Positions 1 through 64,000 of a stretch of DNA of 64,000 nucleotides are shown here, piece after piece. The stretch comes from Methanobacteriota archaeon (GTDB taxonomy: Archaea; Thermoplasmatota; Poseidoniia; Poseidoniales; Poseidoniaceae): contig NZGQ01000100.1 of NCBI GenBank assembly GCA_002689565.1, forward strand, positions 1-64,000. Direction: 5' to 3'. The position numbers and the translations under genes are program-made. The notes under the pieces are model-generated. The model was given only the letters and a program-made list of their open reading frames with translations. It searched no databases and had not been told where the DNA came from. Position 1 is the first letter of the stretch; each line of letters opens with the position of its first letter.

Positions 1-1005
1 ATTATTGTTCCGACAACAAGTCTAGTGGAACAGATGTACAAAGACTTCGAAGACTACGGTATGGATGTCGCAAACGAGGCACACCGTATCTATTCAGGTA
101 AGGAGAAGAAAACTGACAAACGAATTATCATCTCTACATGGCAGTCGATCTACCGATTCGGTACAGAGTGGTTCGCACAGTTTGATTCAGTGTTCGGTGA
201 TGAGGTGCATTTATTCAAGGCGAAATCTCTGTCCACAATGATGGACAAGTGTGTCAATGCATCATATCGATTTGGTACGACAGGTACACTGGACGGTACA
301 GAGACAAACAAATTGGTACTCGAAGGTTTATTCGGGCCAACATTCACGGTGACTACCACCGTAAAACTGCAAGAAGATAAAACACTTGCGGACTTAGATA
401 TCTCAATTCTATTGTTGAGGTATCACAACGATATCTGTGAAATGATGAAAGACAAATCATATCAGGAAGAGGTTGACTACATTGTGACCAATCCAGATAG
501 ACTACGATTTGTTACCAACCTTGCAACGTCACAGGAAGGGAACACGCTGGTACTATTCCAGTTTGTTGAAAAACATGGGAAGTTACTTTACGATCAGATA
601 AAAGAAAAAGTACAAGACGATCGTAAGGTCTTTTATGTGTCAGGGGAAGTCGATGCGACCGACCGTGAACAGATAAGAGGAATCGTAGAAGGACAAAAAA
701 ATGCTATCATTGTTGCCTCACTTGGAACTTTTTCTACTGGGATTAATATACGGAATCTCCATAATATCATATTTGCTTCTCCAAGTAAATCACAAGTTAA
801 GGTTCTTCAATCTATCGGCCGAGGGTTACGAAAGTCTGACGATGGGCGTACTACTAAGCTTTATGATATATCAGACGATCTACATACTAGAGGTTACAAA
901 AACTTTACTCTGAAACATAGTGCAGAAAGGATTAAGATATATACTAAAGAAGGGTTCAGATATAAGATCTACCCTATAAATTTAAAAGGACATAATGATG
1001 AGTGA
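1..1005 (+). CDS. uvsW: UvsW-type DNA/RNA helicase, C-terminal part (cut by window edge)
   Basis: The reading frame is open from base 1 and the first codons read IIVPTTSLVEQM, a helicase motif Ia, so the start lies upstream of the window. A DEVH box (motif II, in FGDEVHLF), a TGTL motif III and QSIGRGLRKS (motif VI) identify a superfamily 2 helicase of the UvsW type. In T4, UvsW unwinds branched DNA and R-loops and helps shift replication from origin- to recombination-dependent initiation. Neighbours gp55, gp47 and gp46 fit a T4-like replication block. It overlaps the next gene by 11 bases. Confidence 0.9.
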   Translation: MIVPTTSLVEQMYKDFEDYGMDVANEAHRIYSGKEKKTDKRIIISTWQSIYRFGTEWFAQFDSVFGDEVHLFKAKSLSTMMDKCVNASYRFGTTGTLDGTETNKLVLEGLFGPTFTVTTTVKLQEDKTLADLDISILLLRYHNDICEMMKDKSYQEEVDYIVTNPDRLRFVTNLATSQEGNTLVLFQFVEKHGKLLYDQIKEKVQDDRKVFYVSGEVDATDREQIRGIVEGQKNAIIVASLGTFSTGINIRNLHNIIFASPSKSQVKVLQSIGRGLRKSDDGRTTKLYDISDDLHTRGYKNFTLKHSAERIKIYTKEGFRYKIYPINLKGHNDE

Positions 1006-1435
1006 TTTAGATCTCTATACGGTGAAGCACATAAAACTTGTAACAGGAGAAGAAATTCTCGCCGAAATTATCGAAGAAGATGATTACGATGTTGTTATGA
1101 GACGTGCGTTAAAATTGCAAACGGATATTGCACCAGATAAGACTAGATACCACTCATTCCGTACATTCATGACATACATGGATGATCCCGAAACTTTTGT
1201 AATTTTGAAATCGCCTTCCATAGTGGCAGTAACTTATCCGATGCCTCAGATGTTACAACAGTATAAGATGACGATCGAAGAGATAGAGAACGGACAAGAC
1301 TATACACAACAGAGAGAAGCGGCTAAGGTTGCAACTTCTATGTTAGATGAACTCATGGATAAGATGTCCGACAACAATGATGACGAAGGTGGAGACAGTG
1401 ACAGTAATGTTATCAAGTTTCCAACCATGCACTAA
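995..1435 (+). CDS. Conserved T4-like phage protein with Sm-like N-terminus
   Basis: A 146-residue protein. The N-terminal half (VKHIKLVTGEEILAEI, then a hydrophobic strand pattern to about residue 80) resembles the small beta-barrel Sm-like proteins found beside uvsW in marine T4-like phages. The C-terminus is acidic (NDDEGGDSDSN) and ends in a short hydrophobic-basic tail. Two adjacent ATG codons (995 and 998) could start it, and both overlap the end of uvsW, suggesting coupled translation. Function unknown; an RNA-binding role is only an inference from the fold guess. Confidence 0.7.
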   Translation: MMSDLDLYTVKHIKLVTGEEILAEIIEEDDYDVVMRRALKLQTDIAPDKTRYHSFRTFMTYMDDPETFVILKSPSIVAVTYPMPQMLQQYKMTIEEIENGQDYTQQREAAKVATSMLDELMDKMSDNNDDEGGDSDSNVIKFPTMH

Positions 1436-1522
1436 ATCGTATGTTCACAGCGGGGCAAAGATGGCTTTGATTATACAGGCAGTGGCAATTTTTGTCAAGC
1501 GTTTATTTAAATTTTTTTATAG

Positions 1523-1551
1523 TTGACACAGAGTACCAATTATGGTATAAT
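1523..1551 (+). promoter_or_regulatory. Sigma70-like promoter for gp55
   Basis: TTGACA at 1523-1528, a 17-base spacer and TATAAT at 1546-1551 preceded by TGG (extended -10). It lies in the 144-base gap before the late sigma gene. The rest of this gap (1436-1522) is AT-rich with a T-tract and shows no gene. Confidence 0.85.
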
Positions 1552-1579
1552 GTACGTTATATTAGGAGTGATATATAAA

Positions 1580-2179
1580 ATGAAACCAAAAGAAAAACCC
1601 CATTACGTAAACAATGCTGACTTCTCGCAGGCAGTAGTGACTTACGTTAGTCATGCAAGAATGTGTAAGGAGGCTGGTAAAGACAAACCTGTCGTTCCTA
1701 ATTATATTGCAGAATGTTTTCTAAAGATTGCAGAAGGTTTATCACACAAGGCAAACTTCGTTCGTTATACCTATCGGGAAGAGATGGTAATGGATGCGGT
1801 GGAGAACTGTCTAAAAGCAATCGAGAATTACAATCTAGAGGCCGCAACAAGATCGGGTAAACCCAATGCATTCGCATACTTTACTCAGATTACGTGGTAT
1901 GCCTTTCTACGTAGAATCCAACGTGAGAAACGTCAACAAGATATCAAGATGAAGTATATCGCAGAGGCGGGCATCGAACAGTTTATTGATCTGTCGGACG
2001 AAGACAAGATGGGAGACTATAGTAATGTACTACCATTTGTTGATGTACTCAGACAAAGAATCGATGTTATTAAAACCGCAGATGCTGACTTTAAAGAGTA
2101 CGCAAAGGAAGAGAAGAAACAACGTAAGAGACGGGCAGTAAATGTTGACTCGGATCTGACAGGACATTTTTCTGATTAA
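1580..2179 (+). CDS. gp55: Late-transcription sigma factor gp55
   Basis: A 199-residue protein matching T4-like gp55, the phage sigma factor that directs host RNA polymerase to TATAAATA late promoters. The sigma region 2-like core is visible around residues 60-120 (YREEMVMDAVENCLKAI and AFAYFTQITWYAFLRRIQRE). The C-terminal tail ends in SDLTGHFSD, a hydrophobic end that in T4 contacts the gp45 clamp. The start at 1580 is set by AGGAG at 1564-1568; the frame is open further upstream, but across the promoter. Several TATAAATA sites in this window are its likely targets. Confidence 0.88.
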   Translation: MKPKEKPHYVNNADFSQAVVTYVSHARMCKEAGKDKPVVPNYIAECFLKIAEGLSHKANFVRYTYREEMVMDAVENCLKAIENYNLEAATRSGKPNAFAYFTQITWYAFLRRIQREKRQQDIKMKYIAEAGIEQFIDLSDEDKMGDYSNVLPFVDVLRQRIDVIKTADADFKEYAKEEKKQRKRRAVNVDSDLTGHFSD

Positions 2180-2184
2180 AATAC

Positions 2185-2213
2185 TTGACATTATATTGCC
2201 AGTGTGGTATAAT
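2185..2213 (+). promoter_or_regulatory. Sigma70-like promoter for gp47
   Basis: TTGACA at 2185-2190, a 17-base spacer and TATAAT at 2208-2213 with TGG before it. It starts a few bases after the gp55 stop codon and leaves a leader of roughly 30 bases before gp47. Confidence 0.87.
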
Positions 2214-2248
2214 GTCGAATATATTTTACAAATTGCGATAGGTTTATT

Positions 2249-3313
2249 ATGAAAATAGCGATCTTAAATGATACCCATTGTGGTATTCGTAATTCGTCTG
2301 ACATCTTTATGGACTATCAAGAGAAGTTCTATCGGGATGTCTTTTTCCCATATCTGTTAGAAAATGATATCAAACAGATCGTACACTTGGGCGACTATTA
2401 CGATAACCGTAAGACGATCAACTTTAAGGCACTGCAACACAACCGTAAGATCTTTCTTGAGAAGTTGCGTGAGTATGGTATCACTATGGATATCATCGTG
2501 GGTAACCATGACGTTTACTTTAAGAACACCAACGAACTAAACGCACTAAAAGAATTGCAAGGTCACTATATGAATGAAGTGAATGTGATTCTTGAGAATA
2601 CTGTCATGCGTTATGGTAAGATGGATATGGCGTTAGTACCTTGGATCAATCCAGAGAATGAAAAGGAGACACTTGATTTCCTTGCGAACTGTAAGGCAGA
2701 TGTAGTAGGAGCTCACCTAGAGTTGGATGGGTTCGAGATGTCTAAAGGTATTCCGTGTCACGGTGGTATGTCGATGAAACCGTTCCAGAGATTTGATCTG
2801 GTTCTGTCTGGTCACTTCCACACTCGTTCGTCACAAGGTAACATTCATTATCTAGGATCACAGATGGAGTTCTTCTGGTCTGATTGTGATGACAAGAAAT
2901 ACTTTCATGTTCTTGATACTGAAACAAGAGAGTTGACACCAGTTCATAATCCTGTTACAATACACGAGAAGATCTACTACGATCATGAGAAGATCGAGGA
3001 CTTCAAGTTTAAGGATATGCGTTACCTTGATGATAAGTTTGTTAAGATCATTGTGGTAAACAAAGGAGATCCATACAAATTTGAACGATTCGTAGATCGT
3101 GTACAATCGCAGAAGATACACGAACTAAAGATTGCAGAGGATTTCTCTGAGTTTAGAGGCGGTGCAGTAAGTGACGACAACTTACAGGTTGACGATACTG
3201 CCACTTTGGTCAACCAATATGTTGACAATATAAATACGGATCTAGATAAGAATCGGATCAAACGAGAAATAAATAGTTTAATGAAAGAAGCAGAAAATGT
3301 GGAGGTAGCATAG
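2249..3313 (+). CDS. gp47: gp47, SbcD/Mre11-like recombination nuclease subunit
   Basis: A 354-residue calcineurin-like phosphoesterase. Metal-binding motifs are in order: DTH (residues 8-10), GDYYDNR (about 48), GNHD (about 84) and GHFHTRS (about 190). With gp46 it forms the Mre11-Rad50-type complex that resects double-strand ends for phage recombination and helps degrade host DNA. It has its own promoter, and two small genes separate it from gp46, similar to the T4 47-46 order. Length is close to T4 gp47. Confidence 0.95.
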   Translation: MKIAILNDTHCGIRNSSDIFMDYQEKFYRDVFFPYLLENDIKQIVHLGDYYDNRKTINFKALQHNRKIFLEKLREYGITMDIIVGNHDVYFKNTNELNALKELQGHYMNEVNVILENTVMRYGKMDMALVPWINPENEKETLDFLANCKADVVGAHLELDGFEMSKGIPCHGGMSMKPFQRFDLVLSGHFHTRSSQGNIHYLGSQMEFFWSDCDDKKYFHVLDTETRELTPVHNPVTIHEKIYYDHEKIEDFKFKDMRYLDDKFVKIIVVNKGDPYKFERFVDRVQSQKIHELKIAEDFSEFRGGAVSDDNLQVDDTATLVNQYVDNINTDLDKNRIKREINSLMKEAENVEVA

Positions 3314-3471
3314 TGAACGGAAAGAAAGCAAAACTTATGAGGAAAGCGGGAATCTCTAAACGAAGAGATAAGAAAAACTATCAGTCTATGAGTCACCAGA
3401 ATAAAGGTATGTTCGCAGACGTGGTGAAAGAAGTTTCTGATAAAGGCGGTAAGTTGCTCAATGCCAACTAA
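3313..3471 (+). CDS. Small basic protein between gp47 and gp46
   Basis: A 52-residue ORF starting with GTG at 3313, which shares one base with the gp47 stop codon. GGAGGT at 3301-3306 is an excellent ribosome binding site for it. The protein is rich in Lys and Arg (NGKKAKLMRKAG, SKRRDKKNY) and has no recognisable domain. T4 also carries a small gene between 47 and 46, so a small conserved gene here is plausible. Function unknown. Confidence 0.65.
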   Translation: MNGKKAKLMRKAGISKRRDKKNYQSMSHQNKGMFADVVKEVSDKGGKLLNAN

Positions 3472-3700
3472 GAATGATGTAACTGGAGATAGTATCCAGT
3501 CTAAGGCCCCTAGTAAGAAATACATGGATAACTATGATTCGATCTTCGGTAAGAAGTCCGCAGTGGATGATGCGGCTGATGTGATGTCTAAGTTTGAAAG
3601 TTGGACGTGTGAATGTCCAGTTGAGAAGACCACTCTTGAAATTGAGAAGGGTGCTTCGTGTAATTGGTGTGGACGGTACGAGGACGGCACACTAGATTAA
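3461..3700 (+). CDS. Small protein with C-terminal zinc-ribbon-like cysteines
   Basis: A 79-residue protein overlapping the previous gene by 11 bases. The C-terminal third holds CEC and CNWC (WTCECPVEK then SCNWCGRYEDG), a spacing that could bind zinc. The N-terminal half is polar and looks disordered. Its place directly before gp46 suggests a role in replication or recombination, but no family is recognised. Confidence 0.65.
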   Translation: MPTKNDVTGDSIQSKAPSKKYMDNYDSIFGKKSAVDDAADVMSKFESWTCECPVEKTTLEIEKGASCNWCGRYEDGTLD

Positions 3701-3703
3701 TCC

Positions 3704-3732
3704 TTGACAATAGATGATGAATATGGTATAAT
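3704..3732 (+). promoter_or_regulatory. Sigma70-like promoter for gp46, nearly leaderless
   Basis: TTGACA at 3704-3709, a 17-base spacer and TATAAT at 3727-3732 with TGG before it. The gp46 ATG is at 3741, so transcription would start at or within a base or two of the start codon. No Shine-Dalgarno sequence fits between. Confidence 0.87.
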
Positions 3733-3740
3733 ACCACCCT

Positions 3741-5465
3741 ATGATTAAATTTCAGAAACTCCGATTCAAGAACTTTCTGTCTACTGGTAATAACTTTACT
3801 GAGTTAGACTTTCTTAGTTCCCCAACAACTCTTGTGGTTGGACATAATGGCGCAGGCAAATCCACGATGTTGGATGCCCTGTCGTTCGGTCTATTTGGAA
3901 AACCCCACCGCAAGGTATCTAAAAATCAATTGGTCAATTCTATCAACAACAAAGGTACACTTGTTGAGGTAGAGTTCTCTGTCAATTCCCAAGAGTATAA
4001 AATTGTACGTGGGATCAAGCCTAATAAGTTTGAGATATGGCAAGGTGGGAACATGATCAATCAGAACTCACATGCGAAGGAATATCAACAGGTTCTAGAG
4101 AAGAACATTCTGAAGTTGACTCACAAGAGTTTCCACCAGATTGTTGTTCTGGGATCAAGTTCTTTTGTACCATTCATGCAATTGTCTGGGGGTGCAAGAC
4201 GTGATGTCATCGAAGATCTATTAGACATCAATGTATTCTCTAAGATGAACTCACTACTCAAAGAGAAGATGAGTATTCTTAAAGATGAGATCCAGACATC
4301 TAATCACAATCTAGAAATGTGCAAGACCAAGATCAACGCACAGAAAAAATATCTACGTGATCTCAATGCAGTAAACACTGCATACCGTAAAGAGAAAGAG
4401 GAGAAGATTGAGGAGATCAGTGCGGAGATTGTAGAGTTACAAGAACGCAACACAGAACTCAGTACGATGGTTGAGGAACGTCAACCAACTCTATTAACAC
4501 AGATAGATGATCTTTCGGTCAAGACAAAAGAACTGACCGAGTACATGTCATCATTCAAGACTCAGATCAAAGCATTGGTCAAGGAGTCTAAGTTCTTTGA
4601 AGAGAACGAAGTATGTCCGTCTTGTGATCAAGATATCAGTCAAGAGATCCGTGACGAAAAGGTTGCGAAAGCAAAAAGAAAGGCAAATGAACTCAACGAT
4701 ACTATGGCACTGGCCAAAGAAAAGGATGAGGACTATAAGTCTCTACAAGAATCCTATGATGCAATGTCTGAAGCGATCCGTAACTGGCAGAACGAACTGA
4801 ACAATAACAATCAGACGATCTCTCGTTTACAAAAGAACATTACATCTATACATACAGATCTGTCTAAGGCACAAGGGGAGACAGGTGATCTAGAAAAGGC
4901 AAACACTGAACTAGAAACACTACGTGAATCCGAACTGACTTTGACTGAGAACAAGTATAAGTTGAATGAACAGTATGCGTACAACCAAGTAAACGCAGAA
5001 CTACTTAGAGACACAGGTATCAAGACCAAGATTATTAAACAGTACATTCCTGTTATTAATCAATTGACCAATCAGTATCTACAGATTTTAGACTTCTTTG
5101 TACACTTTGATTTGGACGAGAGTTTCCAAGAGACTATCCGTTCACGTCACCGTGATGCATTTACGTATGACTCATTCTCTGAGGGTGAGAAACAACGTAT
5201 CGATTTGTCTCTACTATTTACGTGGAGACAGATTGCGAAGATGAAGAACTCAGTTGCGACTAACCTACTGATTCTGGATGAGACATTCGACTCATCTTTG
5301 GATGATGATGGTGTCGATAACTTGATGAAGATCATTAACAGTCTGGGTGAAGATACTCATGTGTTTGTGATCTCACATAAAGGTGAACTCGAAGATGCGG
5401 CTTTCGATAGACGTATTGAGTTTGTCAAAGAGAAAAACTTCTCTAAAATGAAAGAGGCGGCTTGA
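3741..5465 (+). CDS. gp46: gp46, SbcC/Rad50-like recombination ATPase
   Basis: A 574-residue SMC-type ATPase. The N-terminal Walker A is GHNGAGKST (about residues 34-42). Long coiled-coil arms follow, with a zinc hook CPSCDQ near residue 293. The C-terminal part holds the ABC signature FSEGEKQRIDLSL and Walker B LLILDETFDSSLD. It works with gp47 in end resection and host DNA breakdown. ATG at 3741 aligns with the family N-terminus (MIKFQKLRFKNF). The stop codon lies inside the -35 box of the next promoter. Confidence 0.95.
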   Translation: MIKFQKLRFKNFLSTGNNFTELDFLSSPTTLVVGHNGAGKSTMLDALSFGLFGKPHRKVSKNQLVNSINNKGTLVEVEFSVNSQEYKIVRGIKPNKFEIWQGGNMINQNSHAKEYQQVLEKNILKLTHKSFHQIVVLGSSSFVPFMQLSGGARRDVIEDLLDINVFSKMNSLLKEKMSILKDEIQTSNHNLEMCKTKINAQKKYLRDLNAVNTAYRKEKEEKIEEISAEIVELQERNTELSTMVEERQPTLLTQIDDLSVKTKELTEYMSSFKTQIKALVKESKFFEENEVCPSCDQDISQEIRDEKVAKAKRKANELNDTMALAKEKDEDYKSLQESYDAMSEAIRNWQNELNNNNQTISRLQKNITSIHTDLSKAQGETGDLEKANTELETLRESELTLTENKYKLNEQYAYNQVNAELLRDTGIKTKIIKQYIPVINQLTNQYLQILDFFVHFDLDESFQETIRSRHRDAFTYDSFSEGEKQRIDLSLLFTWRQIAKMKNSVATNLLILDETFDSSLDDDGVDNLMKIINSLGEDTHVFVISHKGELEDAAFDRRIEFVKEKNFSKMKEAA

Positions 5466-5490
5466 CAATGTCATTCGCCTGTGATATAAT
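5462..5490 (+). promoter_or_regulatory. Sigma70-like promoter for the sliding clamp
   Basis: TTGACA at 5462-5467, a 17-base spacer and TATAAT at 5485-5490 (TGA before it). The TGA stop of gp46 (5463-5465) is inside the -35 box. Confidence 0.87.
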
Positions 5491-5525
5491 ATGCAACATT
5501 AACCGATCAACTGTAGGAATTAATT

Positions 5526-6203
5526 ATGGAATTATCTGATAAAACTTTAAATGTACTCAAAAACTATGCGAGTATTAACCCTAACATTGTGTTCCAAGAA
5601 GGAAACACACTCAAGACTATATCTGTAGCTCGTAACGTGATGTCACAAACATCACTAGAGGAAACAATGCCAAGTCAATTTGGTATCTATGACCTTAACG
5701 AGTTTCTGTCTGTACTGTCTCTGGTAGACAAACCACATCTCACATTCTCGGATGACTTTGTGACGGTGGGTGATTCTACTGGACGTAGTAAGATCAAGTA
5801 CTTCTTCTCTGATCCAGACATGCTGACTGCCCCTAATAAGGATATCATCATGCCTGAAGCAGACGTTAGTTTTGTACTAGATATAGATACATTGGGTAAA
5901 GTGAAGAGGGCTGCCTCTGTACTGGGACACACTGAAATCTCGATTACACCGTCTGGTGGATCGGTTCAACTCTCGGTCGTGGATAGTAAGGATGCAACTT
6001 CAAATGTATTCTCAATAGATGTTGAAGGTTGTTACCCTGAAGGTGCCGACTTCAACTTTATCCTAAATGTAAATAATTTGAAAGTCGTGAATGAAGACTT
6101 CGAGGTGAATATCTCTAAGAAGTTAATTTCTCAATTCAAGTCGAAGCAATCAGAACTGGAGTATTTTATTGCTCTGGAAAAAACATCTAAGTATGGAGAA
6201 TAA
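5526..6203 (+). CDS. gp45: gp45 DNA polymerase sliding clamp
   Basis: A 225-residue protein, close to the 228 of T4 gp45, with the clamp fold pattern (MELSDKTLNVLKNYASINPN at the start, LNVNNLKVVNEDFEVNIS near the end). Three copies would form the ring that tethers gp43 to DNA; in T4 it also activates late transcription together with gp55. AGGA at about 5514 precedes the ATG. It has its own strong promoter and is followed by two small genes, then the clamp loader. Confidence 0.92.
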   Translation: MELSDKTLNVLKNYASINPNIVFQEGNTLKTISVARNVMSQTSLEETMPSQFGIYDLNEFLSVLSLVDKPHLTFSDDFVTVGDSTGRSKIKYFFSDPDMLTAPNKDIIMPEADVSFVLDIDTLGKVKRAASVLGHTEISITPSGGSVQLSVVDSKDATSNVFSIDVEGCYPEGADFNFILNVNNLKVVNEDFEVNISKKLISQFKSKQSELEYFIALEKTSKYGE

Positions 6204-6204
6204 A

Positions 6205-6402
6205 ATGTCAGATCAAGAACAATTGAATGATTTATCAAACCGTGTCGCTCGGTCAACAGTTGCGGTAATCGATACCGTTGTGCAGAGAGGGGGCTTTAAG
6301 GGTGAAGAACTCACCACTATAGGTCAACTAAGAGATCAAGCGGTGCAAGTAATTAATATGGTAGAGGCTGCACAGTCTACTGAATCAGAAGTAGAGGAGT
6401 AG
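6205..6402 (+). CDS. Small conserved protein after the clamp gene
   Basis: A 65-residue, mostly helical, acidic protein starting one base after the gp45 stop codon, with GGAG at 6195-6198 as ribosome binding site. The sequence NRVARSTVAVIDTVVQRGGFKG then a predicted helix TTIGQLRDQAVQVINMV gives no known domain. Position suggests co-expression with gp45. Confidence 0.7.
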   Translation: MSDQEQLNDLSNRVARSTVAVIDTVVQRGGFKGEELTTIGQLRDQAVQVINMVEAAQSTESEVEE

Positions 6403-6405
6403 ATT

Positions 6406-6639
6406 ATGGATATATTACTATTAGTAATTGTCGGTGGTTTTGTTACTTATCATCTAGCTAAAAAGTTTCTAGGTAATGCACCTAGTACTGTAGATATAAT
6501 TAATGAAGCGGTAGCGGAAAAACCTGCCGAAGACTACAGTGGTCTCACCAAGGCACAACTCTTGGATGTTGCAAAACACCAAGGTGTGAAGGTGACAACT
6601 AGGTCAACCAAAGCACAGATCATAGAAGCGCTTAAATAA
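6406..6639 (+). CDS. Membrane-anchored protein with Rho-N/SAP-like helix pair
   Basis: A 77-residue protein. Residues 1-20 (MDILLLVIVGGFVTYHLAKK) form a single membrane helix or signal anchor. The C-terminal part (LTKAQLLDVAKHQGVKVT, then STKAQIIEALK) has the pattern of short nucleic-acid-binding modules of the Rho-N/HeH/SAP type. An anchor combined with such a module suggests binding nucleic acid at the membrane, which is inference only. Confidence 0.65.
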   Translation: MDILLLVIVGGFVTYHLAKKFLGNAPSTVDIINEAVAEKPAEDYSGLTKAQLLDVAKHQGVKVTTRSTKAQIIEALK

Positions 6640-6699
6640 GAATCTTGATCGGCACAAGGGCAATGGGTAAAGTCCTTAAAGACCATGTCGAAGAACCCC

Positions 6700-6728
6700 T
6701 TGACTTTCTGTTTCATATAGTGTACAAT
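6700..6728 (+). promoter_or_regulatory. Sigma70-like promoter for gp44
   Basis: TTGACT at 6700-6705, a 17-base spacer and TACAAT at 6723-6728. It lies in a 133-base gap (6640-6772) in which I see no other feature. Confidence 0.75.
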
Positions 6729-6772
6729 GTACATCTTACGAAACATATTTTATTTTTATCATGGAGAAACAA

Positions 6773-7711
6773 ATGTCTACTGACTTTCTTTGGGTTGAGA
6801 AGTATCGACCATCAAAAATCTCTGACACTATCCTGTCGTCAGATCTCAAAAAAACATTTCAAAACATCGTAGACAATGGGGAGATCCCCAACATGATGTT
6901 CACTGGTACTGCTGGTACTGGTAAGACAACGGTCGCACGTGCGATCTGTAACGAATTAGGTTTAGACCACATTGTAATCAATGGATCGGAAGACGGTAAC
7001 ATTGATACACTCCGTGGTAAGATCAAACAGTTCGCCTCATCTATCTCTCTCTCAGGTGGTTACAAGGTTGTAATCTTAGATGAGGCGGACTACCTTAATC
7101 CACAATCAACGCAACCAGCGTTACGTGGATTCATTGAAGAGTTCTCTGACAACTGTCGGTTTATTCTTACCTGTAATTTCAAGAACAAGGTTATCGAACC
7201 ACTACACTCACGATGCAGTGTATACGAGTTCACCAACTCTAAGAAAGTTCTTGCAGATTTGTGTGGTCAGTTCATGGGACGACTGTCTAAGGTTCTTGAT
7301 GACGAAGGTGTAACATATACCAACGAAGTCATTGCGGAACTGATCATGCGATACGCCCCCGACTGGAGACGTGTCCTTAACGAGGCACAACGTCATTCTA
7401 TTGGTGGCACTTTGAGTACTGGAGCGATCATTAGTGATAGTAATGGTAACTATAATGACCTTTTTCGATCATTAAAGATCAAAGATTTCAAGAAGATGCG
7501 TAGTTGGGTTGTCAATAATATTGACCTAGAACCAGCTAGTATCTATCGTGGTATATACGATTCAATGGAGGGCAAGGTATCACCTAACTCGATTCCGCAG
7601 TTAGTTCTGATCCTCGCTGATTATCAATACAAGAATGCATTTGTGGCAGATCACGAACTAAACATGGTTGCGTGTCTCACTGAATGCATGGCAAACGTGG
7701 AGTACATATAA
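6773..7711 (+). CDS. gp44: gp44 clamp-loader large subunit
   Basis: A 312-residue AAA+ ATPase. Walker A is GTAGTGKT (about residues 44-51), Walker B is VVILDEADYL and the SRC motif is HSRCSVYEF. With gp62 it loads the gp45 ring onto primer-template ends. The start at 6773 is chosen because GGAG (6763-6766) sits at good spacing and the protein then begins MSTDFLWVEKYRPSK as in the family; an upstream ATG at 6761 overlaps that binding site. Confidence 0.94.
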   Translation: MSTDFLWVEKYRPSKISDTILSSDLKKTFQNIVDNGEIPNMMFTGTAGTGKTTVARAICNELGLDHIVINGSEDGNIDTLRGKIKQFASSISLSGGYKVVILDEADYLNPQSTQPALRGFIEEFSDNCRFILTCNFKNKVIEPLHSRCSVYEFTNSKKVLADLCGQFMGRLSKVLDDEGVTYTNEVIAELIMRYAPDWRRVLNEAQRHSIGGTLSTGAIISDSNGNYNDLFRSLKIKDFKKMRSWVVNNIDLEPASIYRGIYDSMEGKVSPNSIPQLVLILADYQYKNAFVADHELNMVACLTECMANVEYI

Positions 7712-7932
7712 TGGACATGTATGTTGTTAAAATGGTTAGGGAACAGGAAGAGTACATCGCTGGTGTTTACTCTTCACTAGATCAGGCAATCACTTCTGGT
7801 GAGATCGAAGAGGGTTGGGATCCAAAGTATAGATACAATATCTCGAAACATGAGTTGGATCGTTGCGATAACTGGCAGACCAAACTCGCACATTCGTATG
7901 ATCAAGGGATGCAACTTACGTTGTTCAAATGA
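7711..7932 (+). CDS. Small hypothetical protein after gp44
   Basis: A 73-residue protein whose ATG shares one base with the gp44 stop codon. It reads MDMYVVKMVREQEEYIAGVY, a strand-helix pattern like small phage proteins that describe column- or time-dependent regulators, but no family is recognised. Part of the gp44-gp62-regA transcription unit by spacing. Confidence 0.65.
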   Translation: MDMYVVKMVREQEEYIAGVYSSLDQAITSGEIEEGWDPKYRYNISKHELDRCDNWQTKLAHSYDQGMQLTLFK

Positions 7933-8087
7933 GAAAATACTGGAGACTCTGGGCAAAATCCCTTGGTGAAAAAGAGGGAACGACAGATCAAGAAGCTGAC
8001 TTGGTTGCATTCATTCGTTCGGTCATTGTCCTAGTCAATTTCATAACTTGTTTCTTTATTATTAGCGGAGTGATACATCAATGGTAG
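7929..8087 (+). CDS. Small membrane protein conserved in T4-like cyanophages
   Basis: A 52-residue protein with an ATGA overlap at its start and an 7-base overlap with the next gene. It begins MRKYWRLWAKSLGEKEG, carries a short acidic segment, then one membrane helix (FIRSVIVLVNFITCFFIISG) and ends VIHQW. I recall this pattern from a small conserved gene near gp62 in cyanophages. Function unknown. Confidence 0.7.
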   Translation: MRKYWRLWAKSLGEKEGTTDQEADLVAFIRSVIVLVNFITCFFIISGVIHQW

Positions 8088-8530
8088 ACAAGTGGGAAAA
8101 TGCATTTATGGAGACCGCAGAAACTTTTGCGAAACTCTCAAGTGCAAAAAGATTAAAAGTTGGTGCGTGTATTGTAAAGGATAAACGTATCATCTCTATT
8201 GGGTACAATGGTATGCCTAGTGGTTGGAGTAACAACTGTGAGGAGATCGTTTTTCCCAAAGGATATAATCCTAAGTCTGGTGTCAAGTTAGAACCAAAGA
8301 CTAGGAAAGAAGTGTTACATGCAGAGACTAACGCAATAGCGAAAGTTGCCATGAGTTCTGAATCATGTTATAATGCAGATATATACACAACGACCGCACC
8401 CTGTATAGACTGTGCGAAACTAATACATCAATCTGGTATCAAGAAAGTATACTGGAGAACCCCACACCTAAGATCTGACGAAGGGTTAAAGTTCTTAGAA
8501 AAATGTGGTATGGAGATAGAACAAATATGA
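8081..8530 (+). CDS. cd: Deoxycytidylate (dCMP) deaminase
   Basis: A 149-residue zinc deaminase that would convert dCMP to dUMP, feeding thymidylate synthesis by the ThyX encoded at 20.0 kb. The zinc and catalytic residues are in HAETNAI (about residues 87-93) and APCIDCAKL (about 106-114). Family fit to the ComE/dCMP deaminase group of T4-like phages is good. It overlaps the small membrane protein upstream and gp62 downstream by a few bases. Confidence 0.9.
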   Translation: MVDKWENAFMETAETFAKLSSAKRLKVGACIVKDKRIISIGYNGMPSGWSNNCEEIVFPKGYNPKSGVKLEPKTRKEVLHAETNAIAKVAMSSESCYNADIYTTTAPCIDCAKLIHQSGIKKVYWRTPHLRSDEGLKFLEKCGMEIEQI

Positions 8531-8904
8531 ATCCCTTTCAGTTTGTGAATGAAATCACCTTTGGTAAGAAGGACGTGATGGTAGATCCAGATGTGGAGAA
8601 AAAGTATTCTCCATTCATGGTCAACCGTTCTCTATCTTACTTCCCCGATACCGTTTATATGGCCAATGAGATGAACAGGTATCATCACCTTGATGGAAAG
8701 TTACAATTTCAGTTTTTACTAAATATAGTTAGGAAACGAAAACGTTTCTCTAAATGGGTTAAACCCGAAACTGACAGTAACGTTGATGTGATAAAAGAGT
8801 ATTATGGATATAGTAATGAAAAGGCCATTCAAGCCCTACCTCTCTTATCTACCTCTCAACTTAACATAATAAAAAATAAGGTGAACAAAGGTGGAAGAAA
8901 ATAA
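8527..8904 (+). CDS. gp62: gp62 clamp-loader small subunit
   Basis: A 125-residue protein that starts MNPFQFVNEITFGKKDVM and contains VNRSLSYFPDTVYMANEMN, typical of gp62 of marine T4-like phages, which is shorter than the 187-residue T4 protein. It completes the gp44/62 clamp loader. The ATG overlaps the deaminase stop as ATGA. Its C-terminal end is lysine-rich. Confidence 0.85.
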   Translation: MNPFQFVNEITFGKKDVMVDPDVEKKYSPFMVNRSLSYFPDTVYMANEMNRYHHLDGKLQFQFLLNIVRKRKRFSKWVKPETDSNVDVIKEYYGYSNEKAIQALPLLSTSQLNIIKNKVNKGGRK

Positions 8905-8929
8905 TATCGTAGAATGGAATGTCTCCAAA

Positions 8930-9301
8930 ATGTTGGAGGTCACCTTGACGGAACCAGACGACTTTCTCAAAGTAAGAGAAACACTTACAAGGATTGGCGT
9001 GGCGTCTCGCAAGGAAAATAAATTATTTCAGTCGTGTCATATATTGCACAAACAAGGTAGGTACTTTATAGTACACTTCAAAGAATTATTCATGTTGGAT
9101 GGTAAGAAGTCTAATCTTGAACTATCTGACATACAAAGGCGGAATACAATTGCAACACTATTGGCAGACTGGGGACTCGTAGAGATCCAGAATGCAGAAG
9201 TTGCTCAGGACTGTGCGCCAATGCGACAGATCAAAATCATTGGTTTTAAAGAGAAGGACGAGTGGGAACTCTGTCCAAAATATAATATAGGTAACAAGTA
9301 A
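8930..9301 (+). CDS. regA: RegA translational repressor
   Basis: About 123 residues aligning directly with T4 RegA from its first residues (MLEVTLTEPDDFLKVRETL against the T4 start MIEITLKKPEDFLK), through SCHILHKQGRYFIVHFKELF to the conserved end CPKYNIGNK. RegA binds mRNA around start codons of early genes and represses their translation. I chose ATG 8930 by alignment; a GTG at 8891 in frame would add 13 residues and overlap gp62. Order gp44-gp62-regA is the T4 order. Confidence 0.9.
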   Translation: MLEVTLTEPDDFLKVRETLTRIGVASRKENKLFQSCHILHKQGRYFIVHFKELFMLDGKKSNLELSDIQRRNTIATLLADWGLVEIQNAEVAQDCAPMRQIKIIGFKEKDEWELCPKYNIGNK

Positions 9302-9304
9302 TCG

Positions 9305-9841
9305 ATGGACTTTTTTGGTATATTTCAAGGTGATGAGATAGAAGATTGCATTGCGGAAAAACGGTCTTTTCGTGGTACACTTCCTATCGAAATGACATAT
9401 GACTGGAATCAGTATATGTCTATGTTAGATACTCATCCCAAAGAATCGTGTGACACCAACACAAGTAAAATGCGGATCGGTCTGAACGCTTTTCATTCTA
9501 GACCATCCGCACCAGAGTTCGCAAAGAAGATCGAGGCAGAAATGCAAGATACATTTGCGTTACACGGAAACAAGATCACAAACATTGCGTTTAGTGGATT
9601 TGGATATGCTTCTGATAGTTATCCTTGGCACAAAGATTCAATGGATGTGTTCTTGGTTCAAGTAATCTCAACCTTAAAGTTAAAAGTAGAAGGCATTAAC
9701 AATAATGAATTCTTTGACTTTGGGCCTGGCGATTACGTCTGGATACCTCGTGGTACACATCACCAAGTGGTTCCCCAAATAAGTAGGGTGACATTTAGTT
9801 TTGGAGTCGAGGGAGATCCAGATCCAAGTATATACTTTTAG
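9305..9841 (+). CDS. Cupin/JmjC-like Fe(II) oxygenase-type protein
   Basis: A 178-residue protein. A HxD pair in WHKDSMDVF (about residues 108-112) and a later histidine in GDYVWIPRGTHHQV fit the metal site of cupin or JmjC-like dioxygenases; RVTFSFGVE ends the barrel. Such proteins hydroxylate amino acids, proteins or small molecules. It starts a few bases after regA. The substrate cannot be told from sequence. The assignment is by motif only. Confidence 0.6.
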   Translation: MDFFGIFQGDEIEDCIAEKRSFRGTLPIEMTYDWNQYMSMLDTHPKESCDTNTSKMRIGLNAFHSRPSAPEFAKKIEAEMQDTFALHGNKITNIAFSGFGYASDSYPWHKDSMDVFLVQVISTLKLKVEGINNNEFFDFGPGDYVWIPRGTHHQVVPQISRVTFSFGVEGDPDPSIYF

Positions 9842-9854
9842 AAAATAACAAAAG

Positions 9855-9862
9855 TATAAATA
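9855..9862 (+). promoter_or_regulatory. T4-type late promoter (TATAAATA) for hsp20
   Basis: Exact TATAAATA in the gap after 9841. It is 63 bases before the Hsp20 ATG, leaving room for a normal leader. Confidence 0.7.
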
Positions 9863-9924
9863 CAGTCGAATGTGCCGAATAGGTCGGGCATTCATTTAAC
9901 TTGCTTTTTAAAAGGAGAAAAAAT

Positions 9925-10344
9925 ATGACTAATCTTAAAGCATCACAACTATTTCCACGAGCGTCTTTTGTAGGGTTCGATCATCTTTTAGATGAACTTG
10001 ATTTTGTAGCGAGGCATGCCAAGGATAATTATCCACCTCACAACATTGTTAAGCGATCCTCAACAGAGTACTCAATCGAACTCGCACTTGCTGGGTTTGA
10101 GGAATCCGATCTGGATATAGAGCAGAAAGAAAGAACGTTGAGCGTCAGCGGTGAGAGTAAACACTCTGAACAAGAAGGTGAATACCTTCATAAAGGGATC
10201 TCTACCAAGAAGTTTAGGCGTACTTTCCGCTTGAGTGAATATGTCGAAGTAGACGGAGCTTCTTATAGTAATGGTATTCTTGTAATTAATTTAAAGGTAG
10301 TATTACCAGAAGAGAAGCGTCCTCGTAAAATAAACATAGGTTAA
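9925..10344 (+). CDS. hsp20: Hsp20 small heat-shock protein
   Basis: A 139-residue alpha-crystallin-domain chaperone. The core runs from about residue 40 (YSIELALAGFEESDLDIE) to SNGILVINLKVVLPEE, including the conserved G-I-L strand. The tail ends RKINIG, an IxI/V-like motif used for oligomer contacts. Marine T4-like phages nearly always carry this gene, thought to assist virion protein folding late in infection, which fits the late promoter. AAAGGAG at 9911-9917 supports ATG 9925; an upstream TTG at 9901 is unlikely. Confidence 0.93.
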   Translation: MTNLKASQLFPRASFVGFDHLLDELDFVARHAKDNYPPHNIVKRSSTEYSIELALAGFEESDLDIEQKERTLSVSGESKHSEQEGEYLHKGISTKKFRRTFRLSEYVEVDGASYSNGILVINLKVVLPEEKRPRKINIG

Positions 10345-10360
10345 TTTTTCGAGGTTAATT

Positions 10361-10474
10361 ATGAAAACCCTAAAAGATCGTTCAATGCGATCCTCATACG
10401 ATTGGGTATTCGAAACTCTTATTTTCGTAACGAGTTTCGTTATAACAGTTCTTTGTTTAGCCCCTCTAGTATGA
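10361..10474 (+). CDS. Very small membrane peptide
   Basis: A 37-residue ORF with GAGG just upstream (10351-10354). It begins MKTLKDRSMRSS and continues as one hydrophobic helix (LIFVTSFVITVLCLAPLV) to the end. It sits between hsp20 and a hairpin terminator, so it is probably co-transcribed with hsp20. Function unknown. Confidence 0.55.
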   Translation: MKTLKDRSMRSSYDWVFETLIFVTSFVITVLCLAPLV

Positions 10475-10482
10475 TATTCGGA

Positions 10483-10503
10483 GGGGGAAGTCATTCTTCC
10501 CCC
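10483..10503 (+). terminator. GC-rich hairpin, terminator-like
   Basis: A perfect 8-bp stem (GGGGGAAG with CTTCCCCC) around a 5-base loop. There is no long T-run after it, so it may end the hsp20 unit weakly or protect the mRNA 3' end. Confidence 0.5.
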
Positions 10504-10529
10504 TTCACCCCTAGATAAATAAGGTTGTT

Positions 10530-11375
10530 ATGAGTAAGTTGAAGTTCTATCAAATAGTTATGCCCGACAACGAAGCGTCTATGGAGTATCATGAGATCTC
10601 CAAAGCATCGTTTGAATGTGTATCTGATATAGTAGAAATCATTCCATTCGAGGCAATCACGCCTCACCATCCAGACTTTGAAGAACACCAATCCAGATAC
10701 AACTGGCAATGGTCGTTGATGACCTTAGATAACAAGGATAAGAAACTCAGGTTTGAATTTGAAGAACCACACTCACCCACAGAAAGGGCAGGCATGTGTT
10801 CTCATTGGGAACTTATGCGACAGGCATCTTTAACCGAAGAACGATTCTGGGTTACTGAACATGACACTTATCTATGGCCCGAACACGAAGATGTCTTTAG
10901 GTATCTCGTATCAATAGTTGGAACACGAAACATTGAGTATGCAAACATAGGGTTGTTCATGGGATGTTATTCGTTCTCTAGAGATCTAGCACATCACAGT
11001 TATCACTTGTTATCACAAAAACAATTTCCTATTAACTGTGGCCCATTTGGAGTACTGGAGAGACTGTACAAAACTTACTGTACTTACCAGTTTGAAGAAT
11101 CAGAAAAATATAAATTAAAAGAGTTCACGTTCCTACATCCGTGGGCGAATGGAGACTCTCTACGATTTGGTAAATCCAAAGAAGAGATGTTCGACACCTA
11201 CAACAAGTTCGATCGTGACATATTCCCACATCTACCGAGGTCTTTCTGGCCACCTAATCCTACTACACAAGTAGTCAAAAAAGATTTGATGGTTACTCAG
11301 GAACATAGATTGTATCCAGAAAACATGCAGATGGAACCTTGGAAACGTAGTAAAAGATTCAAAGTAATTGATTGA
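10530..11375 (+). CDS. Putative glycosyltransferase-like protein
   Basis: A 281-residue protein of no certain family. It contains FWVTEHDTYLW (an acidic DxY site after a beta strand, as in GT-A folds), and ends with conserved-looking segments (HPWANGDSLRFGK and HLPRSFWPPNP). Marine phages often carry such solitary glycosyltransferase-like genes between core genes. The stop codon lies within the -35 box of the gp43 promoter. Treat the enzyme class as a guess. Confidence 0.5.
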   Translation: MSKLKFYQIVMPDNEASMEYHEISKASFECVSDIVEIIPFEAITPHHPDFEEHQSRYNWQWSLMTLDNKDKKLRFEFEEPHSPTERAGMCSHWELMRQASLTEERFWVTEHDTYLWPEHEDVFRYLVSIVGTRNIEYANIGLFMGCYSFSRDLAHHSYHLLSQKQFPINCGPFGVLERLYKTYCTYQFEESEKYKLKEFTFLHPWANGDSLRFGKSKEEMFDTYNKFDRDIFPHLPRSFWPPNPTTQVVKKDLMVTQEHRLYPENMQMEPWKRSKRFKVID

Positions 11376-11400
11376 CATTCTGCGCCCCCTATGGTATAAT
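11372..11400 (+). promoter_or_regulatory. Sigma70-like promoter for DNA polymerase
   Basis: TTGACA at 11372-11377, a 17-base spacer and TATAAT at 11395-11400 with TGG before it. The upstream gene's TGA (11373-11375) is inside the -35 box. Confidence 0.88.
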
Positions 11401-11425
11401 ACCACTTACATTATGAGGAGACCGC

Positions 11426-13912
11426 ATGGAGTTTTATACTTCCGTTGCCCGTTACGGTAACAACTTATTATATCGTGGAGTCGAAAACGGCCTACGAATC
11501 AAGAAAAAGATTCCGTTCAAACCAACACTGTTTGTTCCTTCGAACAAGACACAAACACGGTGGACTGGTCTGGATGGTACAAACGTAGAACCTATCACCT
11601 TCGGTAACATGAAGGAGGCGGGTGACTTTGCGAAGAGGTATGATGGTGTTGAGAACTTCAAGATCTTCGGGACGACCAACTACGTCACACAATATATCGC
11701 AGACAAATTTCCTGGCGTGATTCCGTTCGATGCGAGTCAGGTTTCGATCTGGACTATCGATATCGAGGTCGAGTCAGATGACGGATTCCCCGAACCATCC
11801 AAGGCAGATCATCCAGTAATCTCGATCACGATGAAACAACGTGGATCGGATGAGTATCATGTGTGGGGTATGCAATCCTACGATGCAGGCGAGAATGTTC
11901 TGTATCGTGTATGTAAAGATGAACATACCTTGATGACCAACTTCCTAGACTGGTGGAGAGAACACTGCCCAGATATTATTACTGGTTGGAACTCTCGCAC
12001 CTTTGACTTGCCCTATCTAATCAACCGCATGACTAAACTGTCAGGTTTCGATGAAGCCAAAAAGTTCTCACCGTGGGGACTAGTATCGGAATCGTCTTAC
12101 TTTGACGAGGGTATGAAGTCGCAGATCTACAACATCACGGGCGTAGAACAGATTGACTACCTTGAGATCTTCAAGAAGTTCACACTCAATACGTGGGGAC
12201 GACAAGAGTCTTACCGACTGGACAATATCGCACACGTAGTTCTGGGTGAGAACAAACTATCCTATGAAGAACACGGTTCACTACACACACTATACAAGGA
12301 AGACTTCCAGAAGTTTATTGACTACAACATCAAGGACGTAGAACTCGTAGACAAACTGGACGAGAAACTCGGACTGATCGAACTGTGTATGTCAATGGCC
12401 TATCGTGGTGGTGTGAACTATATCGATGCACTTGGTACTACCAACATCTGGGATAGTATCATCTACCGACTACTGAACCAGAAGATGATTGCATGTCCGC
12501 CTAAGGTAGAACGTCCTAAGTCTGACTTCATGGGTGGTTATGTGAAGGCACCAGAAGTGGGATCACACGACTGGGTAACATCCTTTGACCTTGCATCTCT
12601 GTATCCAAACATTATTGTTCAGTACAACATGTCACCCGAAACTGTTCTGGATGGATTTGTCAATGACGTGTCGGTTGATAAGTTTCTGGACGGTGAGGTC
12701 AATCACCAAGGCGATTACACTCTCGCACCGACTGGTTCTAAGTTCTCTAAGGAAAAGACTGGTATTGTACCGTCTATCATTAAGTTGTACTTCGATGAAC
12801 GTAAGGTTATCAAGAAACAAATGTTGGAAGCAAAACAAGAGTTCGAGTTTGGTGACGGCGACAAAGAACAGACCAGAAAACTGAATAACAAGATTGCCCA
12901 GTTGGACAACCAACAGATGTCGATCAAGATTCTTATGAACTCACTATACGGTGCATTGGGTAACCGATGGTTCCGTTACTTTGATCAACGAGTGGCAGAG
13001 TCTATCACCATGGCTGGTCAGTTATCTATCAAATGGGCGGAGAGGGCAGTAAACAATGAAATGCAGAAGTTACTCAAAACAGATAAGGACTACGTTATTG
13101 CAATTGACACCGACTCTGTTTATCTTGGTATGGGGGATCTTGTTGATAAGTTTAGTCCCAAAGATCCTGTAAAGTTCTTAGACAAAATCTGTCACGAACA
13201 CTTCGAGAAAGTTCTGGAGAAATCCTACGATGAACTGGCTAAGGTCACCAATGCATACACCAATCGAATGGTTATGGAACGTGAGGTGATTGCGGATCGT
13301 GGTATCTGGGTTGCAAAGAAACGATATATTCTCAACGTACATAACAACGAGGGAGTTCAGTACAAGACACCTAAACTCAAGATGATGGGTATCGAGGCGG
13401 TCAAGTCATCGACTCCACAGGTTGTGCGTGATAAGTTCAAAGAGATCTTCCGTGTTATCGTGGAGGGAACAGAAGAACAAACCCAAGAGTTTATCTCTAA
13501 CTTCAAACAAGAGTTCAAGTCACTACCGCCCGAAGACATCTCGTTTCCACGTGGAGTCTCTGACATTGTCAAGTGGAAAGGAGACCGCACCGTCTATGGC
13601 AAGGGTACACCGATCCATGTTCGTGGTGCATTGATGTACAATGATGCGGTCAAAAAGAATGGACTAAGTAAACGATACGAACTAATCAAGAATGGTTCGA
13701 AGATCAAGTTCGTCTATCTGAAGATGCCCAACCGTCTGAACGAGAACGTGATATCGTATCCGTTGAATCTGCCTAGAGAACTAGACCTACACACGTTTGT
13801 TGACTACAACAAAATGTTTGACAAAACTTTCCTAGATCCACTTCGTCCAATCTTGGATGCGGTCGGATGGGAAGATGAACCCAAAGCCAGTCTCGAAGAT
13901 TTCTTTGGTTAG
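11426..13912 (+). CDS. gp43: gp43 replicative DNA polymerase (family B)
   Basis: An 828-residue polymerase with intact proofreading and polymerase sites. Exonuclease motifs: TIDIE (about residue 110), [12 protein letters not shown] and [12 protein letters not shown]. Polymerase motifs: DLASLYPNI (A, about 390), [13 protein letters not shown] (B, about 500) and IDTDSVY (C, about 561). The end KASLEDFFG matches the T4 C-terminal clamp-binding peptide. It is somewhat shorter than the 898-residue T4 enzyme. GAGGAG at 11414-11419 supports the start. Confidence 0.96.
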
Positions 13913-13916
13913 GGGG

Positions 13917-13945
13917 TTGACAATTTTATCTGATTATGGTATAAT
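13917..13945 (+). promoter_or_regulatory. Sigma70-like promoter, nearly leaderless for the primase-like gene
   Basis: TTGACA at 13917-13922, a 17-base spacer and TATAAT at 13940-13945 with TGG before it. The next ATG is at 13953, so the transcript would begin about at the start codon. Confidence 0.87.
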
Positions 13946-13952
13946 AGACCAC

Positions 13953-14894
13953 ATGTATCAATTAACTATATTTAAAAATCAGTTTGACAACAAGACTCAT
14001 AGAACAGTCTCCGTTGATACATGGGAGCAATTCGATGATCTGTTGTTCGGACTGTCTAAACAAAAAGGTGAGAAAGGTGGAAATAACTCTAGTCCTCTTA
14101 TTACTCCTGCTATGTTTCAGGAAGATACTACACGTAGTAATAAATCTGTTACTCATTGGGGCAATTGGTGTGCTGTTGATGTTGATGACTATGAATTTCG
14201 TGATAACACTTTAGAGGGGATAAAGAATGAGTTGGTTAATCGGTTTGGTGGTTGGAGTTTTATTTGTTACAGTACTGCTAGTTCATCGATTCATCAACCG
14301 AAGTTCAGACTTGTATTCGATCTTGATGACTCTATACCGCAAGATAGAATCAAACACTTTTGGTACGCACTCAATAAAGAACTTGGAGAGATCGGAGATC
14401 CACAAACTAAAGATCTCGCTCGAATGTATTACGTGCCTGCGGACTATCCTAACGCAAATAACTTTTACTTTAGTCATACTGGCAGTCCTATTAATTGTGA
14501 CGAACTTATGGCCAGACATAAGTATGAGGTTAAGTCTGGGAACAACTTCATAGATAGATTACCCGAAGAGTTACAGAAGGCGGTGATCGAACATCGCAAG
14601 AATCAAATGGACAATACTAACTTTAGTTGGTCAAGTTACCACGATTGTCCGTTCTTCCCTAAACGACTAGGAATAGAATATCGTGCCATAACTGGCACTG
14701 GGTGGTATCACAAAATGTACCAGATCATGGTTGCGATAGCTGGCCACGCTATAAGTAAAGGGTATCCAATAACTGCACAACAGATTGCAGAGATGTGTAA
14801 ACAGTTTGATACCGAAACTGGTAACTGGTATGAGAATAGACCACTTACCAAAGAAGCGGACAGAGCATTGGAATATGTATATAGAAACGGATAA
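13953..14894 (+). CDS. Archaeo-eukaryotic-primase-like (PrimPol/RepB-type) protein
   Basis: A 313-residue protein. An acidic DxD-type pair follows a strand in WCAVDVDDYEF, then CYSTASSSIHQPKFRLVF and LARMYYVPADYPNA, an order typical of AEP primases and plasmid replication primases (the last motif is usually a R-x-Y/F-x-P segment). The C-terminal part (AIAGHAISKGYPITAQQIAE) resembles a helical PriCT-like module. T4 itself uses a TOPRIM primase (gp61), which I do not see in this window. The assignment is by motif and needs structural search. Confidence 0.5.
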   Translation: MYQLTIFKNQFDNKTHRTVSVDTWEQFDDLLFGLSKQKGEKGGNNSSPLITPAMFQEDTTRSNKSVTHWGNWCAVDVDDYEFRDNTLEGIKNELVNRFGGWSFICYSTASSSIHQPKFRLVFDLDDSIPQDRIKHFWYALNKELGEIGDPQTKDLARMYYVPADYPNANNFYFSHTGSPINCDELMARHKYEVKSGNNFIDRLPEELQKAVIEHRKNQMDNTNFSWSSYHDCPFFPKRLGIEYRAITGTGWYHKMYQIMVAIAGHAISKGYPITAQQIAEMCKQFDTETGNWYENRPLTKEADRALEYVYRNG

Positions 14895-14908
14895 TATAGG
14901 ACAGTAAT

Positions 14909-15865
14909 ATGAAAATTTTAATAACAGGGGCGGCTGGATTTATCGGTTCGCAATTAATGAACAGACTAAGATCCAAGGGTGCAACCGTACTTGGATTAGA
15001 TAACTACAATGATCATCTGTATGATCCACAGTTAAAGATTGATCGTACTCAACACTTTGAATTAGATATCAAGGTGTGTGATCTAAGAGACTACAATGCC
15101 ACAAAGGCAGTCTTCGATGCATTCCAACCAGAACAGGTCATCCACTTAGCGGCTCACGCCAACGTTCGTGATTCGTTTGGTAAGGAAAGGGACTACCACT
15201 CTAACAACATTGATGGAACACAAAACCTTATTGAGATATGTAAGGGTAGAGATGTTCGTGTGATCTACGCAACAACGTCATCTGTATATGGTGACACTCC
15301 AGTTCCAGAAAATGGATGGACAGAAGATCTGGTAACTGCAAAACAACGTAACGCATATGCGTACACAAAATATATCAACGAGATACAGTTTGCCATATCT
15401 GGCGTTCAGAATGTCGGTCTCCGTTTCTTCACTGTCTATGGCCCTTGGGGACGACCAGATATGGCACTGTTTCAATTTACAAAGAAAATGCTTGCCAATG
15501 AACGCATAGACGTGTATAATTATGGGGATATGAAGAGGGATTTCACTTACGTGGAAGACATCCTCGATGGGATCGAGATTATCCTACAGGATTCTTCTAT
15601 TGAGTCGAATGAGATTTTCAATATAGGTCGTGGTCAACAAGTAGAGTTGATGGACTTTGTGAAGGCAATCGAGAAGAATGCGTGTGACACTTGTTGTGGT
15701 CAGGAGGCAGATATTAATCTTGCACCTAGACATCCAGCGGACACACTAGAGACTTGGAGTAATACAGAAAAACTTCAAGCGCTCGGTTACTCACCGAAAA
15801 TGGACATCCAAGAGGGTGTCGATAATTTTTATAAATGGTATGTGGAGTATCACGATGGCAGATGA
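14909..15865 (+). CDS. NAD-dependent epimerase/dehydratase, UDP-glucuronate 4-epimerase-like
   Basis: A 318-residue extended short-chain dehydrogenase. The NAD-binding GAAGFIG is at residues 7-13 and the catalytic YAYTK (Tyr-x-x-x-Lys) near 150. TTSSVYGD and LRFFTVYGPWGRPDMALF are characteristic of UDP-glucuronate 4-epimerases (CapI type). It would interconvert UDP-GlcA and UDP-GalA, and the next gene is a nucleotide-sugar dehydrogenase able to supply UDP-GlcA. It overlaps that gene by 11 bases. Confidence 0.82.
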   Translation: MKILITGAAGFIGSQLMNRLRSKGATVLGLDNYNDHLYDPQLKIDRTQHFELDIKVCDLRDYNATKAVFDAFQPEQVIHLAAHANVRDSFGKERDYHSNNIDGTQNLIEICKGRDVRVIYATTSSVYGDTPVPENGWTEDLVTAKQRNAYAYTKYINEIQFAISGVQNVGLRFFTVYGPWGRPDMALFQFTKKMLANERIDVYNYGDMKRDFTYVEDILDGIEIILQDSSIESNEIFNIGRGQQVELMDFVKAIEKNACDTCCGQEADINLAPRHPADTLETWSNTEKLQALGYSPKMDIQEGVDNFYKWYVEYHDGR

Positions 15866-16802
15866 TTTTGACAAGTACTTACCCAAAAGTCATAAACGGA
15901 GTGCGACAGAAGTTCCTGTAAATGAAAAGGAACGTCCTGTCGGGCCAGACAATCCATTCCGACTAGGTATTGTTGGACATGGGTTTGTGGGTAGTGCTGT
16001 TGATTATGCATTCACCAATCCATTGGTGGAGAAGAAGATCATAGATCCTAAGATAGGAACTACGATCGATGACTTGTTGGACTATGATGCACATTGCGTT
16101 TTCGTATGTGCGCCTACTCCAATGAGTGAGAATCATACGGTTGATGCTAGTATCGTAGAAGATGCAGTACTCAAACTTATGAGACATACCGAATCTCTTG
16201 TTGTTGTCAAATCAACAGTCACGCCAGATGTAATCGATCGACTATATCATAGTATGACCGATGCACAGGCAGAGAGGTTCGTATACAATCCAGAGTTCCT
16301 TACAGAGAAATCTGCACAGGAACAATTTGTAGATGCCAAGTTTCATGTAGTAGGTGGTTTTGATAACGCTACTGCGGAACTAGAACAGATCTACGATATC
16401 TTCTCATTGTGTTCTACACGTGAGTTCTATCGTATGTCTGCTCATGAGGCATCATTTGTGAAATATGGAATCAATACATATCTTGCAACCAAGGTAACGT
16501 TCTTCAACCAGTTCTATGATCTGGTGCAGAACTATCAGTGTAGTTACAATATAATTACACGTGCCATGGGTGCAGATAGTAGAGTCGGAATTGGGCATAC
16601 ACGAGTGCCTGGCTATGACGGTAAACGTGGTTTTGGGGGTGCATGTTTCCCTAAAGACATCGCCGCCTTCTTGAAGTTTTCTGAAGGTGTTGGTAGTGAG
16701 ATTGAGATGGTTAAAGAAGTTATCCGTATCAATAACAACTATCGTAAAGACTACGAAAAAGATGATCGTGAAAAAGTTAACAATATAACATTTGGAGAAT
16801 AG
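15855..16802 (+). CDS. UDP-glucose/GDP-mannose dehydrogenase family protein (short form)
   Basis: A 315-residue protein with an NAD-binding GIVGHGFVGSAV after a 35-residue extension, KSTVTPDVIDRLY, YNPEFLTEKSA and the catalytic cysteine motif GFGGACFPKD near residue 270. It ends soon after that motif, so the usual C-terminal UDP-binding domain is missing or replaced (full enzymes have 380-450 residues). With the upstream epimerase it probably makes a uronic-acid nucleotide sugar. Start 15855 is inside the end of the epimerase gene. Confidence 0.8.
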   Translation: MADDFDKYLPKSHKRSATEVPVNEKERPVGPDNPFRLGIVGHGFVGSAVDYAFTNPLVEKKIIDPKIGTTIDDLLDYDAHCVFVCAPTPMSENHTVDASIVEDAVLKLMRHTESLVVVKSTVTPDVIDRLYHSMTDAQAERFVYNPEFLTEKSAQEQFVDAKFHVVGGFDNATAELEQIYDIFSLCSTREFYRMSAHEASFVKYGINTYLATKVTFFNQFYDLVQNYQCSYNIITRAMGADSRVGIGHTRVPGYDGKRGFGGACFPKDIAAFLKFSEGVGSEIEMVKEVIRINNNYRKDYEKDDREKVNNITFGE

Positions 16803-16803
16803 T

Positions 16804-17838
16804 ATGAGTGTAATGGATAAATTGAGAAAACAGTCTAAGATCAAAGAGACTGCGGTACTCCAAGATAGTAAGTTCTTTCAAGAGGTAGACATGGTTCCGA
16901 CCGATGTGCCTATGATTAATGTGGCACTGTCTGGTTCAACTGAAGGTGGTGTGACGCCTGGCTTAACTGTGTTAGCAGGGCCAAGTAAACACTTTAAAAC
17001 ATCGTTTGCGTTATTGATGGCAGGTGCTTATCTTGAAAAGAAGAAAGATTCAGTCATGTTATTCTACGATTCAGAGTTTGGTTCACCGCAATCATACTTC
17101 GAACAGTTCGGTATTCCAACTGACCGTGTTCTACATTGTCCGATCAAGGATGTAGAAGAACTCAAGTTTGATCTGATCAATCAGTTGGAAGCATTGGATG
17201 CCAAGGACGATGTCATCATCGTAATCGATTCAGTCGGTAACCTTGCATCTAAGAAAGAACTGGAAGATGCGATCAACGAGAAATCAGTGGCGGATATGTC
17301 ACGTGCAAAGGCATTCAAGTCTTTGTTCCGTATGACTACACCGTATCTGAATATGAAGAAGATCCCTATGATTGCGATCAACCACACATACAAAGAGATC
17401 GGTCTGTTTCCTAAAGACGTGGTTTCAGGTGGTACTGGTATTTACTACAGTGCAGATAACATCTGGATCATTGGTCGTAGACAGAACAAGACTGGTACTG
17501 AAGTGACTGGTTATGACTTTGTAATCAAGGTTGACAAGTCTCGTTATGTGAAAGAACAATCCAAGATTCCAATCAGTGTATCATGGGATGGTGGTGTAGA
17601 GAAATACTCTGGACTACTGGACGTTGCATTGGCTGGTGGGTATGTTGTCAAACCATCTAACGGTTGGTACTCACGGAATGGTGAAGAGAAAAAGTATCGT
17701 GCAAAAGAATGTCTGGAAAGATCTTTCTGGGAACCTATCTTTGCGACTACTGACTTCAAAGATTTTCTCAAGAAACAATTCCAGATAGGGTTGCCATCTG
17801 AGGTAGAATTTGATATAATGGTCGAAGGCGATGCGTGA
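16804..17838 (+). CDS. uvsX: UvsX RecA-like recombinase
   Basis: A 344-residue recombinase. Walker A is GPSKHFKTS (about residues 58-66), like T4 UvsX GPSKSFKSN, and Walker B is VIIVIDSVGNL. It forms filaments on single-stranded DNA for strand exchange and recombination-dependent replication. GGAG at 16793-16796 gives start 16804, two bases after the upstream stop. The gene order uvsX - small gene - gp41 is typical of marine T4-like phages. Confidence 0.95.
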   Translation: MSVMDKLRKQSKIKETAVLQDSKFFQEVDMVPTDVPMINVALSGSTEGGVTPGLTVLAGPSKHFKTSFALLMAGAYLEKKKDSVMLFYDSEFGSPQSYFEQFGIPTDRVLHCPIKDVEELKFDLINQLEALDAKDDVIIVIDSVGNLASKKELEDAINEKSVADMSRAKAFKSLFRMTTPYLNMKKIPMIAINHTYKEIGLFPKDVVSGGTGIYYSADNIWIIGRRQNKTGTEVTGYDFVIKVDKSRYVKEQSKIPISVSWDGGVEKYSGLLDVALAGGYVVKPSNGWYSRNGEEKKYRAKECLERSFWEPIFATTDFKDFLKKQFQIGLPSEVEFDIMVEGDA

Positions 17839-18196
17839 TATAGACATTGATAAAATTAGTGAGGGGATTGACTATGAGTTAGTCCCCGCTAACGCTGACA
17901 ACGAACAGGCATGGGATGTACGTATCCTTACTGGTGATTTCGTAGAGTCAGTTATTCGTTATGGTAATGTAAGTTTTGACGGTGCAGAAAAATGTTTGAA
18001 GTTCAACTTCAGAATTATGTCTTCACCAGATCCAGAACTCAGTACCGATTTTGTTCCGTTACAGGAACACGCAGCTGACATCCTTGAGGATATTTTAGAG
18101 CGGTCATATGCTCAAGGTACATTAACTACTGCTGAGATGGATGATACTTATGGAGATAAATTTAGAACAAACGATTCTGCGGAATCTACTGACTAA
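17831..18196 (+). CDS. Conserved protein between uvsX and gp41
   Basis: A 121-residue acidic protein overlapping uvsX by 8 bases and gp41 by 47. It contains EGIDYELVPANADNEQAWDV and FNFRIMSSPDPELS, features I recall in the uvsX-gp41 spacer gene of cyanophages. No domain with known function. The long overlap with gp41 is supported by strong matches on both sides. Confidence 0.72.
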   Translation: MRDIDIDKISEGIDYELVPANADNEQAWDVRILTGDFVESVIRYGNVSFDGAEKCLKFNFRIMSSPDPELSTDFVPLQEHAADILEDILERSYAQGTLTTAEMDDTYGDKFRTNDSAESTD

Positions 18197-19556
18197 CGAT
18201 CAGTATATGAGAAAGGTTGCGGCCTTTCTCGAACCCGATTACTTCGAAGGAGTATATAAGGGACTATTCAAAGAGTTGACTTTGTTCATTGCAAAGTACA
18301 ACAAACTTCCTACAATGGAAGCATTCAAGATTGAGGTGGATCAAGGCGATAGATTGAACGATGAAGTATATCGTCACGCCATGGAAATCCTACCTAATAT
18401 ATTTGATAAGAAAGATGAGAACCTAGACTGGTTGATCGATACTACTGAGAAGTGGTGTCAGGATCGTGCCGTCTATAATGCAGTGATGGAGTCTATTACC
18501 ATCATTGACGGTAAACACAAAGAGTTATCCAAGAATGCGATCCCCGATGTTCTGAGTAAGGCATTGGGTGTTTCGTTTGATACCAACGTAGGTCACGATT
18601 ACTTAGAAAATGTTGAGGAACGTTTTGCGTTCTATCATGAACAAGAAGAACGTCTACCGTTTGACCTTGAGTATTTCAATGCGATCACCAAAGGTGGTCT
18701 ACCTAACAAAACACTGAACATTGCCCTTGCTGGTACTGGTGTTGGTAAGTCGTTGTATATGTGTCACGTAGCAGGAGCTGCTCTATCTGCTGGTAAGAAC
18801 GCATTGTATATTACTATGGAGATGGCAGAAGAACGTATCGCAGAACGTATTGATGCGAACCTAATGGATGTGGCAATTGATCAGTTAGAGAACTTATCTA
18901 AACCTATGTTCACTGATCGTGTCAAGGCAATCTCTGAGAAGACTAATGGTAAACTGATCATCAAGGAATATCCTACTGGTCAGGCACATGCGAATCATTT
19001 CCGTGCATTGTTGAATGAGTTAAAACTCAAGAAAAACTTTGTACCAGATATCGTGTTTATCGATTATCTAAATATCTGTGCATCATCTAGAATGAAAGGC
19101 ATGGGTGGTTCAATCAACTCTTATTCTTATATCAAGAGTATTGCAGAAGAGTTACGTGGACTTGCAGTAGAGTTCAATGTACCAATCGTATCCGCTACAC
19201 AGACTACTCGTTCTGGTTTCAGTAATGATGATCTAGGTCTGGAAGATACGTCTGAATCATTTGGTCTACCAGCTACCGCAGACTTTATGTTTGCATTGAT
19301 CAGTAATGATGAACTGAATGCCCAAGGTAAGATTATGGTCAAACAGTTGAAGAATAGATATAACGATCCGACCAGTAATCAAAGGTTTATGGTTGGTGTG
19401 GATAGATCCAAGATGAAGTTATTTGACTGTGATCAGTCCAGTGAGTTAGATGAAGATGATCAGGACAAAGGATGGGACGACAAACCTGTATTCGATAACA
19501 CGTCTAGTGGTAAGAGTATTAGGTCTGAAAACTTTAAAAACTTTAGGATGGAATAA
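18150..19556 (+). CDS. gp41: gp41 replicative DNA helicase
   Basis: A 468-residue DnaB-type hexameric helicase that drives the fork with the primase. AGTGVGKSLYMCHVAGA is Walker A (about residues 193-201), DIVFIDYLNIC is Walker B and SAGKNALYITMEMAEERIAE follows the T4 pattern. FRALLNELKLKKNFVP is nearly identical to T4 gp41. The start at 18150 (MEINLEQTILR) aligns with the family; an ATG three codons earlier also exists. Confidence 0.95.
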   Translation: MEINLEQTILRNLLTNDQYMRKVAAFLEPDYFEGVYKGLFKELTLFIAKYNKLPTMEAFKIEVDQGDRLNDEVYRHAMEILPNIFDKKDENLDWLIDTTEKWCQDRAVYNAVMESITIIDGKHKELSKNAIPDVLSKALGVSFDTNVGHDYLENVEERFAFYHEQEERLPFDLEYFNAITKGGLPNKTLNIALAGTGVGKSLYMCHVAGAALSAGKNALYITMEMAEERIAERIDANLMDVAIDQLENLSKPMFTDRVKAISEKTNGKLIIKEYPTGQAHANHFRALLNELKLKKNFVPDIVFIDYLNICASSRMKGMGGSINSYSYIKSIAEELRGLAVEFNVPIVSATQTTRSGFSNDDLGLEDTSESFGLPATADFMFALISNDELNAQGKIMVKQLKNRYNDPTSNQRFMVGVDRSKMKLFDCDQSSELDEDDQDKGWDDKPVFDNTSSGKSIRSENFKNFRME

Positions 19557-19747
19557 TGTATATACCGTTTACGGAAATAGAAGTGGCGTTAACGTCAACT
19601 GCATTACTAGCAGGAGCTTATTACTTAGGTCATCATTTAGGATTTAAGACAGGTGCAATCGCAACGGTTGCTGTACTACAAGAACAAGGTTACATTGACA
19701 TTGAATATGAGGAACCAGAAGATGAAGACACTGATAGAGAAGATTGA
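19556..19747 (+). CDS. Small membrane protein
   Basis: A 63-residue protein sharing one base with the gp41 stop. Residues 8-45 are hydrophobic with glycine-rich segments (LTSTALLAGAYYLGHHLGFKTGAIATVAVL), probably one or two membrane helices, and the tail is strongly acidic (EYEEPEDEDTDRED). Function unknown. Confidence 0.6.
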   Translation: MYIPFTEIEVALTSTALLAGAYYLGHHLGFKTGAIATVAVLQEQGYIDIEYEEPEDEDTDRED

Positions 19748-20021
19748 ACAATGGCACATAGATCGTAATCTGATCGATGGTGCATCTGATAAAGATCAGG
19801 TCTTGAAATTAATACAAGAGGTCGGAGAACTATCCGACAATGTATGTAAGGGAAAAGATATCGCAGATGATATTGGTGATATCATGGTGGTATTAATTAA
19901 TATATGTAAACGTAATGGATTGCCCTTGGAACACTGTCTGGAGGTCGCATATGCTGACATCAAAGACAGGAAGGGTAGAATGGTAGATGGAATTTTTGTC
20001 AAGGAGAGTGACGATGAGTAA
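19722..20021 (+). CDS. mazG: MazG-like NTP pyrophosphohydrolase
   Basis: A 99-residue protein with the MazG metal-binding pattern QEVGELSDNVC and IADDIGDIMVVLINIC. It would hydrolyse nucleoside triphosphates (dNTPs or possibly ppGpp-related substrates in phages) to monophosphates. The start at 19722 has GAGGAA at 19709-19714 and overlaps the previous gene by 26 bases. It lies next to thyX in a nucleotide-metabolism group. Confidence 0.85.
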   Translation: MKTLIEKIEQWHIDRNLIDGASDKDQVLKLIQEVGELSDNVCKGKDIADDIGDIMVVLINICKRNGLPLEHCLEVAYADIKDRKGRMVDGIFVKESDDE

Positions 20022-20706
20022 AGTAAGTTTAGTTTGTTTGAGTCAACCAAGTGCGGAGACGAATTGTCATACCGCAGAAGAATTAGTCGCATATGCGGCT
20101 CGTGTGAGTAATCCTAATAATCAGAGTAACAAAAAAACAGCAGGTAAGTTAGTTCGTTATTTGATTAAGGAGAATCACTGGTCACCGTTAGAGATGGTTC
20201 ACATCACTATGGAGATCACAACAACACGTGATATCTCTCGACAGATTATTCGTCATCGCTCGTTTTCATTTCAAGAGTTCAGTCAACGATATGCAAAGAG
20301 TGAAACGTTTACTACAAGAATGGCCCGACTTCAAGATCCGAAGAACCGTCAAAACTCTATTGAGTTAAAGGGGATGGATGACTTCGGTAAAGGTGGTAAC
20401 AAGACTACCAATGAACGTCTATATGAACAATGGAACATGAAACAACGTGAGTCCATTAACAAGGCGAATGAGGTATATAAATGGGCACTAGATAATGGTA
20501 TCGCTAAAGAACAGGCACGTGCAGTATTACCAGAAGGTAACACTGAGACGACTTTGTATATGGCAGGATCATTAAGATCGTGGATTCATTACTGTGAATT
20601 AAGACGTGGTAACGGAACACAAAAAGAACATATGTTGGTCGCAGATCAATGTTGGGATATTATCGGGACACACTTTCCCGATGTAATTAAAGCTTTAGAG
20701 GAGTAA
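20014..20706 (+). CDS. thyX: Flavin-dependent thymidylate synthase ThyX
   Basis: A 230-residue protein with the ThyX signature RHR-x7-S in IIRHRSFSFQEFSQRY (about residue 79) and ARAVLPEGNTETTLYMAG. It makes dTMP from dUMP using FAD and methylenetetrahydrofolate. Together with the dCMP deaminase at 8.1 kb and NrdAB at 46-50 kb it gives the phage its own route to dTTP. It overlaps mazG by 8 bases. Confidence 0.95.
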   Translation: MSKVSLVCLSQPSAETNCHTAEELVAYAARVSNPNNQSNKKTAGKLVRYLIKENHWSPLEMVHITMEITTTRDISRQIIRHRSFSFQEFSQRYAKSETFTTRMARLQDPKNRQNSIELKGMDDFGKGGNKTTNERLYEQWNMKQRESINKANEVYKWALDNGIAKEQARAVLPEGNTETTLYMAGSLRSWIHYCELRRGNGTQKEHMLVADQCWDIIGTHFPDVIKALEE

Positions 20707-20709
20707 ATA

Positions 20710-20988
20710 ATGAGTTATAAAAAAGGTGACGTGGTGTCAGTAATTTCAAGTGCTGGCGAATTTGTAGGTAAGTATAAAGATAGTGGAGCAACTTCATTTG
20801 TTCTAAGTGATCCTCGTATGGTAATTCAAACCCAAGAGGGTATGGGATTCGCACGTGGTGTTGCGGTGACTGGTGTAGAGAATCCAACTGAAATGAGTTT
20901 CTACACTCAAGGTATTGTGTTTGTTACTCAAACAAATGAAGAGGTAACTAAGGCATACCATCAAGCAACTTCAGGTCTTATTGTGTAA
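20710..20988 (+). CDS. Conserved small beta-rich phage protein
   Basis: A 92-residue protein of alternating beta strands (KKGDVVSVISSAGEFVGKYK, then SFVLSDPRMVIQTQEG), like the small Sm/SH3-type proteins common in T4-like marine phages. No catalytic motif. It shares one base with the next gene. Confidence 0.65.
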   Translation: MSYKKGDVVSVISSAGEFVGKYKDSGATSFVLSDPRMVIQTQEGMGFARGVAVTGVENPTEMSFYTQGIVFVTQTNEEVTKAYHQATSGLIV

Positions 20989-21659
20989 TGGAAGTTACAA
21001 TTCGTAATCCAGAATTTATGGCTCGTCTGAATGAAATTTCAGACGAGTTCTTTACACATAAGGATTACGCAAACGAGAAGTATTGGACATTCAGACAAAG
21101 AGAAGATATTGAAAGAGGAGAATACTTTTGTTCTCAGGAATATCTTGATGAATGTCGATCTCGTGACAAGTTAGTAGGGCCACCAGATCGATACTTCGGT
21201 CAACCTATTGCGGCTATGGTACGTAAGGAACCAGAAGAGTGGGAACCATTCAAACAGAAAGTTAAGTTTGATTTCGCAAAAGAGATTGGCGCTCACACTT
21301 CCGCATTGTTGACTTACTATGCGCCAGGCGGTTACGTAGGTTGGCACACTAACTGGGACGCTAACGCATATCAAGTCTTGTTTACTTGGAGTGATGGTAA
21401 TGGATACTTCCGTTACTGGGACAACGAGAAGAACGAGATCGTCCATATACCAGACGTGAAAGGATGGCAGTGTAGACATTACTACTTTGGATCTGAAAAG
21501 GAACCAGAGAAGTTGTGTTGGCATTCCGCATACGCTGGTGGAGAAAGAATTACTCTCGCATATAAATTTGTAAATAGTGGTGTTGCGAATAATGACACCA
21601 AAGACCAACAAGCAAAACTCATGAGAGATATGTTAATCGAAGAAATAGAAAGTGATTGA
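20988..21659 (+). CDS. 2-oxoglutarate/Fe(II)-dependent oxygenase
   Basis: A 223-residue protein with a double-stranded beta-helix signature: YYAPGGYVGWHTNWD supplies the HxD-type metal ligands, CWHSAYAGGERITLAYKF the distal histidine and the arginine that binds 2-oxoglutarate. Such genes are widespread in marine T4-like phages; their substrates (protein, DNA base or metabolite) are mostly unknown. Its stop codon lies in the -35 box of the next promoter. Confidence 0.75.
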   Translation: MEVTIRNPEFMARLNEISDEFFTHKDYANEKYWTFRQREDIERGEYFCSQEYLDECRSRDKLVGPPDRYFGQPIAAMVRKEPEEWEPFKQKVKFDFAKEIGAHTSALLTYYAPGGYVGWHTNWDANAYQVLFTWSDGNGYFRYWDNEKNEIVHIPDVKGWQCRHYYFGSEKEPEKLCWHSAYAGGERITLAYKFVNSGVANNDTKDQQAKLMRDMLIEEIESD

Positions 21660-21684
21660 CACGATTAGATTTTTGTGGTATAAT
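21656..21684 (+). promoter_or_regulatory. Sigma70-like promoter
   Basis: TTGACA at 21656-21661, a 17-base spacer and TATAAT at 21679-21684 with TGG before it. The TGA of the upstream oxygenase gene is inside the -35 box. Confidence 0.87.
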
Positions 21685-21710
21685 GGTCTTACTTTAACAT
21701 GGAGAATATA

Positions 21711-22007
21711 ATGGCTAAAAATGACATTGAATATAAATACAACGAGAAGGAGAATCTTGATGACATATTGGAATACGTTAATAAGACGTACAGTCAGCAT
21801 TATTCAAAGAACAAATATCAAGCAACTGAGTTCATCATTGACGGCGGGCATGGTATCGGGTTTACTCTTGGTAATATACTCAAGTATACACAACGATATG
21901 GTCACAAGAACGGCCACAACCGTGCTGATTTAATGAAGGTTATTCATTACGCCCTAATCGCACTTCACGTGCATGATTTAAACGCAGAGGCTCATAGTAA
22001 AAAATAA
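21711..22007 (+). CDS. DUF3310-like protein (gp1.7 nucleotide-kinase-like)
   Basis: A 98-residue protein. IDGGHGIGFTLGNILKYTQRYGHKNG followed by ADLMKVIHYALIALHVHD is the pattern of the DUF3310 family, which includes T7 gp1.7, a nucleotide kinase. GGAG at 21701-21704 supports ATG 21711 rather than 21699. The first 35 residues look disordered and charged. Confidence 0.75.
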   Translation: MAKNDIEYKYNEKENLDDILEYVNKTYSQHYSKNKYQATEFIIDGGHGIGFTLGNILKYTQRYGHKNGHNRADLMKVIHYALIALHVHDLNAEAHSKK

Positions 22008-22018
22008 TAGGATTTTAA

Positions 22019-22831
22019 ATGCTTCTGACTACAGGTTGTAGTTTTGTCTGGGGTGACGAATTAAAAGGTTTCGACACTAGTCCCACTACTCATTGGCCAA
22101 GTACTTTTACACATTTACTCTCGGAACACTTAGATCTTCCTTGGGAGAACGCTGGATCTTGTGGTGCTAGTAATCACAAGATCTTTCGTGATTTGTGTCA
22201 GTGGTTCAATGGTAAAGAATACTCTTTTTCAAAACGACTTCGTCAAAATAAAATAGCAACACCAGAAAACGTCACTCACATGGTGGTACTATGGTCAGCG
22301 TGGCAAAGAGATGAAGTACCACTTGCGGTTCACCCACACGTTGAAGATGAACATAACATTCAACGTTTTGATAACGTAACTCAGTATTCGCCACATAGAA
22401 TTGGCACTATAGAATATCTTGATCTGCATACGAGACAGGTCACTAGTGACTATTTCCATATCCATTCTGATCACAGAAAAGTTGTCATGCAGAATTTACC
22501 GTATTGGTTGGCAGTACAACAGATGGCAAAAGCTCACAATATTAAAATCATCCAAGGGTGTTTCCATGATGTCATGTGGAGAGAGGTCTGTAAAATCATG
22601 GGCGATAAAGAACCATTGTTGGAAGATTATAGAAAGATGGTTGGGGATATGATTGGACAGTTGGACAGACCATGTCGTGTTGGTTTAGGTAGATACAAAA
22701 CACTTCATGGTTGCGTTTTACAGTCTGATCCAAAAGAAGGATTAAATCTTTATCCGCACGGACACCCCAACGAACAAACACAGGTAGTTTACGCAGAAGT
22801 GTTAAAGAACATTTTCGAGGAATGTTATTAA
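22019..22831 (+). CDS. SGNH-hydrolase-like protein
   Basis: A 270-residue protein. LLTTGCSFVWGDEL resembles the block I of SGNH/GDSL hydrolases, ENAGSCGASNHKIFRD fits block II and the C-terminal PHGHPNEQTQVVYAEVL provides the late histidine of block V. The block I serine is the S of TGCS. A second protein of the same kind is at 48073-48819. Such phage proteins may deacetylate or cleave esters on glycans; the substrate is unknown. Confidence 0.65.
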   Translation: MLLTTGCSFVWGDELKGFDTSPTTHWPSTFTHLLSEHLDLPWENAGSCGASNHKIFRDLCQWFNGKEYSFSKRLRQNKIATPENVTHMVVLWSAWQRDEVPLAVHPHVEDEHNIQRFDNVTQYSPHRIGTIEYLDLHTRQVTSDYFHIHSDHRKVVMQNLPYWLAVQQMAKAHNIKIIQGCFHDVMWREVCKIMGDKEPLLEDYRKMVGDMIGQLDRPCRVGLGRYKTLHGCVLQSDPKEGLNLYPHGHPNEQTQVVYAEVLKNIFEECY

Positions 22832-23064
22832 TGGATAAACTTTTAAATGCGGCTTATAATGGGGTAGTGAGAGTTACATTTACACACTACAGAACTGGTG
22901 AAGAACTCACCGCAAACTTAACATTGAAAGCAACACCAACCTTTATTAAACAACGTAACGACAGTTCGTGTCTTGCGTTTTATGATATTGATGATACACG
23001 ATGGCAGTCTATTGATGTTAACACTATTACAAATTGGGAAATAGTTAATGGAACAAGTGGATAG
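22831..23064 (+). CDS. DUF2693-like small beta-barrel protein
   Basis: A 77-residue protein (MDKLLNAAYNGVVRVTFTHYRTGEE, then LAFYDIDDTRWQSIDVNTITNWE) with the pattern of the DUF2693 family common in T4-like phages. It overlaps the previous gene by one base and the next by 17. Function unknown. Confidence 0.68.
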   Translation: MDKLLNAAYNGVVRVTFTHYRTGEELTANLTLKATPTFIKQRNDSSCLAFYDIDDTRWQSIDVNTITNWEIVNGTSG

Positions 23065-23293
23065 GTTCGACTTAGAACAGAAGATAATGAAGTGTTGGAT
23101 GGTCACAGATGATCTAGATGAGATCACTAAGTACTTCATAGATGACGAGAAGTTTCAGGACAGATGTGGTGATGCGGAGTATCAAGACGAATTGATGAAC
23201 AAATACTTCGGTCTCAAAGAACTTTATGAGGTAAAATTCCAGAGTTTATGGGACACATTTGAAAAATTAATAGAATCTGGTCAACTTAAATAA
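23048..23293 (+). CDS. Conserved T4-like phage hypothetical protein
   Basis: An 81-residue, helical, acidic protein (DLEQKIMKCWMVTDDLDEITKYF). I recall a similar WxVTDDL-type small protein in many T4-like phages. No catalytic motif is visible. It ends just before the late promoter of the curli-like cluster. Confidence 0.7.
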   Translation: MEQVDRFDLEQKIMKCWMVTDDLDEITKYFIDDEKFQDRCGDAEYQDELMNKYFGLKELYEVKFQSLWDTFEKLIESGQLK

Positions 23294-23301
23294 ACAATCC
23301 G

Positions 23302-23309
23302 TATAAATA
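23302..23309 (+). promoter_or_regulatory. T4-type late promoter heading the curli-like cluster
   Basis: Exact TATAAATA in the short gap before 23342, 40 bases from the start codon. It is the only promoter-like signal I see upstream of the csgF/csgG genes, implying late expression of the cluster. Confidence 0.7.
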
Positions 23310-23341
23310 CCTACATAATCTCTGATTTGAAGGTATGAACT

Positions 23342-23620
23342 ATGGATGCACTATTTAACCTACTCGAAGTAGGTTTTCCTATTGCCTCAGCACTCGCTGG
23401 GGGTTTCTTCGTATTCCTTACACTCAGGTTTATTCTTGACGGTGCATTGTCCGATATCAAAACACAACGTGGTTTTGTAAAAGGACTTGATGACCGAATC
23501 AAGACGATGAATAACGAATTGGTGAGAATCGATTCAATGATTAACCATGTCTTTAATCTGAAACCAGATTTAGACAGGCTGTCCAGAAGTGACGGACAGA
23601 AAGATGCACGTAAAGATTGA
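23342..23620 (+). CDS. Small holin-like/UviB-like membrane protein, first copy
   Basis: A 92-residue protein. Residues 8-33 (LEVGFPIASALAGGFFVFLTLRFIL) form a membrane helix and the rest is a charged coiled coil (LDDRIKTMNNELVRIDSMINHV). The design resembles BhlA/UviB-type holins. The next gene has the same design, so the two look like a diverged tandem duplication. They may be holin-like, or accessory inner-membrane parts of the curli-like system. Confidence 0.62.
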   Translation: MDALFNLLEVGFPIASALAGGFFVFLTLRFILDGALSDIKTQRGFVKGLDDRIKTMNNELVRIDSMINHVFNLKPDLDRLSRSDGQKDARKD

Positions 23621-23922
23621 TGCCAGATATTAATGTAGTTGATTTAATTAACACATACGGATTTCCCATAATCGCAAGTATTGGATTAGGGTACTTCATC
23701 TATTACGTGTGGAAATGGGTAACGGATCAGGTAGATCCAGTTATCGAAGATTCACACTTGACCTTGATAAAGTTGATCGATCGTGTGAGAATGTTAGATA
23801 ATGATCTGATACGATTGAAGACTAAATTGGATATGCTTATACAACAACAGGATAAACGAAATGAAATTGAATATATTACTGACAACGATTATATTGATCC
23901 TTCCGATAGCAGCGAAGGGTGA
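23620..23922 (+). CDS. Small holin-like/UviB-like membrane protein, second copy
   Basis: A 100-residue protein starting at ATG 23620, which shares one base with the previous stop. It has an N-terminal helix (INTYGFPIIASIGLGYFIYYVWKW) and a coiled coil (LTLIKLIDRVRMLDNDLIRLKTKLDML) laid out as in its neighbour (GFPI plus helix, then R-x-x-x-x-D/N-N-x-L pattern). Its 3' end overlaps csgF by 62 bases. Confidence 0.6.
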   Translation: MPDINVVDLINTYGFPIIASIGLGYFIYYVWKWVTDQVDPVIEDSHLTLIKLIDRVRMLDNDLIRLKTKLDMLIQQQDKRNEIEYITDNDYIDPSDSSEG

Positions 23923-24355
23923 TATAGTACACGGTTTTAAAAACCCAAGTTTTAGTGGGATAGGTACTGGTTCACATTATCTTACGATTGAGAATCAGGA
24001 ACATTCTAGGAAGAAGGCGATTAAAGATGCTCTGGAGGCAGCTGAGAAGGCAGCTCAAAGAGAGGCAGAGAATACAACTCTCGCAAAATTTATTCGTAAC
24101 CTAGAGAGTAGAATATATGCACAGTTGTCAAAACAATTGGTTGACAACATGTTTAGTAATGATAATGCAGTAACCTTTGGATCTTTCGTATTGGAAGGTT
24201 CTATGGTTAGTTACGAAGTACTCACCAACGAGAATGGAGAAGAGTACATTAAGATGCGTATCGTTGATGAGAACGGTACAGAAACTATTATTGAGATTCC
24301 AATCGGTACAGGTAATTTCGGATCTGACGGTGGTGATGGTGCTGATGGTACGTAA
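23861..24355 (+). CDS. csgF: CsgF-like curli assembly protein
   Basis: A 164-residue protein with a signal peptide (KLNILLTTIILILPIAAKG). The mature N-terminus FKNPSFSGIGTG matches the conserved CsgF start (FxNPxFGG), the segment that inserts into the CsgG pore in the E. coli complex. A central helical stretch (ALEAAEKAAQREAENTTLAKFI, ESRIYAQLSKQLVDNMF) is followed by the beta region GSFVLEGSMVSYEV and IVDENGTETIIEIPIG seen in CsgF. The central part is longer than in E. coli. CsgG follows directly, overlapping by 11 bases, which supports the call. Confidence 0.85.
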   Translation: MKLNILLTTIILILPIAAKGDIVHGFKNPSFSGIGTGSHYLTIENQEHSRKKAIKDALEAAEKAAQREAENTTLAKFIRNLESRIYAQLSKQLVDNMFSNDNAVTFGSFVLEGSMVSYEVLTNENGEEYIKMRIVDENGTETIIEIPIGTGNFGSDGGDGADGT

Positions 24356-25277
24356 TTTGCATATACTGATAGTGTCTGTCATTTTTATGACAGGTTGCGC
24401 CCAGATGCCACAATGGTCAGAATTACCTAATGACGCCCATTGTATATCTGGTAAAGATTACATATGGGATAAGTTTAAGGAGAAAAAATACTTATGTGTG
24501 GAGAATCCAGAAGTAGTAAGGATGCCTTCATACGTACAGTTATTAGAAGTTCCGCCTGCAAAAACTATGCCTGTTGTAGCAGTCTATGATTTTCAAGACA
24601 AGACTGGTCAACGTAAGGCACGAGATGGTATCGCAGATTTTAGTACTGCGGTATCACAAGGTGGAACAGAGTTGTTAATCGATGCACTCAAGACTGCGGG
24701 CAAAGGTACGTGGTTTAGAGTTGTTGAGAGACAGGGTATTGACAATCTGGTTAGAGAACGACAGATAGTGCGTAGTACCCGACAAGAGTACGCTGACGAT
24801 AAGTCTCAGGGATTAGGCCCTTTACTATTTGCTGGGATGATTATCGAGGGCGGAATTATTGGTTACGATACCAATATCCAGACAGGAGGTCGAGGGGCAA
24901 GAACATTAGGAATTGGGTTTACTAGGCAGTATAGACAAGATGTTGTTACTGTTTCTATCAGAGCGGTATCCGTTTTGACAGGTGAAGTATTATTGAATGT
25001 CCAAACCAAAAAGACAGTTTTGTCTTATGGTAGTGGGGGTGACGTGTTCAGATTTCATGAACAGGGAACCAAACTTATTGAGTATGAGGACGGAGTGGGT
25101 AATAATGAGAATGTGACGTATGCGGTACGAACGGCAATTGAGGCGGGAGTACTGGAATTAATATACCAAGGGCACGATAGAGGTCTTTGGAAAGTAAGTG
25201 ATGGCCATCGTCATCCCCATCTGAGTGATGGAACAAACGATGCTCATCATATAGGAGAAAAAGAAGAAAATGAATAA
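24345..25277 (+). CDS. csgG: CsgG-like curli secretion-channel lipoprotein
   Basis: About 310 residues from ATG 24345 (an ATG at 24336 is also possible). A lipobox precedes Cys18 (VIFMTGC). The sequence follows CsgG: VAVYDFQDKTGQ, DFSTAVSQGGTELLIDALK, FRVVERQGIDNLVRERQI, GGIIGYDTNIQTGGRGAR and ETGV-like EAGVLELIYQGHDRGLWK. The pore-constriction phenylalanine aligns with F99 and the adjacent Asn with D98. CsgG forms a nonameric outer-membrane channel exporting curlin. An extra N-terminal stretch with two cysteines and a His-rich tail (GHRHPHLSDG) differ from E. coli. Confidence 0.9.
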   Translation: MVRNLHILIVSVIFMTGCAQMPQWSELPNDAHCISGKDYIWDKFKEKKYLCVENPEVVRMPSYVQLLEVPPAKTMPVVAVYDFQDKTGQRKARDGIADFSTAVSQGGTELLIDALKTAGKGTWFRVVERQGIDNLVRERQIVRSTRQEYADDKSQGLGPLLFAGMIIEGGIIGYDTNIQTGGRGARTLGIGFTRQYRQDVVTVSIRAVSVLTGEVLLNVQTKKTVLSYGSGGDVFRFHEQGTKLIEYEDGVGNNENVTYAVRTAIEAGVLELIYQGHDRGLWKVSDGHRHPHLSDGTNDAHHIGEKEENE

Positions 25278-26004
25278 GTACTTTAAAGGAATACTTGCAA
25301 GTGTTTTTGTTATGTCAAGTTTTGCTTGGGCAGGTGCTTCAGACGACAACGAGATTAATATTGATCAGTCAGGTGACACTCTGACTCTTTATATTGATCA
25401 GGTCGGTTATGGTAACAAAATTGGTCTTGACGACTTTTCGTCATCATCAAGTGCGACACCAATAACTGGTTCATCGTTGACATTTAATATCGATCAACTA
25501 GGTAATGAAAACTTATTGTTTGGATCATTGACTGCTGACCAGTCAACCTACAATATGTTGTTTACTGGTGACGCTAACTCATGGGATTGGAACATAGGTG
25601 AAACTGGTTCTGCTGACTCTACAACTATTGATGTAGATATAACAGGGGATACAAACACTATGAACTTTGACCAAGGTGCAGTTGCATCAGCAGAAAGACT
25701 GGATTTGGATCTTACAGTATTGGGTTCAAGTAATGTCTTTGATGTTGACGTTGAAACCGATGATGTTACTTGGAGCTGGGATTTAACTGGTTCATCTAAT
25801 AACATCAACACTCTTCAGAATGACGGTTTTTATCAAGAGATGACTGTCACTTATGATGGTGATGGCGGAGATATTGATATCAATCAGTTGAGTGGTACAT
25901 GTCCTACAGGAATAACATCCTGTAAAGGTATCATCACTTTAGATGTAACGTCTGACAATGCTACAATACAGATCAATCAAAAAGATACTTCTAACGATAG
26001 TTAG
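25270..26004 (+). CDS. Curlin-like secreted repeat protein, first copy
   Basis: A 244-residue protein with a clear signal peptide (MNKYFKGILASVFVMSSFAWA). The mature part has curlin-type repeats with the strand-Q-x-G-x-x-N pattern: INIDQSGDT, YIDQVGYGNK, FNIDQLGNEN, then weaker copies rich in D, N, S, T and G. A pair of cysteines (TCPTG, SCKG) lies near the end and the last strand reads ATIQINQK. It is much like CsgA/CsgB in design though with fewer perfect repeats. It directly follows csgG, and its partner at 27099 has the same length. Confidence 0.8.
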   Translation: MNKYFKGILASVFVMSSFAWAGASDDNEINIDQSGDTLTLYIDQVGYGNKIGLDDFSSSSSATPITGSSLTFNIDQLGNENLLFGSLTADQSTYNMLFTGDANSWDWNIGETGSADSTTIDVDITGDTNTMNFDQGAVASAERLDLDLTVLGSSNVFDVDVETDDVTWSWDLTGSSNNINTLQNDGFYQEMTVTYDGDGGDIDINQLSGTCPTGITSCKGIITLDVTSDNATIQINQKDTSNDS

Positions 26005-27097
26005 TGGAATATTTTCGATAGGGATCGTTACGGCGGCCACTATCGGAGATATTGTGGAATCCAAAGGAGTGGGTTCTATTCTACGTGAGAGGGATCTCTT
26101 ATCGTCAGAAGTTGGTGTACCGATTGAATTAAATGACACCGCCCAGACTGCACAAGGGCGGATGTTGATCAAGTTCAAAGATGAGGCGGAACTTAGTCTC
26201 ATTGAACACACCAAAGTCTTTATTGATAAGATCTATTATGATCCAGATCCGAGTAAGTCCAAGATGGTCATGAAGATGGCACTTGGAACTGCTCGGTTCG
26301 CATCTGGCCGACTAGGCATGGTCGATAAGAAAAATATCGACATAACAACACCTACCGCCACCATTGCGGTACGTGGAACCGATTTCACGACTACCATTGA
26401 TGAACTTGGTAGGACGTTAGTAATATTATTACCAGATGATAATGGCGATCCATCTGGAGAAATAGTGGTATCGAATGAGGCGGGTGAAGTTACACTCACT
26501 CAGGCGTATGCTTCTACGGTGGTATCAAGTTTAAATACACCACCAACCGAAACTGTAGTAATACAGGACATAACACCAGACACGATCGACAACATGTTTA
26601 TTGTTTCGCCTCCAAAGGAAGTTGAACAGTACATGGGAGGAGAAGTCGATGATGATGGTGGTACAGATTTAGGTGCATTGGATGTTGACTTTCTAGAGTT
26701 TGATGAACTAGATAAGACATTCGATGACTATGTTGGAGACGACACCTTTACTAGGTTAGACTACGATGCCCTTGATGGGAACTTCTTGGTAGATCTATTA
26801 GACGAAGTAGAGGAGTTAGTCCGAACAATGCAAGAATTAGAAGATGTCCAAGAAGGACAGGCTTCGGGGAAAATCAGACTAAGGGGTGCTGTCTGGGGTA
26901 AGAACAACGACAGTCAATATAATATTTTTGAGGAAGACAATGGAATTGTTTTCTATCGTGACGTAAACGGAGTTATTGCCTTAAACTTTTTATCTGGAGG
27001 TAGTATAACCCTAGATACAGAAGTAGACGGTTATAGAGGTACGATAACCGCAGACGGTGGAGAGGACATAGTAGTGGTTATTAGACAGGTTAATTAA
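25958..27097 (+). CDS. Secreted FecR-domain protein
   Basis: A 379-residue protein with a signal peptide (IKKILLTIVSGIFSIGIVTA). Residues about 30-170 are a FecR domain: GDIVESKGVGSILRERDLL, TAQGRMLIKFKDEAELSL, ALGTARFASGRLGM and ITTPTATIAVRGTDFTT. The remainder is acidic and ends in a beta-rich segment. Many FecR-domain proteins are anti-sigma regulators, but a signal peptide and lack of a sigma gene here suggest an envelope or scaffold role. It overlaps the first curlin gene by 47 bases and stops one base before the second. Confidence 0.82.
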   Translation: MLQYRSIKKILLTIVSGIFSIGIVTAATIGDIVESKGVGSILRERDLLSSEVGVPIELNDTAQTAQGRMLIKFKDEAELSLIEHTKVFIDKIYYDPDPSKSKMVMKMALGTARFASGRLGMVDKKNIDITTPTATIAVRGTDFTTTIDELGRTLVILLPDDNGDPSGEIVVSNEAGEVTLTQAYASTVVSSLNTPPTETVVIQDITPDTIDNMFIVSPPKEVEQYMGGEVDDDGGTDLGALDVDFLEFDELDKTFDDYVGDDTFTRLDYDALDGNFLVDLLDEVEELVRTMQELEDVQEGQASGKIRLRGAVWGKNNDSQYNIFEEDNGIVFYRDVNGVIALNFLSGGSITLDTEVDGYRGTITADGGEDIVVVIRQVN

Positions 27098-27098
27098 T

Positions 27099-27833
27099 AT
27101 GAGTAAATTCGAACGTAATTTTTGGGATGGAATGACACTTATCTTTGTGTGTTTCCTTTGTTTCGTTTCTTTCAAAACTTCCGCAGACAACGAAATCTCG
27201 TTGGAACAATCAGGTACAAACTTTAGTCTAGGTATAGAACAGGTAGGTTCACACAACGTCATACAGATGTTGAGTAGTGATTCATACAACACGACAACCT
27301 ACAGCGGATTTCTATTCATTCAATACAACGAAGATACTTCTTCTGACAACAAGATTACAATAGACGAGGTCACTGGTACTGGGAACGGTGTAAAGATCTG
27401 TCAAGGATGTGCATTCGATTATCCAGAGAGTTATACCAATCACGACTACTGGTACGATAACTGGGAAGGTGGTGGCCACACTGTTGATCTAACTATGTAC
27501 GGAGACAATAACGGTGTCTCTGTTCAACAAACAAATCAAGGTAGTTCGGACGGTCATTCTGTTGATCTACACTTAGCTGGTGACGATAACGAAGTCACTA
27601 CAATTCAACAACACGATGGTGCTAAGTCCATATACCTTACCATCTATAATGATGAGAACGATGTGTTCATTCGTCAGAAAGGTTCGGGATCGACACACAA
27701 TGCTAACATTACCCTTGATGGTACATATGGCACTGACCTAACACTAAAACAATTTAATTCAACCGCATCCTACACATTGCAACAAAATTGCTTGACAGTG
27801 GGTGGATGTTCTGTTACAATAACACAACAATGA
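27099..27833 (+). CDS. Curlin-like secreted repeat protein, second copy
   Basis: A 244-residue paralogue of the first curlin-like protein. The signal peptide runs to about residue 29 (LIFVCFLCFVSFKTSA). The first mature repeat pair NEISLEQSGTNF and LGIEQVGSHNVIQ lines up with the corresponding NEINIDQSGDTL and YIDQVGYGNK of the other copy. Later strands (VDLTMYGDNNGVSVQQ, VDLHLAGDDNEVTTIQQ, IYLTIYNDENDVFIRQ) keep the N and Q spacing typical of curlin. It ends with two cysteines and VTITQQ. The two copies may form a major/minor subunit pair as CsgA and CsgB do, which is inference. Confidence 0.8.
   Translation: MSKFERNFWDGMTLIFVCFLCFVSFKTSADNEISLEQSGTNFSLGIEQVGSHNVIQMLSSDSYNTTTYSGFLFIQYNEDTSSDNKITIDEVTGTGNGVKICQGCAFDYPESYTNHDYWYDNWEGGGHTVDLTMYGDNNGVSVQQTNQGSSDGHSVDLHLAGDDNEVTTIQQHDGAKSIYLTIYNDENDVFIRQKGSGSTHNANITLDGTYGTDLTLKQFNSTASYTLQQNCLTVGGCSVTITQQ
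27792..27820 (+). promoter_or_regulatory. Possible sigma70-like promoter inside the second curlin gene
   Basis: TTGACA at 27792-27797, a 17-base spacer and TACAAT at 27815-27820, the same arrangement as the gp44 promoter. It lies in the last codons of the curlin gene, just before the small membrane protein and cyclase genes. As it is in coding sequence, it may be chance. Confidence 0.4.
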
Positions 27834-28117
27834 GTGATATAAACATTCATATAGAAGGGACTTGTCCCGAAGAGTTCGCAGTCTGTATGACCAATGACGA
27901 GTGGGCAGATTTCATTATCGAGTATGAATTAGAACTAGGTGATGAATTGTCTTCTATGGAAATAGGTGATGCGGAAGCAGTCGCAAACTTTACGTGGGAA
28001 ATCCTTTTTCTCTCACCTTGGGAGTTGGCTTACATTGCACTTCCTATGAGTGTACTTGCATTCTATGGACTGAGCATCTACGCAGTATTTAAGTGGTTGC
28101 AGAAGAAGTTTAGTTAA
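27830..28117 (+). CDS. Small membrane protein upstream of the cyclase
   Basis: A 95-residue protein with an ATGA overlap at its start and a one-base overlap with the cyclase gene. The first 60 residues are acidic (FAVCMTNDEWADFIIEYELELGDE). One membrane helix follows (WELAYIALPMSVLAFYGLSIYAVF) with a basic tail (KWLQKKFS). Tight linkage suggests it works with the cyclase or the curli proteins. No family recognised. Confidence 0.65.
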   Translation: MSDINIHIEGTCPEEFAVCMTNDEWADFIIEYELELGDELSSMEIGDAEAVANFTWEILFLSPWELAYIALPMSVLAFYGLSIYAVFKWLQKKFS

Positions 28118-29937
28118 TGACCAAGTGGTGGAGTGTTTTACCAGTCATTGTACTGTTTGCGTTTCTAAAGATCACGCAGACAGATATTGTGAAGACCGTG
28201 CAATTCGGTTACTACGATCAGTTACAAAAAAGTCAAGAGGTCATATCTGTTGATGATATTGTACTGGTAAACATTGATGAAAGTGCCATTGAAAAGGAGG
28301 GACAATACCCTTGGCCAAGACAGACCATCGCAAAATATATAAACTCAGCTCCAAACAATACTCTACTTGTATCGACAATAATATGGTCAGAACCAGACCG
28401 ATTTGTGGGGGATCAGGAACTATCAAACTCGATCGCCCAAAAACCAGTAATACTAGCAGCCGCCCCTACTCGCCAAACTACTACAGTTGATTTAGGAATA
28501 TATGCGAACGTATCTACGTTTGGTAAACCAGTAAACTCACTCATCGACTACAGTGGATTACTGACACCACTTCCAGAACTTGCACAGATGAGTATGGGAG
28601 TAGGAGCAGTATCCGCTGAAGTCGATCAACCTACAGGTGTTCTAAGACGAGTACCACTCATGGTAGGAATCAATGGACAACCATATCCGTCTCTTGGTCT
28701 AGATGCAGTACGTGTCTGGATAGGTGAACCATCCTACACCGTTAAGTACAATCCTCTTGGTGTAGAATGGATAAGATTGGGAAAACAGGATCCTTTAATC
28801 ACAGAACCCTCTTCAGAGTTGCCTATTGCGTTCTGGCACGACTTTGCTTCACAGTCTATACTAGAACCTATTCCCGAAGGTAAGATAGCAATTCTTGGTG
28901 TAACTGCCGAGGGATATTCTAATCCAGTCGCAACCCCAAAGGGTGCAGTGTATCCCCACGAAGTTCAAGGTCATCAAATTCAGACCGTGCTTTCAGGAGT
29001 TCAAATAAAGAAACCCGACTGGACTGTATTAGTCGAAGTCTTGATTCTTCTGGTAGTATGTCTAGGAATCCTTGTAGCGGTCTATACTCTTTCCACAAAG
29101 CTTGCGGTTCTAGTGAGTTTAAGTATTCTTTGTGTCCCGATGGGTTTATCCTTCTATTTCTGGTCTGGTGGGTTTCTTTTCTTAGACGGCGTCTGGAGTT
29201 CAATTGCTGGGTTCCTTGTATTTGGTCAGTCAAGTTTCAATCAGTATTATACCACATATAAACTGAAAGAACAAGTAAAAAAACAATTCGGTACGTATTT
29301 ATCTCCAGACATGGTTTATATGTTACAGAAGGATCCATCACTTCTGAAACTTGGTGGTGAGCGCAAGGAGATGTCGTTCTTATTTATGGATATCTGTGGC
29401 TTCACTCCGATCTCAGAACACTACAAAAACAATGATGATCCAGAGGGACTGGTTGAACTGATCAACGAGTTCCTAGATGCGATGACGAAAATAATTCTCA
29501 ATAATAACGGAACCATTGATAAATACATGGGCGATTGTATCATGGCGTTCTGGAACGCTCCAGTACCTTGTGAGAATCACGCAGAGATGGCCGTCAAATC
29601 CGCAAAAGAAATAGAAGAGAAAACAGATGAACTTAGACGAAAATATAAAGAACAGGGTTTACCCCCCATCAATGTCGGCACTGGTATTAATACAGGCGAT
29701 TGCATTGTTGGTAATATGGGTAGTGAGTCAAGGTTTGACTATTCAGTCATCGGAGACGCTGTCAACCTTGCAGCCAGACTCGAAGCAACTGCCGCCCGTG
29801 GAGAGTACAAAGACTTTCCCACCATCTACTCTAGTCACACAATGGAACAACTTACCGACACTGTATCGAGACCGATAGGTCAGATCAAAGTCAAGGGTAA
29901 AGAAGAACTCATTGATATCTACACTTTCTTGAAATAA
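28117..29937 (+). CDS. CHASE2-domain class III adenylate cyclase
   Basis: A 606-residue membrane enzyme: an N-terminal membrane helix, an extracytoplasmic CHASE2 sensor (DDIVLVNIDESAIEKEGQYPW to about residue 300), three membrane helices (about 310-395) and a cytoplasmic class III cyclase domain from about 415. Catalytic residues are present: metal-binding D425 (FMDICGFT) and D473 (MGDC), purine-binding K469, and N550 and R554 in VNLAARLE. So it should be active, most likely making cAMP. Such a receptor cyclase is common in bacteria but unusual in a phage. It is the last gene of the curli-like cluster. Confidence 0.88.
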   Translation: MTKWWSVLPVIVLFAFLKITQTDIVKTVQFGYYDQLQKSQEVISVDDIVLVNIDESAIEKEGQYPWPRQTIAKYINSAPNNTLLVSTIIWSEPDRFVGDQELSNSIAQKPVILAAAPTRQTTTVDLGIYANVSTFGKPVNSLIDYSGLLTPLPELAQMSMGVGAVSAEVDQPTGVLRRVPLMVGINGQPYPSLGLDAVRVWIGEPSYTVKYNPLGVEWIRLGKQDPLITEPSSELPIAFWHDFASQSILEPIPEGKIAILGVTAEGYSNPVATPKGAVYPHEVQGHQIQTVLSGVQIKKPDWTVLVEVLILLVVCLGILVAVYTLSTKLAVLVSLSILCVPMGLSFYFWSGGFLFLDGVWSSIAGFLVFGQSSFNQYYTTYKLKEQVKKQFGTYLSPDMVYMLQKDPSLLKLGGERKEMSFLFMDICGFTPISEHYKNNDDPEGLVELINEFLDAMTKIILNNNGTIDKYMGDCIMAFWNAPVPCENHAEMAVKSAKEIEEKTDELRRKYKEQGLPPINVGTGINTGDCIVGNMGSESRFDYSVIGDAVNLAARLEATAARGEYKDFPTIYSSHTMEQLTDTVSRPIGQIKVKGKEELIDIYTFLK

Positions 29938-29943
29938 TTTTAA

Positions 29944-29981
29944 GAAAACGCTTGACAAACTTGTTTTGAATATGATATAAT
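29944..29981 (+). promoter_or_regulatory. Promoter module (AAAACG element, TTGACA, TATAAT)
   Basis: GAAAACGC directly precedes TTGACA (29952-29957), then an 18-base spacer and TATAAT at 29976-29981. The GAAAACGCTTGACA block recurs at 50596, 53119 and 54448. An imperfect dyad (29926-29946, TTCTTGAAAT against ATTTTAAGAA) overlaps the cyclase gene end just upstream. Confidence 0.82.
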
Positions 29982-30033
29982 TACTACGTAATCATGGGAA
30001 TGAACCTGTGGTTCTTTGAGAAGGAAATATATT

Positions 30034-30156
30034 ATGAGTTGTAATTATAAAGAACAAATGCTCGAGATGCTTTATGAAGAAGCGCTAGAGATGGGAATGG
30101 ACGATGACCAAGCGGCCAATTACGCAGAAATGCAGTTTGAATTGAGGAGTGCATAA
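30034..30156 (+). CDS. Small acidic protein, 40 residues
   Basis: A 40-residue ORF with AAGGA at 30021-30025 upstream of ATG 30034. It is acidic and helical (EQMLEMLYEEALEMGMDDDQ). It is the first gene of the unit that contains the DUF932-like protein. Function unknown. Confidence 0.6.
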   Translation: MSCNYKEQMLEMLYEEALEMGMDDDQAANYAEMQFELRSA

Positions 30157-30157
30157 G

Positions 30158-31129
30158 ATGAGTTTTCAAGATAACGTGTTACAGATAGAGACGATGGCAT
30201 ACGCTGGATCGTCACCTTGGGGAGAGATCGGAACGTCCGTTTCAAATGATCTATCACCACAACAAATGATGGACAAGGCTGGATTAGACTGGTCTGTCGA
30301 TAAAGTACCTACCTATGCAGATTATAACGGTGAGAAAATCCCTACAGGGATGGAAGCACTTGTTAGATCTTCGGATAACAAAGTACTTACCCAAGTGGGT
30401 GGGAACTGGGAACCAGTCCAGAATGAGACTGCGTTTGAGTTCTTTAATGAGTACTGTCTAGAAGGTGGTATGGAAATGCATACTGCTGGATCACTGAAAG
30501 GTGGTAAGATGGTATGGGCTCTTGCGAAGATCAATGAGTCGTTCGATGTACTGAAAGGAGACCAAGTTGATTCTTACTTGTTGTTCTCTAATCCACACGA
30601 GTACGGTAAGGCAGTAGACGTTAGGTTTACTCCGATTAGGGTTTCATGTATGAATACTCTTGCCCTTGCTCTTAAAGGTACTGCGATCAATGGTGTCAAG
30701 ATGAACCATAGAAAGGAGTTTGATGCAAACCACGTCAAAATGACTATGGGACTTGCACACGAGAAGTTCGACAAGTTCAGAGAGATGTCTCAGTACTTGT
30801 GTTCTAAACAGTTCTCTATGGATAACCTAATCCAGTACTACAACGAAGTGTTCCCTAGAACATACGAGGGTAAGAACCCACCTGTAGTAAAAGAGTACAA
30901 TGACTTGACCACTAACGCCAAGAAAGCGTTTGACCTACTAGAGACTCAGCCAGGAGCAGAGTTCGGAAGAGGTTCTTGGTGGCAAGCACTCAACTCTGTG
31001 ACCTACTTGACTGATCACGTCATGGGTAGGGAAGCAGATTCCAGAATGACTTCTGCTTGGTATGGTGCAAACCAGAACAGGAAAGTCAAGGCTGTCGATA
31101 AAGCAGTAGAGTTCGCCACCGCTGCTTAA
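30158..31129 (+). CDS. DUF932-like (phage/plasmid TIGR03299-type) protein
   Basis: A 323-residue protein with the features of the DUF932 family found in phages and plasmids: an N-terminal WGEIGTSVSNDLSP, LVRSSDNKVLTQVGGNWEPVQN, VRFTPIRVSCMNTLALAL and a C-terminal WQALNSVTYLTDHVMGR. GAGGAG ahead of 30158 supports the start. The molecular function of the family is unsettled. A strong terminator follows. Confidence 0.85.
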   Translation: MSFQDNVLQIETMAYAGSSPWGEIGTSVSNDLSPQQMMDKAGLDWSVDKVPTYADYNGEKIPTGMEALVRSSDNKVLTQVGGNWEPVQNETAFEFFNEYCLEGGMEMHTAGSLKGGKMVWALAKINESFDVLKGDQVDSYLLFSNPHEYGKAVDVRFTPIRVSCMNTLALALKGTAINGVKMNHRKEFDANHVKMTMGLAHEKFDKFREMSQYLCSKQFSMDNLIQYYNEVFPRTYEGKNPPVVKEYNDLTTNAKKAFDLLETQPGAEFGRGSWWQALNSVTYLTDHVMGREADSRMTSAWYGANQNRKVKAVDKAVEFATAA

Positions 31130-31136
31130 CCTTTGG

Positions 31137-31162
31137 GGGGATCGAAAGATCCCCTTTTTTTT
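31137..31162 (+). terminator. Intrinsic terminator
   Basis: A 7-bp stem (GGGGATC with GATCCCC), GAAA tetraloop and a run of eight T. It closes the DUF932 transcription unit and sits directly before the next promoter. Confidence 0.92.
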
Positions 31163-31182
31163 CTTATTTCGAAAAAAAGTGC

Positions 31183-31211
31183 TTGACAATTGTTGCCCAG
31201 TGTTTTATAAT
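31183..31211 (+). promoter_or_regulatory. Sigma70-like promoter with shared leader
   Basis: TTGACA at 31183-31188, a 17-base spacer and TATAAT at 31206-31211. From 31204 to 31231 it is identical to 53148-53175, covering the -10 box and the start of the leader. Confidence 0.87.
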
Positions 31212-31231
31212 ACTTGTATTGAGAATGAGAA
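31204..31231 (+). repeat. 28-base direct repeat, promoter -10 and leader (second copy at 53148-53175)
   Basis: Identical 28 bases spanning the -10 box and first 20 or so bases of two transcripts. Both leaders continue into a purine-rich ribosome binding region. Likely a duplicated early-promoter module. Confidence 0.85.
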
Positions 31232-31238
31232 GAGAGAG

Positions 31239-31487
31239 ATGATTATGTACCAACCAATGACTTACGATTTTTCCAATTCAGATGATGTTATGATTTACTA
31301 CTACAACATCAACACTGATACCTTTCACACCAAAATTGAATGGTTAGATCAGAACGAACTGATCGACCAAATCATCGTTGATGCGGATGCAACCGCACAA
31401 GAGATCGATGAGATCTTCGTTGCGATTTATCCCCACTACAACACTGATCTGAAATCACTACTTGAATCTTTTGAGGATGTAGCATAA
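31239..31487 (+). CDS. Small acidic protein upstream of the metalloprotease
   Basis: An 82-residue protein. The purine-rich AGAAGAGAGAG sequence supports ATG 31239, with a second ATG two codons later. The sequence is acidic (SNSDDVMIYYYNINTDTFHT, IIVDADATAQEIDEIF). It shares one base with the next gene. No family recognised. Confidence 0.65.
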   Translation: MIMYQPMTYDFSNSDDVMIYYYNINTDTFHTKIEWLDQNELIDQIIVDADATAQEIDEIFVAIYPHYNTDLKSLLESFEDVA

Positions 31488-32137
31488 TGGCTAATTACGA
31501 TAGTATTGAATACGCAACCTACCTGTTGAAACACGAACAGAAACAGAACAAGGGGGCGAAGTCCAAAGATTCTGAACGAACCAAAACCTATCAAGCGGAG
31601 TGGATGTTCCAACGTCAGATTCTAGACGTGACCTTTGCTGACATTGCTGAGGCAGAGAAGTTCGCCAAGAAGATTTACAAATCCAAGACTTGGTCAAAGT
31701 TGTGGCAAGAATCGATCAACGATAATGTTGCGAAGATTTTTGATGCGACTCCACGTATTGTTGCGATGAACGCTCGAAACAAGAAGAACTCTGGTTACAC
31801 CAATGGTCGTACTGTGACTCTTGCACAAACTGGTCTGAACCGTTACACACTACTTCATGAACTGGCACACTGTCTCGGTCACATGCATCACGGTCGTTCG
31901 TTCCGTCAGTGTCTACTGAAACTGGTCGGTGTGTTCATGGGTGCAGAAGAGAAGGCGATTCTCAAGAACGAATTCAAACGAAAAGGTCTTGCGTGTGGTA
32001 ACGCTCGTAAGGCATTGAGTTTCGACAAGTGGATTGCAGCTCGTGATCGAATGGAAGATCTACGAGTTAAACGTCAAATAGAAAAAGAGAAGAGAGATCG
32101 TGCCAGATGGGATGCGATCATCCAACCGTGTGAATAA
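31487..32137 (+). CDS. SprT-like zinc metalloprotease-type protein
   Basis: A 216-residue protein with the zinc motif HELAHCLGHMHHG (about residues 124-136), fitting HExxH plus a distal His as in SprT/Wss1-like proteases. Those enzymes cut proteins cross-linked to DNA. The C-terminus is charged and helical (RMEDLRVKRQIEKEKRDRAR). It lies in an early-type transcription unit. The substrate is unknown. Confidence 0.72.
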   Translation: MANYDSIEYATYLLKHEQKQNKGAKSKDSERTKTYQAEWMFQRQILDVTFADIAEAEKFAKKIYKSKTWSKLWQESINDNVAKIFDATPRIVAMNARNKKNSGYTNGRTVTLAQTGLNRYTLLHELAHCLGHMHHGRSFRQCLLKLVGVFMGAEEKAILKNEFKRKGLACGNARKALSFDKWIAARDRMEDLRVKRQIEKEKRDRARWDAIIQPCE

Positions 32138-32140
32138 ATA
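32133..32140 (+). promoter_or_regulatory. Possible late promoter variant (AATAAATA)
   Basis: One mismatch to TATAAATA, 28 bases before the ATG at 32169. Overlaps the stop codon of the metalloprotease gene. Weak evidence. Confidence 0.3.
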
Positions 32141-32168
32141 GACCAAACGGATTTAGAGGTTACAACAG

Positions 32169-32408
32169 ATGAAACATAAACGACAAACGTTAGACTGGTA
32201 TGTAAAATGGTTTGCATCAATCACTATGATTGGCGCCATGTCTATACGTGGAGTAGAAGGGTTACAGGTAATTGATTTGATGTTATCTGTAATAGGTGTA
32301 ATGGGATGGTTATGGGTATCGATACTATGGAAAGATCGGGCATTGATACTTGTCAATGGACTAGGATTAACCTTCTTGTTACGTAATTTAATCGAAAATA
32401 TAACTTGA
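32169..32408 (+). CDS. Small multi-helix membrane protein (DUF6552-like)
   Basis: A 79-residue protein with two or three membrane helices (WYVKWFASITMIGAMSIRG, VIDLMLSVIGVMGWLWVSI, ALILVNGLGLTFLLRNLI). I associate the WKDRALI pattern with a small uncharacterised membrane family seen in marine bacteria and phages. Its TGA stop is within the -35 box of the next promoter. Confidence 0.65.
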   Translation: MKHKRQTLDWYVKWFASITMIGAMSIRGVEGLQVIDLMLSVIGVMGWLWVSILWKDRALILVNGLGLTFLLRNLIENIT

Positions 32409-32433
32409 CAAATCTCATGACTAGTGTTATACT
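32405..32433 (+). promoter_or_regulatory. Sigma70-like promoter for the nuclease gene
   Basis: TTGACA at 32405-32410, a 17-base spacer and TATACT at 32428-32433 with TGT before it. Contains the upstream stop codon in the -35 box. Confidence 0.82.
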
Positions 32434-32460
32434 AAGGCTAGTTAATGGGAAAGGATGAAT

Positions 32461-33141
32461 ATGAACTTTATACATGAAAACGTTGAATTGACTGAGATGA
32501 ATGCCGTTACTACGGACTCTGGTCGTAAATACAAAACGCCAGAGGGAGTCAATCTTCCTTCTATCACTACAGTATTATCCATACTATCACGTGAGTCTAT
32601 TGCGAAGTGGCGTGCTAAAGTTGGTCATGAGGAAGCGAATCGTATTTCTCACCGTGCATCAACTCGTGGTACGGCAGTTCACGAAATCATTGAGAAGTAT
32701 GTAAACAATGATCCCAACTTCAAGGAAGGATACACGCCTGATATTATTGCATCATTCCTTGATCTCAAACCTATCCTTGATGAACGTCTGACTAAAGTGT
32801 ATGCCCAAGAGGCTCCACTATATTCTAATCATCTGGGTGTCGCTGGTCGTGTTGACTGTGTCGGTATCTTTGATGGTAAACCGTCAATCATCGATTACAA
32901 AACTTCGATGAAACCTAAACGTAAAGACTGGATTAAAAACTACTTCATGCAAGAATCTGCGTATGCAATCATGTGGGAAGAACGTACTGGTCAACCTATT
33001 GTACAGTTGGTTACTATCATCTCTGTTGATGGTAATGATCCTCAAGTGTTCATCGAACATCGTGATAACTGGGTTCGTCCGTTAAAAGAAACTATAGAAA
33101 AATACAACGAGGAACAAAGTTCTACTTCCGTTTTGTTATAA
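32461..33141 (+). CDS. PD-(D/E)XK exonuclease (RecB-like)
   Basis: A 226-residue protein. The nuclease core is GVAGRVDCVGIFDG then SIIDYKTS (D...D-x-K) at about residues 125-150, with an upstream RGTAVHEIIEKYV helix that supplies a His-Glu pair and QESAYAIMWEE after the core, as in Cas4/RecB-type nucleases. Marine T4-like phages commonly carry this gene. AAGG at 32451-32454 suits ATG 32461; ATG 32455 is also possible. Confidence 0.8.
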   Translation: MNFIHENVELTEMNAVTTDSGRKYKTPEGVNLPSITTVLSILSRESIAKWRAKVGHEEANRISHRASTRGTAVHEIIEKYVNNDPNFKEGYTPDIIASFLDLKPILDERLTKVYAQEAPLYSNHLGVAGRVDCVGIFDGKPSIIDYKTSMKPKRKDWIKNYFMQESAYAIMWEERTGQPIVQLVTIISVDGNDPQVFIEHRDNWVRPLKETIEKYNEEQSSTSVLL

Positions 33142-33144
33142 ATA
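33137..33144 (+). promoter_or_regulatory. T4-type late promoter
   Basis: Exact TATAAATA overlapping the stop codon of the nuclease gene, 47 bases before ATG 33184. It opens the block of internal-protein-like genes. A sigma70-like -10 (TATAAT at 33149-33154) lies beside it but has no good -35. Confidence 0.68.
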
Positions 33145-33183
33145 GTGTTATAATTAATTTAAATTAATTCACTAGGGAAAAAG

Positions 33184-34266
33184 ATGAAGAAATTTAGAAC
33201 ACACTATTTGGAAGAAAAGAGAGTGGATACGACTGCTACGGCAGCGTATACAGAGTTGTATCCTGCTCTCATGTTCAACAATAACTACCGACCAACATCA
33301 GCAGAAGATGTTAAGAAGTTTGTCTATCGTTGTAACTTAAAGGATGCTCGTAGTAAAAAGACGTTCATCAACATGGCTGGAACTGATCCAGCTTCCGCAC
33401 AGATGTATATCGACAAGATGGCGGGATTCACCCCCACATTAATAAAGACTAAACTAGAGAATGCGATTGGTATTACCAACTATCTCTATGATCTTCATGC
33501 AAGCAAACCTATTAAAGATGTTAAGTGGGGTTTCCGTGACAAACCACGAGGCGTTCCTCGTAATCACGCTGGTGATATTTTTGTTAACTTCCAAGATGGA
33601 AGCATGATAGGTATCAGTCTCAAAGCAGGAACCAAGAAATCAAAAGAACCTCTACTCAACAGTTACGTCAATACCCAATACAAGAAGATCGGCAAAGAAG
33701 ACAAACTATCTGATCTAGAGGGTGCGTTGTGGGATAGTGTGTATTCCAAACTGCCTGGATTACCAGACGATGTAACTAAAGACAATTACATGAGTAAGAA
33801 GGCACCAGTCAGACAAGCGTATCTAGATTATTATCTCGACAGTGAATCAGAAGCGGATATTCTCTATGCGGTGATGGCGAGAATCTCTCGTGAGAAGTTT
33901 GTTGAACAACTTAATACTCTTTCCCTAGACGAGTTTAAGTCGTGGATTGGAGCAAACTTTAATTTACAAAAACCACAAGAACCACCTCTAGTACTTGTTA
34001 AAGCAGTTAAGGCGACTGCCGAACAAAAGGGTGATGGACTACAAGATGCACTACCTATGGTAACTGGATTTAAAGCAAAACTGAATACCAAGTCCGTCCA
34101 AGAATGGTGGATTGATTTGGATACTCCTGACGGTTCTAAACGTCTATCAATGACTATCCGTTCAGATGCTGGTGTTAGAGCGGGTAAGAAGTTAGCTGGT
34201 CTAGGTAAACTCGGTAAGTTTACTGCATTGAAACTACAATATAATGGTATATCGGATCTCGCATAA
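33184..34266 (+). CDS. Conserved late protein with capsid-targeting-like N-terminus
   Basis: A 360-residue protein starting MKKFRTHYLEEKR, which resembles the T4 internal-protein targeting start (MKTYQEFIAEA). The central DIFVNFQDGSMIGISLKAG has an acidic-strand-strand-Lys arrangement similar to a PD-(D/E)XK nuclease core. That is a hint, not proof. It precedes a ligase-like protein with the same kind of N-terminus, and the two genes share one base. It may be packaged in the head. Confidence 0.65.
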   Translation: MKKFRTHYLEEKRVDTTATAAYTELYPALMFNNNYRPTSAEDVKKFVYRCNLKDARSKKTFINMAGTDPASAQMYIDKMAGFTPTLIKTKLENAIGITNYLYDLHASKPIKDVKWGFRDKPRGVPRNHAGDIFVNFQDGSMIGISLKAGTKKSKEPLLNSYVNTQYKKIGKEDKLSDLEGALWDSVYSKLPGLPDDVTKDNYMSKKAPVRQAYLDYYLDSESEADILYAVMARISREKFVEQLNTLSLDEFKSWIGANFNLQKPQEPPLVLVKAVKATAEQKGDGLQDALPMVTGFKAKLNTKSVQEWWIDLDTPDGSKRLSMTIRSDAGVRAGKKLAGLGKLGKFTALKLQYNGISDLA

Positions 34267-35486
34267 TGGACTTTAAAAACTTTATAACAGAACAAAAGAA
34301 TACACACATGACTCACATTGAGGACAAGGTTCTCTATGGGGGTGTGAATGGTACACGAATGGCAATCAATGCATTACGTGATATGCGTGATATGTTGTCT
34401 GGAAAGAAAGCTGGTAACCTATCTGTAAAGTGGGACGGTGCGCCTGCGATATTCTGCGGTGAAGATCCAAGAGACGGTAAGTTCTTTGTGGCGAAGAAAG
34501 GTATCTTTGCGAAGAACCCAAAGGTCTATAAGACTAATGCGGAGATTGATGCGGACATGTCTGGTGATCTTGCGGACAAGATGAAAGATGCATTGCAGTA
34601 TCTTCCTGATCTGGGAATCAAAGGAGTCATCCAAGGAGACTTCTTGTTTTCGAAGAAAGATCTCTCAACAAAAAAATTCGATGGTGTTCCATACGTTACC
34701 TTCCATCCAAACACTATTATCTATGCTGTACCTGTAGATCAAGCATCTGAAATCAAGAAGGCGAAGATCGGTATTGTGTGGCATACAACTTATACTGGAG
34801 ATACATTTGAGTCGATGCGAGCGACATATGGTGTGGACGTGTCGAAATTTCGCAATTCTGTAAACGTATGGTCACAGGATGCAATGTTACGTGACGTACA
34901 ACAGGCTACTATGTCCAAGAAAGAAACTGATCGAGTTAATCAATTACTAAGTAAATGTGGATTACTATTCAATAAGATCTCTGGAACCACTCTACGTGAA
35001 CTAGAGAGTAAACAACATATTGCAACATTGATAGAACAGTTTAATAACACTTATGTGCGGAAAGGGGCAGTGATTGGCAACACTTCTATGCACGTAACCA
35101 AGTTAATCAAGTGGATACAGGACAAGTACCAGAAAGAAATAGACAAGAGAAAGACTGCAAAAGGAAAGGGAGTACAACAACAAAAGTTAGATGAGATACT
35201 CGAATTCTTCTCAGTAGATAATAAAAAAGCGTTAGTCAGTATGATAGAATTGCAAAAAACTATCGTTCTTGCGAAACTAATTCTTATAAATAAACTTGAT
35301 AGATTAAAAAAGATTGATACTTTTGTCCAAACTACCAACGGTTATAAGACCACTGGTGAAGAGGGATACGTAGCAATCGACACACTTGGTGGTGATGCGG
35401 TGAAATTGGTTGATAGGATGGAATTCTCCTATAATAACTTTTCGCCCGATGTTGTTAAAGGCTGGGATAAACCTAGTCGTAATTAA
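34266..35486 (+). CDS. Ligase-like nucleotidyltransferase with capsid-targeting-like N-terminus
   Basis: A 406-residue protein. LSVKWDGAPAIF contains KxDG, the lysine motif I of ATP-dependent DNA/RNA ligases; IKGVIQGDFLFS and EEGYVAIDTL resemble motifs IIIa and IV. The N-terminus MDFKNFITEQK matches the capsid-targeting pattern. I recall homologues in cyanophages filed as DUF6267. Whether it ligates nucleic acid or only has the fold is not known. It shares one base with the gene before. Confidence 0.65.
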   Translation: MDFKNFITEQKNTHMTHIEDKVLYGGVNGTRMAINALRDMRDMLSGKKAGNLSVKWDGAPAIFCGEDPRDGKFFVAKKGIFAKNPKVYKTNAEIDADMSGDLADKMKDALQYLPDLGIKGVIQGDFLFSKKDLSTKKFDGVPYVTFHPNTIIYAVPVDQASEIKKAKIGIVWHTTYTGDTFESMRATYGVDVSKFRNSVNVWSQDAMLRDVQQATMSKKETDRVNQLLSKCGLLFNKISGTTLRELESKQHIATLIEQFNNTYVRKGAVIGNTSMHVTKLIKWIQDKYQKEIDKRKTAKGKGVQQQKLDEILEFFSVDNKKALVSMIELQKTIVLAKLILINKLDRLKKIDTFVQTTNGYKTTGEEGYVAIDTLGGDAVKLVDRMEFSYNNFSPDVVKGWDKPSRN

Positions 35487-35510
35487 TGGGTTAAACCAAA
35501 AGAGGAAGAT

Positions 35511-35966
35511 ATGCCTAAACCATTAGGTTTTAAAGATTTCGTAGCAGTTGACTATACCCAAACAGGGGATGATCAACTCGCACTCAATAGTAAGAAGCGT
35601 AAGAGGGACAGTGGTGAAGCTACCACCGAAGGGCCTGATGAAGCACTTACTATCCAACAGCGCCTGAAAAAGGCACGTCAAATGAAAAAACTCGCTCCTA
35701 AGATTGCAATTGGTCGTGCAAGAGCTGCTCGCAAGATGGCAAATATGGACACCCTAAAGAAACGTGCAAAGAAACAAGCACGTAATATGATTGCCAAGAA
35801 GTTGACAAAAGGTCAATCTAAAGGTGACCTAAATATGGCTAGACGAATGGAAATAGAAAAACGTCTAGACAAGATGAAACCAAAGATTGATAAACTTGCG
35901 AAGAAGTTATTACCCAAAGTGCGTAAGGCAGAACTTGCAAGAAAAAAGAGTAAGGGCAAAGAGTGA
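35511..35966 (+). CDS. Highly basic internal-type protein
   Basis: A 151-residue protein, rich in Lys and Arg (KKRAKKQARNMIAKKLTKG, AELARKKSKGKE), with an N-terminus LGFKDFVAVDY close to the targeting pattern and then GDDQLALNSKKRKRDSGE. Charge suggests DNA binding inside the head or in the prohead core. Similar basic proteins occur in cyanophage head-gene regions. AGAGGAAG precedes the ATG. Confidence 0.65.
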   Translation: MPKPLGFKDFVAVDYTQTGDDQLALNSKKRKRDSGEATTEGPDEALTIQQRLKKARQMKKLAPKIAIGRARAARKMANMDTLKKRAKKQARNMIAKKLTKGQSKGDLNMARRMEIEKRLDKMKPKIDKLAKKLLPKVRKAELARKKSKGKE

Positions 35967-37708
35967 TAAAGAATTTTAGTCAATACCTAATCGAAGAGGA
36001 ACGTGAAGTTTATTTTACCTTTGGTAGAATGAACCCGCCTACTATCGGTCACGGTAAAGTAATGGATACACTAGCAACTAAATCTGGTAAAGCAGACTAT
36101 AAAGTGTATGTGTCTCAGTCTCAAAATCCTAAAAAGGATCCATTGACTTACACACAAAAGATCAAACATATCCGTAAGATGTTTTCTAAACATGCACGGA
36201 ATGTTATGTTAGATAAGAAAGTTAAGAACGTATTCGATGTAGCTGCATCATTATACGACCAAGGTTATCGTAATGTAACTATGGTTGTAGGGGAAGATCG
36301 TATTAGGGAGTTCGACACTCTCTTGAACAAATACAACGGTGTCAAAGCAAGACACGGTTTCTATAATTTTAAAAGGATCAACATTGTATCTGCTGGTGCA
36401 AGAGATCCTGATGCTGAGGGTGTAGAGGGCATGTCTGCATCCAAACAACGGGCAAATGCCTCTGCAAATGACTTTGTGAGTTTCTCACAAGGTGTGCCGA
36501 GAACCATGTCCAATAAAGATGCACGATCATTGTTTAATGATGTGCGAAGAGGGATGGGGCTCAAGGAAGAGAGGTCATTCAAGAACCATGTGGAATTACC
36601 TGTTGTTTCAGAAACAAGGGAACAGTATGTACAAGGAGCGCTATACCAAGTGGGTGATTCGGTTGTCATCAAAGAAACCGAAGAACTTGGCACGGTTAGT
36701 TTCCTTGGATCTAATTATGTCATCGTTGAGTGCGGTGACAAGAAATACCGTAAGTGGTTGGATGCGGTCGAACTAGTAGAAGGGGGAAGTGGTAAGAAGC
36801 AAGATGCTGACATTAAAGATAGAGAAGGGACTCAACCAGCAAGATACCACAAAGGACTAAAAAAGTCAACCAAGGTGGCAAGGGATGCCCATTTCAAAAA
36901 ACATGGTAAGAAGGCAGACGATGATGATTCCGCCTATAAACCCGCTCCAGGCGATGCAACAGCGAAAACGAAACCTTCCAAATATACGAAGGCATTCAAA
37001 GACATGTACGAGGAAGTCTCGGTCAAACAACTCAACGACCTTGAGAAATTCGCAGATCGAATCCTCGCAAAGTTCGATGTCGATATCGAATTCACACGTC
37101 ATTTCCGTGATCGTATGAATGATGACCGCAACAAACCAGCTATCACAGTGAATGAGTTGCAAAAATTATTCAAGAAGATTGCGAAGAACAAAGCAAAGAA
37201 CATTAGACAGAATCCAGATAGTGAGGCAGTAATTAAAGACCTACAGACGGATCTGAATCTACCTGTTGTGATCAAGTATGATCGTAACAAAGAAGAGTTT
37301 GAAGTTATTAATAAAACAATAATGCGTAAGAAGAACTTCAAGTCTACTAGTAAGACTATTACTACAGAGACTACTGAAGGCAAGATGTTGAATAAGATTA
37401 AGTCTATCACGACTAATCGTAAAGAATATCAACACGCATTAAAGACTCTACAGGATCTATTGGTACGTAAGAAGAAAGAAAACGGTGGTAAATTACCACA
37501 CAGTACCAGCTACTATGCTCAACAGATTGCAAAATCTTATAGAAGCGTTGACCGTCTTCAATTACACAAGTTGTTACCTGAAGATGCAGTAGATGATGTA
37601 AAAAAACAAATCGACCAAGAGAAAGAGTCTGATAAAAAGAAACACGATCGAATGATGGATCGTGCTAGACTCGCTCAAGCTAAAAATAAAAATAGAGACA
37701 CCAAATGA
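35963..37708 (+). CDS. Multi-domain protein: NMN adenylyltransferase-like, DUF5872-like and C-terminal domains
   Basis: A 581-residue protein. After the targeting-like MIKNFSQYLIEEER, residues about 15-170 form a nucleotidyltransferase with FGRMNPPTIGHGK (the HxGH-type site) and GMSASKQR (late motif). A beta domain (YQVGDSVVIKETEELG) follows. Then come a DUF5872-like segment (ARYHKGLKKSTKVARDAHF, APGDATAKTKPSKYTK) and a charged C-terminal half. The enzyme domain suggests NAD or pantetheine-type nucleotide chemistry. Being a fusion with capsid-targeting features is odd. Confidence 0.7.
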   Translation: MIKNFSQYLIEEEREVYFTFGRMNPPTIGHGKVMDTLATKSGKADYKVYVSQSQNPKKDPLTYTQKIKHIRKMFSKHARNVMLDKKVKNVFDVAASLYDQGYRNVTMVVGEDRIREFDTLLNKYNGVKARHGFYNFKRINIVSAGARDPDAEGVEGMSASKQRANASANDFVSFSQGVPRTMSNKDARSLFNDVRRGMGLKEERSFKNHVELPVVSETREQYVQGALYQVGDSVVIKETEELGTVSFLGSNYVIVECGDKKYRKWLDAVELVEGGSGKKQDADIKDREGTQPARYHKGLKKSTKVARDAHFKKHGKKADDDDSAYKPAPGDATAKTKPSKYTKAFKDMYEEVSVKQLNDLEKFADRILAKFDVDIEFTRHFRDRMNDDRNKPAITVNELQKLFKKIAKNKAKNIRQNPDSEAVIKDLQTDLNLPVVIKYDRNKEEFEVINKTIMRKKNFKSTSKTITTETTEGKMLNKIKSITTNRKEYQHALKTLQDLLVRKKKENGGKLPHSTSYYAQQIAKSYRSVDRLQLHKLLPEDAVDDVKKQIDQEKESDKKKHDRMMDRARLAQAKNKNRDTK

Positions 37709-37977
37709 TTAATTTTAAAAAATACTTAGAAGAGAAACGTTATTCCATGTATGACACACTGGAATTAAAAGACGGCGCAGATGGACTTGCAGCTAAGTCA
37801 AAGAAATCTGGTATCTCTGTAGATACGTTAAAAAAAGTTTATAATCGTGGAGTAGCCGCTTGGAAGACTGGACACAGACCAGGCACCACACCACAACAGT
37901 GGGGACATGCACGAGTAAATGCATTTATAGTAAAAAAGAAAAAGGGTAACCTAAATCACGACAAGGATCTAGCATAA
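37705..37977 (+). CDS. DUF5824-like small protein
   Basis: A 90-residue protein. KKSGISVDTLKKVYNRGVAAW and GHRPGTTPQQWGHARVNAF form the conserved module I associate with DUF5824, often seen in marine phage virion-region genes. The N-terminus MINFKKYLEEKRY again matches the capsid-targeting pattern. ATGA overlap with the gene before. Confidence 0.7.
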   Translation: MINFKKYLEEKRYSMYDTLELKDGADGLAAKSKKSGISVDTLKKVYNRGVAAWKTGHRPGTTPQQWGHARVNAFIVKKKKGNLNHDKDLA

Positions 37978-37979
37978 AA

Positions 37980-40070
37980 ATGAAATCGTTCAAACAAATC
38001 CGTGAGGCAAAATCATCATCTGGTTATGACCTCTATCATAAAACATTTAGTGGTGCGATGCAACACGCTTACGCTTTTGCCAAGAAGAAAGGGTTTCAAG
38101 TAGATAAGAACGACATCGACAACAAGGTTGCGACTGGGCCGAAGAAACCATCTTCGGGTAAGACCAACAAGTATATCCTAAAGACTAACAAAGCAAATCG
38201 TCACGCACATATCCAAGTCGCAAACTTGGACAACAAACGTTACGAGTTGAATATGTACATCGAGTCTGTTACCCAAGAAAATGTCGAACTCGAAGAACGA
38301 TTCACCCCCAAAGAAATCAAGATGGCAATCGGTGTTGCATCTGACAAACGATATGCTGGTGGTAACTACTCTGGTGCAGTTCGTGCCATCGAGAAGATCA
38401 AGAAAGGTTTATCCAAACATAAACAAGTAGCGGCTGTATTACGTAGACAGAACGAATCACTTGAAGAGTCACTTGAAGAGAACCGTAATCTATTTAAAGA
38501 CTACGAACAACTCAAGAAGAAAGGTAAGTCTGATAGTCAAGCACAAGACATTCTATTGTCTATGCCCCAGTACAAAAGATACGATAGTGCCAAGTTAGGT
38601 AAACTAATTGGTGATGCATTACGTAAGGGAACTATCCGTAAGAAAGCACCATTCAAGTTGGCAGAAGAGTTCACGCCACACAAGATGTATGATCCCAAGA
38701 CTGGTAAAGAGTATGATGCAAAGACTCAAGCAGACCATGAACGTATGGCAAAGATGGGTTATACTCACGAGAAACCTGAAGTAAACGAGAAAGCATTACA
38801 CAATGTTCGTGGTAAAGACGGTAAGACATACTCTCTTGAATTAGATCAGAGTGGTCGTAAAGTTATGGTTCGTACCAAGAACCAATACGGTGATATCGCA
38901 ACTATCCCTCTAAAGAAAGCAGTAAAGATCTTTGAAGAGTCAGAGTCAGAAGTATTATCTGAGATGGCAGTATCACGTAAAGACTTTGATAGGATCAAGA
39001 AGAATGATGTTATCGAATTTGTGTTTGACTCTTCAATGAAGAAAGGACACAAAGGAAAACTCAAAGTCAAGAGTAAGACACGTAGTGCAAAATATAATGT
39101 TGACAAGATTAACATGGTAGATGCTACTGATACTCGTAACAAAACTAAGTTTACCCTATTCAGTCGTGGTGGCAAAGATGCTACACTTGGTTGGGGTGGC
39201 ATGGCTGTTGTTATCAAATCATATAAGATTGGTGTAAAAGAATCAGTCAACGAAGACTATGCACAAGACTTACATCTTGCACAGAAGAATGTGGCAAGAC
39301 TTGCCAAGAAAGAAAAAGGTCAAGATCAAAAAGACTACATGGCAGTTGCTCGTGCATTGAATCAAGGTAACCTTGGTGCAGTTAAGAAAGTAATCAAAAG
39401 TATTAGTACCGATGAGATCAGAGCAGATATTCTAAATATCCTTGTAGGTTATAATGATCTAATTGCTAAGATGTATCCTAAAGCAACAGATGCTAAAGGT
39501 AGACTCAAGTCTGGTATGTCTGTAAGTAAGATGATTAAGGAAGACGTAGAACTTGATGAGAACTATCGTCAACTCGCACAAAAAGGTATGGGTACAGAAA
39601 CTCAGAAAGATGCACGAGTTGGATTAGAGTTAGATTACTACGACTCGAAAGGTAACAAACAGTTTGGTAAGATTGTTAAGAAGACTGCATCTGGTTACAT
39701 TGTTAAGGATGACAAGACAGGTAAATCTCATTCATTCTCATATCACGATCGTATGAAAGCAAAGAAACTTTTATCCGCACAACGTCAGTGTGAAGCGGTA
39801 GATCCTGCTGATATAGATATAAAGGCAACGGACGATGATCGTAAAGCAGCTGACAAGAATATTATTGTTCAGTTACGTAGAGTTGCAGACTTACCAAAGG
39901 GTGGACAGATTGAGTTCAAGAACGGTAAGAAAGTAAACCTGAAACAACCTCTTGCAAAGGCAGTACTTCAGAAGTATGCACAGATCAAGAGAAACGATCA
40001 AAAATTAAAGTTTGCAAAGTTGGCTAGTAATAGTCCACAAGATATGCAAAAGGCAATGAAATTACGATGA
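37980..40070 (+). CDS. Large modular late protein, possible internal-head polyprotein
   Basis: A 696-residue lysine- and glutamate-rich protein. It starts MKSFKQIREAKSSS. Separate small modules are joined by acidic linkers with L-x-E type sites: VELEERF, NESLEESLEEN, KLAEEF, VLSEMAV and VELDENY. The L-x-E pattern is what the T4 prohead protease cuts. Modules include a DUF5872-like KMYDPKTGKEYDAKTQADH stretch and a C-terminal VQLRRVADLPKGGQIEF segment. It could be cut into several internal proteins. No enzyme motif seen. Confidence 0.6.
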   Translation: MKSFKQIREAKSSSGYDLYHKTFSGAMQHAYAFAKKKGFQVDKNDIDNKVATGPKKPSSGKTNKYILKTNKANRHAHIQVANLDNKRYELNMYIESVTQENVELEERFTPKEIKMAIGVASDKRYAGGNYSGAVRAIEKIKKGLSKHKQVAAVLRRQNESLEESLEENRNLFKDYEQLKKKGKSDSQAQDILLSMPQYKRYDSAKLGKLIGDALRKGTIRKKAPFKLAEEFTPHKMYDPKTGKEYDAKTQADHERMAKMGYTHEKPEVNEKALHNVRGKDGKTYSLELDQSGRKVMVRTKNQYGDIATIPLKKAVKIFEESESEVLSEMAVSRKDFDRIKKNDVIEFVFDSSMKKGHKGKLKVKSKTRSAKYNVDKINMVDATDTRNKTKFTLFSRGGKDATLGWGGMAVVIKSYKIGVKESVNEDYAQDLHLAQKNVARLAKKEKGQDQKDYMAVARALNQGNLGAVKKVIKSISTDEIRADILNILVGYNDLIAKMYPKATDAKGRLKSGMSVSKMIKEDVELDENYRQLAQKGMGTETQKDARVGLELDYYDSKGNKQFGKIVKKTASGYIVKDDKTGKSHSFSYHDRMKAKKLLSAQRQCEAVDPADIDIKATDDDRKAADKNIIVQLRRVADLPKGGQIEFKNGKKVNLKQPLAKAVLQKYAQIKRNDQKLKFAKLASNSPQDMQKAMKLR

Positions 40071-40573
40071 AGTCATTTAACGACCACTGTAACTGTGGAT
40101 CTGAATCCAACCTAGTAGAAAATAATATCTACCGTGTTGGATCAGAGGCATACTTCGAATACTGGAGACAGTGTCGTGAAGATTACTTTAACGGAAACCT
40201 AGATATAGATCCATCTGAAGTAGATATCATTGAATCTAATCTAGGTGAGTTTGCACAATTCAACGGAGAGAATGTTGCGTTGGATTGTATCTTTGAAGAA
40301 GAAGAGAAGAAACCAATCGGTAAACCTATGCGTGGTGGCCCTAAGAAGTACTACGTATATGTTAAAGATGGAGACAAGGTAAAGAAAGTATCTTGGGGAG
40401 ATACAACTGGACTTAAAGTAAAGTTGAATGATCCCAAGGCACGTAAATCGTTTGCAGCTCGTCACAAGTGTGACCAACAGAATGACAAGACAACAGCTGC
40501 ATACTGGGCATGTCGTTTACCCCGATATGCAAAACAGTTAGGGTTAAGTGGTGGCGGAAGTTTCTTCTGGTAA
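40067..40573 (+). CDS. Conserved T4-like phage protein with C-terminal basic domain
   Basis: A 168-residue protein. The C-terminal half (KKYYVYVKDGDKVKKVSWGD, then RKSFAARHKCDQQNDKTTA, ending LGLSGGGSFFW) is a small domain I recall widely in T4-like marine phages. The N-terminal half is acidic and begins MKSFNDHCNCGS. It overlaps the modular protein upstream by 4 bases. Function unknown. Confidence 0.7.
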   Translation: MKSFNDHCNCGSESNLVENNIYRVGSEAYFEYWRQCREDYFNGNLDIDPSEVDIIESNLGEFAQFNGENVALDCIFEEEEKKPIGKPMRGGPKKYYVYVKDGDKVKKVSWGDTTGLKVKLNDPKARKSFAARHKCDQQNDKTTAAYWACRLPRYAKQLGLSGGGSFFW

Positions 40574-40835
40574 ACCATACCTTGAGATGGTATTACATGA
40601 TGGATCTAGGATCAGAACATTTGATCCTAAAGTTGACGATGCAGAACTAGTATGGCATAGAGATGAGAAAACTAGAAGAATAATCGTCATGGAAGGATAT
40701 GGATGGGAACTCCAAATGGATAACAAAAAACCTATCGACTTACTGGAAGGTCATAGTTATACCATTAATAGAATGGAATACCATAGAATAATTAAAGGTG
40801 ATTCTACGTTAGTTTTAAGGATCATAGAAGTATAA
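40548..40835 (+). CDS. Cupin-like conserved phage protein
   Basis: About 95 residues if the GTG at 40548 is used; the conserved part begins near ATG 40587 (MVLHDGSRIRTFDPKVDD), so the start is uncertain. GHSYTINRMEYHRIIKGDSTLVLRI has the pattern of a small cupin barrel, with the H and late strands seen in a family of cyanophage proteins. The 26-base overlap with the gene before is large if the early start is right. Confidence 0.6.
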   Translation: MVAEVSSGKPYLEMVLHDGSRIRTFDPKVDDAELVWHRDEKTRRIIVMEGYGWELQMDNKKPIDLLEGHSYTINRMEYHRIIKGDSTLVLRIIEV

Positions 40836-40838
40836 ATA
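40831..40838 (+). promoter_or_regulatory. T4-type late promoter
   Basis: Exact TATAAATA overlapping the end of the cupin-like gene, 49 bases before ATG 40880. Confidence 0.68.
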
Positions 40839-40879
40839 GTATAAGTCGCAGGACTTTTTATCACATGGGAAAACTGTAA

Positions 40880-41164
40880 ATGGCAGACACAAATCAACAA
40901 CGTTTAGATCGTATTGAAGAGAAGATTGATAAACTCTCGGATGCCATGATCAGCCTCGCTCGTGCGGAGGAGAAACTAATCGCAATCGAAAAGAATAATC
41001 ATAATCATTTCGAACGAATGAACAAATTTTCTCAAAAGTTAGATGACATAGAGAAAAAAGTAGACGATAATGCACGTACAGTGCAAATCATTAACTCAAT
41101 AGTATACATGGTAGCAATCGCAACAGTAGGTGTTGTAGTTGACTACTTCTGGTTAAGTCAATAG
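40880..41164 (+). CDS. Coiled-coil membrane protein, XhlA-like design
   Basis: A 94-residue protein with a long coiled coil (residues 5-65, LDRIEEKIDKLSDAMISL and FSQKLDDIEKKVDD) and a C-terminal membrane helix (INSIVYMVAIATVGVVVDYFW). This resembles haemolysin XhlA-type or spanin-like phage proteins. It could take part in lysis, but it lies among head-type genes. Confidence 0.65.
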   Translation: MADTNQQRLDRIEEKIDKLSDAMISLARAEEKLIAIEKNNHNHFERMNKFSQKLDDIEKKVDDNARTVQIINSIVYMVAIATVGVVVDYFWLSQ

Positions 41165-41172
41165 GAGACAAC

Positions 41173-41931
41173 ATGAATATCTCAGATATTAAAAAAATGA
41201 AAGAGGCATATCTTGAGGTTGTCTCTGAAACACAGAAAGAAGACATCGATCCTGAACTTCTAAAGAAAGCTGCTGTCGGTAAAAAGAAAGCAGATGACGA
41301 AGAAGAGAACGGTAAGAAAGCGGTTCCTGCTGGTAAAGATGTTGACGTAGAGAAGGACGATGAGTCTGGAGACGATAAGGAAGACAAAGTCATTCCACCT
41401 AAGAAAAAGAAAAAGGATGACGAAGAAGAAGTTGAAGAGGACAACACCAACGACAAGTCTGACGATGGTGAAGGTCTAGACAAAGTTCAACCTAAAGCAA
41501 CTAAAAAGAAGTTCAAAGATCGTAAAGACAAAGACATCGACAACGATGGTGATGTTGATGATTCTGATAAGTTCTTACACAAGAGACGTAAAGCAGTATC
41601 TAAGGCAATGGCAAAAGAAGGTTTCGAACATGCCACCGAAGATCTACTGAATGCAATTGAAAACATCTTTGAGAAGAAAGCTGACGGTGAAGAACACGGT
41701 GAGACTCAATCTAAGAAAGAGAAAGAGTTCGCTGATCAACACAAAGGTAAGTCTGACAAGAAAGTCGAAGATAACGTTGAAGATGCAAAAGACAAAGTAA
41801 CAGCGGCAGGTCGTGGTGGCCCATCACCTAAGAAACGTCCAGGCGATAATCCACAAGGCGACAAAGCACCTGTTAAAGTTAAAGAAGAATCTGAATTAAT
41901 TCAGAAGACACTGGAACAACTTCGTAAATAA
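41173..41931 (+). CDS. Highly charged core-type protein with EF-hand-like loop
   Basis: A 252-residue protein made largely of Lys, Glu and Asp. The loop DIDNDGDVDDSDKFLHKRRK has the spacing of an EF-hand calcium site. The end (ELIQKTLEQLRK) is a helix. Composition is like prohead core or internal proteins, which are extended and acidic/basic. The N-terminus is MNISDIKKMKEAYLEVVSE, only a distant match to the targeting pattern. Confidence 0.62.
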   Translation: MNISDIKKMKEAYLEVVSETQKEDIDPELLKKAAVGKKKADDEEENGKKAVPAGKDVDVEKDDESGDDKEDKVIPPKKKKKDDEEEVEEDNTNDKSDDGEGLDKVQPKATKKKFKDRKDKDIDNDGDVDDSDKFLHKRRKAVSKAMAKEGFEHATEDLLNAIENIFEKKADGEEHGETQSKKEKEFADQHKGKSDKKVEDNVEDAKDKVTAAGRGGPSPKKRPGDNPQGDKAPVKVKEESELIQKTLEQLRK

Positions 41932-41948
41932 AAACTTAGGAGTATATT

Positions 41949-42392
41949 ATGGCTAAATTAATACCACCAAACTGGTGTAGTAACGCAATTCCAACTGAAC
42001 GTGGTTGGGAAGATCCTGTAACAGGTGAACTGTATGTTTCTGGAGGTTTCTCTCTAGCACAATTACAGGAACACAATGATGAAGTAGATATGTTAGTTAA
42101 CGCAAGATTAGCTGGCGCTGACGTACAATCATTGACTGAAGCACCTGTAGGAAATAAATCTCTGGATGAGATGACAAAAATAGAACTTGAAGCACTGGGA
42201 CGTACACACGGTGTAGAACTTGATCGAAGACGTAGTAAAGAAACACTAGTAGATCAAGTAGAAGAAGTTCTCGATCTTAGTAAGATGAGTAAAATACGAC
42301 TAGAACAATTAGGTCGTCAACACGGACTCGAACTAGATCGTAGATTAACTAAAGATAAACTGATCGCTCAATTAAACGAATATCTTAGTTAA
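41949..42392 (+). CDS. Protein with two tandem SAP/HeH-like repeats
   Basis: A 147-residue protein. Two copies of one motif follow each other: MTKIELEALGRTHGVELDRR (about residues 74-93) and MSKIRLEQLGRQHGLELDRR (about 112-131), each followed by a K-x-L-x-x-Q helix. The shape is that of small SAP/LEM/HeH modules which bind DNA or proteins. The N-terminal half is a different domain. AGGAG at 41939-41943 supports the start. Confidence 0.68.
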   Translation: MAKLIPPNWCSNAIPTERGWEDPVTGELYVSGGFSLAQLQEHNDEVDMLVNARLAGADVQSLTEAPVGNKSLDEMTKIELEALGRTHGVELDRRRSKETLVDQVEEVLDLSKMSKIRLEQLGRQHGLELDRRLTKDKLIAQLNEYLS

Positions 42393-42412
42393 GTTTTACC
42401 CTAGATAATAGT

Positions 42413-43414
42413 ATGAAATTTTACATACTTACGTCTACAGATCTGCCGTCTCTGGTACGTCACAAAGAGACAATTCCGACCGAAGAACAGGTAGTCATCA
42501 TCAATTCCCTCGATGATGACTACGTTCGTTCTGCTTCAGAATATTGTAAAGAAAACAATATCACCTATCACATAACCGAATCTGACGGTACTGCTGGTAC
42601 TGGGAAAAACTCTGTCATGGAAAAGTTCCTAGAAACCGATGAAGAGTATATGGTACAGGTTGATGGTGATGATGAAATAACCAAGTATGGTTACGAATAC
42701 TACAAGAGTATTGCTGATCTAGACACCCCACCAGATCTTCTTGTACTACATTACCAATGGCAACGATACGCAAAAAGTTTTTCTCAAAACAAGAAAACTG
42801 GTGAGGTAAAGGTTAGTGAGTGGGCAAGGATGTGTGGTTGGATAAGAAAGGCAACCGCACGAAGAGAACTGTACAGTCCAATACATAATTCTAACTATCT
42901 AAGATTCTTACAAACTCAGAGAATGACTGGGCCAGAACCTAAACCACGAGAGTATCAATACGGTAACGAAGATCCAGAGACACTCAAACGATGGGCAGAA
43001 GCAAGGTGTAAATGGGAACACTTCATATGGAATCACGCAGTAGGACAACCTAACGGTGAGATCAGAGATACCTTTAGTCGTATGGTATTCTATTCTAGAA
43101 AGTCCGCAGAACTTGTACACTTTACCAATGAGTTAAAGATTGGGGAAGACACAATTGCGTTTCTTGAGATGAGGTTACATCATGTTAATGGTCTGATAAA
43201 TATAGGTAGACACACAGAGTTACATGAACCTACTTACATCTACATGTATGATAGTATGGGAGTGAGTAGGGAGGAACAAGGACATAGTGATGACGATTTG
43301 CATTCTTCTAGTAGTCATGAATGGGTAGTCACTTTGTGGAACTGGGTTACAAAGCACAACCTAATTGAAAAATATAAGAGTGCTGAAAACTTACAATTTA
43401 AAAATTATGAATAA
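42413..43414 (+). CDS. Glycosyltransferase family 2-like (GT-A) protein
   Basis: A 333-residue protein. MVQVDGDDEITKYGYEYY gives an acidic DxDD site after a beta strand, as in GT-A folds, and the N-terminal FYILTSTDLPSLVRHKETI is a Rossmann-type start. It lacks close matches in T4. Possible roles: glycosylating virion proteins, or host surface sugars. It overlaps the next gene by 8 bases. Confidence 0.6.
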   Translation: MKFYILTSTDLPSLVRHKETIPTEEQVVIINSLDDDYVRSASEYCKENNITYHITESDGTAGTGKNSVMEKFLETDEEYMVQVDGDDEITKYGYEYYKSIADLDTPPDLLVLHYQWQRYAKSFSQNKKTGEVKVSEWARMCGWIRKATARRELYSPIHNSNYLRFLQTQRMTGPEPKPREYQYGNEDPETLKRWAEARCKWEHFIWNHAVGQPNGEIRDTFSRMVFYSRKSAELVHFTNELKIGEDTIAFLEMRLHHVNGLINIGRHTELHEPTYIYMYDSMGVSREEQGHSDDDLHSSSSHEWVVTLWNWVTKHNLIEKYKSAENLQFKNYE

Positions 43415-43787
43415 CACTGAAATTAAATTAACACCTAAGAACTTTATGTTATTTGCGGCTAAGAATTATCAGAACCCCAAATGTATTGACGAAGATGAGT
43501 TCCAAGAAGATCTAAAACGATTCAAGTATATCAAACGATTACTTAATCGATACTACGCAGGCGGAGATCTATCAGAAAGACTGATACTCAATCACCTGAT
43601 AGTTCTATTGAATGTGTTCGGTAACGAACCTACTATTGAGATGTTGGCGATGAAGATTCAATTAGAACATTGGCCTACCCTAAAACCATTCCTAATCTAT
43701 CTACGTGCATTGAAGAATGACGAGTTTACTGGGATTAAAATGGATAAAATTGCGATAAACGCCCTACGTGAGATCGCCCGATTATAA
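43407..43787 (+). CDS. Conserved T4-like phage protein (DUF7207-like)
   Basis: A 126-residue helical protein. LTPKNFMLFAAKNYQNPKC and LKRFKYIKRLLNRYYAGGDLSERLILNHLIVL are strongly conserved in T4-like phages to my memory. The start 43407 lies within the end of the preceding gene. No function known. Confidence 0.75.
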   Translation: MNNTEIKLTPKNFMLFAAKNYQNPKCIDEDEFQEDLKRFKYIKRLLNRYYAGGDLSERLILNHLIVLLNVFGNEPTIEMLAMKIQLEHWPTLKPFLIYLRALKNDEFTGIKMDKIAINALREIARL

Positions 43788-43790
43788 ATA
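43783..43790 (+). promoter_or_regulatory. T4-type late promoter
   Basis: Exact TATAAATA overlapping the previous stop codon, 36 bases before ATG 43819. Confidence 0.68.
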
Positions 43791-43818
43791 AAGATAAACC
43801 TTTTGAGAAAAGAATAAC

Positions 43819-44409
43819 ATGGGAATTTTAAAATCAGCAGCGGATCTAGTCTATACAATTAGATTCCTAAAACTATTGGTAACCAAGTTCGAAGATACAG
43901 ATGCATTCAAAGCAGGTATCATCGATAAAGACGGTAAGAAGAATAAAGATTTCAACACTAATAGTATGGATGATCGTGAAGCGTACCGATCACACTACAC
44001 ACCGTTTCATAGACTTGTTTTCAATTTAAAACGAATCATGGCAAAAGTGCCTGGCGGTCAGTCAGTCGTTGCACGTTATGGAGCTGCACTCGCATTGATC
44101 AAAGAACACGGTGAACTAAGTGATCACCAAATCATGAAGATACATGAGAAAACTGGTATCGATACTTTAGATGTTCTCGCAGAAGATTCTCAATGGTTTA
44201 TAGTAGAAGGTAATAAACTGGGTGAAGGTGTTTATCGAATGAAACACGATTGTATGACTACAGAGTGTTTAGAGATTGTAGGTAAAGACGATAGGATAAG
44301 GGTTATCGATGGCACACCAGTTATGGAAATCCTTGGTTTAAATGTATATGAGGCACAACACGTAAGGTCTGGTCAGAATGTTCTCATAACGACAGGAGAT
44401 ATAAAGTGA
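43819..44409 (+). CDS. Conserved late T4-like virion-associated protein
   Basis: A 196-residue protein starting MGILKSAADLVYTIRFLKLL, with HYTPFHRLVFNLKRIMAKVPGG, which I recall as conserved in cyanophage and other marine T4-like genomes near structural genes. It has its own late promoter. No enzymatic motif is visible. The stop overlaps the next GTG start. Confidence 0.7.
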   Translation: MGILKSAADLVYTIRFLKLLVTKFEDTDAFKAGIIDKDGKKNKDFNTNSMDDREAYRSHYTPFHRLVFNLKRIMAKVPGGQSVVARYGAALALIKEHGELSDHQIMKIHEKTGIDTLDVLAEDSQWFIVEGNKLGEGVYRMKHDCMTTECLEIVGKDDRIRVIDGTPVMEILGLNVYEAQHVRSGQNVLITTGDIK

Positions 44410-45041
44410 TACATTCTAACGAAGAAAAACAATTCACTACAGATATAGCTATATCCTATCACAGTCAACTAACTTCTGACAATCCGCAATACTATCATAC
44501 TGCATTTGACAACACAACGATTGATATGTTTGATCAACTGTTCTTAACGACAGATTGTAACCGTGTATTAGAAGTTGGTTTTGGTAGTGGTATGACGGCA
44601 TTACATATGTTATGGCAAGATCGTGGTATCCGATATAAAGCAATTGATGATGACGAGGGTGCGTTAAGAAACATGAGACTCATGAACGGTTGGTTCGGTG
44701 AGCAGTTTGCATATGAGATAGTCGGTAGTCAAGAATATGACTTACAATCGGACATCAATGAGTATGGTAGATATGACATGGTTATTCTTAATGGTTCGGA
44801 GGATCTTGAGGTCGTGAAGGATGATATCGCAATGGCGGTACGTGCTAATCCAGATCATATCCTTGTGAACAACACAGAAAATCCAGAGGTATATCGAGGA
44901 TTAAAACATCATCTAGATCAAGAAGATTTCGGATATAAGTACTACAAGAATCTAATCTATAATCGTGCGTTCTTTGACAAATATACTGGCAACTATGTTA
45001 TACAATCAGTCAACATGTCTATGCTGGAAAGAGAGGTATAA
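44406..45041 (+). CDS. SAM-dependent methyltransferase-like protein
   Basis: A 211-residue Rossmann-fold protein with motif I VLEVGFGSGMTALHM (about residues 54-68), acidic motif II YKAIDDDEGALRNM and YDMVILNGSEDLE as motif IV-like. The GTG start at 44406 overlaps the previous stop as GTGA. The target cannot be told; O-methyltransferase-type proteins are the nearest design. Confidence 0.7.
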   Translation: MIHSNEEKQFTTDIAISYHSQLTSDNPQYYHTAFDNTTIDMFDQLFLTTDCNRVLEVGFGSGMTALHMLWQDRGIRYKAIDDDEGALRNMRLMNGWFGEQFAYEIVGSQEYDLQSDINEYGRYDMVILNGSEDLEVVKDDIAMAVRANPDHILVNNTENPEVYRGLKHHLDQEDFGYKYYKNLIYNRAFFDKYTGNYVIQSVNMSMLEREV

Positions 45042-45045
45042 GTAT

Positions 45046-45207
45046 ATGAAGAACTTTAAGGATTTTATAGAAGAACTCGGTGGTACAACTACAGGTTCCG
45101 TGGCTGGAGCAGGAGACGATTCTTCTACGGTGGTCATGCGTAAGAAGTATGATCGAAAGAAAAAAAGAAAAGACATGGAAAAGGTCTTAAACAGATTAAA
45201 AAAGTGA
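45046..45207 (+). CDS. Small basic protein with capsid-targeting-like N-terminus
   Basis: A 53-residue protein. MKNFKDFIEELGG is the best match in the window to the T4 capsid-targeting sequence (MKTYQEFIAEA). A glycine-rich linker (GAGDDSS) and a basic tail (RKKYDRKKKRKDMEK) follow. That is just what a small packaged internal protein would look like. Start 45046 is set by AGAGAGG at 45030-45036. Confidence 0.72.
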   Translation: MKNFKDFIEELGGTTTGSVAGAGDDSSTVVMRKKYDRKKKRKDMEKVLNRLKK

Positions 45208-45215
45208 GGTAAAAA

Positions 45216-45677
45216 ATGGTAAGTGGATTATTAGGAAGTCTTTTAGGTTTTGGTGGTTCGGTCGTTCCAGCGATCACAGATCACTTCAAGACGAAGGCAG
45301 ACAACAAATTTAAATTGGAACAGATGACTCATATGGCGGAACTCCGCAAGATGGGTTTCGACCAAGATGTTAAGATGTATGAACAACAAGCATCTGACAA
45401 CGAACATCAACGATTGATCGATCATGATATCGCAATCGCACGATCAACAGGATTCGTGGCAGGACTCCAGAAGTCAGTCCGTCCTGTAATCACATATTGT
45501 TTCTTTGGACTATTTGCGGCTATAGAAGTCTCTCTTCTAATAGATGCACTTGAACAAGGTGTAGAATTATCTGCCGCCTTGAATGTCCTTTGGGATGATG
45601 ACACTAAGGCAATCTTCGCCGCTATAATTTCTTTCTGGTTTGGTTCTAGGGCTATTGACAAATCACGTTCAAAGTGA
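45216..45677 (+). CDS. Holin-like 3TM membrane protein
   Basis: A 153-residue protein. An N-terminal glycine-rich hydrophobic helix (GLLGSLLGFGGSVVPAI), a charged helical region, then SVRPVITYCFFGLFAAIEVSLLI and AIFAAIISFWFGSRAI. The VRP-x-x-x-Y then FWFG pattern fits the three-helix phage holin family. The endolysin (57.8 kb) is not adjacent. The end of the gene contains the promoter for the ribonucleotide-reductase unit. Confidence 0.75.
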   Translation: MVSGLLGSLLGFGGSVVPAITDHFKTKADNKFKLEQMTHMAELRKMGFDQDVKMYEQQASDNEHQRLIDHDIAIARSTGFVAGLQKSVRPVITYCFFGLFAAIEVSLLIDALEQGVELSAALNVLWDDDTKAIFAAIISFWFGSRAIDKSRSK

Positions 45678-45683
45678 TATAAT
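45655..45683 (+). promoter_or_regulatory. Sigma70-like promoter for the NrdA unit
   Basis: TTGACA at 45655-45660, a 17-base spacer and TATAAT at 45678-45683 with TGA before it. The -35 box lies in the last codons of the holin-like gene. Confidence 0.85.
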
Positions 45684-45719
45684 ACCCCCTAATTAAAACT
45701 AACACAGAAAGGAATAACA

Positions 45720-46079
45720 TTGAGCAAAGAATTCATAGACTACGGTGACGCCGTGTTCTTCATCAAGGAAGGTGAAGACACTGCGTGGATTCGACAGATG
45801 CAAGATGATTACGACCAAGCAGGAAAAACCAGTCGGTTATTTTATGTTCCTGTAGATGGTTGTAATGATAAATACCTTCACCCCCACCGATTTATTGTAG
45901 AGAACTACGATCAATCGTTGACGAACCACATGTTGTGGGAAGGTATTTTTGACGAAGAAGATCAGATGACCTATATGGTAAATGCTCTTCGGGAATTTCA
46001 AACCACAGGCAAACAACTACTCATAGAGAACGTGGACTTCAATGAAGAAGCACCCATCTTCGACTATGGGAATCGTTAA
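45720..46079 (+). CDS. Hypothetical protein before nrdA, TTG start
   Basis: A 119-residue acidic protein. It starts with TTG at 45720; AAAGGA (45707-45712) is well placed and no in-frame ATG is near. The sequence (SKEFIDYGDAVFFIKEGED, LLIENVDFNEEAP) has no known domain. It is the first gene of the ribonucleotide-reductase unit. Confidence 0.68.
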   Translation: MSKEFIDYGDAVFFIKEGEDTAWIRQMQDDYDQAGKTSRLFYVPVDGCNDKYLHPHRFIVENYDQSLTNHMLWEGIFDEEDQMTYMVNALREFQTTGKQLLIENVDFNEEAPIFDYGNR

Positions 46080-46093
46080 ACGGAAAGATAATA

Positions 46094-48085
46094 ATGAAAG
46101 TAAAAATTAATAAATCTATGGATGATCTACTTGCCTCATACGCAGTAGGTATGTTGAAAGATTTCTACTTAACTGAACATGAAGACTCACCACAACAAGC
46201 ATATTCAAGAGCGGCCACAGCATGGTCAAAATACAAGGGAGAACTAGATCCAGAACTTGCACAACGTCTATATGACTATGTGAGTAAGAAATGGTTTATG
46301 TTCGCATCCCCTGTATTGTCTAATGCACCTAATGGACAGAACACAAAAAGTAAAGGAATGCCTATCAGTTGTTTCTTGACTTATGTACCTGACACACTAG
46401 AAGGTTTGATTGGTCATTCTTCTGAGTTGAGATGGTTGTCTGTATATGGTGGTGGTGTCGGAGGACACTGGAGTGATGTACGTACTGTAAGTGACATTGC
46501 GCCTGGCCCAATGCCATTCTTACATACAGTTGATGCAGATATGATTGCGTATCGACAAGGTAAAACTCGTAAGGGTTCTTATGCGGCCTATATGGATGTG
46601 AGTCATCCAGACGTTATTGAATTTCTGAATATGCGTATTCCAACAGGTGACGTACAACGTAAGGCACTGAATCTACATAACGCATTGAATATCAGTGATG
46701 AGTTTATGCAGGCAGTCAGAGAAGGTACATCATTTGATTTACGTGATCCAAAGGATAATGCAGTAAAAGAAACTATTGATGCCCGTAAACTATGGGAACG
46801 TATCCTTGAAACACGATTCCGTACAGGTGAACCGTATCTAAACTTTATTGATACTGCAAATGCAGATCTACCACAACCACTAAAGGACAAAGGACTAAAG
46901 ATTCACGGTAGTAATCTATGTAATGAGATTCACTTACCTACAGATGCAGAACGTACAGCTGTTTGTTGTTTGTCTTCATTAAACTTGGAATACTATGATG
47001 AATGGAAAGAAACGACTATTGTACAGGATCTTGTTCGGATGCTTGATAATGTACTTGAGTATTTTATCGATAACGCTCCAAATACGATTGAAAGAGCAAA
47101 ATATTCGGCAGCAAGAGAACGTTCGATCGGTCTCGGAGCTATGGGATTCCATTCTCTACTCCAGAAGCATGGTGTCGCATGGGAATCAGAGTCAGCACGA
47201 GAGATCAATAAAGTTGTATTCGAAACCATCAACTCTCGAGCACACGAAGAAACAGAACGACTCGCAGAAGAACGAGGAGAATATCCAGACGGTGAAGGAT
47301 CAGGCAAAAGAAATTCACACCTTATGGCAATTGCACCGAACGCCTCCAGTGGAGTAATCCTATCAACGAGTCCATCTATTGAACCGTTGAAGGCGAATGC
47401 ATATACACACAGAACTAGAGCGGGATCGTTCCTAGTTAAGAACAAGTACTTGACCAAGTTACTTAATGAGAAAGGGGAGAACAACGAATCGAACTGGACT
47501 TCTATTATTACTAACAAAGGTTCTGTACAACACTTACCATTCTTGACTGAGGGTGAGAAGGCAGTATTCAAGACTGCCCAAGAGTTGGATCAGATGTGGG
47601 TTGTAACTCACGCATCTGAACGTCAACCATTCATCTGTCAAGGTCAGAGTGTTAACCTATTCTTCCCTGCTGGTGCAGAGAAGTCTTACGTAAGTAGAGT
47701 GCATTATAGTGCATGGGACAAGGGACTGAAAGGTCTTTACTATTTACGTACCGAAGCAAAACAACGTGCAGAGAATGTATCTGACAAAGTGGAACGTGTT
47801 GCACTTGCAGAAGATTCTCGTACAATTGTTTACGGTAAAAAGAATTGTCCCTATTGCCAAATGGCAAAAGATGAGTTAAAATTACGTGGTGTCCAATATG
47901 ATTATATTGATCTTGCGGACATAGGTAAGACAGCTGCTGAAGTTACTGGTCGTAAAGTTAAAACCGTTCCACAGATATATATTGAAGGGAAATATGTCGG
48001 TGGTTGGGAAGAACTACAAGCATACTTTAACAAGACCGTTATCGACAACGATGAAGATGACGAGTGTAGAGCGTGCGAAGGTTAG
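46094..48085 (+). CDS. nrdA: Ribonucleotide reductase large subunit NrdA fused to glutaredoxin
   Basis: A 663-residue class I reductase large subunit. Catalytic cysteine motif SNLCNEI (about 273-279), redox cysteines in MPISCFLT and TAVCCLSSLNL, and SIEPLKANAYTHRTRAG are present. The usual N-terminal ATP-cone is absent, so feedback control by dATP may be lost. Residues from about 575 are a glutaredoxin domain with CPYC at about 584-587 and VPQIYIEGKYVGG, and the extreme C-terminus ECRAC provides swinging-arm cysteines. The fusion would let the enzyme reduce itself. Confidence 0.93.
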   Translation: MKVKINKSMDDLLASYAVGMLKDFYLTEHEDSPQQAYSRAATAWSKYKGELDPELAQRLYDYVSKKWFMFASPVLSNAPNGQNTKSKGMPISCFLTYVPDTLEGLIGHSSELRWLSVYGGGVGGHWSDVRTVSDIAPGPMPFLHTVDADMIAYRQGKTRKGSYAAYMDVSHPDVIEFLNMRIPTGDVQRKALNLHNALNISDEFMQAVREGTSFDLRDPKDNAVKETIDARKLWERILETRFRTGEPYLNFIDTANADLPQPLKDKGLKIHGSNLCNEIHLPTDAERTAVCCLSSLNLEYYDEWKETTIVQDLVRMLDNVLEYFIDNAPNTIERAKYSAARERSIGLGAMGFHSLLQKHGVAWESESAREINKVVFETINSRAHEETERLAEERGEYPDGEGSGKRNSHLMAIAPNASSGVILSTSPSIEPLKANAYTHRTRAGSFLVKNKYLTKLLNEKGENNESNWTSIITNKGSVQHLPFLTEGEKAVFKTAQELDQMWVVTHASERQPFICQGQSVNLFFPAGAEKSYVSRVHYSAWDKGLKGLYYLRTEAKQRAENVSDKVERVALAEDSRTIVYGKKNCPYCQMAKDELKLRGVQYDYIDLADIGKTAAEVTGRKVKTVPQIYIEGKYVGGWEELQAYFNKTVIDNDEDDECRACEG

Positions 48086-48819
48086 TAATCTTTGGTGATA
48101 GTTATGTACAAGGTTGGAGAGGTAAGCCAGGCGATAGCACATTGTCTGAGATGCCGTTTGGTAAGGTACTAGGTGAAAGTCTAGGTTGCGAGACGGTTCT
48201 TATCGGCCGAGCAGGTCACTCCAATCTTGCTATAATGGATGATGTTGTTCGATGGATTGAAGAAAAAGATACATCTAATGATGCATTCTTAGTTGTGTGG
48301 AGTGACATGGTAAGAATGACAGTTAGAGATCCTAATTGTGAGAACCATCGATTTAAGGGTTGGGAATACCCATTATGGTTGAGGCACTATCCCGATAGTC
48401 CTGATCCATTCGATACAATGCATGATCCACAGTATGCACGACTACTAAGTATGAGTTCTTACCATACAGTAAAAAATCTCTGTAAAGAGAAAAACATACC
48501 CTTACGGATGACTAACAGTATTGATCATCAAGGACTTATTGACAACTTTTTTGATACACAATTTAGGGGTTGGATACGTGAAGATGATCCAGATTACATA
48601 GAACCTAGTAATCACTGGAATACGTTATTCGATATTATATCTGGGACTTGGTTGAATAGAACAAAGAAACCGATTCCCCAAGAGTGGAGACAAATGCTCG
48701 GCAACGAGTCAACGAGAAATAAACGTTTCGTTACTGATTGTTGGCATCCCACGGACGAAGCAAACATATTAATAGCAAACACACTTGAGCCGTACATCAA
48801 GACAATATTAGAGGAATAA
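48073..48819 (+). CDS. SGNH-hydrolase-like protein between nrdA and nrdB
   Basis: A 248-residue protein. RRLVIFGDSYVQGW is block I of the SGNH/GDSL hydrolases (Asp-Ser), LIGRAGHSNLAI fits the glycine block and TDCWHPTDEANILIA is the C-terminal D-x-x-H block. Start is GTG 48073, overlapping nrdA by 13 bases. A second such protein is at 22019-22831. Its place inside the reductase unit is unexplained. Confidence 0.7.
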   Translation: MRRLVIFGDSYVQGWRGKPGDSTLSEMPFGKVLGESLGCETVLIGRAGHSNLAIMDDVVRWIEEKDTSNDAFLVVWSDMVRMTVRDPNCENHRFKGWEYPLWLRHYPDSPDPFDTMHDPQYARLLSMSSYHTVKNLCKEKNIPLRMTNSIDHQGLIDNFFDTQFRGWIREDDPDYIEPSNHWNTLFDIISGTWLNRTKKPIPQEWRQMLGNESTRNKRFVTDCWHPTDEANILIANTLEPYIKTILEE

Positions 48820-49800
48820 ATGGCATTACTAGAATTTTCAAAAACATACAAACCATTCAAGTTTCCTTGGGCAGTAGAACTGACTAAGAAACATGAAGAG
48901 ATTCACTGGGTAGAAGATGAGGCTGAACTCTCTGAAGATATCCAAGACTGGAGAACAAAACTCTCTGAACAAGAAAAAGAATTTATCACCCAAGTACTAC
49001 GATTGTTTACACAGTCAGATGTACAGGTGGGTGAGAACTATCACGAGTTACTAATCCCAAAGTTTAAGAACAATGAGATCCGTAACATGTTATCTTCATT
49101 TGCAAACCGTGAAGGTGTACACCAACGTGCATACGCACTATTGAATGATACACTTGGTTTACCTGATGAAGAACATCATGCCTTCCTTGAGTACAAAGAA
49201 ATGGCAGACAAGATTGACTTTATGAAAGAGGGAGATATCAACTCGCATACTGGTCTTGCACTTGTACTGGCACAATCTGTATTTAATGAAGGTATGTCTT
49301 TATTCGCATCATTCGTGATGTTACTTAACTTCCAACGTTTCGGTAAGATGAAAGGTATGGGTACAATTGTTGAGTGGTCTATACGTGACGAGACTATGCA
49401 CGTACAGGGTAATGCGAAACTATTCCGTGAGTTCTGTGAAGAACATCCACGTATCGTAAATGATGAGTTGAAATCAAAGATCTATGAGATGGCAAAGAAC
49501 GCTGTTAAGTTAGAAGATCGATTCATCAAACTTGCATATAAGTCTGGAGAAATCGAAGGTCTGACAGAAGCAGATGTAAAACAATACATCCGTCACATTG
49601 CAGATCGTAGACTCTTACAACTTGGTATGAAACCTAAATTCAAGGCAAAGGACAATCCACTGCCATGGTTAGACTGGGTATTGAACGGTGCATCACATGA
49701 TAACTTCTTTGAGAAAAGAGTTACCGAATATTCCGTAAATGGAATGGAAGGTGAATGGGGATGGGAAGAGATGTTCAACACCGAGGTCGCTAATGCATGA
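48820..49800 (+). CDS. nrdB: Ribonucleotide reductase small subunit NrdB
   Basis: A 326-residue ferritin-like radical subunit. Iron ligands and radical residues appear in TQSDVQVGEN, ANREGVHQRAYALL (E-x-x-H and the radical Tyr four residues later) and VEWSIRDETMHVQGN. It pairs with NrdA to make deoxyribonucleotides from host ribonucleotides. It begins on the base after the preceding stop codon. Confidence 0.94.
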   Translation: MALLEFSKTYKPFKFPWAVELTKKHEEIHWVEDEAELSEDIQDWRTKLSEQEKEFITQVLRLFTQSDVQVGENYHELLIPKFKNNEIRNMLSSFANREGVHQRAYALLNDTLGLPDEEHHAFLEYKEMADKIDFMKEGDINSHTGLALVLAQSVFNEGMSLFASFVMLLNFQRFGKMKGMGTIVEWSIRDETMHVQGNAKLFREFCEEHPRIVNDELKSKIYEMAKNAVKLEDRFIKLAYKSGEIEGLTEADVKQYIRHIADRRLLQLGMKPKFKAKDNPLPWLDWVLNGASHDNFFEKRVTEYSVNGMEGEWGWEEMFNTEVANA

Positions 49801-49930
49801 ATTAGTTTGCGGTGTTTGTGACTGTATAACTGTGGTTCGAGAAGTGACGGCTACCGAAGAGGTGCCGTCATTTTGTCCAATGTGCGGTACGCCCTGTGAT
49901 GTAGAAGAAGTGGAGTTAGATGAAGACTAG
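49793..49930 (+). CDS. Small zinc-ribbon protein
   Basis: A 45-residue protein overlapping the nrdB end by 8 bases. Two cysteine pairs, CGVC and CPMCGTPC, are spaced like a zinc ribbon. Tail is acidic (EEVELDED). It may bind zinc and act as a small regulator. No family can be named. Confidence 0.65.
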   Translation: MHELVCGVCDCITVVREVTATEEVPSFCPMCGTPCDVEEVELDED

Positions 49931-49938
49931 ATAGTATC

Positions 49939-50391
49939 ATGACTTGGTATTATCAGAACGAAGAGTTTGAACCCGAAGAAAGTTTCCTTGAGGATTATCA
50001 AGGATTCGTATACCTATTGACTGATCAAAATGGTATGAAATATATCGGTAAGAAGTTCTTCTGGAAACCTAAGATTCTGCCTGTTACCAAAAAAAGAAAA
50101 CGGAGACAGAGAACCAGAGTCCAGTCAGACTGGAGAGATTACTACGGATCTTCAGCTGAAGTTAAACTGTTGATCGAACGAGGGGATGCAACGTTCCAAC
50201 GTGAGATACTGAGACTATGTCGTACCAAAGGGGAGTGTTCCTACTTTGAGGCAAAGTATCAGTTTGAACATGATGTACTATTACGTGATGATTACTATAA
50301 TGCCTTTATCGGATGTAAGATCCACGGTAAACACCTACCCAAAGACCTAGAACCAGAATCGAAAGATTGGTCACGTTCTCTATTCCCTTAG
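49939..50391 (+). CDS. GIY-YIG-type phage nuclease-like protein
   Basis: A 150-residue protein. GFVYLLTDQNGMKYIGKKFF matches the GIY-YIG motif (V-Y-x-L ... Y-I-G-K) and DWRDYYGSSAEVKLLIERG is typical of a small phage family of this kind. Such nucleases can be homing endonucleases or act on host DNA. It lies after the reductase genes, a common site for homing elements in T4. Confidence 0.72.
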   Translation: MTWYYQNEEFEPEESFLEDYQGFVYLLTDQNGMKYIGKKFFWKPKILPVTKKRKRRQRTRVQSDWRDYYGSSAEVKLLIERGDATFQREILRLCRTKGECSYFEAKYQFEHDVLLRDDYYNAFIGCKIHGKHLPKDLEPESKDWSRSLFP

Positions 50392-50393
50392 AC

Positions 50394-50422
50394 TTGACTT
50401 TTATTGCCTGATCTGTCATAAT
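50394..50422 (+). promoter_or_regulatory. Sigma70-like promoter
   Basis: TTGACT at 50394-50399, a 17-base spacer and CATAAT at 50417-50422. Its leader (CACTTGTATTC...ATGAGA) resembles the leaders at 31212 and 53156. Confidence 0.72.
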
Positions 50423-50454
50423 ACACTTGTATTCAAAATGAGAGATAAAAAGTT

Positions 50455-50607
50455 ATGTATGTTTATTTGATCCGTTCGTTAGAAAATGATGAGTTAGTTA
50501 CCGAGAAGAAGTTTGAACGTATTGTTGAGGCACTTAATTACCGTGCAAAACTTGACCAAACTTACACTGCGTGGATTGACTGTAAATTTATTCCAGAAAA
50601 CGCTTGA
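50455..50607 (+). CDS. Small protein, 50 residues
   Basis: A 50-residue ORF (MYVYLIRSLENDELVTEKKF, then ALNYRAKLDQTYTAWIDCKF). Purine-rich GAGAGATAAAA precedes the ATG. Its TGA stop is within the -35 box of the following promoter. Function unknown; probably an early host-takeover gene by its promoter. Confidence 0.6.
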   Translation: MYVYLIRSLENDELVTEKKFERIVEALNYRAKLDQTYTAWIDCKFIPENA

Positions 50608-50632
50608 CATTTACTGTTGAATGTAATATAAT
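50596..50632 (+). promoter_or_regulatory. Promoter module (AAAACG element, TTGACA, TATAAT)
   Basis: GAAAACGC then TTGACA (50604-50609), a 17-base spacer and TATAAT at 50627-50632. The upstream stop codon is inside the -35 box. Confidence 0.87.
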
Positions 50633-50638
50633 GTTTAC

Positions 50639-50657
50639 TTAATTGAGAGAGGTATTT
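50639..50657 (+). repeat. 19-base leader repeat (second copy at 54495-54513)
   Basis: TTAATTGAGAGAGGTATTT occurs identically before the starts at 50661 and 54519. It carries the GAGAGAGG ribosome binding site. Confidence 0.85.
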
Positions 50658-50660
50658 ATT

Positions 50661-50855
50661 ATGCAAGATCTAAAAAGAGTGATCAAATCCCACATGGAGA
50701 AGGCAATCGCCAATCCACAAAACATCTTCCCTAATGGGGACATCAACTGGAACTTCGTGGACGCTGATACGTTCATGGCGTTAAACCCTGTCAACGAGAC
50801 CGTTGATTATTACTACCAATTGTTTGATGAGATAGCTGAGGAGTTAGTTACGTGA
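50661..50855 (+). CDS. Small hypothetical protein, 64 residues
   Basis: Start 50661 has GAGAGAGG at 50645-50652 in a leader shared with the gene at 54519. The protein (MQDLKRVIKSHMEKAIANPQ, then YYYQLFDEIAEELVT) is mainly helical. No known family. Confidence 0.65.
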   Translation: MQDLKRVIKSHMEKAIANPQNIFPNGDINWNFVDADTFMALNPVNETVDYYYQLFDEIAEELVT

Positions 50856-51004
50856 AAGATGTAGTGTATTACGTTGTTGAGATAAAAGAGGATAAGAGTC
50901 AAGTGTTGCACAACTTCCCTTGTTTTCCTACTGAGAGTGAAGCGGAACTTTGGGCAATAGAGAATCAGATAACAGTTTTTCAAGTAGTCGAGTTTGAGGT
51001 ATAA
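50852..51004 (+). CDS. Small hypothetical protein, GTG start
   Basis: A 50-residue ORF whose GTG overlaps the previous stop (GTGA), with GAGGAG at 50838-50843. It reads MKDVVYYVVEIKEDKSQVLH and ITVFQVVEFEV, a compact strand-helix-strand pattern. Function unknown. Confidence 0.6.
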   Translation: MKDVVYYVVEIKEDKSQVLHNFPCFPTESEAELWAIENQITVFQVVEFEV

Positions 51005-51006
51005 TT

Positions 51007-51192
51007 ATGATTAGAATGGCAATTGGTATTTTTATTTTGTTTGGTGCGGTCGGGTATGAAGATATGATGATCGAAATGAATCAACACACTCCGTTACTAC
51101 CTTTCCTAATCAAGGCGACAATCGGTATTGCCCTTGTTGGTTGGGGTGTTCATGACCTAAAAGAAAAAGGTGCTTTTGATGACAACTACTAA
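51007..51192 (+). CDS. Small two-helix membrane protein
   Basis: A 61-residue protein with two membrane helices (MAIGIFILFGAVGYEDMMI and FLIKATIGIALVGWGVHDL). It starts two bases after the previous stop codon. Similar small membrane proteins occur in cyanophages. Function unknown. Confidence 0.62.
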   Translation: MIRMAIGIFILFGAVGYEDMMIEMNQHTPLLPFLIKATIGIALVGWGVHDLKEKGAFDDNY

Positions 51193-51352
51193 TGTGTTGA
51201 ATCCAATGTTGATCCAGAATCTCGCAGAACGATATATACATATGCCCGAGAATCCAGATTGGACAGGATTACAAGACGCTTTGAAATCCACTGGTGCTGA
51301 CTCCACCGAAGTGTTCGAGGCGATGAATGCAATTCGAGAGGGAGACTATTAA
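51179..51352 (+). CDS. Small hypothetical protein, 57 residues
   Basis: It overlaps the membrane protein by 14 bases and shares one base with the next gene. The sequence (LIQNLAERYIHMPENPDWTG, FEAMNAIREGDY) is helical and acidic. No family recognised. Confidence 0.6.
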   Translation: MTTTNVLNPMLIQNLAERYIHMPENPDWTGLQDALKSTGADSTEVFEAMNAIREGDY

Positions 51353-51603
51353 TGTCTTTTGAAATCAAACAAGAGTTTTTAACTCATGCATCTGAGATCG
51401 TACATATTGACTATGAACGTGGTTACGTTCTGTCTATGACTGAGATCGAAGATCCAGAGGAGTTCACCAAATACTGGTGGCAAGTGACCACCGCAGAAGG
51501 TGATCAATTTTATGATGAAATGAGACACTATACCTATCAACCTAACTTGACTCATGTCTTGTCGGGTGTAGAGAATTTGTTTCTAAAACAGGATAACCAA
51601 TGA
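51352..51603 (+). CDS. Hypothetical protein, 83 residues
   Basis: Starts on the last base of the previous stop codon. It is acidic with aromatic residues (FTKYWWQVTTAEGDQFYDEM). No family recognised. It has an ATGA overlap with the next gene. Confidence 0.62.
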   Translation: MSFEIKQEFLTHASEIVHIDYERGYVLSMTEIEDPEEFTKYWWQVTTAEGDQFYDEMRHYTYQPNLTHVLSGVENLFLKQDNQ

Positions 51604-52139
51604 ATATATTTCACCTAGATAACGATCCAGTTAAAGCCGCACAAATGATGTGTGATAAACATGTGGTCAAAATGATTGTCGAATACGCTCAGTTGATGTC
51701 AACTGCACATCGTGTTCTAGATGGAGAAGAGTATTACGACAAGACCAAGAATGGTCGTAAGATCAAACGATGGAAACTAGAACCTACTGCACAAGAACAA
51801 CTCTTGTACAAAGCATCCCATGTAAACCATCCGTCCAACATATGGACTCGTAAGTCTAACGACAACTATCGTTGGTTGTACAAACACTTCCGTGCATTGT
51901 GTACTGAGTACACCAGACGTTACGGTAAGATTCACATGACCGAAGAGAAACTGAGTGGTCAATTGTGGTTCTCGCCCAGAAACATCGATCAGTTCACCCC
52001 CCTCACAGAGTTCGCACAGGCGATGCCAGATTCGTGTAAGACGGACGATCCTGTTCAAGCATACCGTCAGTACTACGTTCAAGAAAAGAAGTACATGGCA
52101 AAGTGGACTAACCGTGAAGTACCTAGTTGGTTTGTGTGA
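51600..52139 (+). CDS. Conserved phage protein (MNIFHLDNDP family)
   Basis: A 179-residue protein. MNIFHLDNDPVKAAQMMCDKHVVKMIVEYAQ-type start with STAHRVLDG, and PSNIWTRKSNDNYRWLYKHF, define a family seen in many phages and sometimes labelled pyrimidine-dimer glycosylase, though it is not like T4 endonuclease V. The conserved C, D, K and H residues (MCDKHVVK) suggest a catalytic or metal site. The role is open. Confidence 0.7.
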   Translation: MNIFHLDNDPVKAAQMMCDKHVVKMIVEYAQLMSTAHRVLDGEEYYDKTKNGRKIKRWKLEPTAQEQLLYKASHVNHPSNIWTRKSNDNYRWLYKHFRALCTEYTRRYGKIHMTEEKLSGQLWFSPRNIDQFTPLTEFAQAMPDSCKTDDPVQAYRQYYVQEKKYMAKWTNREVPSWFV

Positions 52140-52267
52140 AATTACTGTTGACAAAAATCTTCTTTATTTTATGGTTGGGTTTGTCAGTAGATAATCAAGA
52201 CGATCTATATGGAGTCATGGGTTCACTTAGACGTATGGAAGAATGTAGGAAACTAGTTACTTTATGA
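52136..52267 (+). CDS. Small peptide with N-terminal hydrophobic segment, GTG start
   Basis: A 43-residue ORF nested by GTGA and ATGA overlaps between its neighbours, so it is probably translated by coupling. Residues 3-18 (LLLTKIFFILWLGLSV) form a signal or membrane segment; the rest is polar with one Cys. Function unknown. Confidence 0.5.
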   Translation: MKLLLTKIFFILWLGLSVDNQDDLYGVMGSLRRMEECRKLVTL

Positions 52268-53112
52268 ATCTAATATATCAATACTGGCAAGGAGAACTAA
52301 ACGATCACATCTTGTTCGGAAGGGACAGGATGAAAGCGTATGCCCAGAGTATTGGTGCAGACTACATCTTTGAACACAATCCAGACTTTCTAAAAGAATA
52401 TTATGACATCTCTGTTGGGGAGATGGATCACTTCTTTTCCGCATTGAAACCCATATTCTATAAAGAGTATGACGAAAAGTATGACACTATTATGTTTGCG
52501 GATATGGATATCATTCCTTCGAATCATATGTATGACGGTTTGTATGACGTTTTTGATGAACTAGGAAACGCTGAAGTGGGTATCGTTCCAGAGTTATGGG
52601 AGAACCATACGATCCACGAAGGATGGGCCAAGAAACTAGATGCGTGGACAGAGACGTGTGAGAGAATGGGCGCCAAGTTTCCCAAGTATAAAGGTCATGC
52701 AATGTCACTCAACTCTGGTGTTGTCTTATATTCAAAACGAATCAGACAACGTGCCATAGAAGAGAAGTGGATGGATCTACTATCCTACAAATCCATGTGT
52801 TGCGAATTAGACACATACTTCGTTACCGATCAGCCATATATTCAATATATGTTATATAAGAACAATGCAGATATAAAGTTCCTAGATCAGACTTGGAACG
52901 GACATCTATGTTCTGAACTTCTACACGATGGTCTGAAATACATCGTCAAACATCTGGACTATCGTCCACCCGCTACAAAATTCAACCATATGAGAACACA
53001 TGGAATCGAATTAATTTCAACTTTAGATTACCATAAAATCGCAAATTCCTCGGAAGCGCAGTGGCCACACGACTTTCGAACTGGTAGATATCTCACAAAA
53101 AACTTAAAATAA
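52264..53112 (+). CDS. Glycosyltransferase-like protein (GT8-like), copy A
   Basis: A 282-residue protein. EKYDTIMFADMDIIPSNHM gives a DxD site after a beta strand, and SLNSGVVLYSKR is the usual later motif of such transferases. The copies at 58382 and 59239 share the layout: N-terminal YQYW/YQFY strand, F/V-A/D-D-x-D site, then D-Q-x-W (FLDQTWN here). The family looks expanded in this phage, perhaps to alter host or virion glycans. Its end is beside a conserved promoter module. Confidence 0.68.
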   Translation: MNLIYQYWQGELNDHILFGRDRMKAYAQSIGADYIFEHNPDFLKEYYDISVGEMDHFFSALKPIFYKEYDEKYDTIMFADMDIIPSNHMYDGLYDVFDELGNAEVGIVPELWENHTIHEGWAKKLDAWTETCERMGAKFPKYKGHAMSLNSGVVLYSKRIRQRAIEEKWMDLLSYKSMCCELDTYFVTDQPYIQYMLYKNNADIKFLDQTWNGHLCSELLHDGLKYIVKHLDYRPPATKFNHMRTHGIELISTLDYHKIANSSEAQWPHDFRTGRYLTKNLK

Positions 53113-53118
53113 TTTCAA

Positions 53119-53155
53119 GAAAACGCTTGACATTTCTTGCCGTACCCTTTATAAT
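53119..53155 (+). promoter_or_regulatory. Promoter module (AAAACG element, TTGACA, TATAAT)
   Basis: GAAAACGC then TTGACA (53127-53132), a 17-base spacer and TATAAT at 53150-53155. A near-dyad (CTTAAAAT and ATTTCAAG) precedes it, and bases 53148-53175 repeat 31204-31231. Confidence 0.88.
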
Positions 53156-53188
53156 ACTTGTATTGAGAATGAGAAAGGAGAGAGAAAT

Positions 53189-53257
53189 ATGAAGGATTAT
53201 GATTTTTTGACTGGACTGGCGATGATGCTGTTCCCATTTATTGTGAGGTTGATATGA
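53189..53257 (+). CDS. Very small membrane peptide, 22 residues
   Basis: ATG 53189 has a strong AAAGGAGAGAG ribosome binding site. The peptide (MKDYDFLTGLAMMLFPFIV and RLI) is mostly one hydrophobic helix. Its stop overlaps the next ATG as ATGA, so coupling is likely. It may be a leader peptide rather than a working protein. Confidence 0.5.
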   Translation: MKDYDFLTGLAMMLFPFIVRLI

Positions 53258-53529
53258 TTACGAATGTTATTGCACTGAGATCAAATGAAGATCTTGTTGA
53301 ATTTAGAAACTATGTTCTGTCGTTCTATGCATACGATGGAATTTATCCAATTGAAGCTTTGACTGTTGCGAAAGTAGAATCCGCAATTCAAGACTACATC
53401 AAGTTAGTTGTTTCAGAAAAGAACCACTTCGAGTGGGGTTACGGTGACTCGATCGATAGAGAAAGAGTTAGAGATCTTTTGTTGAAAGATTACCATATCA
53501 TGAAAATGTTAAGTGAGGTGTCAAAATGA
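53254..53529 (+). CDS. Hypothetical early protein, 91 residues
   Basis: It begins ITNVIALRSNEDLVEFRNYV and continues as a mixed helix-strand protein with YGDSIDRERVRDLLL near the end. ATGA overlaps join it to genes on both sides. No family recognised; it is in a cluster of small early-type genes. Confidence 0.62.
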   Translation: MITNVIALRSNEDLVEFRNYVLSFYAYDGIYPIEALTVAKVESAIQDYIKLVVSEKNHFEWGYGDSIDRERVRDLLLKDYHIMKMLSEVSK

Positions 53530-53822
53530 GTTTTGCAACTAATCCAAAAAATGCCGTGACGTATGTATCTGATCCGTCACATTCGTATCTAAAAGTTCCA
53601 GTCGCACTGGTTGAGAAGTTAGATTTCGCAAACAAGATTTCAGAGTATTCTTTTTTCAATGACAAGTTTGTCTGGTTGGAAGAAGACTGCGATATGGCGT
53701 TATTCTTTAACGCACTGGATGAGAAGTTCCTTCCAGAACCAATCATCTATACACAAACATTGGAGGATCAGGCACCGTTTAGGTTGTACCCTAGATTCTC
53801 TGCAAAGTCATGGGAGGAATAA
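53526..53822 (+). CDS. Hypothetical early protein, 98 residues
   Basis: The sequence (MSFATNPKNAVTYVSDPSH, then FVWLEEDCDMALFFNALDE) has no recognisable domain. It is joined to the next small gene by one shared base. Possibly a small host-interaction protein. Confidence 0.62.
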   Translation: MSFATNPKNAVTYVSDPSHSYLKVPVALVEKLDFANKISEYSFFNDKFVWLEEDCDMALFFNALDEKFLPEPIIYTQTLEDQAPFRLYPRFSAKSWEE

Positions 53823-53941
53823 TGGCAAGAATCGAAGTGGTGATCACTCTACTCAAAGAATTGATGGAAGTGGTCGAAGAACAAAATGAAACGATCGACA
53901 GACTATTTGCGCTAGTTGATCAAATTGATAACAGAGTTTAA
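53822..53941 (+). CDS. Small coiled-coil protein, 39 residues
   Basis: A 39-residue helix (ITLLKELMEVVEEQNETIDR) with heptad spacing of Leu, Val and Ile, so probably an oligomerising coiled coil. Its ATG shares a base with the previous stop. Function unknown. Confidence 0.58.
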   Translation: MARIEVVITLLKELMEVVEEQNETIDRLFALVDQIDNRV

Positions 53942-53955
53942 TTAGGAGATATATT

Positions 53956-54309
53956 ATGGGAATTCACGTAACTACTTACAGACAGGCACCTTACGGTGAT
54001 CCGTTCTTTGATAACATGGACTGCACCGCTGGTGGTGAGTCATCTTACTGTAAAGGTTTCACTGTGGTAAACGCAGAAGGGCCTTTCGAACCGTGCGAAG
54101 ATTATCCAGCTGCTGAGTTGGTAATGGCAGAACCGATCGGAGGTAGAAAAATCCTCAGATTGATTCCAGAGTCTAAGAAAGACAAGTGGACAATGTTCGG
54201 TGGTAACTACGCTGGTACTTCAGATTCAAGGTTCTCAAGACTTTGTGACGAACTACTTGGCGGTACTTTCTACGGTGCGGTCGCAATCCACGACAGAGTC
54301 GAGGGTTAA
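53956..54309 (+). CDS. Hypothetical protein, 117 residues
   Basis: TTAGGAG at 53942-53948 supports the start. Sequence is Gly-rich with several Cys and acidic residues (MDCTAGGESSYCKGFTVVN, FGGNYAGTSDSRFSRLC). No family recognised. The unit ends after it at a hairpin. Confidence 0.62.
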   Translation: MGIHVTTYRQAPYGDPFFDNMDCTAGGESSYCKGFTVVNAEGPFEPCEDYPAAELVMAEPIGGRKILRLIPESKKDKWTMFGGNYAGTSDSRFSRLCDELLGGTFYGAVAIHDRVEG

Positions 54310-54387
54310 TGAACAGTCTGATTTTCCCACAGGCGTGGAGGTTTGAACAGACTCTAAACAACAAAACCAATAATTGCAAGGCATTTT

Positions 54388-54418
54388 CCCAGTTTACGCC
54401 TACCAACCATAAACTGGG
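54388..54418 (+). terminator. Hairpin, terminator-like
   Basis: A perfect 9-bp stem (CCCAGTTTA with TAAACTGGG) around a 13-base loop, in the 209-base gap 54310-54518, just before an AT-rich dyad and a promoter. Confidence 0.6.
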
Positions 54419-54429
54419 CCTATTTAAAA

Positions 54430-54450
54430 TTCTTGAAATTATTTCAAGAA
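54430..54450 (+). repeat. Perfect AT-rich inverted repeat next to the -35 box
   Basis: TTCTTGAAAT, one T, then ATTTCAAGAA: two 10-base arms with a one-base centre, ending six bases before TTGACA. Degenerate versions lie at the same place upstream of promoters at 29952 and 53127. It may be an operator. Confidence 0.8.
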
Positions 54451-54484
54451 AACGCTTGACAAAACATGCCTCACTAGTTATAAT
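54448..54484 (+). promoter_or_regulatory. Promoter module (AAAACG element, TTGACA, TATAAT)
   Basis: GAAAACGC then TTGACA (54456-54461), a 17-base spacer and TATAAT at 54479-54484. Overlaps the right arm of the perfect dyad. Confidence 0.88.
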
Positions 54485-54518
54485 GGGTATGTAATTAATT
54501 GAGAGAGGTATTTTTATT

Positions 54519-55040
54519 ATGGCATTTGTATCCCAAGAAGACAAAAAGAAGTTAGCACCAAAGATCAAAGAGGTGTTGAAAAAGTATAACATGAAGGCCA
54601 CCATTTCGGTGAACAACCATTCTACTCTTTGTGTGAATATCAAAGAAGGTGAGTTAGATATCGTTGGTGCTTCTATGAAGGCAAGGTTGGACGACTTTGA
54701 GAGAACTGAACTCTACAGAGATCCAAGAACTGTCAAGTATCTTGCATCAAGGTTAGACAACTATGTAAGAGTTAATGAGTACTGGATTGCTGAGACTTAT
54801 GCAGAATATCCAGTGATCAAAGAGTTCCTATCAGAACTTAAAGAAGCGATGGAAGGCCCAGAGTTTTTCAATCATGACGATTCAATGACTGACTACTTCC
54901 ACAGATCTCACTACACTGACATCAATGTTGGTAACTGGGAGAAACCTTACGTTTGTACTGCGGACGATAAGTTTGATCCAGAACCAAGAGTTGAAGAGAT
55001 CAGAGAGATTGCCGATAACCTAATTAAGGAGGCAGCGTAA
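54519..55040 (+). CDS. Hypothetical phage protein (AFVSQEDKK family)
   Basis: A 173-residue protein with conserved start MAFVSQEDKKKLAPKIKEVL and MKATISVNNHSTLCVNIKEG. Later parts have FNHDDSMTDYFHRSHYTDIN-type sequence. I recall such proteins in many large phages as an uncharacterised polyvalent-associated domain. Leader shared with the gene at 50661. Likely early. Confidence 0.68.
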   Translation: MAFVSQEDKKKLAPKIKEVLKKYNMKATISVNNHSTLCVNIKEGELDIVGASMKARLDDFERTELYRDPRTVKYLASRLDNYVRVNEYWIAETYAEYPVIKEFLSELKEAMEGPEFFNHDDSMTDYFHRSHYTDINVGNWEKPYVCTADDKFDPEPRVEEIREIADNLIKEAA

Positions 55041-55237
55041 TGAATCTTGCTTACTGCGATTACATCGCTGACGTTATTTCAGAGTCCCTTCAATCGGACT
55101 CTGGATTGGTCACATGGGCGACCAAACCGAAATTGGATCTCCATCCCGAAGAGGGATGGTTGGTCTCAACCAAGAAAACCGTTCAGTGTTTGGATGTTAA
55201 CGGTAAACTATATAAAGTAACTGTCGAGGAGGCATAA
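55040..55237 (+). CDS. Small hypothetical protein, 65 residues
   Basis: It shares one base with each neighbour. The sequence (CDYIADVISESLQSDSGLVT, PEEGWLVSTKKTVQCLDVNG) is mixed in charge and has no recognised family. Confidence 0.6.
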   Translation: MNLAYCDYIADVISESLQSDSGLVTWATKPKLDLHPEEGWLVSTKKTVQCLDVNGKLYKVTVEEA

Positions 55238-55677
55238 TGGAAATTGGTAAACAATACCGTGTCTTTGCATCCAACAAAAAGTCCTTTATTGAGGAATGCG
55301 TTTGGGCCAAGGGTGAATTTAAAGATGAGACTTATCAAGCGGTAACGATAAGTGAAGTCATGAGGAATGGATCGTATCTGGTCACGCCTCAGAATCAAGA
55401 CGAACTAGAATATCTCGAAGGAGGATCTTATCAAGATGACGATGAGATCTTTGAGTTTGATTACTTTGAGGATTTTGAGTTCGAAGAATCTTATGATGGA
55501 TGCGGTATCGATTATGCATTCAGTGGTAATGGTATGACCGATGAACTGGAAGAAGAACTTCTGGATGATCTACATGAGTGGGACGATTTCCCCGATGATT
55601 TTTTCCGTGAAAGAGATTTCAGTGATATTGAATATCGTACCTATGTTATCGGGCCCGTAGACATCGAAGATGTATAA
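55237..55677 (+). CDS. Acidic protein, 146 residues
   Basis: A beta-rich N-terminal part (MEIGKQYRVFASNKKSF) is followed by a very acidic C-terminal half (DDDEIFEFDYFEDFEFEES, EEELLDDLHEWDDF). Strong acidity could mimic nucleic acid, as in phage inhibitors of host DNA-binding proteins, but that is speculation. Its end contains a late promoter. Confidence 0.6.
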   Translation: MEIGKQYRVFASNKKSFIEECVWAKGEFKDETYQAVTISEVMRNGSYLVTPQNQDELEYLEGGSYQDDDEIFEFDYFEDFEFEESYDGCGIDYAFSGNGMTDELEEELLDDLHEWDDFPDDFFRERDFSDIEYRTYVIGPVDIEDV

Positions 55678-55680
55678 ATA
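55673..55680 (+). promoter_or_regulatory. T4-type late promoter
   Basis: Exact TATAAATA overlapping the end of the acidic-protein gene, 79 bases before a 20-residue ORF. Confidence 0.65.
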
Positions 55681-55751
55681 CCTTTATAGGTGTTACCTCG
55701 CATAGGTCATGCGTTAAAAGACTACTTAATCCTACAGAGGAGTAAGTGATA

Positions 55752-55814
55752 ATGACTAAGAAAGTAGAGTTCATTTATCGTGGCGTTAAATACGTCAAAA
55801 AAATTAGAGTTTAA
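55752..55814 (+). CDS. 20-residue basic peptide
   Basis: ATG 55752 has GAGGAGTAAG at 55736-55745. The peptide MTKKVEFIYRGVKYVKKIRV resembles the short beta hairpin of DUF4278-like peptides found in cyanobacteria and phages. It is followed by a hairpin and another late promoter. Very small, so treat with care. Confidence 0.45.
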   Translation: MTKKVEFIYRGVKYVKKIRV

Positions 55815-55825
55815 TTTTTAGGGTA

Positions 55826-55879
55826 GGGCGACTTACAATTGCGAAAATTACTAAATATTGTTATGTGTTGTAGTCGCCC
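55826..55879 (+). ncRNA. Long-stem RNA hairpin, terminator or structured element
   Basis: GGGCGACT plus ACAA (one bulged T between) pairs with TTGT plus AGTCGCCC, a 12-bp stem closing a 29-base AT-rich loop, followed by ATTTTTA. It may end the 20-residue-peptide unit; the long loop is unusual for a simple terminator. Confidence 0.5.
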
Positions 55880-55884
55880 ATTTT

Positions 55885-55892
55885 TATAAATA
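55885..55892 (+). promoter_or_regulatory. T4-type late promoter
   Basis: Exact TATAAATA, 29 bases before ATG 55914, directly after the hairpin. Confidence 0.68.
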
Positions 55893-55913
55893 ACTGAAAG
55901 TGAGAAATAAATA

Positions 55914-56348
55914 ATGGCTTATAATCAAATTAAAGAAGTGTTCGAGATCATCGATGAGTTCGGACAACAAACCAACAAAGCAAAGAGAAAAGAGTTACTG
56001 TTGAAGCACTCTGATAATCAAGCATTGAGAGATGTACTGCGTGGTACATTTGACGAAGATCTGGTATGGAACTTACCAGAAGGTCGTCCCCCCTTCCAAG
56101 CAAATCTACCAGAATCCGTTCCATCAACGTTAATACGAGAACACCGTATGTTCGGTTACTTTGTTAACGGTGCTAAGGGTGATGGTCTACCAGCATACAA
56201 ACGTGAGAACATGTTTGTTCAATTGTTGGAATCAATCCATCCCGCTGATGCGGAAATCGTTTTGTCAATGGTGGCTAAAAAGTCTCCAGTGAAATTCTTA
56301 ACTAAAAAACTTGTACAGGAGGCATTCCCCAACTTAATAAAAACCTAG
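55914..56348 (+). CDS. Conserved T4-like phage protein (DUF6433-like)
   Basis: A 144-residue helical protein (IKEVFEIIDEFGQQTNKAKR, NMFVQLLESIHPADAEIVL and KFLTKKLVQEAFPNL). I recall this family as conserved among T4-like phages, filed as DUF6433. Late promoter upstream. Function unknown. Confidence 0.75.
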   Translation: MAYNQIKEVFEIIDEFGQQTNKAKRKELLLKHSDNQALRDVLRGTFDEDLVWNLPEGRPPFQANLPESVPSTLIREHRMFGYFVNGAKGDGLPAYKRENMFVQLLESIHPADAEIVLSMVAKKSPVKFLTKKLVQEAFPNLIKT

Positions 56349-56376
56349 TTCCTATAATAATTACATAAGGAGAATT

Positions 56377-56541
56377 ATGTCGAGAAATCAAATAGAACGG
56401 TTAAAGAATGATAAACGAGAACTATCTCACCAAATTCGTAGACTTCAGAAGAAGGGCAACGAATCAAAGGCACATCGTCTAATGGTGAAAGAAAGTTACT
56501 TACATCAAACAATTGAGGATTTAATGGCCTCATCTCGATAA
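56377..56541 (+). CDS. Small coiled-coil protein, 54 residues
   Basis: AAGGAG at 56368-56373 precedes ATG 56377. The protein is a charged helix pair (NQIERLKNDKRELSHQIRR, ESKAHRLMVKESYLHQTIED). No family is recognised. A hairpin follows it. Confidence 0.6.
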   Translation: MSRNQIERLKNDKRELSHQIRRLQKKGNESKAHRLMVKESYLHQTIEDLMASSR

Positions 56542-56562
56542 GGAAGGTGATCAAGATCTCGG

Positions 56563-56583
56563 AGTGGGGACTTGTTCCCCACT
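56563..56583 (+). terminator. GC-rich hairpin, terminator-like
   Basis: A perfect 8-bp stem (AGTGGGGA with TCCCCACT) and 5-base loop, followed by TTGTT. Same build as the hairpin at 10483-10503. Confidence 0.5.
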
Positions 56584-56603
56584 TTGTTAACTTGGAATAG
56601 ATT

Positions 56604-56837
56604 ATGCCAACATACACATTTAAAGATACGAACACTGGCGAAGTGTTCGACAAATTTCTAAAGATCTCTGAACTCGATGAGTACTCAGAGTCAAACCCCC
56701 ATCTAGAAAAAGTTATCCATGCACCAAATTTAATATCTGGTGTTAAATCTGCACGTCAGATGGCTGGTAACGAATGGAACAATCATCTAGAGAGGATTAA
56801 AAAAGGATCTGGTAGAGGAAACACGATCAAAACATGA
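56604..56837 (+). CDS. Conserved T4-like small protein (FmdB-like start)
   Basis: A 77-residue protein (MPTYTFKDTNTGEVFDKFLK) that looks like the start of FmdB-type zinc-ribbon proteins, but the cysteines are missing. HAPNLISGVKSARQMAGNEW follows. Common beside phoH in marine T4-like phages. It has an ATGA overlap with phoH. Confidence 0.7.
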   Translation: MPTYTFKDTNTGEVFDKFLKISELDEYSESNPHLEKVIHAPNLISGVKSARQMAGNEWNNHLERIKKGSGRGNTIKT

Positions 56838-57526
56838 GGAAAGAAAAAACTGTTCCTATGAAGTTACGCATAGACGATCTTCATACATTCGAACCGTTGA
56901 CAGAGAACCAAGAGATAGTTTACAGATCTTGGAAAGACGGTAACCACCTTGTTTTGACAGGAACCGCTGGTACAGGTAAGACATTCTCTGCCTTGTATCT
57001 TGGTTTGGAAACAATACTGGATAGAGGTAACCAGTTTGAAAAGGTAGTTATTACTCGATCGATCGTACCAACACGAGAGGTCGGTTTTCTGCCTGGCAGT
57101 ATGGAAGAGAAGATGGAACCCTATCAAGGGCCCTATAATGCAATATGCACAGAACTCTTCCAAGACTCTAAAGCGTATGAGAAATTAGTTGATCAAGACG
57201 CCATAGAGTTTTTATCAACGTCCTATATAAGAGGGACGACATTTAATGATGCGGTAATCATTGTAGACGAAATGCAGAATTTGACATTTCATGAATTGGA
57301 CAGTGTGATCACAAGGATCGGTCAGAACTGTCGAATTATATTTTGTGGTGACTATCTACAAACAGACTTTACTAAACAGTCGGACAAAGATGGGTTTGGT
57401 AAGTTCTTAAAGATTATCGAACACATGACTAAATTTACGGTGGTCACGTTTAATTGGTCTGACATTGTAAGATCAGACTTTGTACGTGACTATATAATGA
57501 CGAAAGAAATGTTAGGAATCGAATGA
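56834..57526 (+). CDS. phoH: PhoH-like ATPase
   Basis: A 230-residue P-loop protein. Walker A GTAGTGKT is near residue 43, followed by VVITRSIVPTREVGFLPG and AVIIVDEMQNLT (Walker B). PhoH-like genes are widespread in marine phages; the biochemical role (an RNA/DNA helicase-like ATPase) is unsettled. An ATGA overlap with the following gene suggests an operon. Confidence 0.9.
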   Translation: MRKEKTVPMKLRIDDLHTFEPLTENQEIVYRSWKDGNHLVLTGTAGTGKTFSALYLGLETILDRGNQFEKVVITRSIVPTREVGFLPGSMEEKMEPYQGPYNAICTELFQDSKAYEKLVDQDAIEFLSTSYIRGTTFNDAVIIVDEMQNLTFHELDSVITRIGQNCRIIFCGDYLQTDFTKQSDKDGFGKFLKIIEHMTKFTVVTFNWSDIVRSDFVRDYIMTKEMLGIE

Positions 57527-57642
57527 TAGAAAAGTTGACAGACATACATCCGATGAAACAGGTAGCATGGGCATCTGTGATACAGGTGGGCGTGTTCGGA
57601 TTTATGATATTGTCCTTCTGGATAATCGATTCTTTTGTATAG
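57523..57642 (+). CDS. Small membrane peptide, 39 residues
   Basis: ATGA overlap with phoH. One membrane helix (ASVIQVGVFGFMILSFWII). Function unknown; possible lysis-accessory by its place before the endolysin. Confidence 0.58.
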   Translation: MIEKLTDIHPMKQVAWASVIQVGVFGFMILSFWIIDSFV

Positions 57643-57651
57643 GAGTTTATA

Positions 57652-57792
57652 ATGGCAAAAGCATGGAACAGTGGTACAACTATAAACCACACAGAAAAAG
57701 GTACTTCAATTGGCGCTAAACCAAAATCTATGGCGACAATGAATAAACATAAAAAGAGATCCTTTAAGAAATATCGAGGACAAGGAAAATGA
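57652..57792 (+). CDS. Small basic protein, 46 residues
   Basis: Start 57652 has AGGAG at 57641-57645. The protein (MAKAWNSGTTINHTEKGTSI, then MNKHKKRSFKKYRGQGK) is strongly basic in its second half. It overlaps the endolysin start as ATGA. Function unknown. Confidence 0.6.
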   Translation: MAKAWNSGTTINHTEKGTSIGAKPKSMATMNKHKKRSFKKYRGQGK

Positions 57793-58250
57793 GATTATCT
57801 AAAAATTTTACTCTACAAGAGTTTACCAAATCACAAACTGCAACTCGTTTGGGTTTAGACAATATCCCGAATGATGAGCATATGGAGGCAGCGGAACTTC
57901 TTTTTGAATACGTTGTTCAACCAGTACGTGATCACTTCGGTGTCACTGTAATCAACTCTGGTTATAGAGGCCCTGAATTGAATAAGGCAGTTGGTGGATC
58001 TACACGGTCTCAACATTGTAAAGGACAGGCAGCTGATATCGAAGTGCCTGGCGTAAGTAATGTTGAAGTCGCAGAATGGATCCGTGATAATCTAAACTTC
58101 GATCAGTTAATCCTAGAGTTTCACACAAAAGGTATTCCTGACAGTGGTTGGATTCACGTATCCTATGTTGATCCAGATACCAACAGGAACCGCACAATGA
58201 CTGCCACTAAGAAGGACGGCAAGACTGTGTATGAACTGGGGTTAGGTTAG
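57789..58250 (+). CDS. M15-family peptidase, likely endolysin
   Basis: A 153-residue zinc peptidase. INSGYRGPELNKAVGGS and SQHCKGQAADIE (SxHxxGxAxD zinc site) with the later GWIHVSY histidine are the D-Ala-D-Ala carboxypeptidase/M15_3 motifs. In phages, such proteins cut peptidoglycan cross-links for lysis. There is no signal peptide, so a holin is needed; candidates are at 45216, 62778, 40880 and 23342-23922. Confidence 0.85.
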   Translation: MRLSKNFTLQEFTKSQTATRLGLDNIPNDEHMEAAELLFEYVVQPVRDHFGVTVINSGYRGPELNKAVGGSTRSQHCKGQAADIEVPGVSNVEVAEWIRDNLNFDQLILEFHTKGIPDSGWIHVSYVDPDTNRNRTMTATKKDGKTVYELGLG

Positions 58251-58263
58251 TAAGGAAAAGGTA

Positions 58264-58419
58264 ATGGCGAAATATTCTCGTCACGACAATCGAAACAAAA
58301 AAAGAAACAAACATAAACAAATGACAGTCAACGGATATACCAAGAGACTCAAGTTTGTTGAAAGTGATAAAAGGACATATGATGAACAACATAATATTTC
58401 AGTACCTCATCGTCAATGA
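58264..58419 (+). CDS. Small basic protein, 51 residues
   Basis: AAGGAAAAGG at 58252-58261 precedes ATG 58264. Strongly basic N-terminal half (KYSRHDNRNKKRNKHKQ). It overlaps the following glycosyltransferase gene by about 38 bases. No family recognised, and the overlap lowers confidence. Confidence 0.45.
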   Translation: MAKYSRHDNRNKKRNKHKQMTVNGYTKRLKFVESDKRTYDEQHNISVPHRQ

Positions 58420-59239
58420 CGAGGTAGATAAAAGAGGCGATATTCAAGGGAGAAAGAGATCCGATCTTTATCTTGAGATGGCTGACATCTCAACAGAGTC
58501 GTTTGAAAAATACGCTGAAGAAATTGGTTGTAAACATATGTACTCGGATGAACGAGTGTTCACTAAAGGACACGGTTGTTCTACATCTACTTTATATGAA
58601 TGTCTGAGGGTTATCTATGATCCTTACTTTGATCAGTTTGACAAAGTGTTGTTTGCAGACACAGACATTGTAGTAAACACCAAAGAAAATATCTTCGAGA
58701 TATCCGATGCGGAAGTATACGGAGTATTGGAGAGTGACATTCGTTGTGAAACCCAAGGCGGTTATAACGCATGGGATTACGATCCCAAGGTGATGAAAGA
58801 CTACATTGAAAAGTTTAATATGCACGACTGTCCCCTGATACCATCTTTTGGTATCGGTAATAAGTTTGAATCTAAACTAACTATTCTGAATACTGGAGTA
58901 GTTGTCTGGACTAAGGAAGCACGACTAAAAGCACGTGAACTATTTGATAGTTGGGAAGCATGGTGTTATCCTAAATCTGTTAATCCAAATAACAAAGTCC
59001 ACCACATGTCTATTCTAAACGACCAACCATTCATCTCTTCTCAGTTGATGAAATACGACTTTGATCTAGAGTCAGTTGATCAGTCTTGGAACGACACACC
59101 CCCACATTACAAAGATCCACAACATTGGATTGATACAGGTAAATGTAAATTCCTACATTATACTGGCGGTGAACAGAAAGCGGAGATGGTGGATCTTTAC
59201 CACAAAGGTAAGTTCCCTATATTCAATGAAGGTTGGTAA
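58382..59239 (+). CDS. Glycosyltransferase-like protein (GT8-like), copy B
   Basis: A 285-residue protein (ATG 58379 is an alternative). DQFDKVLFADTDIVVNTKEN has the DxD site; SILNDQPFISSQLMKYDF and SVDQSWNDTP follow as in the paralogues. It is close to the next gene's product (TENIFE, DADYYGV against NIFEISDAEVYGV), so the pair arose by duplication. The acceptor is unknown. Confidence 0.72.
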   Translation: MNNIIFQYLIVNDEVDKRGDIQGRKRSDLYLEMADISTESFEKYAEEIGCKHMYSDERVFTKGHGCSTSTLYECLRVIYDPYFDQFDKVLFADTDIVVNTKENIFEISDAEVYGVLESDIRCETQGGYNAWDYDPKVMKDYIEKFNMHDCPLIPSFGIGNKFESKLTILNTGVVVWTKEARLKARELFDSWEAWCYPKSVNPNNKVHHMSILNDQPFISSQLMKYDFDLESVDQSWNDTPPHYKDPQHWIDTGKCKFLHYTGGEQKAEMVDLYHKGKFPIFNEGW

Positions 59240-60243
59240 TGAAAAACCTAATCTACCAGTTCTACCATAATCTAGAAGGTCAAGAACAGGCTGAACCAGA
59301 AATACTACTAAAAGAATATGGCCCAGATGTTAAATCCATATCTGATATCTACAATGATATAATTCTGGTCAGTCAAGAATCGTTTTCAAAATATGCAGAT
59401 CTTGTCGGTGCGGAATATATTCTAGACACCGATCACTCATATACCGAACAGTGGATGCAACATAACTTTGCTGTCAATTACGAATGGTTAAAAATAATCT
59501 TCGATCCTAAGTACGATGTTTACGACAAGATATGTGTTGTGGATATAGACATGGTTGCGAATACTACAGAAAACATATTCGAAGCTTCTGATGCGGATTA
59601 CTATGGTGTGAGTGAATCAGATTGGTACGTCTCTCGTAATAAGAAGGCAATGCCTGATCAACAATCTCTACCACCAATATGGGATCAAAGTATTGATGTG
59701 TTGACTGAGTATGTAGAAAAGTATGCAAAACATGGAATACAACTTCGTCAATTGTATAAAGGTCAAAATGGTTCTTTGGTAGATTCTGGGAGACTACACT
59801 TCCAAGGTGGATTGAATGTGTTTACACGTAACGGTAGATTAAAGGCCAGAGAACAGTTTATTTCGTGGAGAGAGTGGATGTACGAAGGTAACCTGTCCAG
59901 AACAAAATCAAGACGGATGAGTCCTTTAAATTACGATGAGTGTTATATTAGTGCGAACGTAGTTGACAGTACCATCGATTGGGAGATAATAGATCCCTCT
60001 TGGATGGATATCCCCACGTTTTACTTGGATCAATATGTTCCACACCAAACAAAAAGAATTAAGTTTCCCCACTTTTGTTGGGGAGGATATAATAAAAGAA
60101 TCATGTTATCTATGGCAGATGAGGGAGAGTTTGATCTAGTAACGGAATACAAAGATCATCCAGATAGAAAGATACCGTATCACTGGTGGAAAAACCGACA
60201 GGCGGTACGAAGTAGTAAGGATGCAAGGGAATCATTTGAATGA
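59239..60243 (+). CDS. Glycosyltransferase-like protein (GT8-like), copy C
   Basis: A 334-residue protein. DVYDKICVVDIDMVANTTEN holds the DxD site, NIFEASDADYYGV matches copy B, and IIDPSWMDIP parallels the D-Q-S-W motif. It shares one base with copy B and overlaps the HNH gene by 4. Longer than its paralogues through insertions in the middle. Confidence 0.72.
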   Translation: MKNLIYQFYHNLEGQEQAEPEILLKEYGPDVKSISDIYNDIILVSQESFSKYADLVGAEYILDTDHSYTEQWMQHNFAVNYEWLKIIFDPKYDVYDKICVVDIDMVANTTENIFEASDADYYGVSESDWYVSRNKKAMPDQQSLPPIWDQSIDVLTEYVEKYAKHGIQLRQLYKGQNGSLVDSGRLHFQGGLNVFTRNGRLKAREQFISWREWMYEGNLSRTKSRRMSPLNYDECYISANVVDSTIDWEIIDPSWMDIPTFYLDQYVPHQTKRIKFPHFCWGGYNKRIMLSMADEGEFDLVTEYKDHPDRKIPYHWWKNRQAVRSSKDARESFE

Positions 60244-60707
60244 GTAATCTATGTGAGTTTCTGGGAGAACCAGAACCAACTAATTTAAGAAAGTGTATCA
60301 AGTGCGGAGAACATAAGTCGCTTGATAACTTCGGTTTCAGATCATACGGTAAGAACGGTACACAAACCGAACAACGTAATGATTGTAATCAGTGTAGAAC
60401 GGAACAGAGAAAGAAACTTGATAAGATTAAAAAGTATTATCCGTTACCTGATTTAAGGACGTACAGATGTCCCCATTGTGAACGATCTCAAGAAGAGATC
60501 TTCAAAACAGGATCATGGATAAACACTAAAAAGAAGACGTGTTTTATTCCTGATCACGATCACGAGACTGGAGAGTTCCGTGGTTATATCTGTGATGACT
60601 GTAATACGGTCATTGCAAGGGCAAAAGAGAATGTCAACACACTACGTAACATCGCAGATTTTCTTGAAAAACGCTTGACAAATCCTGCCGAATGTAGTAT
60701 TATATAA
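60240..60707 (+). CDS. Endonuclease VII-like HNH nuclease with zinc fingers
   Basis: A 155-residue protein. Two CxxC pairs (KCIKCGEH, CNQCRTEQR) and another (CPHCERSQ) come before the core PDHDHETGEFRGYICDDCN, the HNH pattern of the endonuclease VII group (T4 gp49). Similarity is limited to that core, so it could be a Holliday-junction nuclease or a homing-type endonuclease. The end of the gene contains the next promoter. Confidence 0.75.
   Translation: MSNLCEFLGEPEPTNLRKCIKCGEHKSLDNFGFRSYGKNGTQTEQRNDCNQCRTEQRKKLDKIKKYYPLPDLRTYRCPHCERSQEEIFKTGSWINTKKKTCFIPDHDHETGEFRGYICDDCNTVIARAKENVNTLRNIADFLEKRLTNPAECSII
60675..60703 (+). promoter_or_regulatory. Sigma70-like promoter with AAAACG element
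   Basis: AAAAACGC then TTGACA (60675-60680), a 17-base spacer and TATTAT at 60698-60703. It lies in the last codons of the HNH gene and serves the HAD gene. Confidence 0.78.
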
Positions 60708-60726
60708 CAGTTGACTAAGGAGATTT

Positions 60727-61305
60727 ATGAGAAACGATTTTGAAAAAATAATTTTGACTGACGTGGATGGAGTACTCCTGAACTGGGGTTATGCATTCAA
60801 AGTCTGGATGGCCGAGAGAGGACATCACATCAAAGAAGATGTTTATAATGTCGCAAAGATGTTTGATATCGAAAGAGAAGATTCTAAAAAACTAGTGAGA
60901 CACTTCAACGAGAGTGCTCATATTGGTTTCCTTCCGCCTCTAAGAGATGCGATACATTATGTCAGAAAGTTGCACGAAGAACATGGTTATGTCTTTCATG
61001 CGATTACTAGTTTAAGTCTTGATCCCCATGCGGCTAAATTGAGAGAACAAAACCTTGCGAAGTTGTTCGGTGAGACTGCCTTTGCGAAGGTTGTCTGTCT
61101 CGATACTGGTGCTGACAAGGACGATGCGTTACTTGAATACGCAAACAGTGGTTTCCTCTGGGTTGAAGACAAAGTTGAGAACGCAGAAACAGGAGATAAG
61201 TTTGGTCTAGATAGTATACTGATAGAACATGGTTACAACATGGACAACACGGATTTCCCTCTAATGAAGAACTGGAAGGAGGTCTACGAATACTTGGAGG
61301 GCTAA
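60727..61305 (+). CDS. HAD-superfamily phosphatase-like protein
   Basis: A 192-residue protein with motif I ILTDVDGVLLNWG (nucleophile Asp), SL-type motif II (HAITSLSLDP) and the late acidic VEDKVENAETG. Small HAD enzymes of this type in phages are often 5'-nucleotidases acting on deoxynucleotides. AAGGAG at 60717-60722 supports the start. Confidence 0.72.
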   Translation: MRNDFEKIILTDVDGVLLNWGYAFKVWMAERGHHIKEDVYNVAKMFDIEREDSKKLVRHFNESAHIGFLPPLRDAIHYVRKLHEEHGYVFHAITSLSLDPHAAKLREQNLAKLFGETAFAKVVCLDTGADKDDALLEYANSGFLWVEDKVENAETGDKFGLDSILIEHGYNMDNTDFPLMKNWKEVYEYLEG

Positions 61306-62766
61306 TTGTCTCAACGTTATACTGGATACTCACATTGGTATCACGATGCAGCTTTATCGATCATCAATGAAGATGGTACAGTAGAGTTTGCTTCACAAGC
61401 AGAAAGATTTAGTGGTCGGAAGAATGATCTAATCATTCCCGACTCTTTGTGGGCGTACAAAAAACCTACTGATAAATTATCATTCTACGAAGATTCCGAA
61501 CTAAAAGAAACATTACGAAAACCTGTAGAGGTTATCGAAGAATCGGATATCGTATTACCTAAAGCCGATCTATATGTGGGACATCATATCTCACATTGTG
61601 CAGGCGCATTCTATACACGTCCTTGGGACGACAAAGATTCAACCGTCATGGTTTCTATTGACGGTATAGGAGAACACCAAACGGCAGTAATCCTAGATCA
61701 TAATTTCAATATAATCAAAGAATGGACTTATCCTAAGTCTGTTGGATTAGTCTATACACACTGTACTAAAGCACTTGGACTACGACCACTCGAAGACGAG
61801 TATGTCGTTATGGGGTTAAGTTCTTATGGTCAAGTTGATCCCGATTTTCTAGAACAATTGAAAGGTTGGTATAGTGATCTACCTGACATAAATCCAAACA
61901 TAGAAGAAGGTTTAATCCTTGACTATAAAGAAGGTTGGGGAAGTACAAAGATCTCCAACATGATAGGATCAATCAAAGATGCTCGAACAAGAATTTCTCA
62001 TGAAGACCTAGCTTCTACCGTACAGGAATTTGCGGATTGGGCAATCATGGACATAATGAGAGAGGCACGCAAACATGGTAACAAACTTGTTTACTCTGGT
62101 GGTTGTGCTCAGAATGTTGTTATCAATACAAAACTACCAGAATTATTTGATGAAGTTCACATTGCAGTATCGCCTACAGACGCTGGATCATCACTTGGTT
62201 GTGCCGCCTATCACTGGGCAAAAGAGACTGGAGGAAACAAGTTAAACTGGTCTCCATATCTTGGTTACAATATTGACAGAGAGGTTAACCCTAGTGTTGT
62301 GGTCGATCACCTCTTAGACAAGAAGGTATGCGGTCTGGCGAACGGTAGGGCAGAGTTTGGCCCTCGTGCGTTAGGTAATCGATCTTTGATTGCGGACGTT
62401 AGATATGACGTAAAAGACACGGTCAACAATATTAAACGTAGACAACAATACAGACCATTCGCACCAGCGATCCTAGAAGAGTATGCGGATCAATACTTCT
62501 CAGGCCCTATGAATGAGTATATGCAATATACCTCTAAGGCACTTCACGATTACAAATCTGTTACTCATGTTGACGGCACTGCAAGAGTTCAGATAGTTAA
62601 GAAAGATTGTCAATCTATATTCCGAAAAGTTATAGAAGAGTACTATGAAAGAACAGGAGTTCCTATGTTACTAAATACTAGTCTAAACATTAGGGGACGA
62701 CCTATGGTCAATGATGAACATGACGCTAGGTTGTGGGAACAGAAATATAAAGTTAAGGTATTCTAA
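61306..62766 (+). CDS. Carbamoyltransferase (NodU/CmcH-like)
   Basis: A 486-residue protein. The N-terminal kinase-like fold begins YSHWYHDAALSIINEDG, has the metal-binding VGHHISHCAGAFY, and MVSIDGIGEHQTAVI. The C-terminal YrdC-like part contains FGPRALGNRSLIAD. These enzymes transfer carbamoyl from carbamoyl-phosphate via ATP to sugars or small molecules. TTG start at 61306 has GGAGGG at 61296-61301, with the previous stop overlapping closely. Common in T4-like marine phages, with unknown target. Confidence 0.88.
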   Translation: MSQRYTGYSHWYHDAALSIINEDGTVEFASQAERFSGRKNDLIIPDSLWAYKKPTDKLSFYEDSELKETLRKPVEVIEESDIVLPKADLYVGHHISHCAGAFYTRPWDDKDSTVMVSIDGIGEHQTAVILDHNFNIIKEWTYPKSVGLVYTHCTKALGLRPLEDEYVVMGLSSYGQVDPDFLEQLKGWYSDLPDINPNIEEGLILDYKEGWGSTKISNMIGSIKDARTRISHEDLASTVQEFADWAIMDIMREARKHGNKLVYSGGCAQNVVINTKLPELFDEVHIAVSPTDAGSSLGCAAYHWAKETGGNKLNWSPYLGYNIDREVNPSVVVDHLLDKKVCGLANGRAEFGPRALGNRSLIADVRYDVKDTVNNIKRRQQYRPFAPAILEEYADQYFSGPMNEYMQYTSKALHDYKSVTHVDGTARVQIVKKDCQSIFRKVIEEYYERTGVPMLLNTSLNIRGRPMVNDEHDARLWEQKYKVKVF

Positions 62767-62777
62767 GGAGAAAAGAT

Positions 62778-63167
62778 ATGGCAAAAGAAACCGTAGATAC
62801 ACCAGTAGGACAAGCAACAGTTGACTTGGAAAAGTATACTGAGTTAGTTCTCAAGGTGGACGAAGCACAAGATAAAATTAGGGAGATGGAAAAACTCTCG
62901 AAAGAATTACAAGTCGTAACAGCGGCCGCAAAACCAAAACCAAAAGGTTTCTGGTCACTGTTTCGAGATGAAAATGATATCAATGAGAAATCAATTATTG
63001 GATTCGCATCATTTCTTATGATGGTCGCATTCGGTATTTTCGATCTGATTACCGCAATGGACGGCACACCACTAGAGATATCTGATACAATCTATACATC
63101 ATTTGTTGTTGTAACGTTAGGTTCATTTGGTATTGCAGAAGCAGGAAAAGCGTTCTCAGGCAAATAA
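62778..63167 (+). CDS. Membrane protein, holin-like
   Basis: A 129-residue protein: coiled coil to about residue 50 (VDEAQDKIREMEKLSKELQ), then helices (SIIGFASFLMMVAFGIFDLI and IYTSFVVVTLGSFGIAEAG). The pattern F-W-S-L-F-R then SIIGFASFL is found in small phage membrane proteins. It may be a holin for the endolysin at 57.8 kb. AAGGAG at 62766-62771 supports the start. Confidence 0.65.
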   Translation: MAKETVDTPVGQATVDLEKYTELVLKVDEAQDKIREMEKLSKELQVVTAAAKPKPKGFWSLFRDENDINEKSIIGFASFLMMVAFGIFDLITAMDGTPLEISDTIYTSFVVVTLGSFGIAEAGKAFSGK

Positions 63168-64000
63168 ATGGAAACAGTCGATGTAACATGGCGTGGTACA
63201 TGGGGCGTAGGTGATTTTATGATGGCGTTAAACGCCTGTCACCTACATGCCTATAGACTCAATGTAAAAGTGAATCTAGAGATGCACTGGGAACATGGGC
63301 CCGATCATTTACATCACTTCGAAGAAGAAGAGACTATCATAGAAAGAATGGAGTTCATCCATAAGTTCTACCATCAACACAAACGAGTCACAGTAACCCA
63401 CCAATTCAATCAGCTATCTGGTAGGTATTACTATAACGACTGGGACAAACGTCACCAAAGACATAAGAACCGATTCACCTTCAGTGATAACTGTTATAGT
63501 GACATAGAAGGCGGAACAACACCTGACAACGAATGGAGTTTCTTTGGAGACTGTCTAGATCATCCAATGTACAATCCAAAGAAGGTTGTTATATGGAGAC
63601 CACTGTTTAACGCAGAAGAACCAAGAACTTGGAAAAGGCTCTTGACAAATGATGTTTGGGATGGTATAATTGCTAAACTCCGCCGAGCGGGATTACATGT
63701 ATGTGAACTGACCTACAGAACACCTATCAGTGAAGCGATGTTTCATATAGCAACATGTAGACAAGTCGTCTGTTACGATGGTATGTGGCATTATATAGGC
63801 AAAAACTTATGTAAACCTATGATAGTGGTAAGTGAGGAAGGAATAACAACCTACCATACACCAGATGCTGTAAAGATATCTCACAATCCAGATAAGGTCA
63901 ATAGTGTTAAACAACTATTCACTACGTTACAAGACATAATAGGTAAGTCCAAACAGAAAGCAGTAAGACAAAGAACAAGGTACAAAGCGTACTTAGATGA
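63168..64000 (+). CDS. Glycosyltransferase family 9-like protein (cut by window end)
   Basis: At least 277 codons, running off the window. TWRGTWGVGDFMMALN at the start and FHIATCRQVVCYDGMWHYIGKNLCKPMIVV (C-terminal, written as two motifs: HIATCRQVVCYDG, then HYIGKNLCKPMIVV) resemble GT-B heptosyltransferase-type proteins. The enzyme class is inferred. It shares its last context with the surface-modification group to its left. Confidence 0.6.
   Translation, partial: METVDVTWRGTWGVGDFMMALNACHLHAYRLNVKVNLEMHWEHGPDHLHHFEEEETIIERMEFIHKFYHQHKRVTVTHQFNQLSGRYYYNDWDKRHQRHKNRFTFSDNCYSDIEGGTTPDNEWSFFGDCLDHPMYNPKKVVIWRPLFNAEEPRTWKRLLTNDVWDGIIAKLRRAGLHVCELTYRTPISEAMFHIATCRQVVCYDGMWHYIGKNLCKPMIVVSEEGITTYHTPDAVKISHNPDKVNSVKQLFTTLQDIIGKSKQKAVRQRTRYKAYLD
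63642..63670 (+). promoter_or_regulatory. Promoter-like sequence inside the last gene
   Basis: TTGACA at 63642-63647, a 17-base spacer and TATAAT at 63665-63670 with TGG before it, within coding sequence. The match is perfect, but I see no gene start immediately after it. Confidence 0.35.

Follow-up and report, generated by a model that had tools for sequence, protein, structure and literature searches.

In the window, by which we mean the whole stretch of 64,000 nucleotides analysed, nine closely packed genes on the + strand occupy positions 23342-29937. Their order is TM1, TM2, CsgF, CsgG, curlin 1, FecR, curlin 2, small membrane protein and CHASE2-cyclase. A preliminary description of this DNA had listed eight genes in one direction with overlapping ends; the common direction stands, the number is nine, and seven of the eight junctions overlap (by 1 to 62 nt), FecR and curlin 2 being spaced by 1 nt. 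The features are the following:

23302..23309, +, late promoter box of T4 type, TATAAATA, starting 40 nt ahead of the TM1 start codon
23342..23620, +, TM1, 92 aa, one hydrophobic region followed by a charged tail; phrog_18771 (unknown function), 9.5e-26
23620..23922, +, TM2, 100 aa, paralogue of TM1; phrog_18771, 5.4e-27
23861..24355, +, CsgF, 164 aa, predicted signal peptide; Pfam 8.2e-16 and alignment
24345..25277, +, CsgG outer-membrane pore lipoprotein; Pfam 1.5e-51, solved E. coli CsgG chains 9.2e-48
25270..26004, +, curlin 1, exported curlin-like protein of 244 aa; Curlin_rpt 0.0013, just under the Pfam cut-off
25958..27097, +, exported protein of 379 aa with a FecR domain, an acidic linker and a curlin-like last strand; Pfam 4.2e-8, domain in 16 of 16 members
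27099..27833, +, curlin 2, exported curlin-like protein of 244 aa; window copy without a curlin hit, relatives match
27830..28117, +, small membrane protein, 95 aa, single hydrophobic segment near the C-terminus (hydropathy); varies among relatives
28117..29937, +, CHASE2 and class III nucleotide cyclase, 606 aa; Pfam 3.9e-27 and 6.7e-18, chain named CyaB 6.7e-33
29952..29981, +, sigma70-type promoter-like site, TTGACA-18-TATAAT, 12/12; consensus match only

The ATG of TM2 shares 1 nt with the TM1 stop, the start of CsgF overlaps TM2 by 62 nt and that of FecR overlaps curlin 1 by 47 nt. The profile search bore out the earlier assignments of CsgF, CsgG, FecR and the CHASE2-cyclase, all of which exceed the Pfam cut-offs, and on sequence grounds these identities are solid. 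Both the pore lipoprotein and the CsgF partner of a curli (type VIII) secretion system are therefore encoded in the cluster. The CsgG gene is likely to start at the ATG at 24345, and its product carries a lipobox-like FMTGC. CsgG forms a wide pore which passes the outer membrane and not the inner membrane. A CsgE family match was found in none of 11 related records, several of which are fragments, the Pfam search assigned none of the cluster's genes to a transporter family, and neither Rfam at gathering cut-offs nor a tRNA scan gave a hit in the window.

The phage is T4-like, as had been supposed, since PHROG names mark a DNA polymerase, a UvsX-like recombinase, a DnaB-like helicase, a clamp loader and SbcC- and SbcD-like subunits; the closest polymerase is that of Phage C48C1 (63%). 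A box matching the late promoter said to precede the cluster was also located, and the same box was found at 61 of 82 TM1 genes of related loci, where 0.027 are expected per 180 nt. The stretch counted runs from 150 nt before to 30 nt after the first start codon, the expectation comes from the box density of the same loci, and the loci are related and so not independent. In HTVC008M the box precedes CsgF instead of TM1. The sigma70-type site past the cyclase is likely to be the start of the next transcription unit, and a DUF932 gene and an exonuclease lie downstream of the cluster.

Curlin-like proteins, FecR and cyclase

The two curlin-like proteins of the preliminary description are weak as single copies, the window copies being below the cut-off or without a hit; it is the relatives and the fold that support a curlin identity. 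Curlin_rpt matches at E<=0.01 were obtained for 10 of 16 aligned members of the curlin 1 family and 9 of 14 of the curlin 2 family. In the fold comparison CsgA was matched, with a high rmsd (8.8) and tied with unrelated beta-helices, and Foldseek returned no match for curlin 1 reaching E 0.001. Both structural results are counted against the reading preferred below.

FecR appears to share its C-terminal end with the curlins. The motif [VIA]x[VIL]xQ, at most three residues from the end, occurs in 52 of 54 FecR proteins (by construction of the set, 53 phage loci and the bacterial locus L087) and in 40 of 46 curlin 2 proteins, against 0 of 437 other phage ORFs, the motif having been shaped on these same sequences. 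A looser form was absent from CsgG (0/60), CsgF (0/59) and the cyclase (0/45). In curlin 1 residues extend past the strand, and the strict motif was found in 3 of 58 sequences and the looser form in 56 of 58, against a background of 10/437. The bacterial FecR of L236 ends in VFILE, without the Q, and the FecR structure model has a pLDDT of 60; these two observations and the few strict tails in curlin 1 are likewise counted against the preferred reading. Classical FecR, an anti-sigma regulator, is an inner-membrane protein with a cytoplasmic part and a sigma factor as partner, whereas here an N-terminal hydrophobic segment lies directly ahead of the FecR domain, the only domain detected behind that segment.

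The cyclase is predicted to be an adenylyl cyclase with its catalytic positions intact. Alignment to solved cyclases places D425, K469, D473, S543, N550 and R554 at the residues characteristic of class III adenylyl cyclases, which we take to be the two metal Asp, the Lys and Ser/Thr/Asp purine pair, the Asn and the Arg. All are conserved in 41 of 45 cyclases; that of Melnitz deviates at two positions. A search of 10 phage records for a cNMP-binding protein found none, so that any cAMP step would rest on a host receptor. The Melnitz deviations and the lack of a phage cAMP receptor in these records are also held against the preferred reading.

Gene order in phages and in bacterial genomes

A search for conserved gene order had been proposed as a check, and such an order was found: the best 80 viral loci matched by CsgG include 54 in which the eight genes with profiles stand in a single order, and the remaining 26 stop no more than 700 nt from the last gene detected. 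The two curlins, CsgF, FecR and the cyclase are all retained in 54 of 54 uncut loci. The distance between curlin 2 and the cyclase varies from -46 to 842 nt over 10 loci.

The statement that csgF and csgG occur in some marine T4-like phages was correct, and a fuller curli module of pelagiphages is already published (PMC7029224, PMC9004378 and above all PMC9599517, with identical order). In PMC9599517 the order is given as HK, CsgF, CsgG, CsgA/B, FecR, CsgA/B and adenylate cyclase, one or two 'histidine kinase' genes leading the module, and module genes are described in ocean metatranscriptomes and modules at all 65 ocean stations analysed. The window has CsgF, CsgG and curlin genes together (the curlins by virtue of their family members), with FecR, a second curlin and the cyclase next. 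It is a new instance of a module that is itself already published. HTVC008M and Melnitz carry the module with matching gene kinds and order, but the proteins here are 28-51% identical to theirs, and tape-measure and baseplate genes follow the module in HTVC008M in place of the DUF932 and exonuclease genes found here. Moreover the window has an extra small membrane gene ahead of the cyclase, and its leading genes have no kinase domain. The pore genes are homologous to the CsgGF of Melnitz, for which PMC9004378 reports csgA and csgB to be absent, whereas the Melnitz GenBank record annotates two curlin-repeat genes. With the csgBAC/csgDEFG operons of E. coli the module shares CsgG (9e-48 to solved chains), CsgF and, in relatives, curlin repeats, but it differs in having FecR and a cyclase in the operon, a late box, weak curlin repeats and no CsgE in the 11 records related to the window phage. 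What is added here are bacterial cassettes, a kinase-less leading pair tied to the module, and the curlin-like last strand of FecR.

A cassette of CsgF, CsgG, curlin(s), FecR and CHASE2 cyclase was found in three bacterial genomes, namely L087 (a contig titled as a Caulobacteraceae MAG), L236 and L269. They share gene kinds and order with the phages, but have cellular genes on their flanks (by ORF reading) and, in L236, a single curlin gene. CsgF matched 47 genomes (7 of 385 and 42 of 398, two being common), of which 40 loci and L087 were examined and six left out; FecR and cyclase were found at one of the 40 CsgF loci (L236) and at one of six further regions (L269), some contigs being short. 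The earlier wording 'its own adenylate cyclase' consequently holds for the predicted enzyme and not as a phage-specific trait, as the bacterial cassettes also have one.

In the cyclase tree 26 phage sequences form one clade (1.0), sister to the three cassette cyclases (0.989) with 77 other bacterial cyclases apart. In the CsgG tree a clade (0.836) unites 28 phage sequences with the three cassette sequences and leaves out 38 classic CsgG, two of the 28 phage sequences falling outside a clade of 26 phages and the three bacteria (0.995). Phage rows were thinned before either tree was built. The phage pore and cyclase are shown by these sequences to be akin to those of the three cassettes. Four further records, L083-L086, are titled as unrelated bacterial MAGs; their genes group among phages and they were rejected as bacterial.

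FecR and CHASE2 cyclases are not common bacterial neighbours. Of 74 other bacterial cyclase loci one (L161) has a same-strand FecR hit no more than 300 nt away, L108 has a same-strand pair at about 370 nt, L092, L102 and L132 have divergent pairs within about 270 nt, and a FecR hit anywhere in the examined stretch was obtained for 22 of the 74. From these figures the pairing exists outside the cassette but is weak, which we also count against the preferred reading. The main text of PMC3521004 mentions neither FecR nor cyclase, and our literature search did not find CsgG and CHASE2 together in one paper; a bacterial operon of this kind may nevertheless be shown in figures or supplements of PMC3521004 or of the three pelagiphage papers.

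The two leading genes

TM1 in the window has no Pfam family and a Pfam match was found in 0 of 13 TM2 members. Our hydropathy threshold called no segment in TM2, and its membrane segment was taken from the alignment with TM1. Among the best 80 of at least 598 TM1 relatives, TM1/TM2 adjoin the module in 73 contigs, in two arrangements, and the view that they are general phage genes unrelated to curli was rejected. The seven contigs without a module gene all end within 1.7 kb, five of them no more than 320 nt past TM1 or TM2; L308 and L309, with 1.7 and 1.4 kb behind TM2, are possible exceptions. In ten TM1 contigs TM2 is followed by 2 kb or more, with neither CsgG nor CsgF on the + strand. Module genes are present in all ten: in nine they converge from the opposite strand, and in L320 they lie upstream in the same orientation. 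CsgG was found in eight of these ten records (two matches count one stop codon), the remaining two being short. No TM1/TM2 match was found near the bacterial cassettes or elsewhere in the three genomes (0 of 3). By these comparisons TM1/TM2 form a pair of phage genes linked to the module; at a guess, they may act in gating or timing.

The two genes occupy the position of the 'histidine kinase' genes of PMC9599517, with which we equate them by position only. That they are histidine kinases regulating the module, as this naming implies, could draw on a frequent His in TM2 (47/54), but the proteins have 92-101 aa, neither HisKA nor HATPase was matched in window TM1, TM2 or the 13 TM2 members, the TM2 His is Gln in HTVC008M and Melnitz, and no column of TM1 has His in more than 12 of 52 sequences. 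We regard a kinase function as extremely improbable.

Possible function of the module

We suggest, with confidence about evenly divided, that late in infection the cluster serves to export amyloid to the surface of its host cell, and that the FecR-cyclase pair reports the state of the envelope as cAMP. In this proposal CsgF, CsgG, the curlins and FecR would be exported by Sec, the CsgG-CsgF pore would sit in the outer membrane and the curlins would form fibres outside the cell. FecR, located either on the fibre or in the periplasm, would act on the CHASE2 domain and the cAMP would be read by a host protein. There is a modest chance that the fibres keep neighbouring cells and released virions close. 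The retention of curlins and CsgF in every uncut locus argues for fibres and not for a bare pore. The profile matches, the gene order, the late box, the conserved cyclase residues, the kinship with the bacterial cassettes, the FecR tail, the curlin fold and the metatranscriptome reads described in PMC9599517 are also counted in favour of the proposal.

Lysis, a block of superinfection and cell gathering have each been proposed in print. Melnitz-infected cells showed no clumping in cytograms or TEM (PMC9004378), which speaks against gathering there and fits the idea of the same paper that the CsgG-CsgF pore is the working part, opening the outer membrane late and setting or speeding lysis, with the curlins as plugs or leftovers. 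The late box, the lack of a CsgE gate in 11 of 11 records, the small membrane proteins at the head of the operon and a faint match of TM2 to the holin family phrog_4898 (only 8e-4) would suit such a role; CsgE is, however, missing from alphaproteobacterial curli systems anyway (PMC3521004). Furthermore all 54 uncut loci keep two curlins, CsgF, FecR and the cyclase, and a pore of this kind crosses the outer and not the inner membrane, so we consider a lysis pore rather unlikely.

The genes would equally agree with fibres that keep other phages from superinfecting the cell instead of gathering cells, as offered in PMC9599517, but late expression would probably follow much of the relevant superinfection period and this explanation is doubtful to a similar degree. 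The same paper offers a pore for uptake of cofactors or iron complexes with FecR as iron regulator. The FecR domain and the width of the CsgG pore are compatible with this, but FecR appears to lack the classical cytoplasmic part and has a curlin-like tail, and no transporter family was matched in the cluster; uptake is accordingly improbable, clearly more so than lysis or shielding.

An extension of the amyloid export reading, bolder and rather unlikely, is a machine that reads itself. FecR, with its curlin-type last strand, would dock on the growing fibre or pore and signal its state to the CHASE2 cyclase, and TM1/TM2, added by the phage, would let cAMP or fibre state time the end of infection. 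The CsgF-CsgG-curlin-FecR-cyclase set would then be an undescribed bacterial curli subtype that phages share.

Amyloid built by a phage on its host would represent a rare form of host remodelling. The bacterial cassettes provide a cellular setting, without pelagiphage, for the link of FecR and cyclase to curli, and they amend the view in the abstract of PMC9599517 that sets FecR and cyclase apart from bacterial curli operons. Moreover, the tie to the module points to TM1 and TM2, two uncharacterised phage proteins.

Gene cluster and promoter sites

The module is read in one direction and opens with TM1 and TM2, two small paralogous membrane-protein genes in front of CsgF:

23302: late box TATAAATA, before TM1
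23342-29937, + strand: nine-gene cluster of TM1, TM2, CsgF, CsgG, curlin 1, FecR, curlin 2, small membrane protein and CHASE2-cyclase
29952: sigma70-type site (12/12 consensus positions), behind the cyclase

The preliminary description had claimed eight genes in one direction with overlapping ends; the direction and the overlaps stand (7/8 junctions, the remaining one with a 1-nt gap), while the count should be nine, as in its own list. Its CsgG and CsgF assignments were borne out by significant Pfam matches of the window proteins (1.5e-51 and 8.2e-16), and FecR (4.2e-8), CHASE2 (3.9e-27) and cyclase (6.7e-18) were also matched. Residues 57-285 of CsgG, whose start codon is likely the ATG at 24345, align with the solved E. 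coli CsgG (9.2e-48). The FecR protein is listed on 7 contigs, the largest of 144,420 bases (database protein P0001). TM1 and TM2 both belong to phrog_18771; neither resembles a kinase.

The late box at 23302 agrees with the late promoter claimed before the cluster. The window holds 10 copies of this box against 3.74 expected, a number equalled in 1/100 shuffles, and 61/82 TM1 genes have it beside them, most commonly 13 nt upstream of the mechanically chosen first start codon. In phage HTVC008M it lies before CsgF instead of TM1. A sigma70-like site at 27792-27820 (11/12 plus extended -10, by consensus match only), in the end of curlin 2 and just ahead of the genes for the small membrane protein and the cyclase, might be a separate promoter for cyclase expression.

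Distribution among phages

The neighbouring genes encode a polymerase, a UvsX-like recombinase, a DnaB-like helicase, a clamp loader, SbcC/D-like proteins, thymidylate synthase and ribonucleotide reductase, and therefore we agree that this is a T4-like phage; the closest polymerase is that of Phage C48C1 (63%). Two long ORFs, 37980-40070 (696 aa) and 10530-11375 (281 aa), had no PHROG match at 1e-5.

A tblastn search with CsgG matched 7 of 50,697 phage records, namely HTVC008M (two), Melnitz (four) and one titled Salmonella phage. This last, OR851715.1, is an unannotated record of 1,499 bases whose encoded CsgG is 43% identical and more likely a host csgG than a phage gene. HTVC008M and Melnitz have the same gene order as the module, in keeping with the earlier mention of csgF/csgG-like genes in some marine T4-like phages. 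One order of all eight profile genes was likewise found in 54 of the best 80 of 312 CsgG relatives from the viral scan, the other 26 loci ending no more than 700 nt from the last gene found.

PMC7029224 describes a partial curli operon in pelagimyophages, PMC9004378 treats Melnitz, and PMC9599517 places HK ('histidine kinase' genes)-CsgF-CsgG-CsgA/B-FecR-CsgA/B-cyclase in podophages as well as myophages and reports metatranscriptomic expression of the module. Since such modules are already described there, ours is a further member of the published kind rather than a separate one. In the Melnitz record (9872-12666) the annotation includes a pair of curlin-repeat genes and one gene for FecR, whereas PMC9004378 states that csgA and csgB are missing.

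Module genes are present on 73 of the best 80 TM1 contigs, in 14 solely on the opposite strand and converging on TM2; the other 7 have at most 1.7 kb left behind TM2. Ten TM1 contigs with room had no CsgG in the stretch, and in 8/10 of these records it lies elsewhere. From these counts, the pair belongs with the module, in changeable order. In a second arrangement (L310, L316, L319, L337, L339, L346 and L350), on contigs of up to 357 kb, TM1-TM2 lie on one strand and cyclase and curlin, often with FecR, converge from the other; in L320 curlin 2 and cyclase precede TM1-TM2 on the same strand. Judged by length and score, six database proteins of 152-175 aa (P0121-P0126) may be fusions of TM1 and TM2.

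Cassettes in bacterial contigs

Among 79 cyclase loci kept from the genome scan, CsgG lay within the fetched stretch at three (L083, L084, L087). L083 and L084 have TM1/TM2 and group with phages. L087, titled Caulobacteraceae MAG, carries CsgF-CsgG-curlin-curlin-FecR-cyclase among glycosyltransferase-, peptidase- and TonB-receptor-like neighbours (judged from ORFs); CsgF matched in 7/385 genomes of its class and 42/398 of its order. Reading 40 CsgF loci gave CsgF-CsgG-curlin-FecR-cyclase on a 705 kb contig (L236), and the profile search found neither FecR nor cyclase in the other 39. An additional search gave L269, with all six genes (CsgF, CsgG, two curlins, FecR, cyclase). A phylum-wide draw of 398 genomes matched 8, the starting genome at 199 bits and the others at most 52.

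L087, L236 and L269 group with phages in both CsgG and cyclase trees. TM1/TM2 profiles, which do detect the pair in phage loci, had no match beside these three cassettes, and an alignment-based search through all of the three genomes, run with no positive control, was empty. Contigs L083, L084, L085 and L086 carry the phage-type cyclase, and two of them the complete module; the MAGs to which they are assigned bear the titles Sphingobacteriales, Saprospirales, Synechococcus and Flavobacteriaceae, and the contigs are likely misbinned phage DNA. In uncultured Alphaproteobacteria, long FecR-domain ORFs of about 840-1030 aa have a CHASE2 cyclase less than 10 kb away on the opposite strand (L139, L121, L146, L137, L105, L101 and others).

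Cyclase product and possible benefit

Cyclase positions D425, K469, D473, S543, N550 and R554 are all intact in 41/45 sequences; the departures are in Melnitz (two changes), L087 (543 = Thr), L069 (425 = Tyr) and L058 (truncated). Adenylyl cyclases have Thr or Asp at the position matching S543, with which Ser is compatible, and the predicted product is therefore cAMP. None of 10 phage records yielded a cNMP-binding protein; the two records that did match were whole bacterial MAGs, one of which includes phage contig L083 and might have its match there.

The gene identities rest on sequence, and from them we infer a mechanism in which late transcription would produce all parts of the module. CsgF, CsgG, the curlins and FecR would be exported by Sec, CsgG and CsgF would build an outer-membrane pore, and the curlins would exit the cell and then polymerise. 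FecR, in the periplasm or on the fibre, would contact the CHASE2 domain, and the cell would be informed through cAMP or the loss of it.

As to the benefit, we lean to fibres that keep cells and virions close together. PMC9004378 counts against fibres holding cells, since no clumping of Melnitz-infected cells was observed, and it proposes a role in lysis, which is a live alternative, as is a superinfection block; sibling capture is proposed in PMC7029224. A PA14 domain was found in 1/14 curlin-2 proteins (2.7e-6), which, judged by its long N-terminal extension, should be that of HTVC008M (10638-11963); such a domain on the fibre would suit adhesion.
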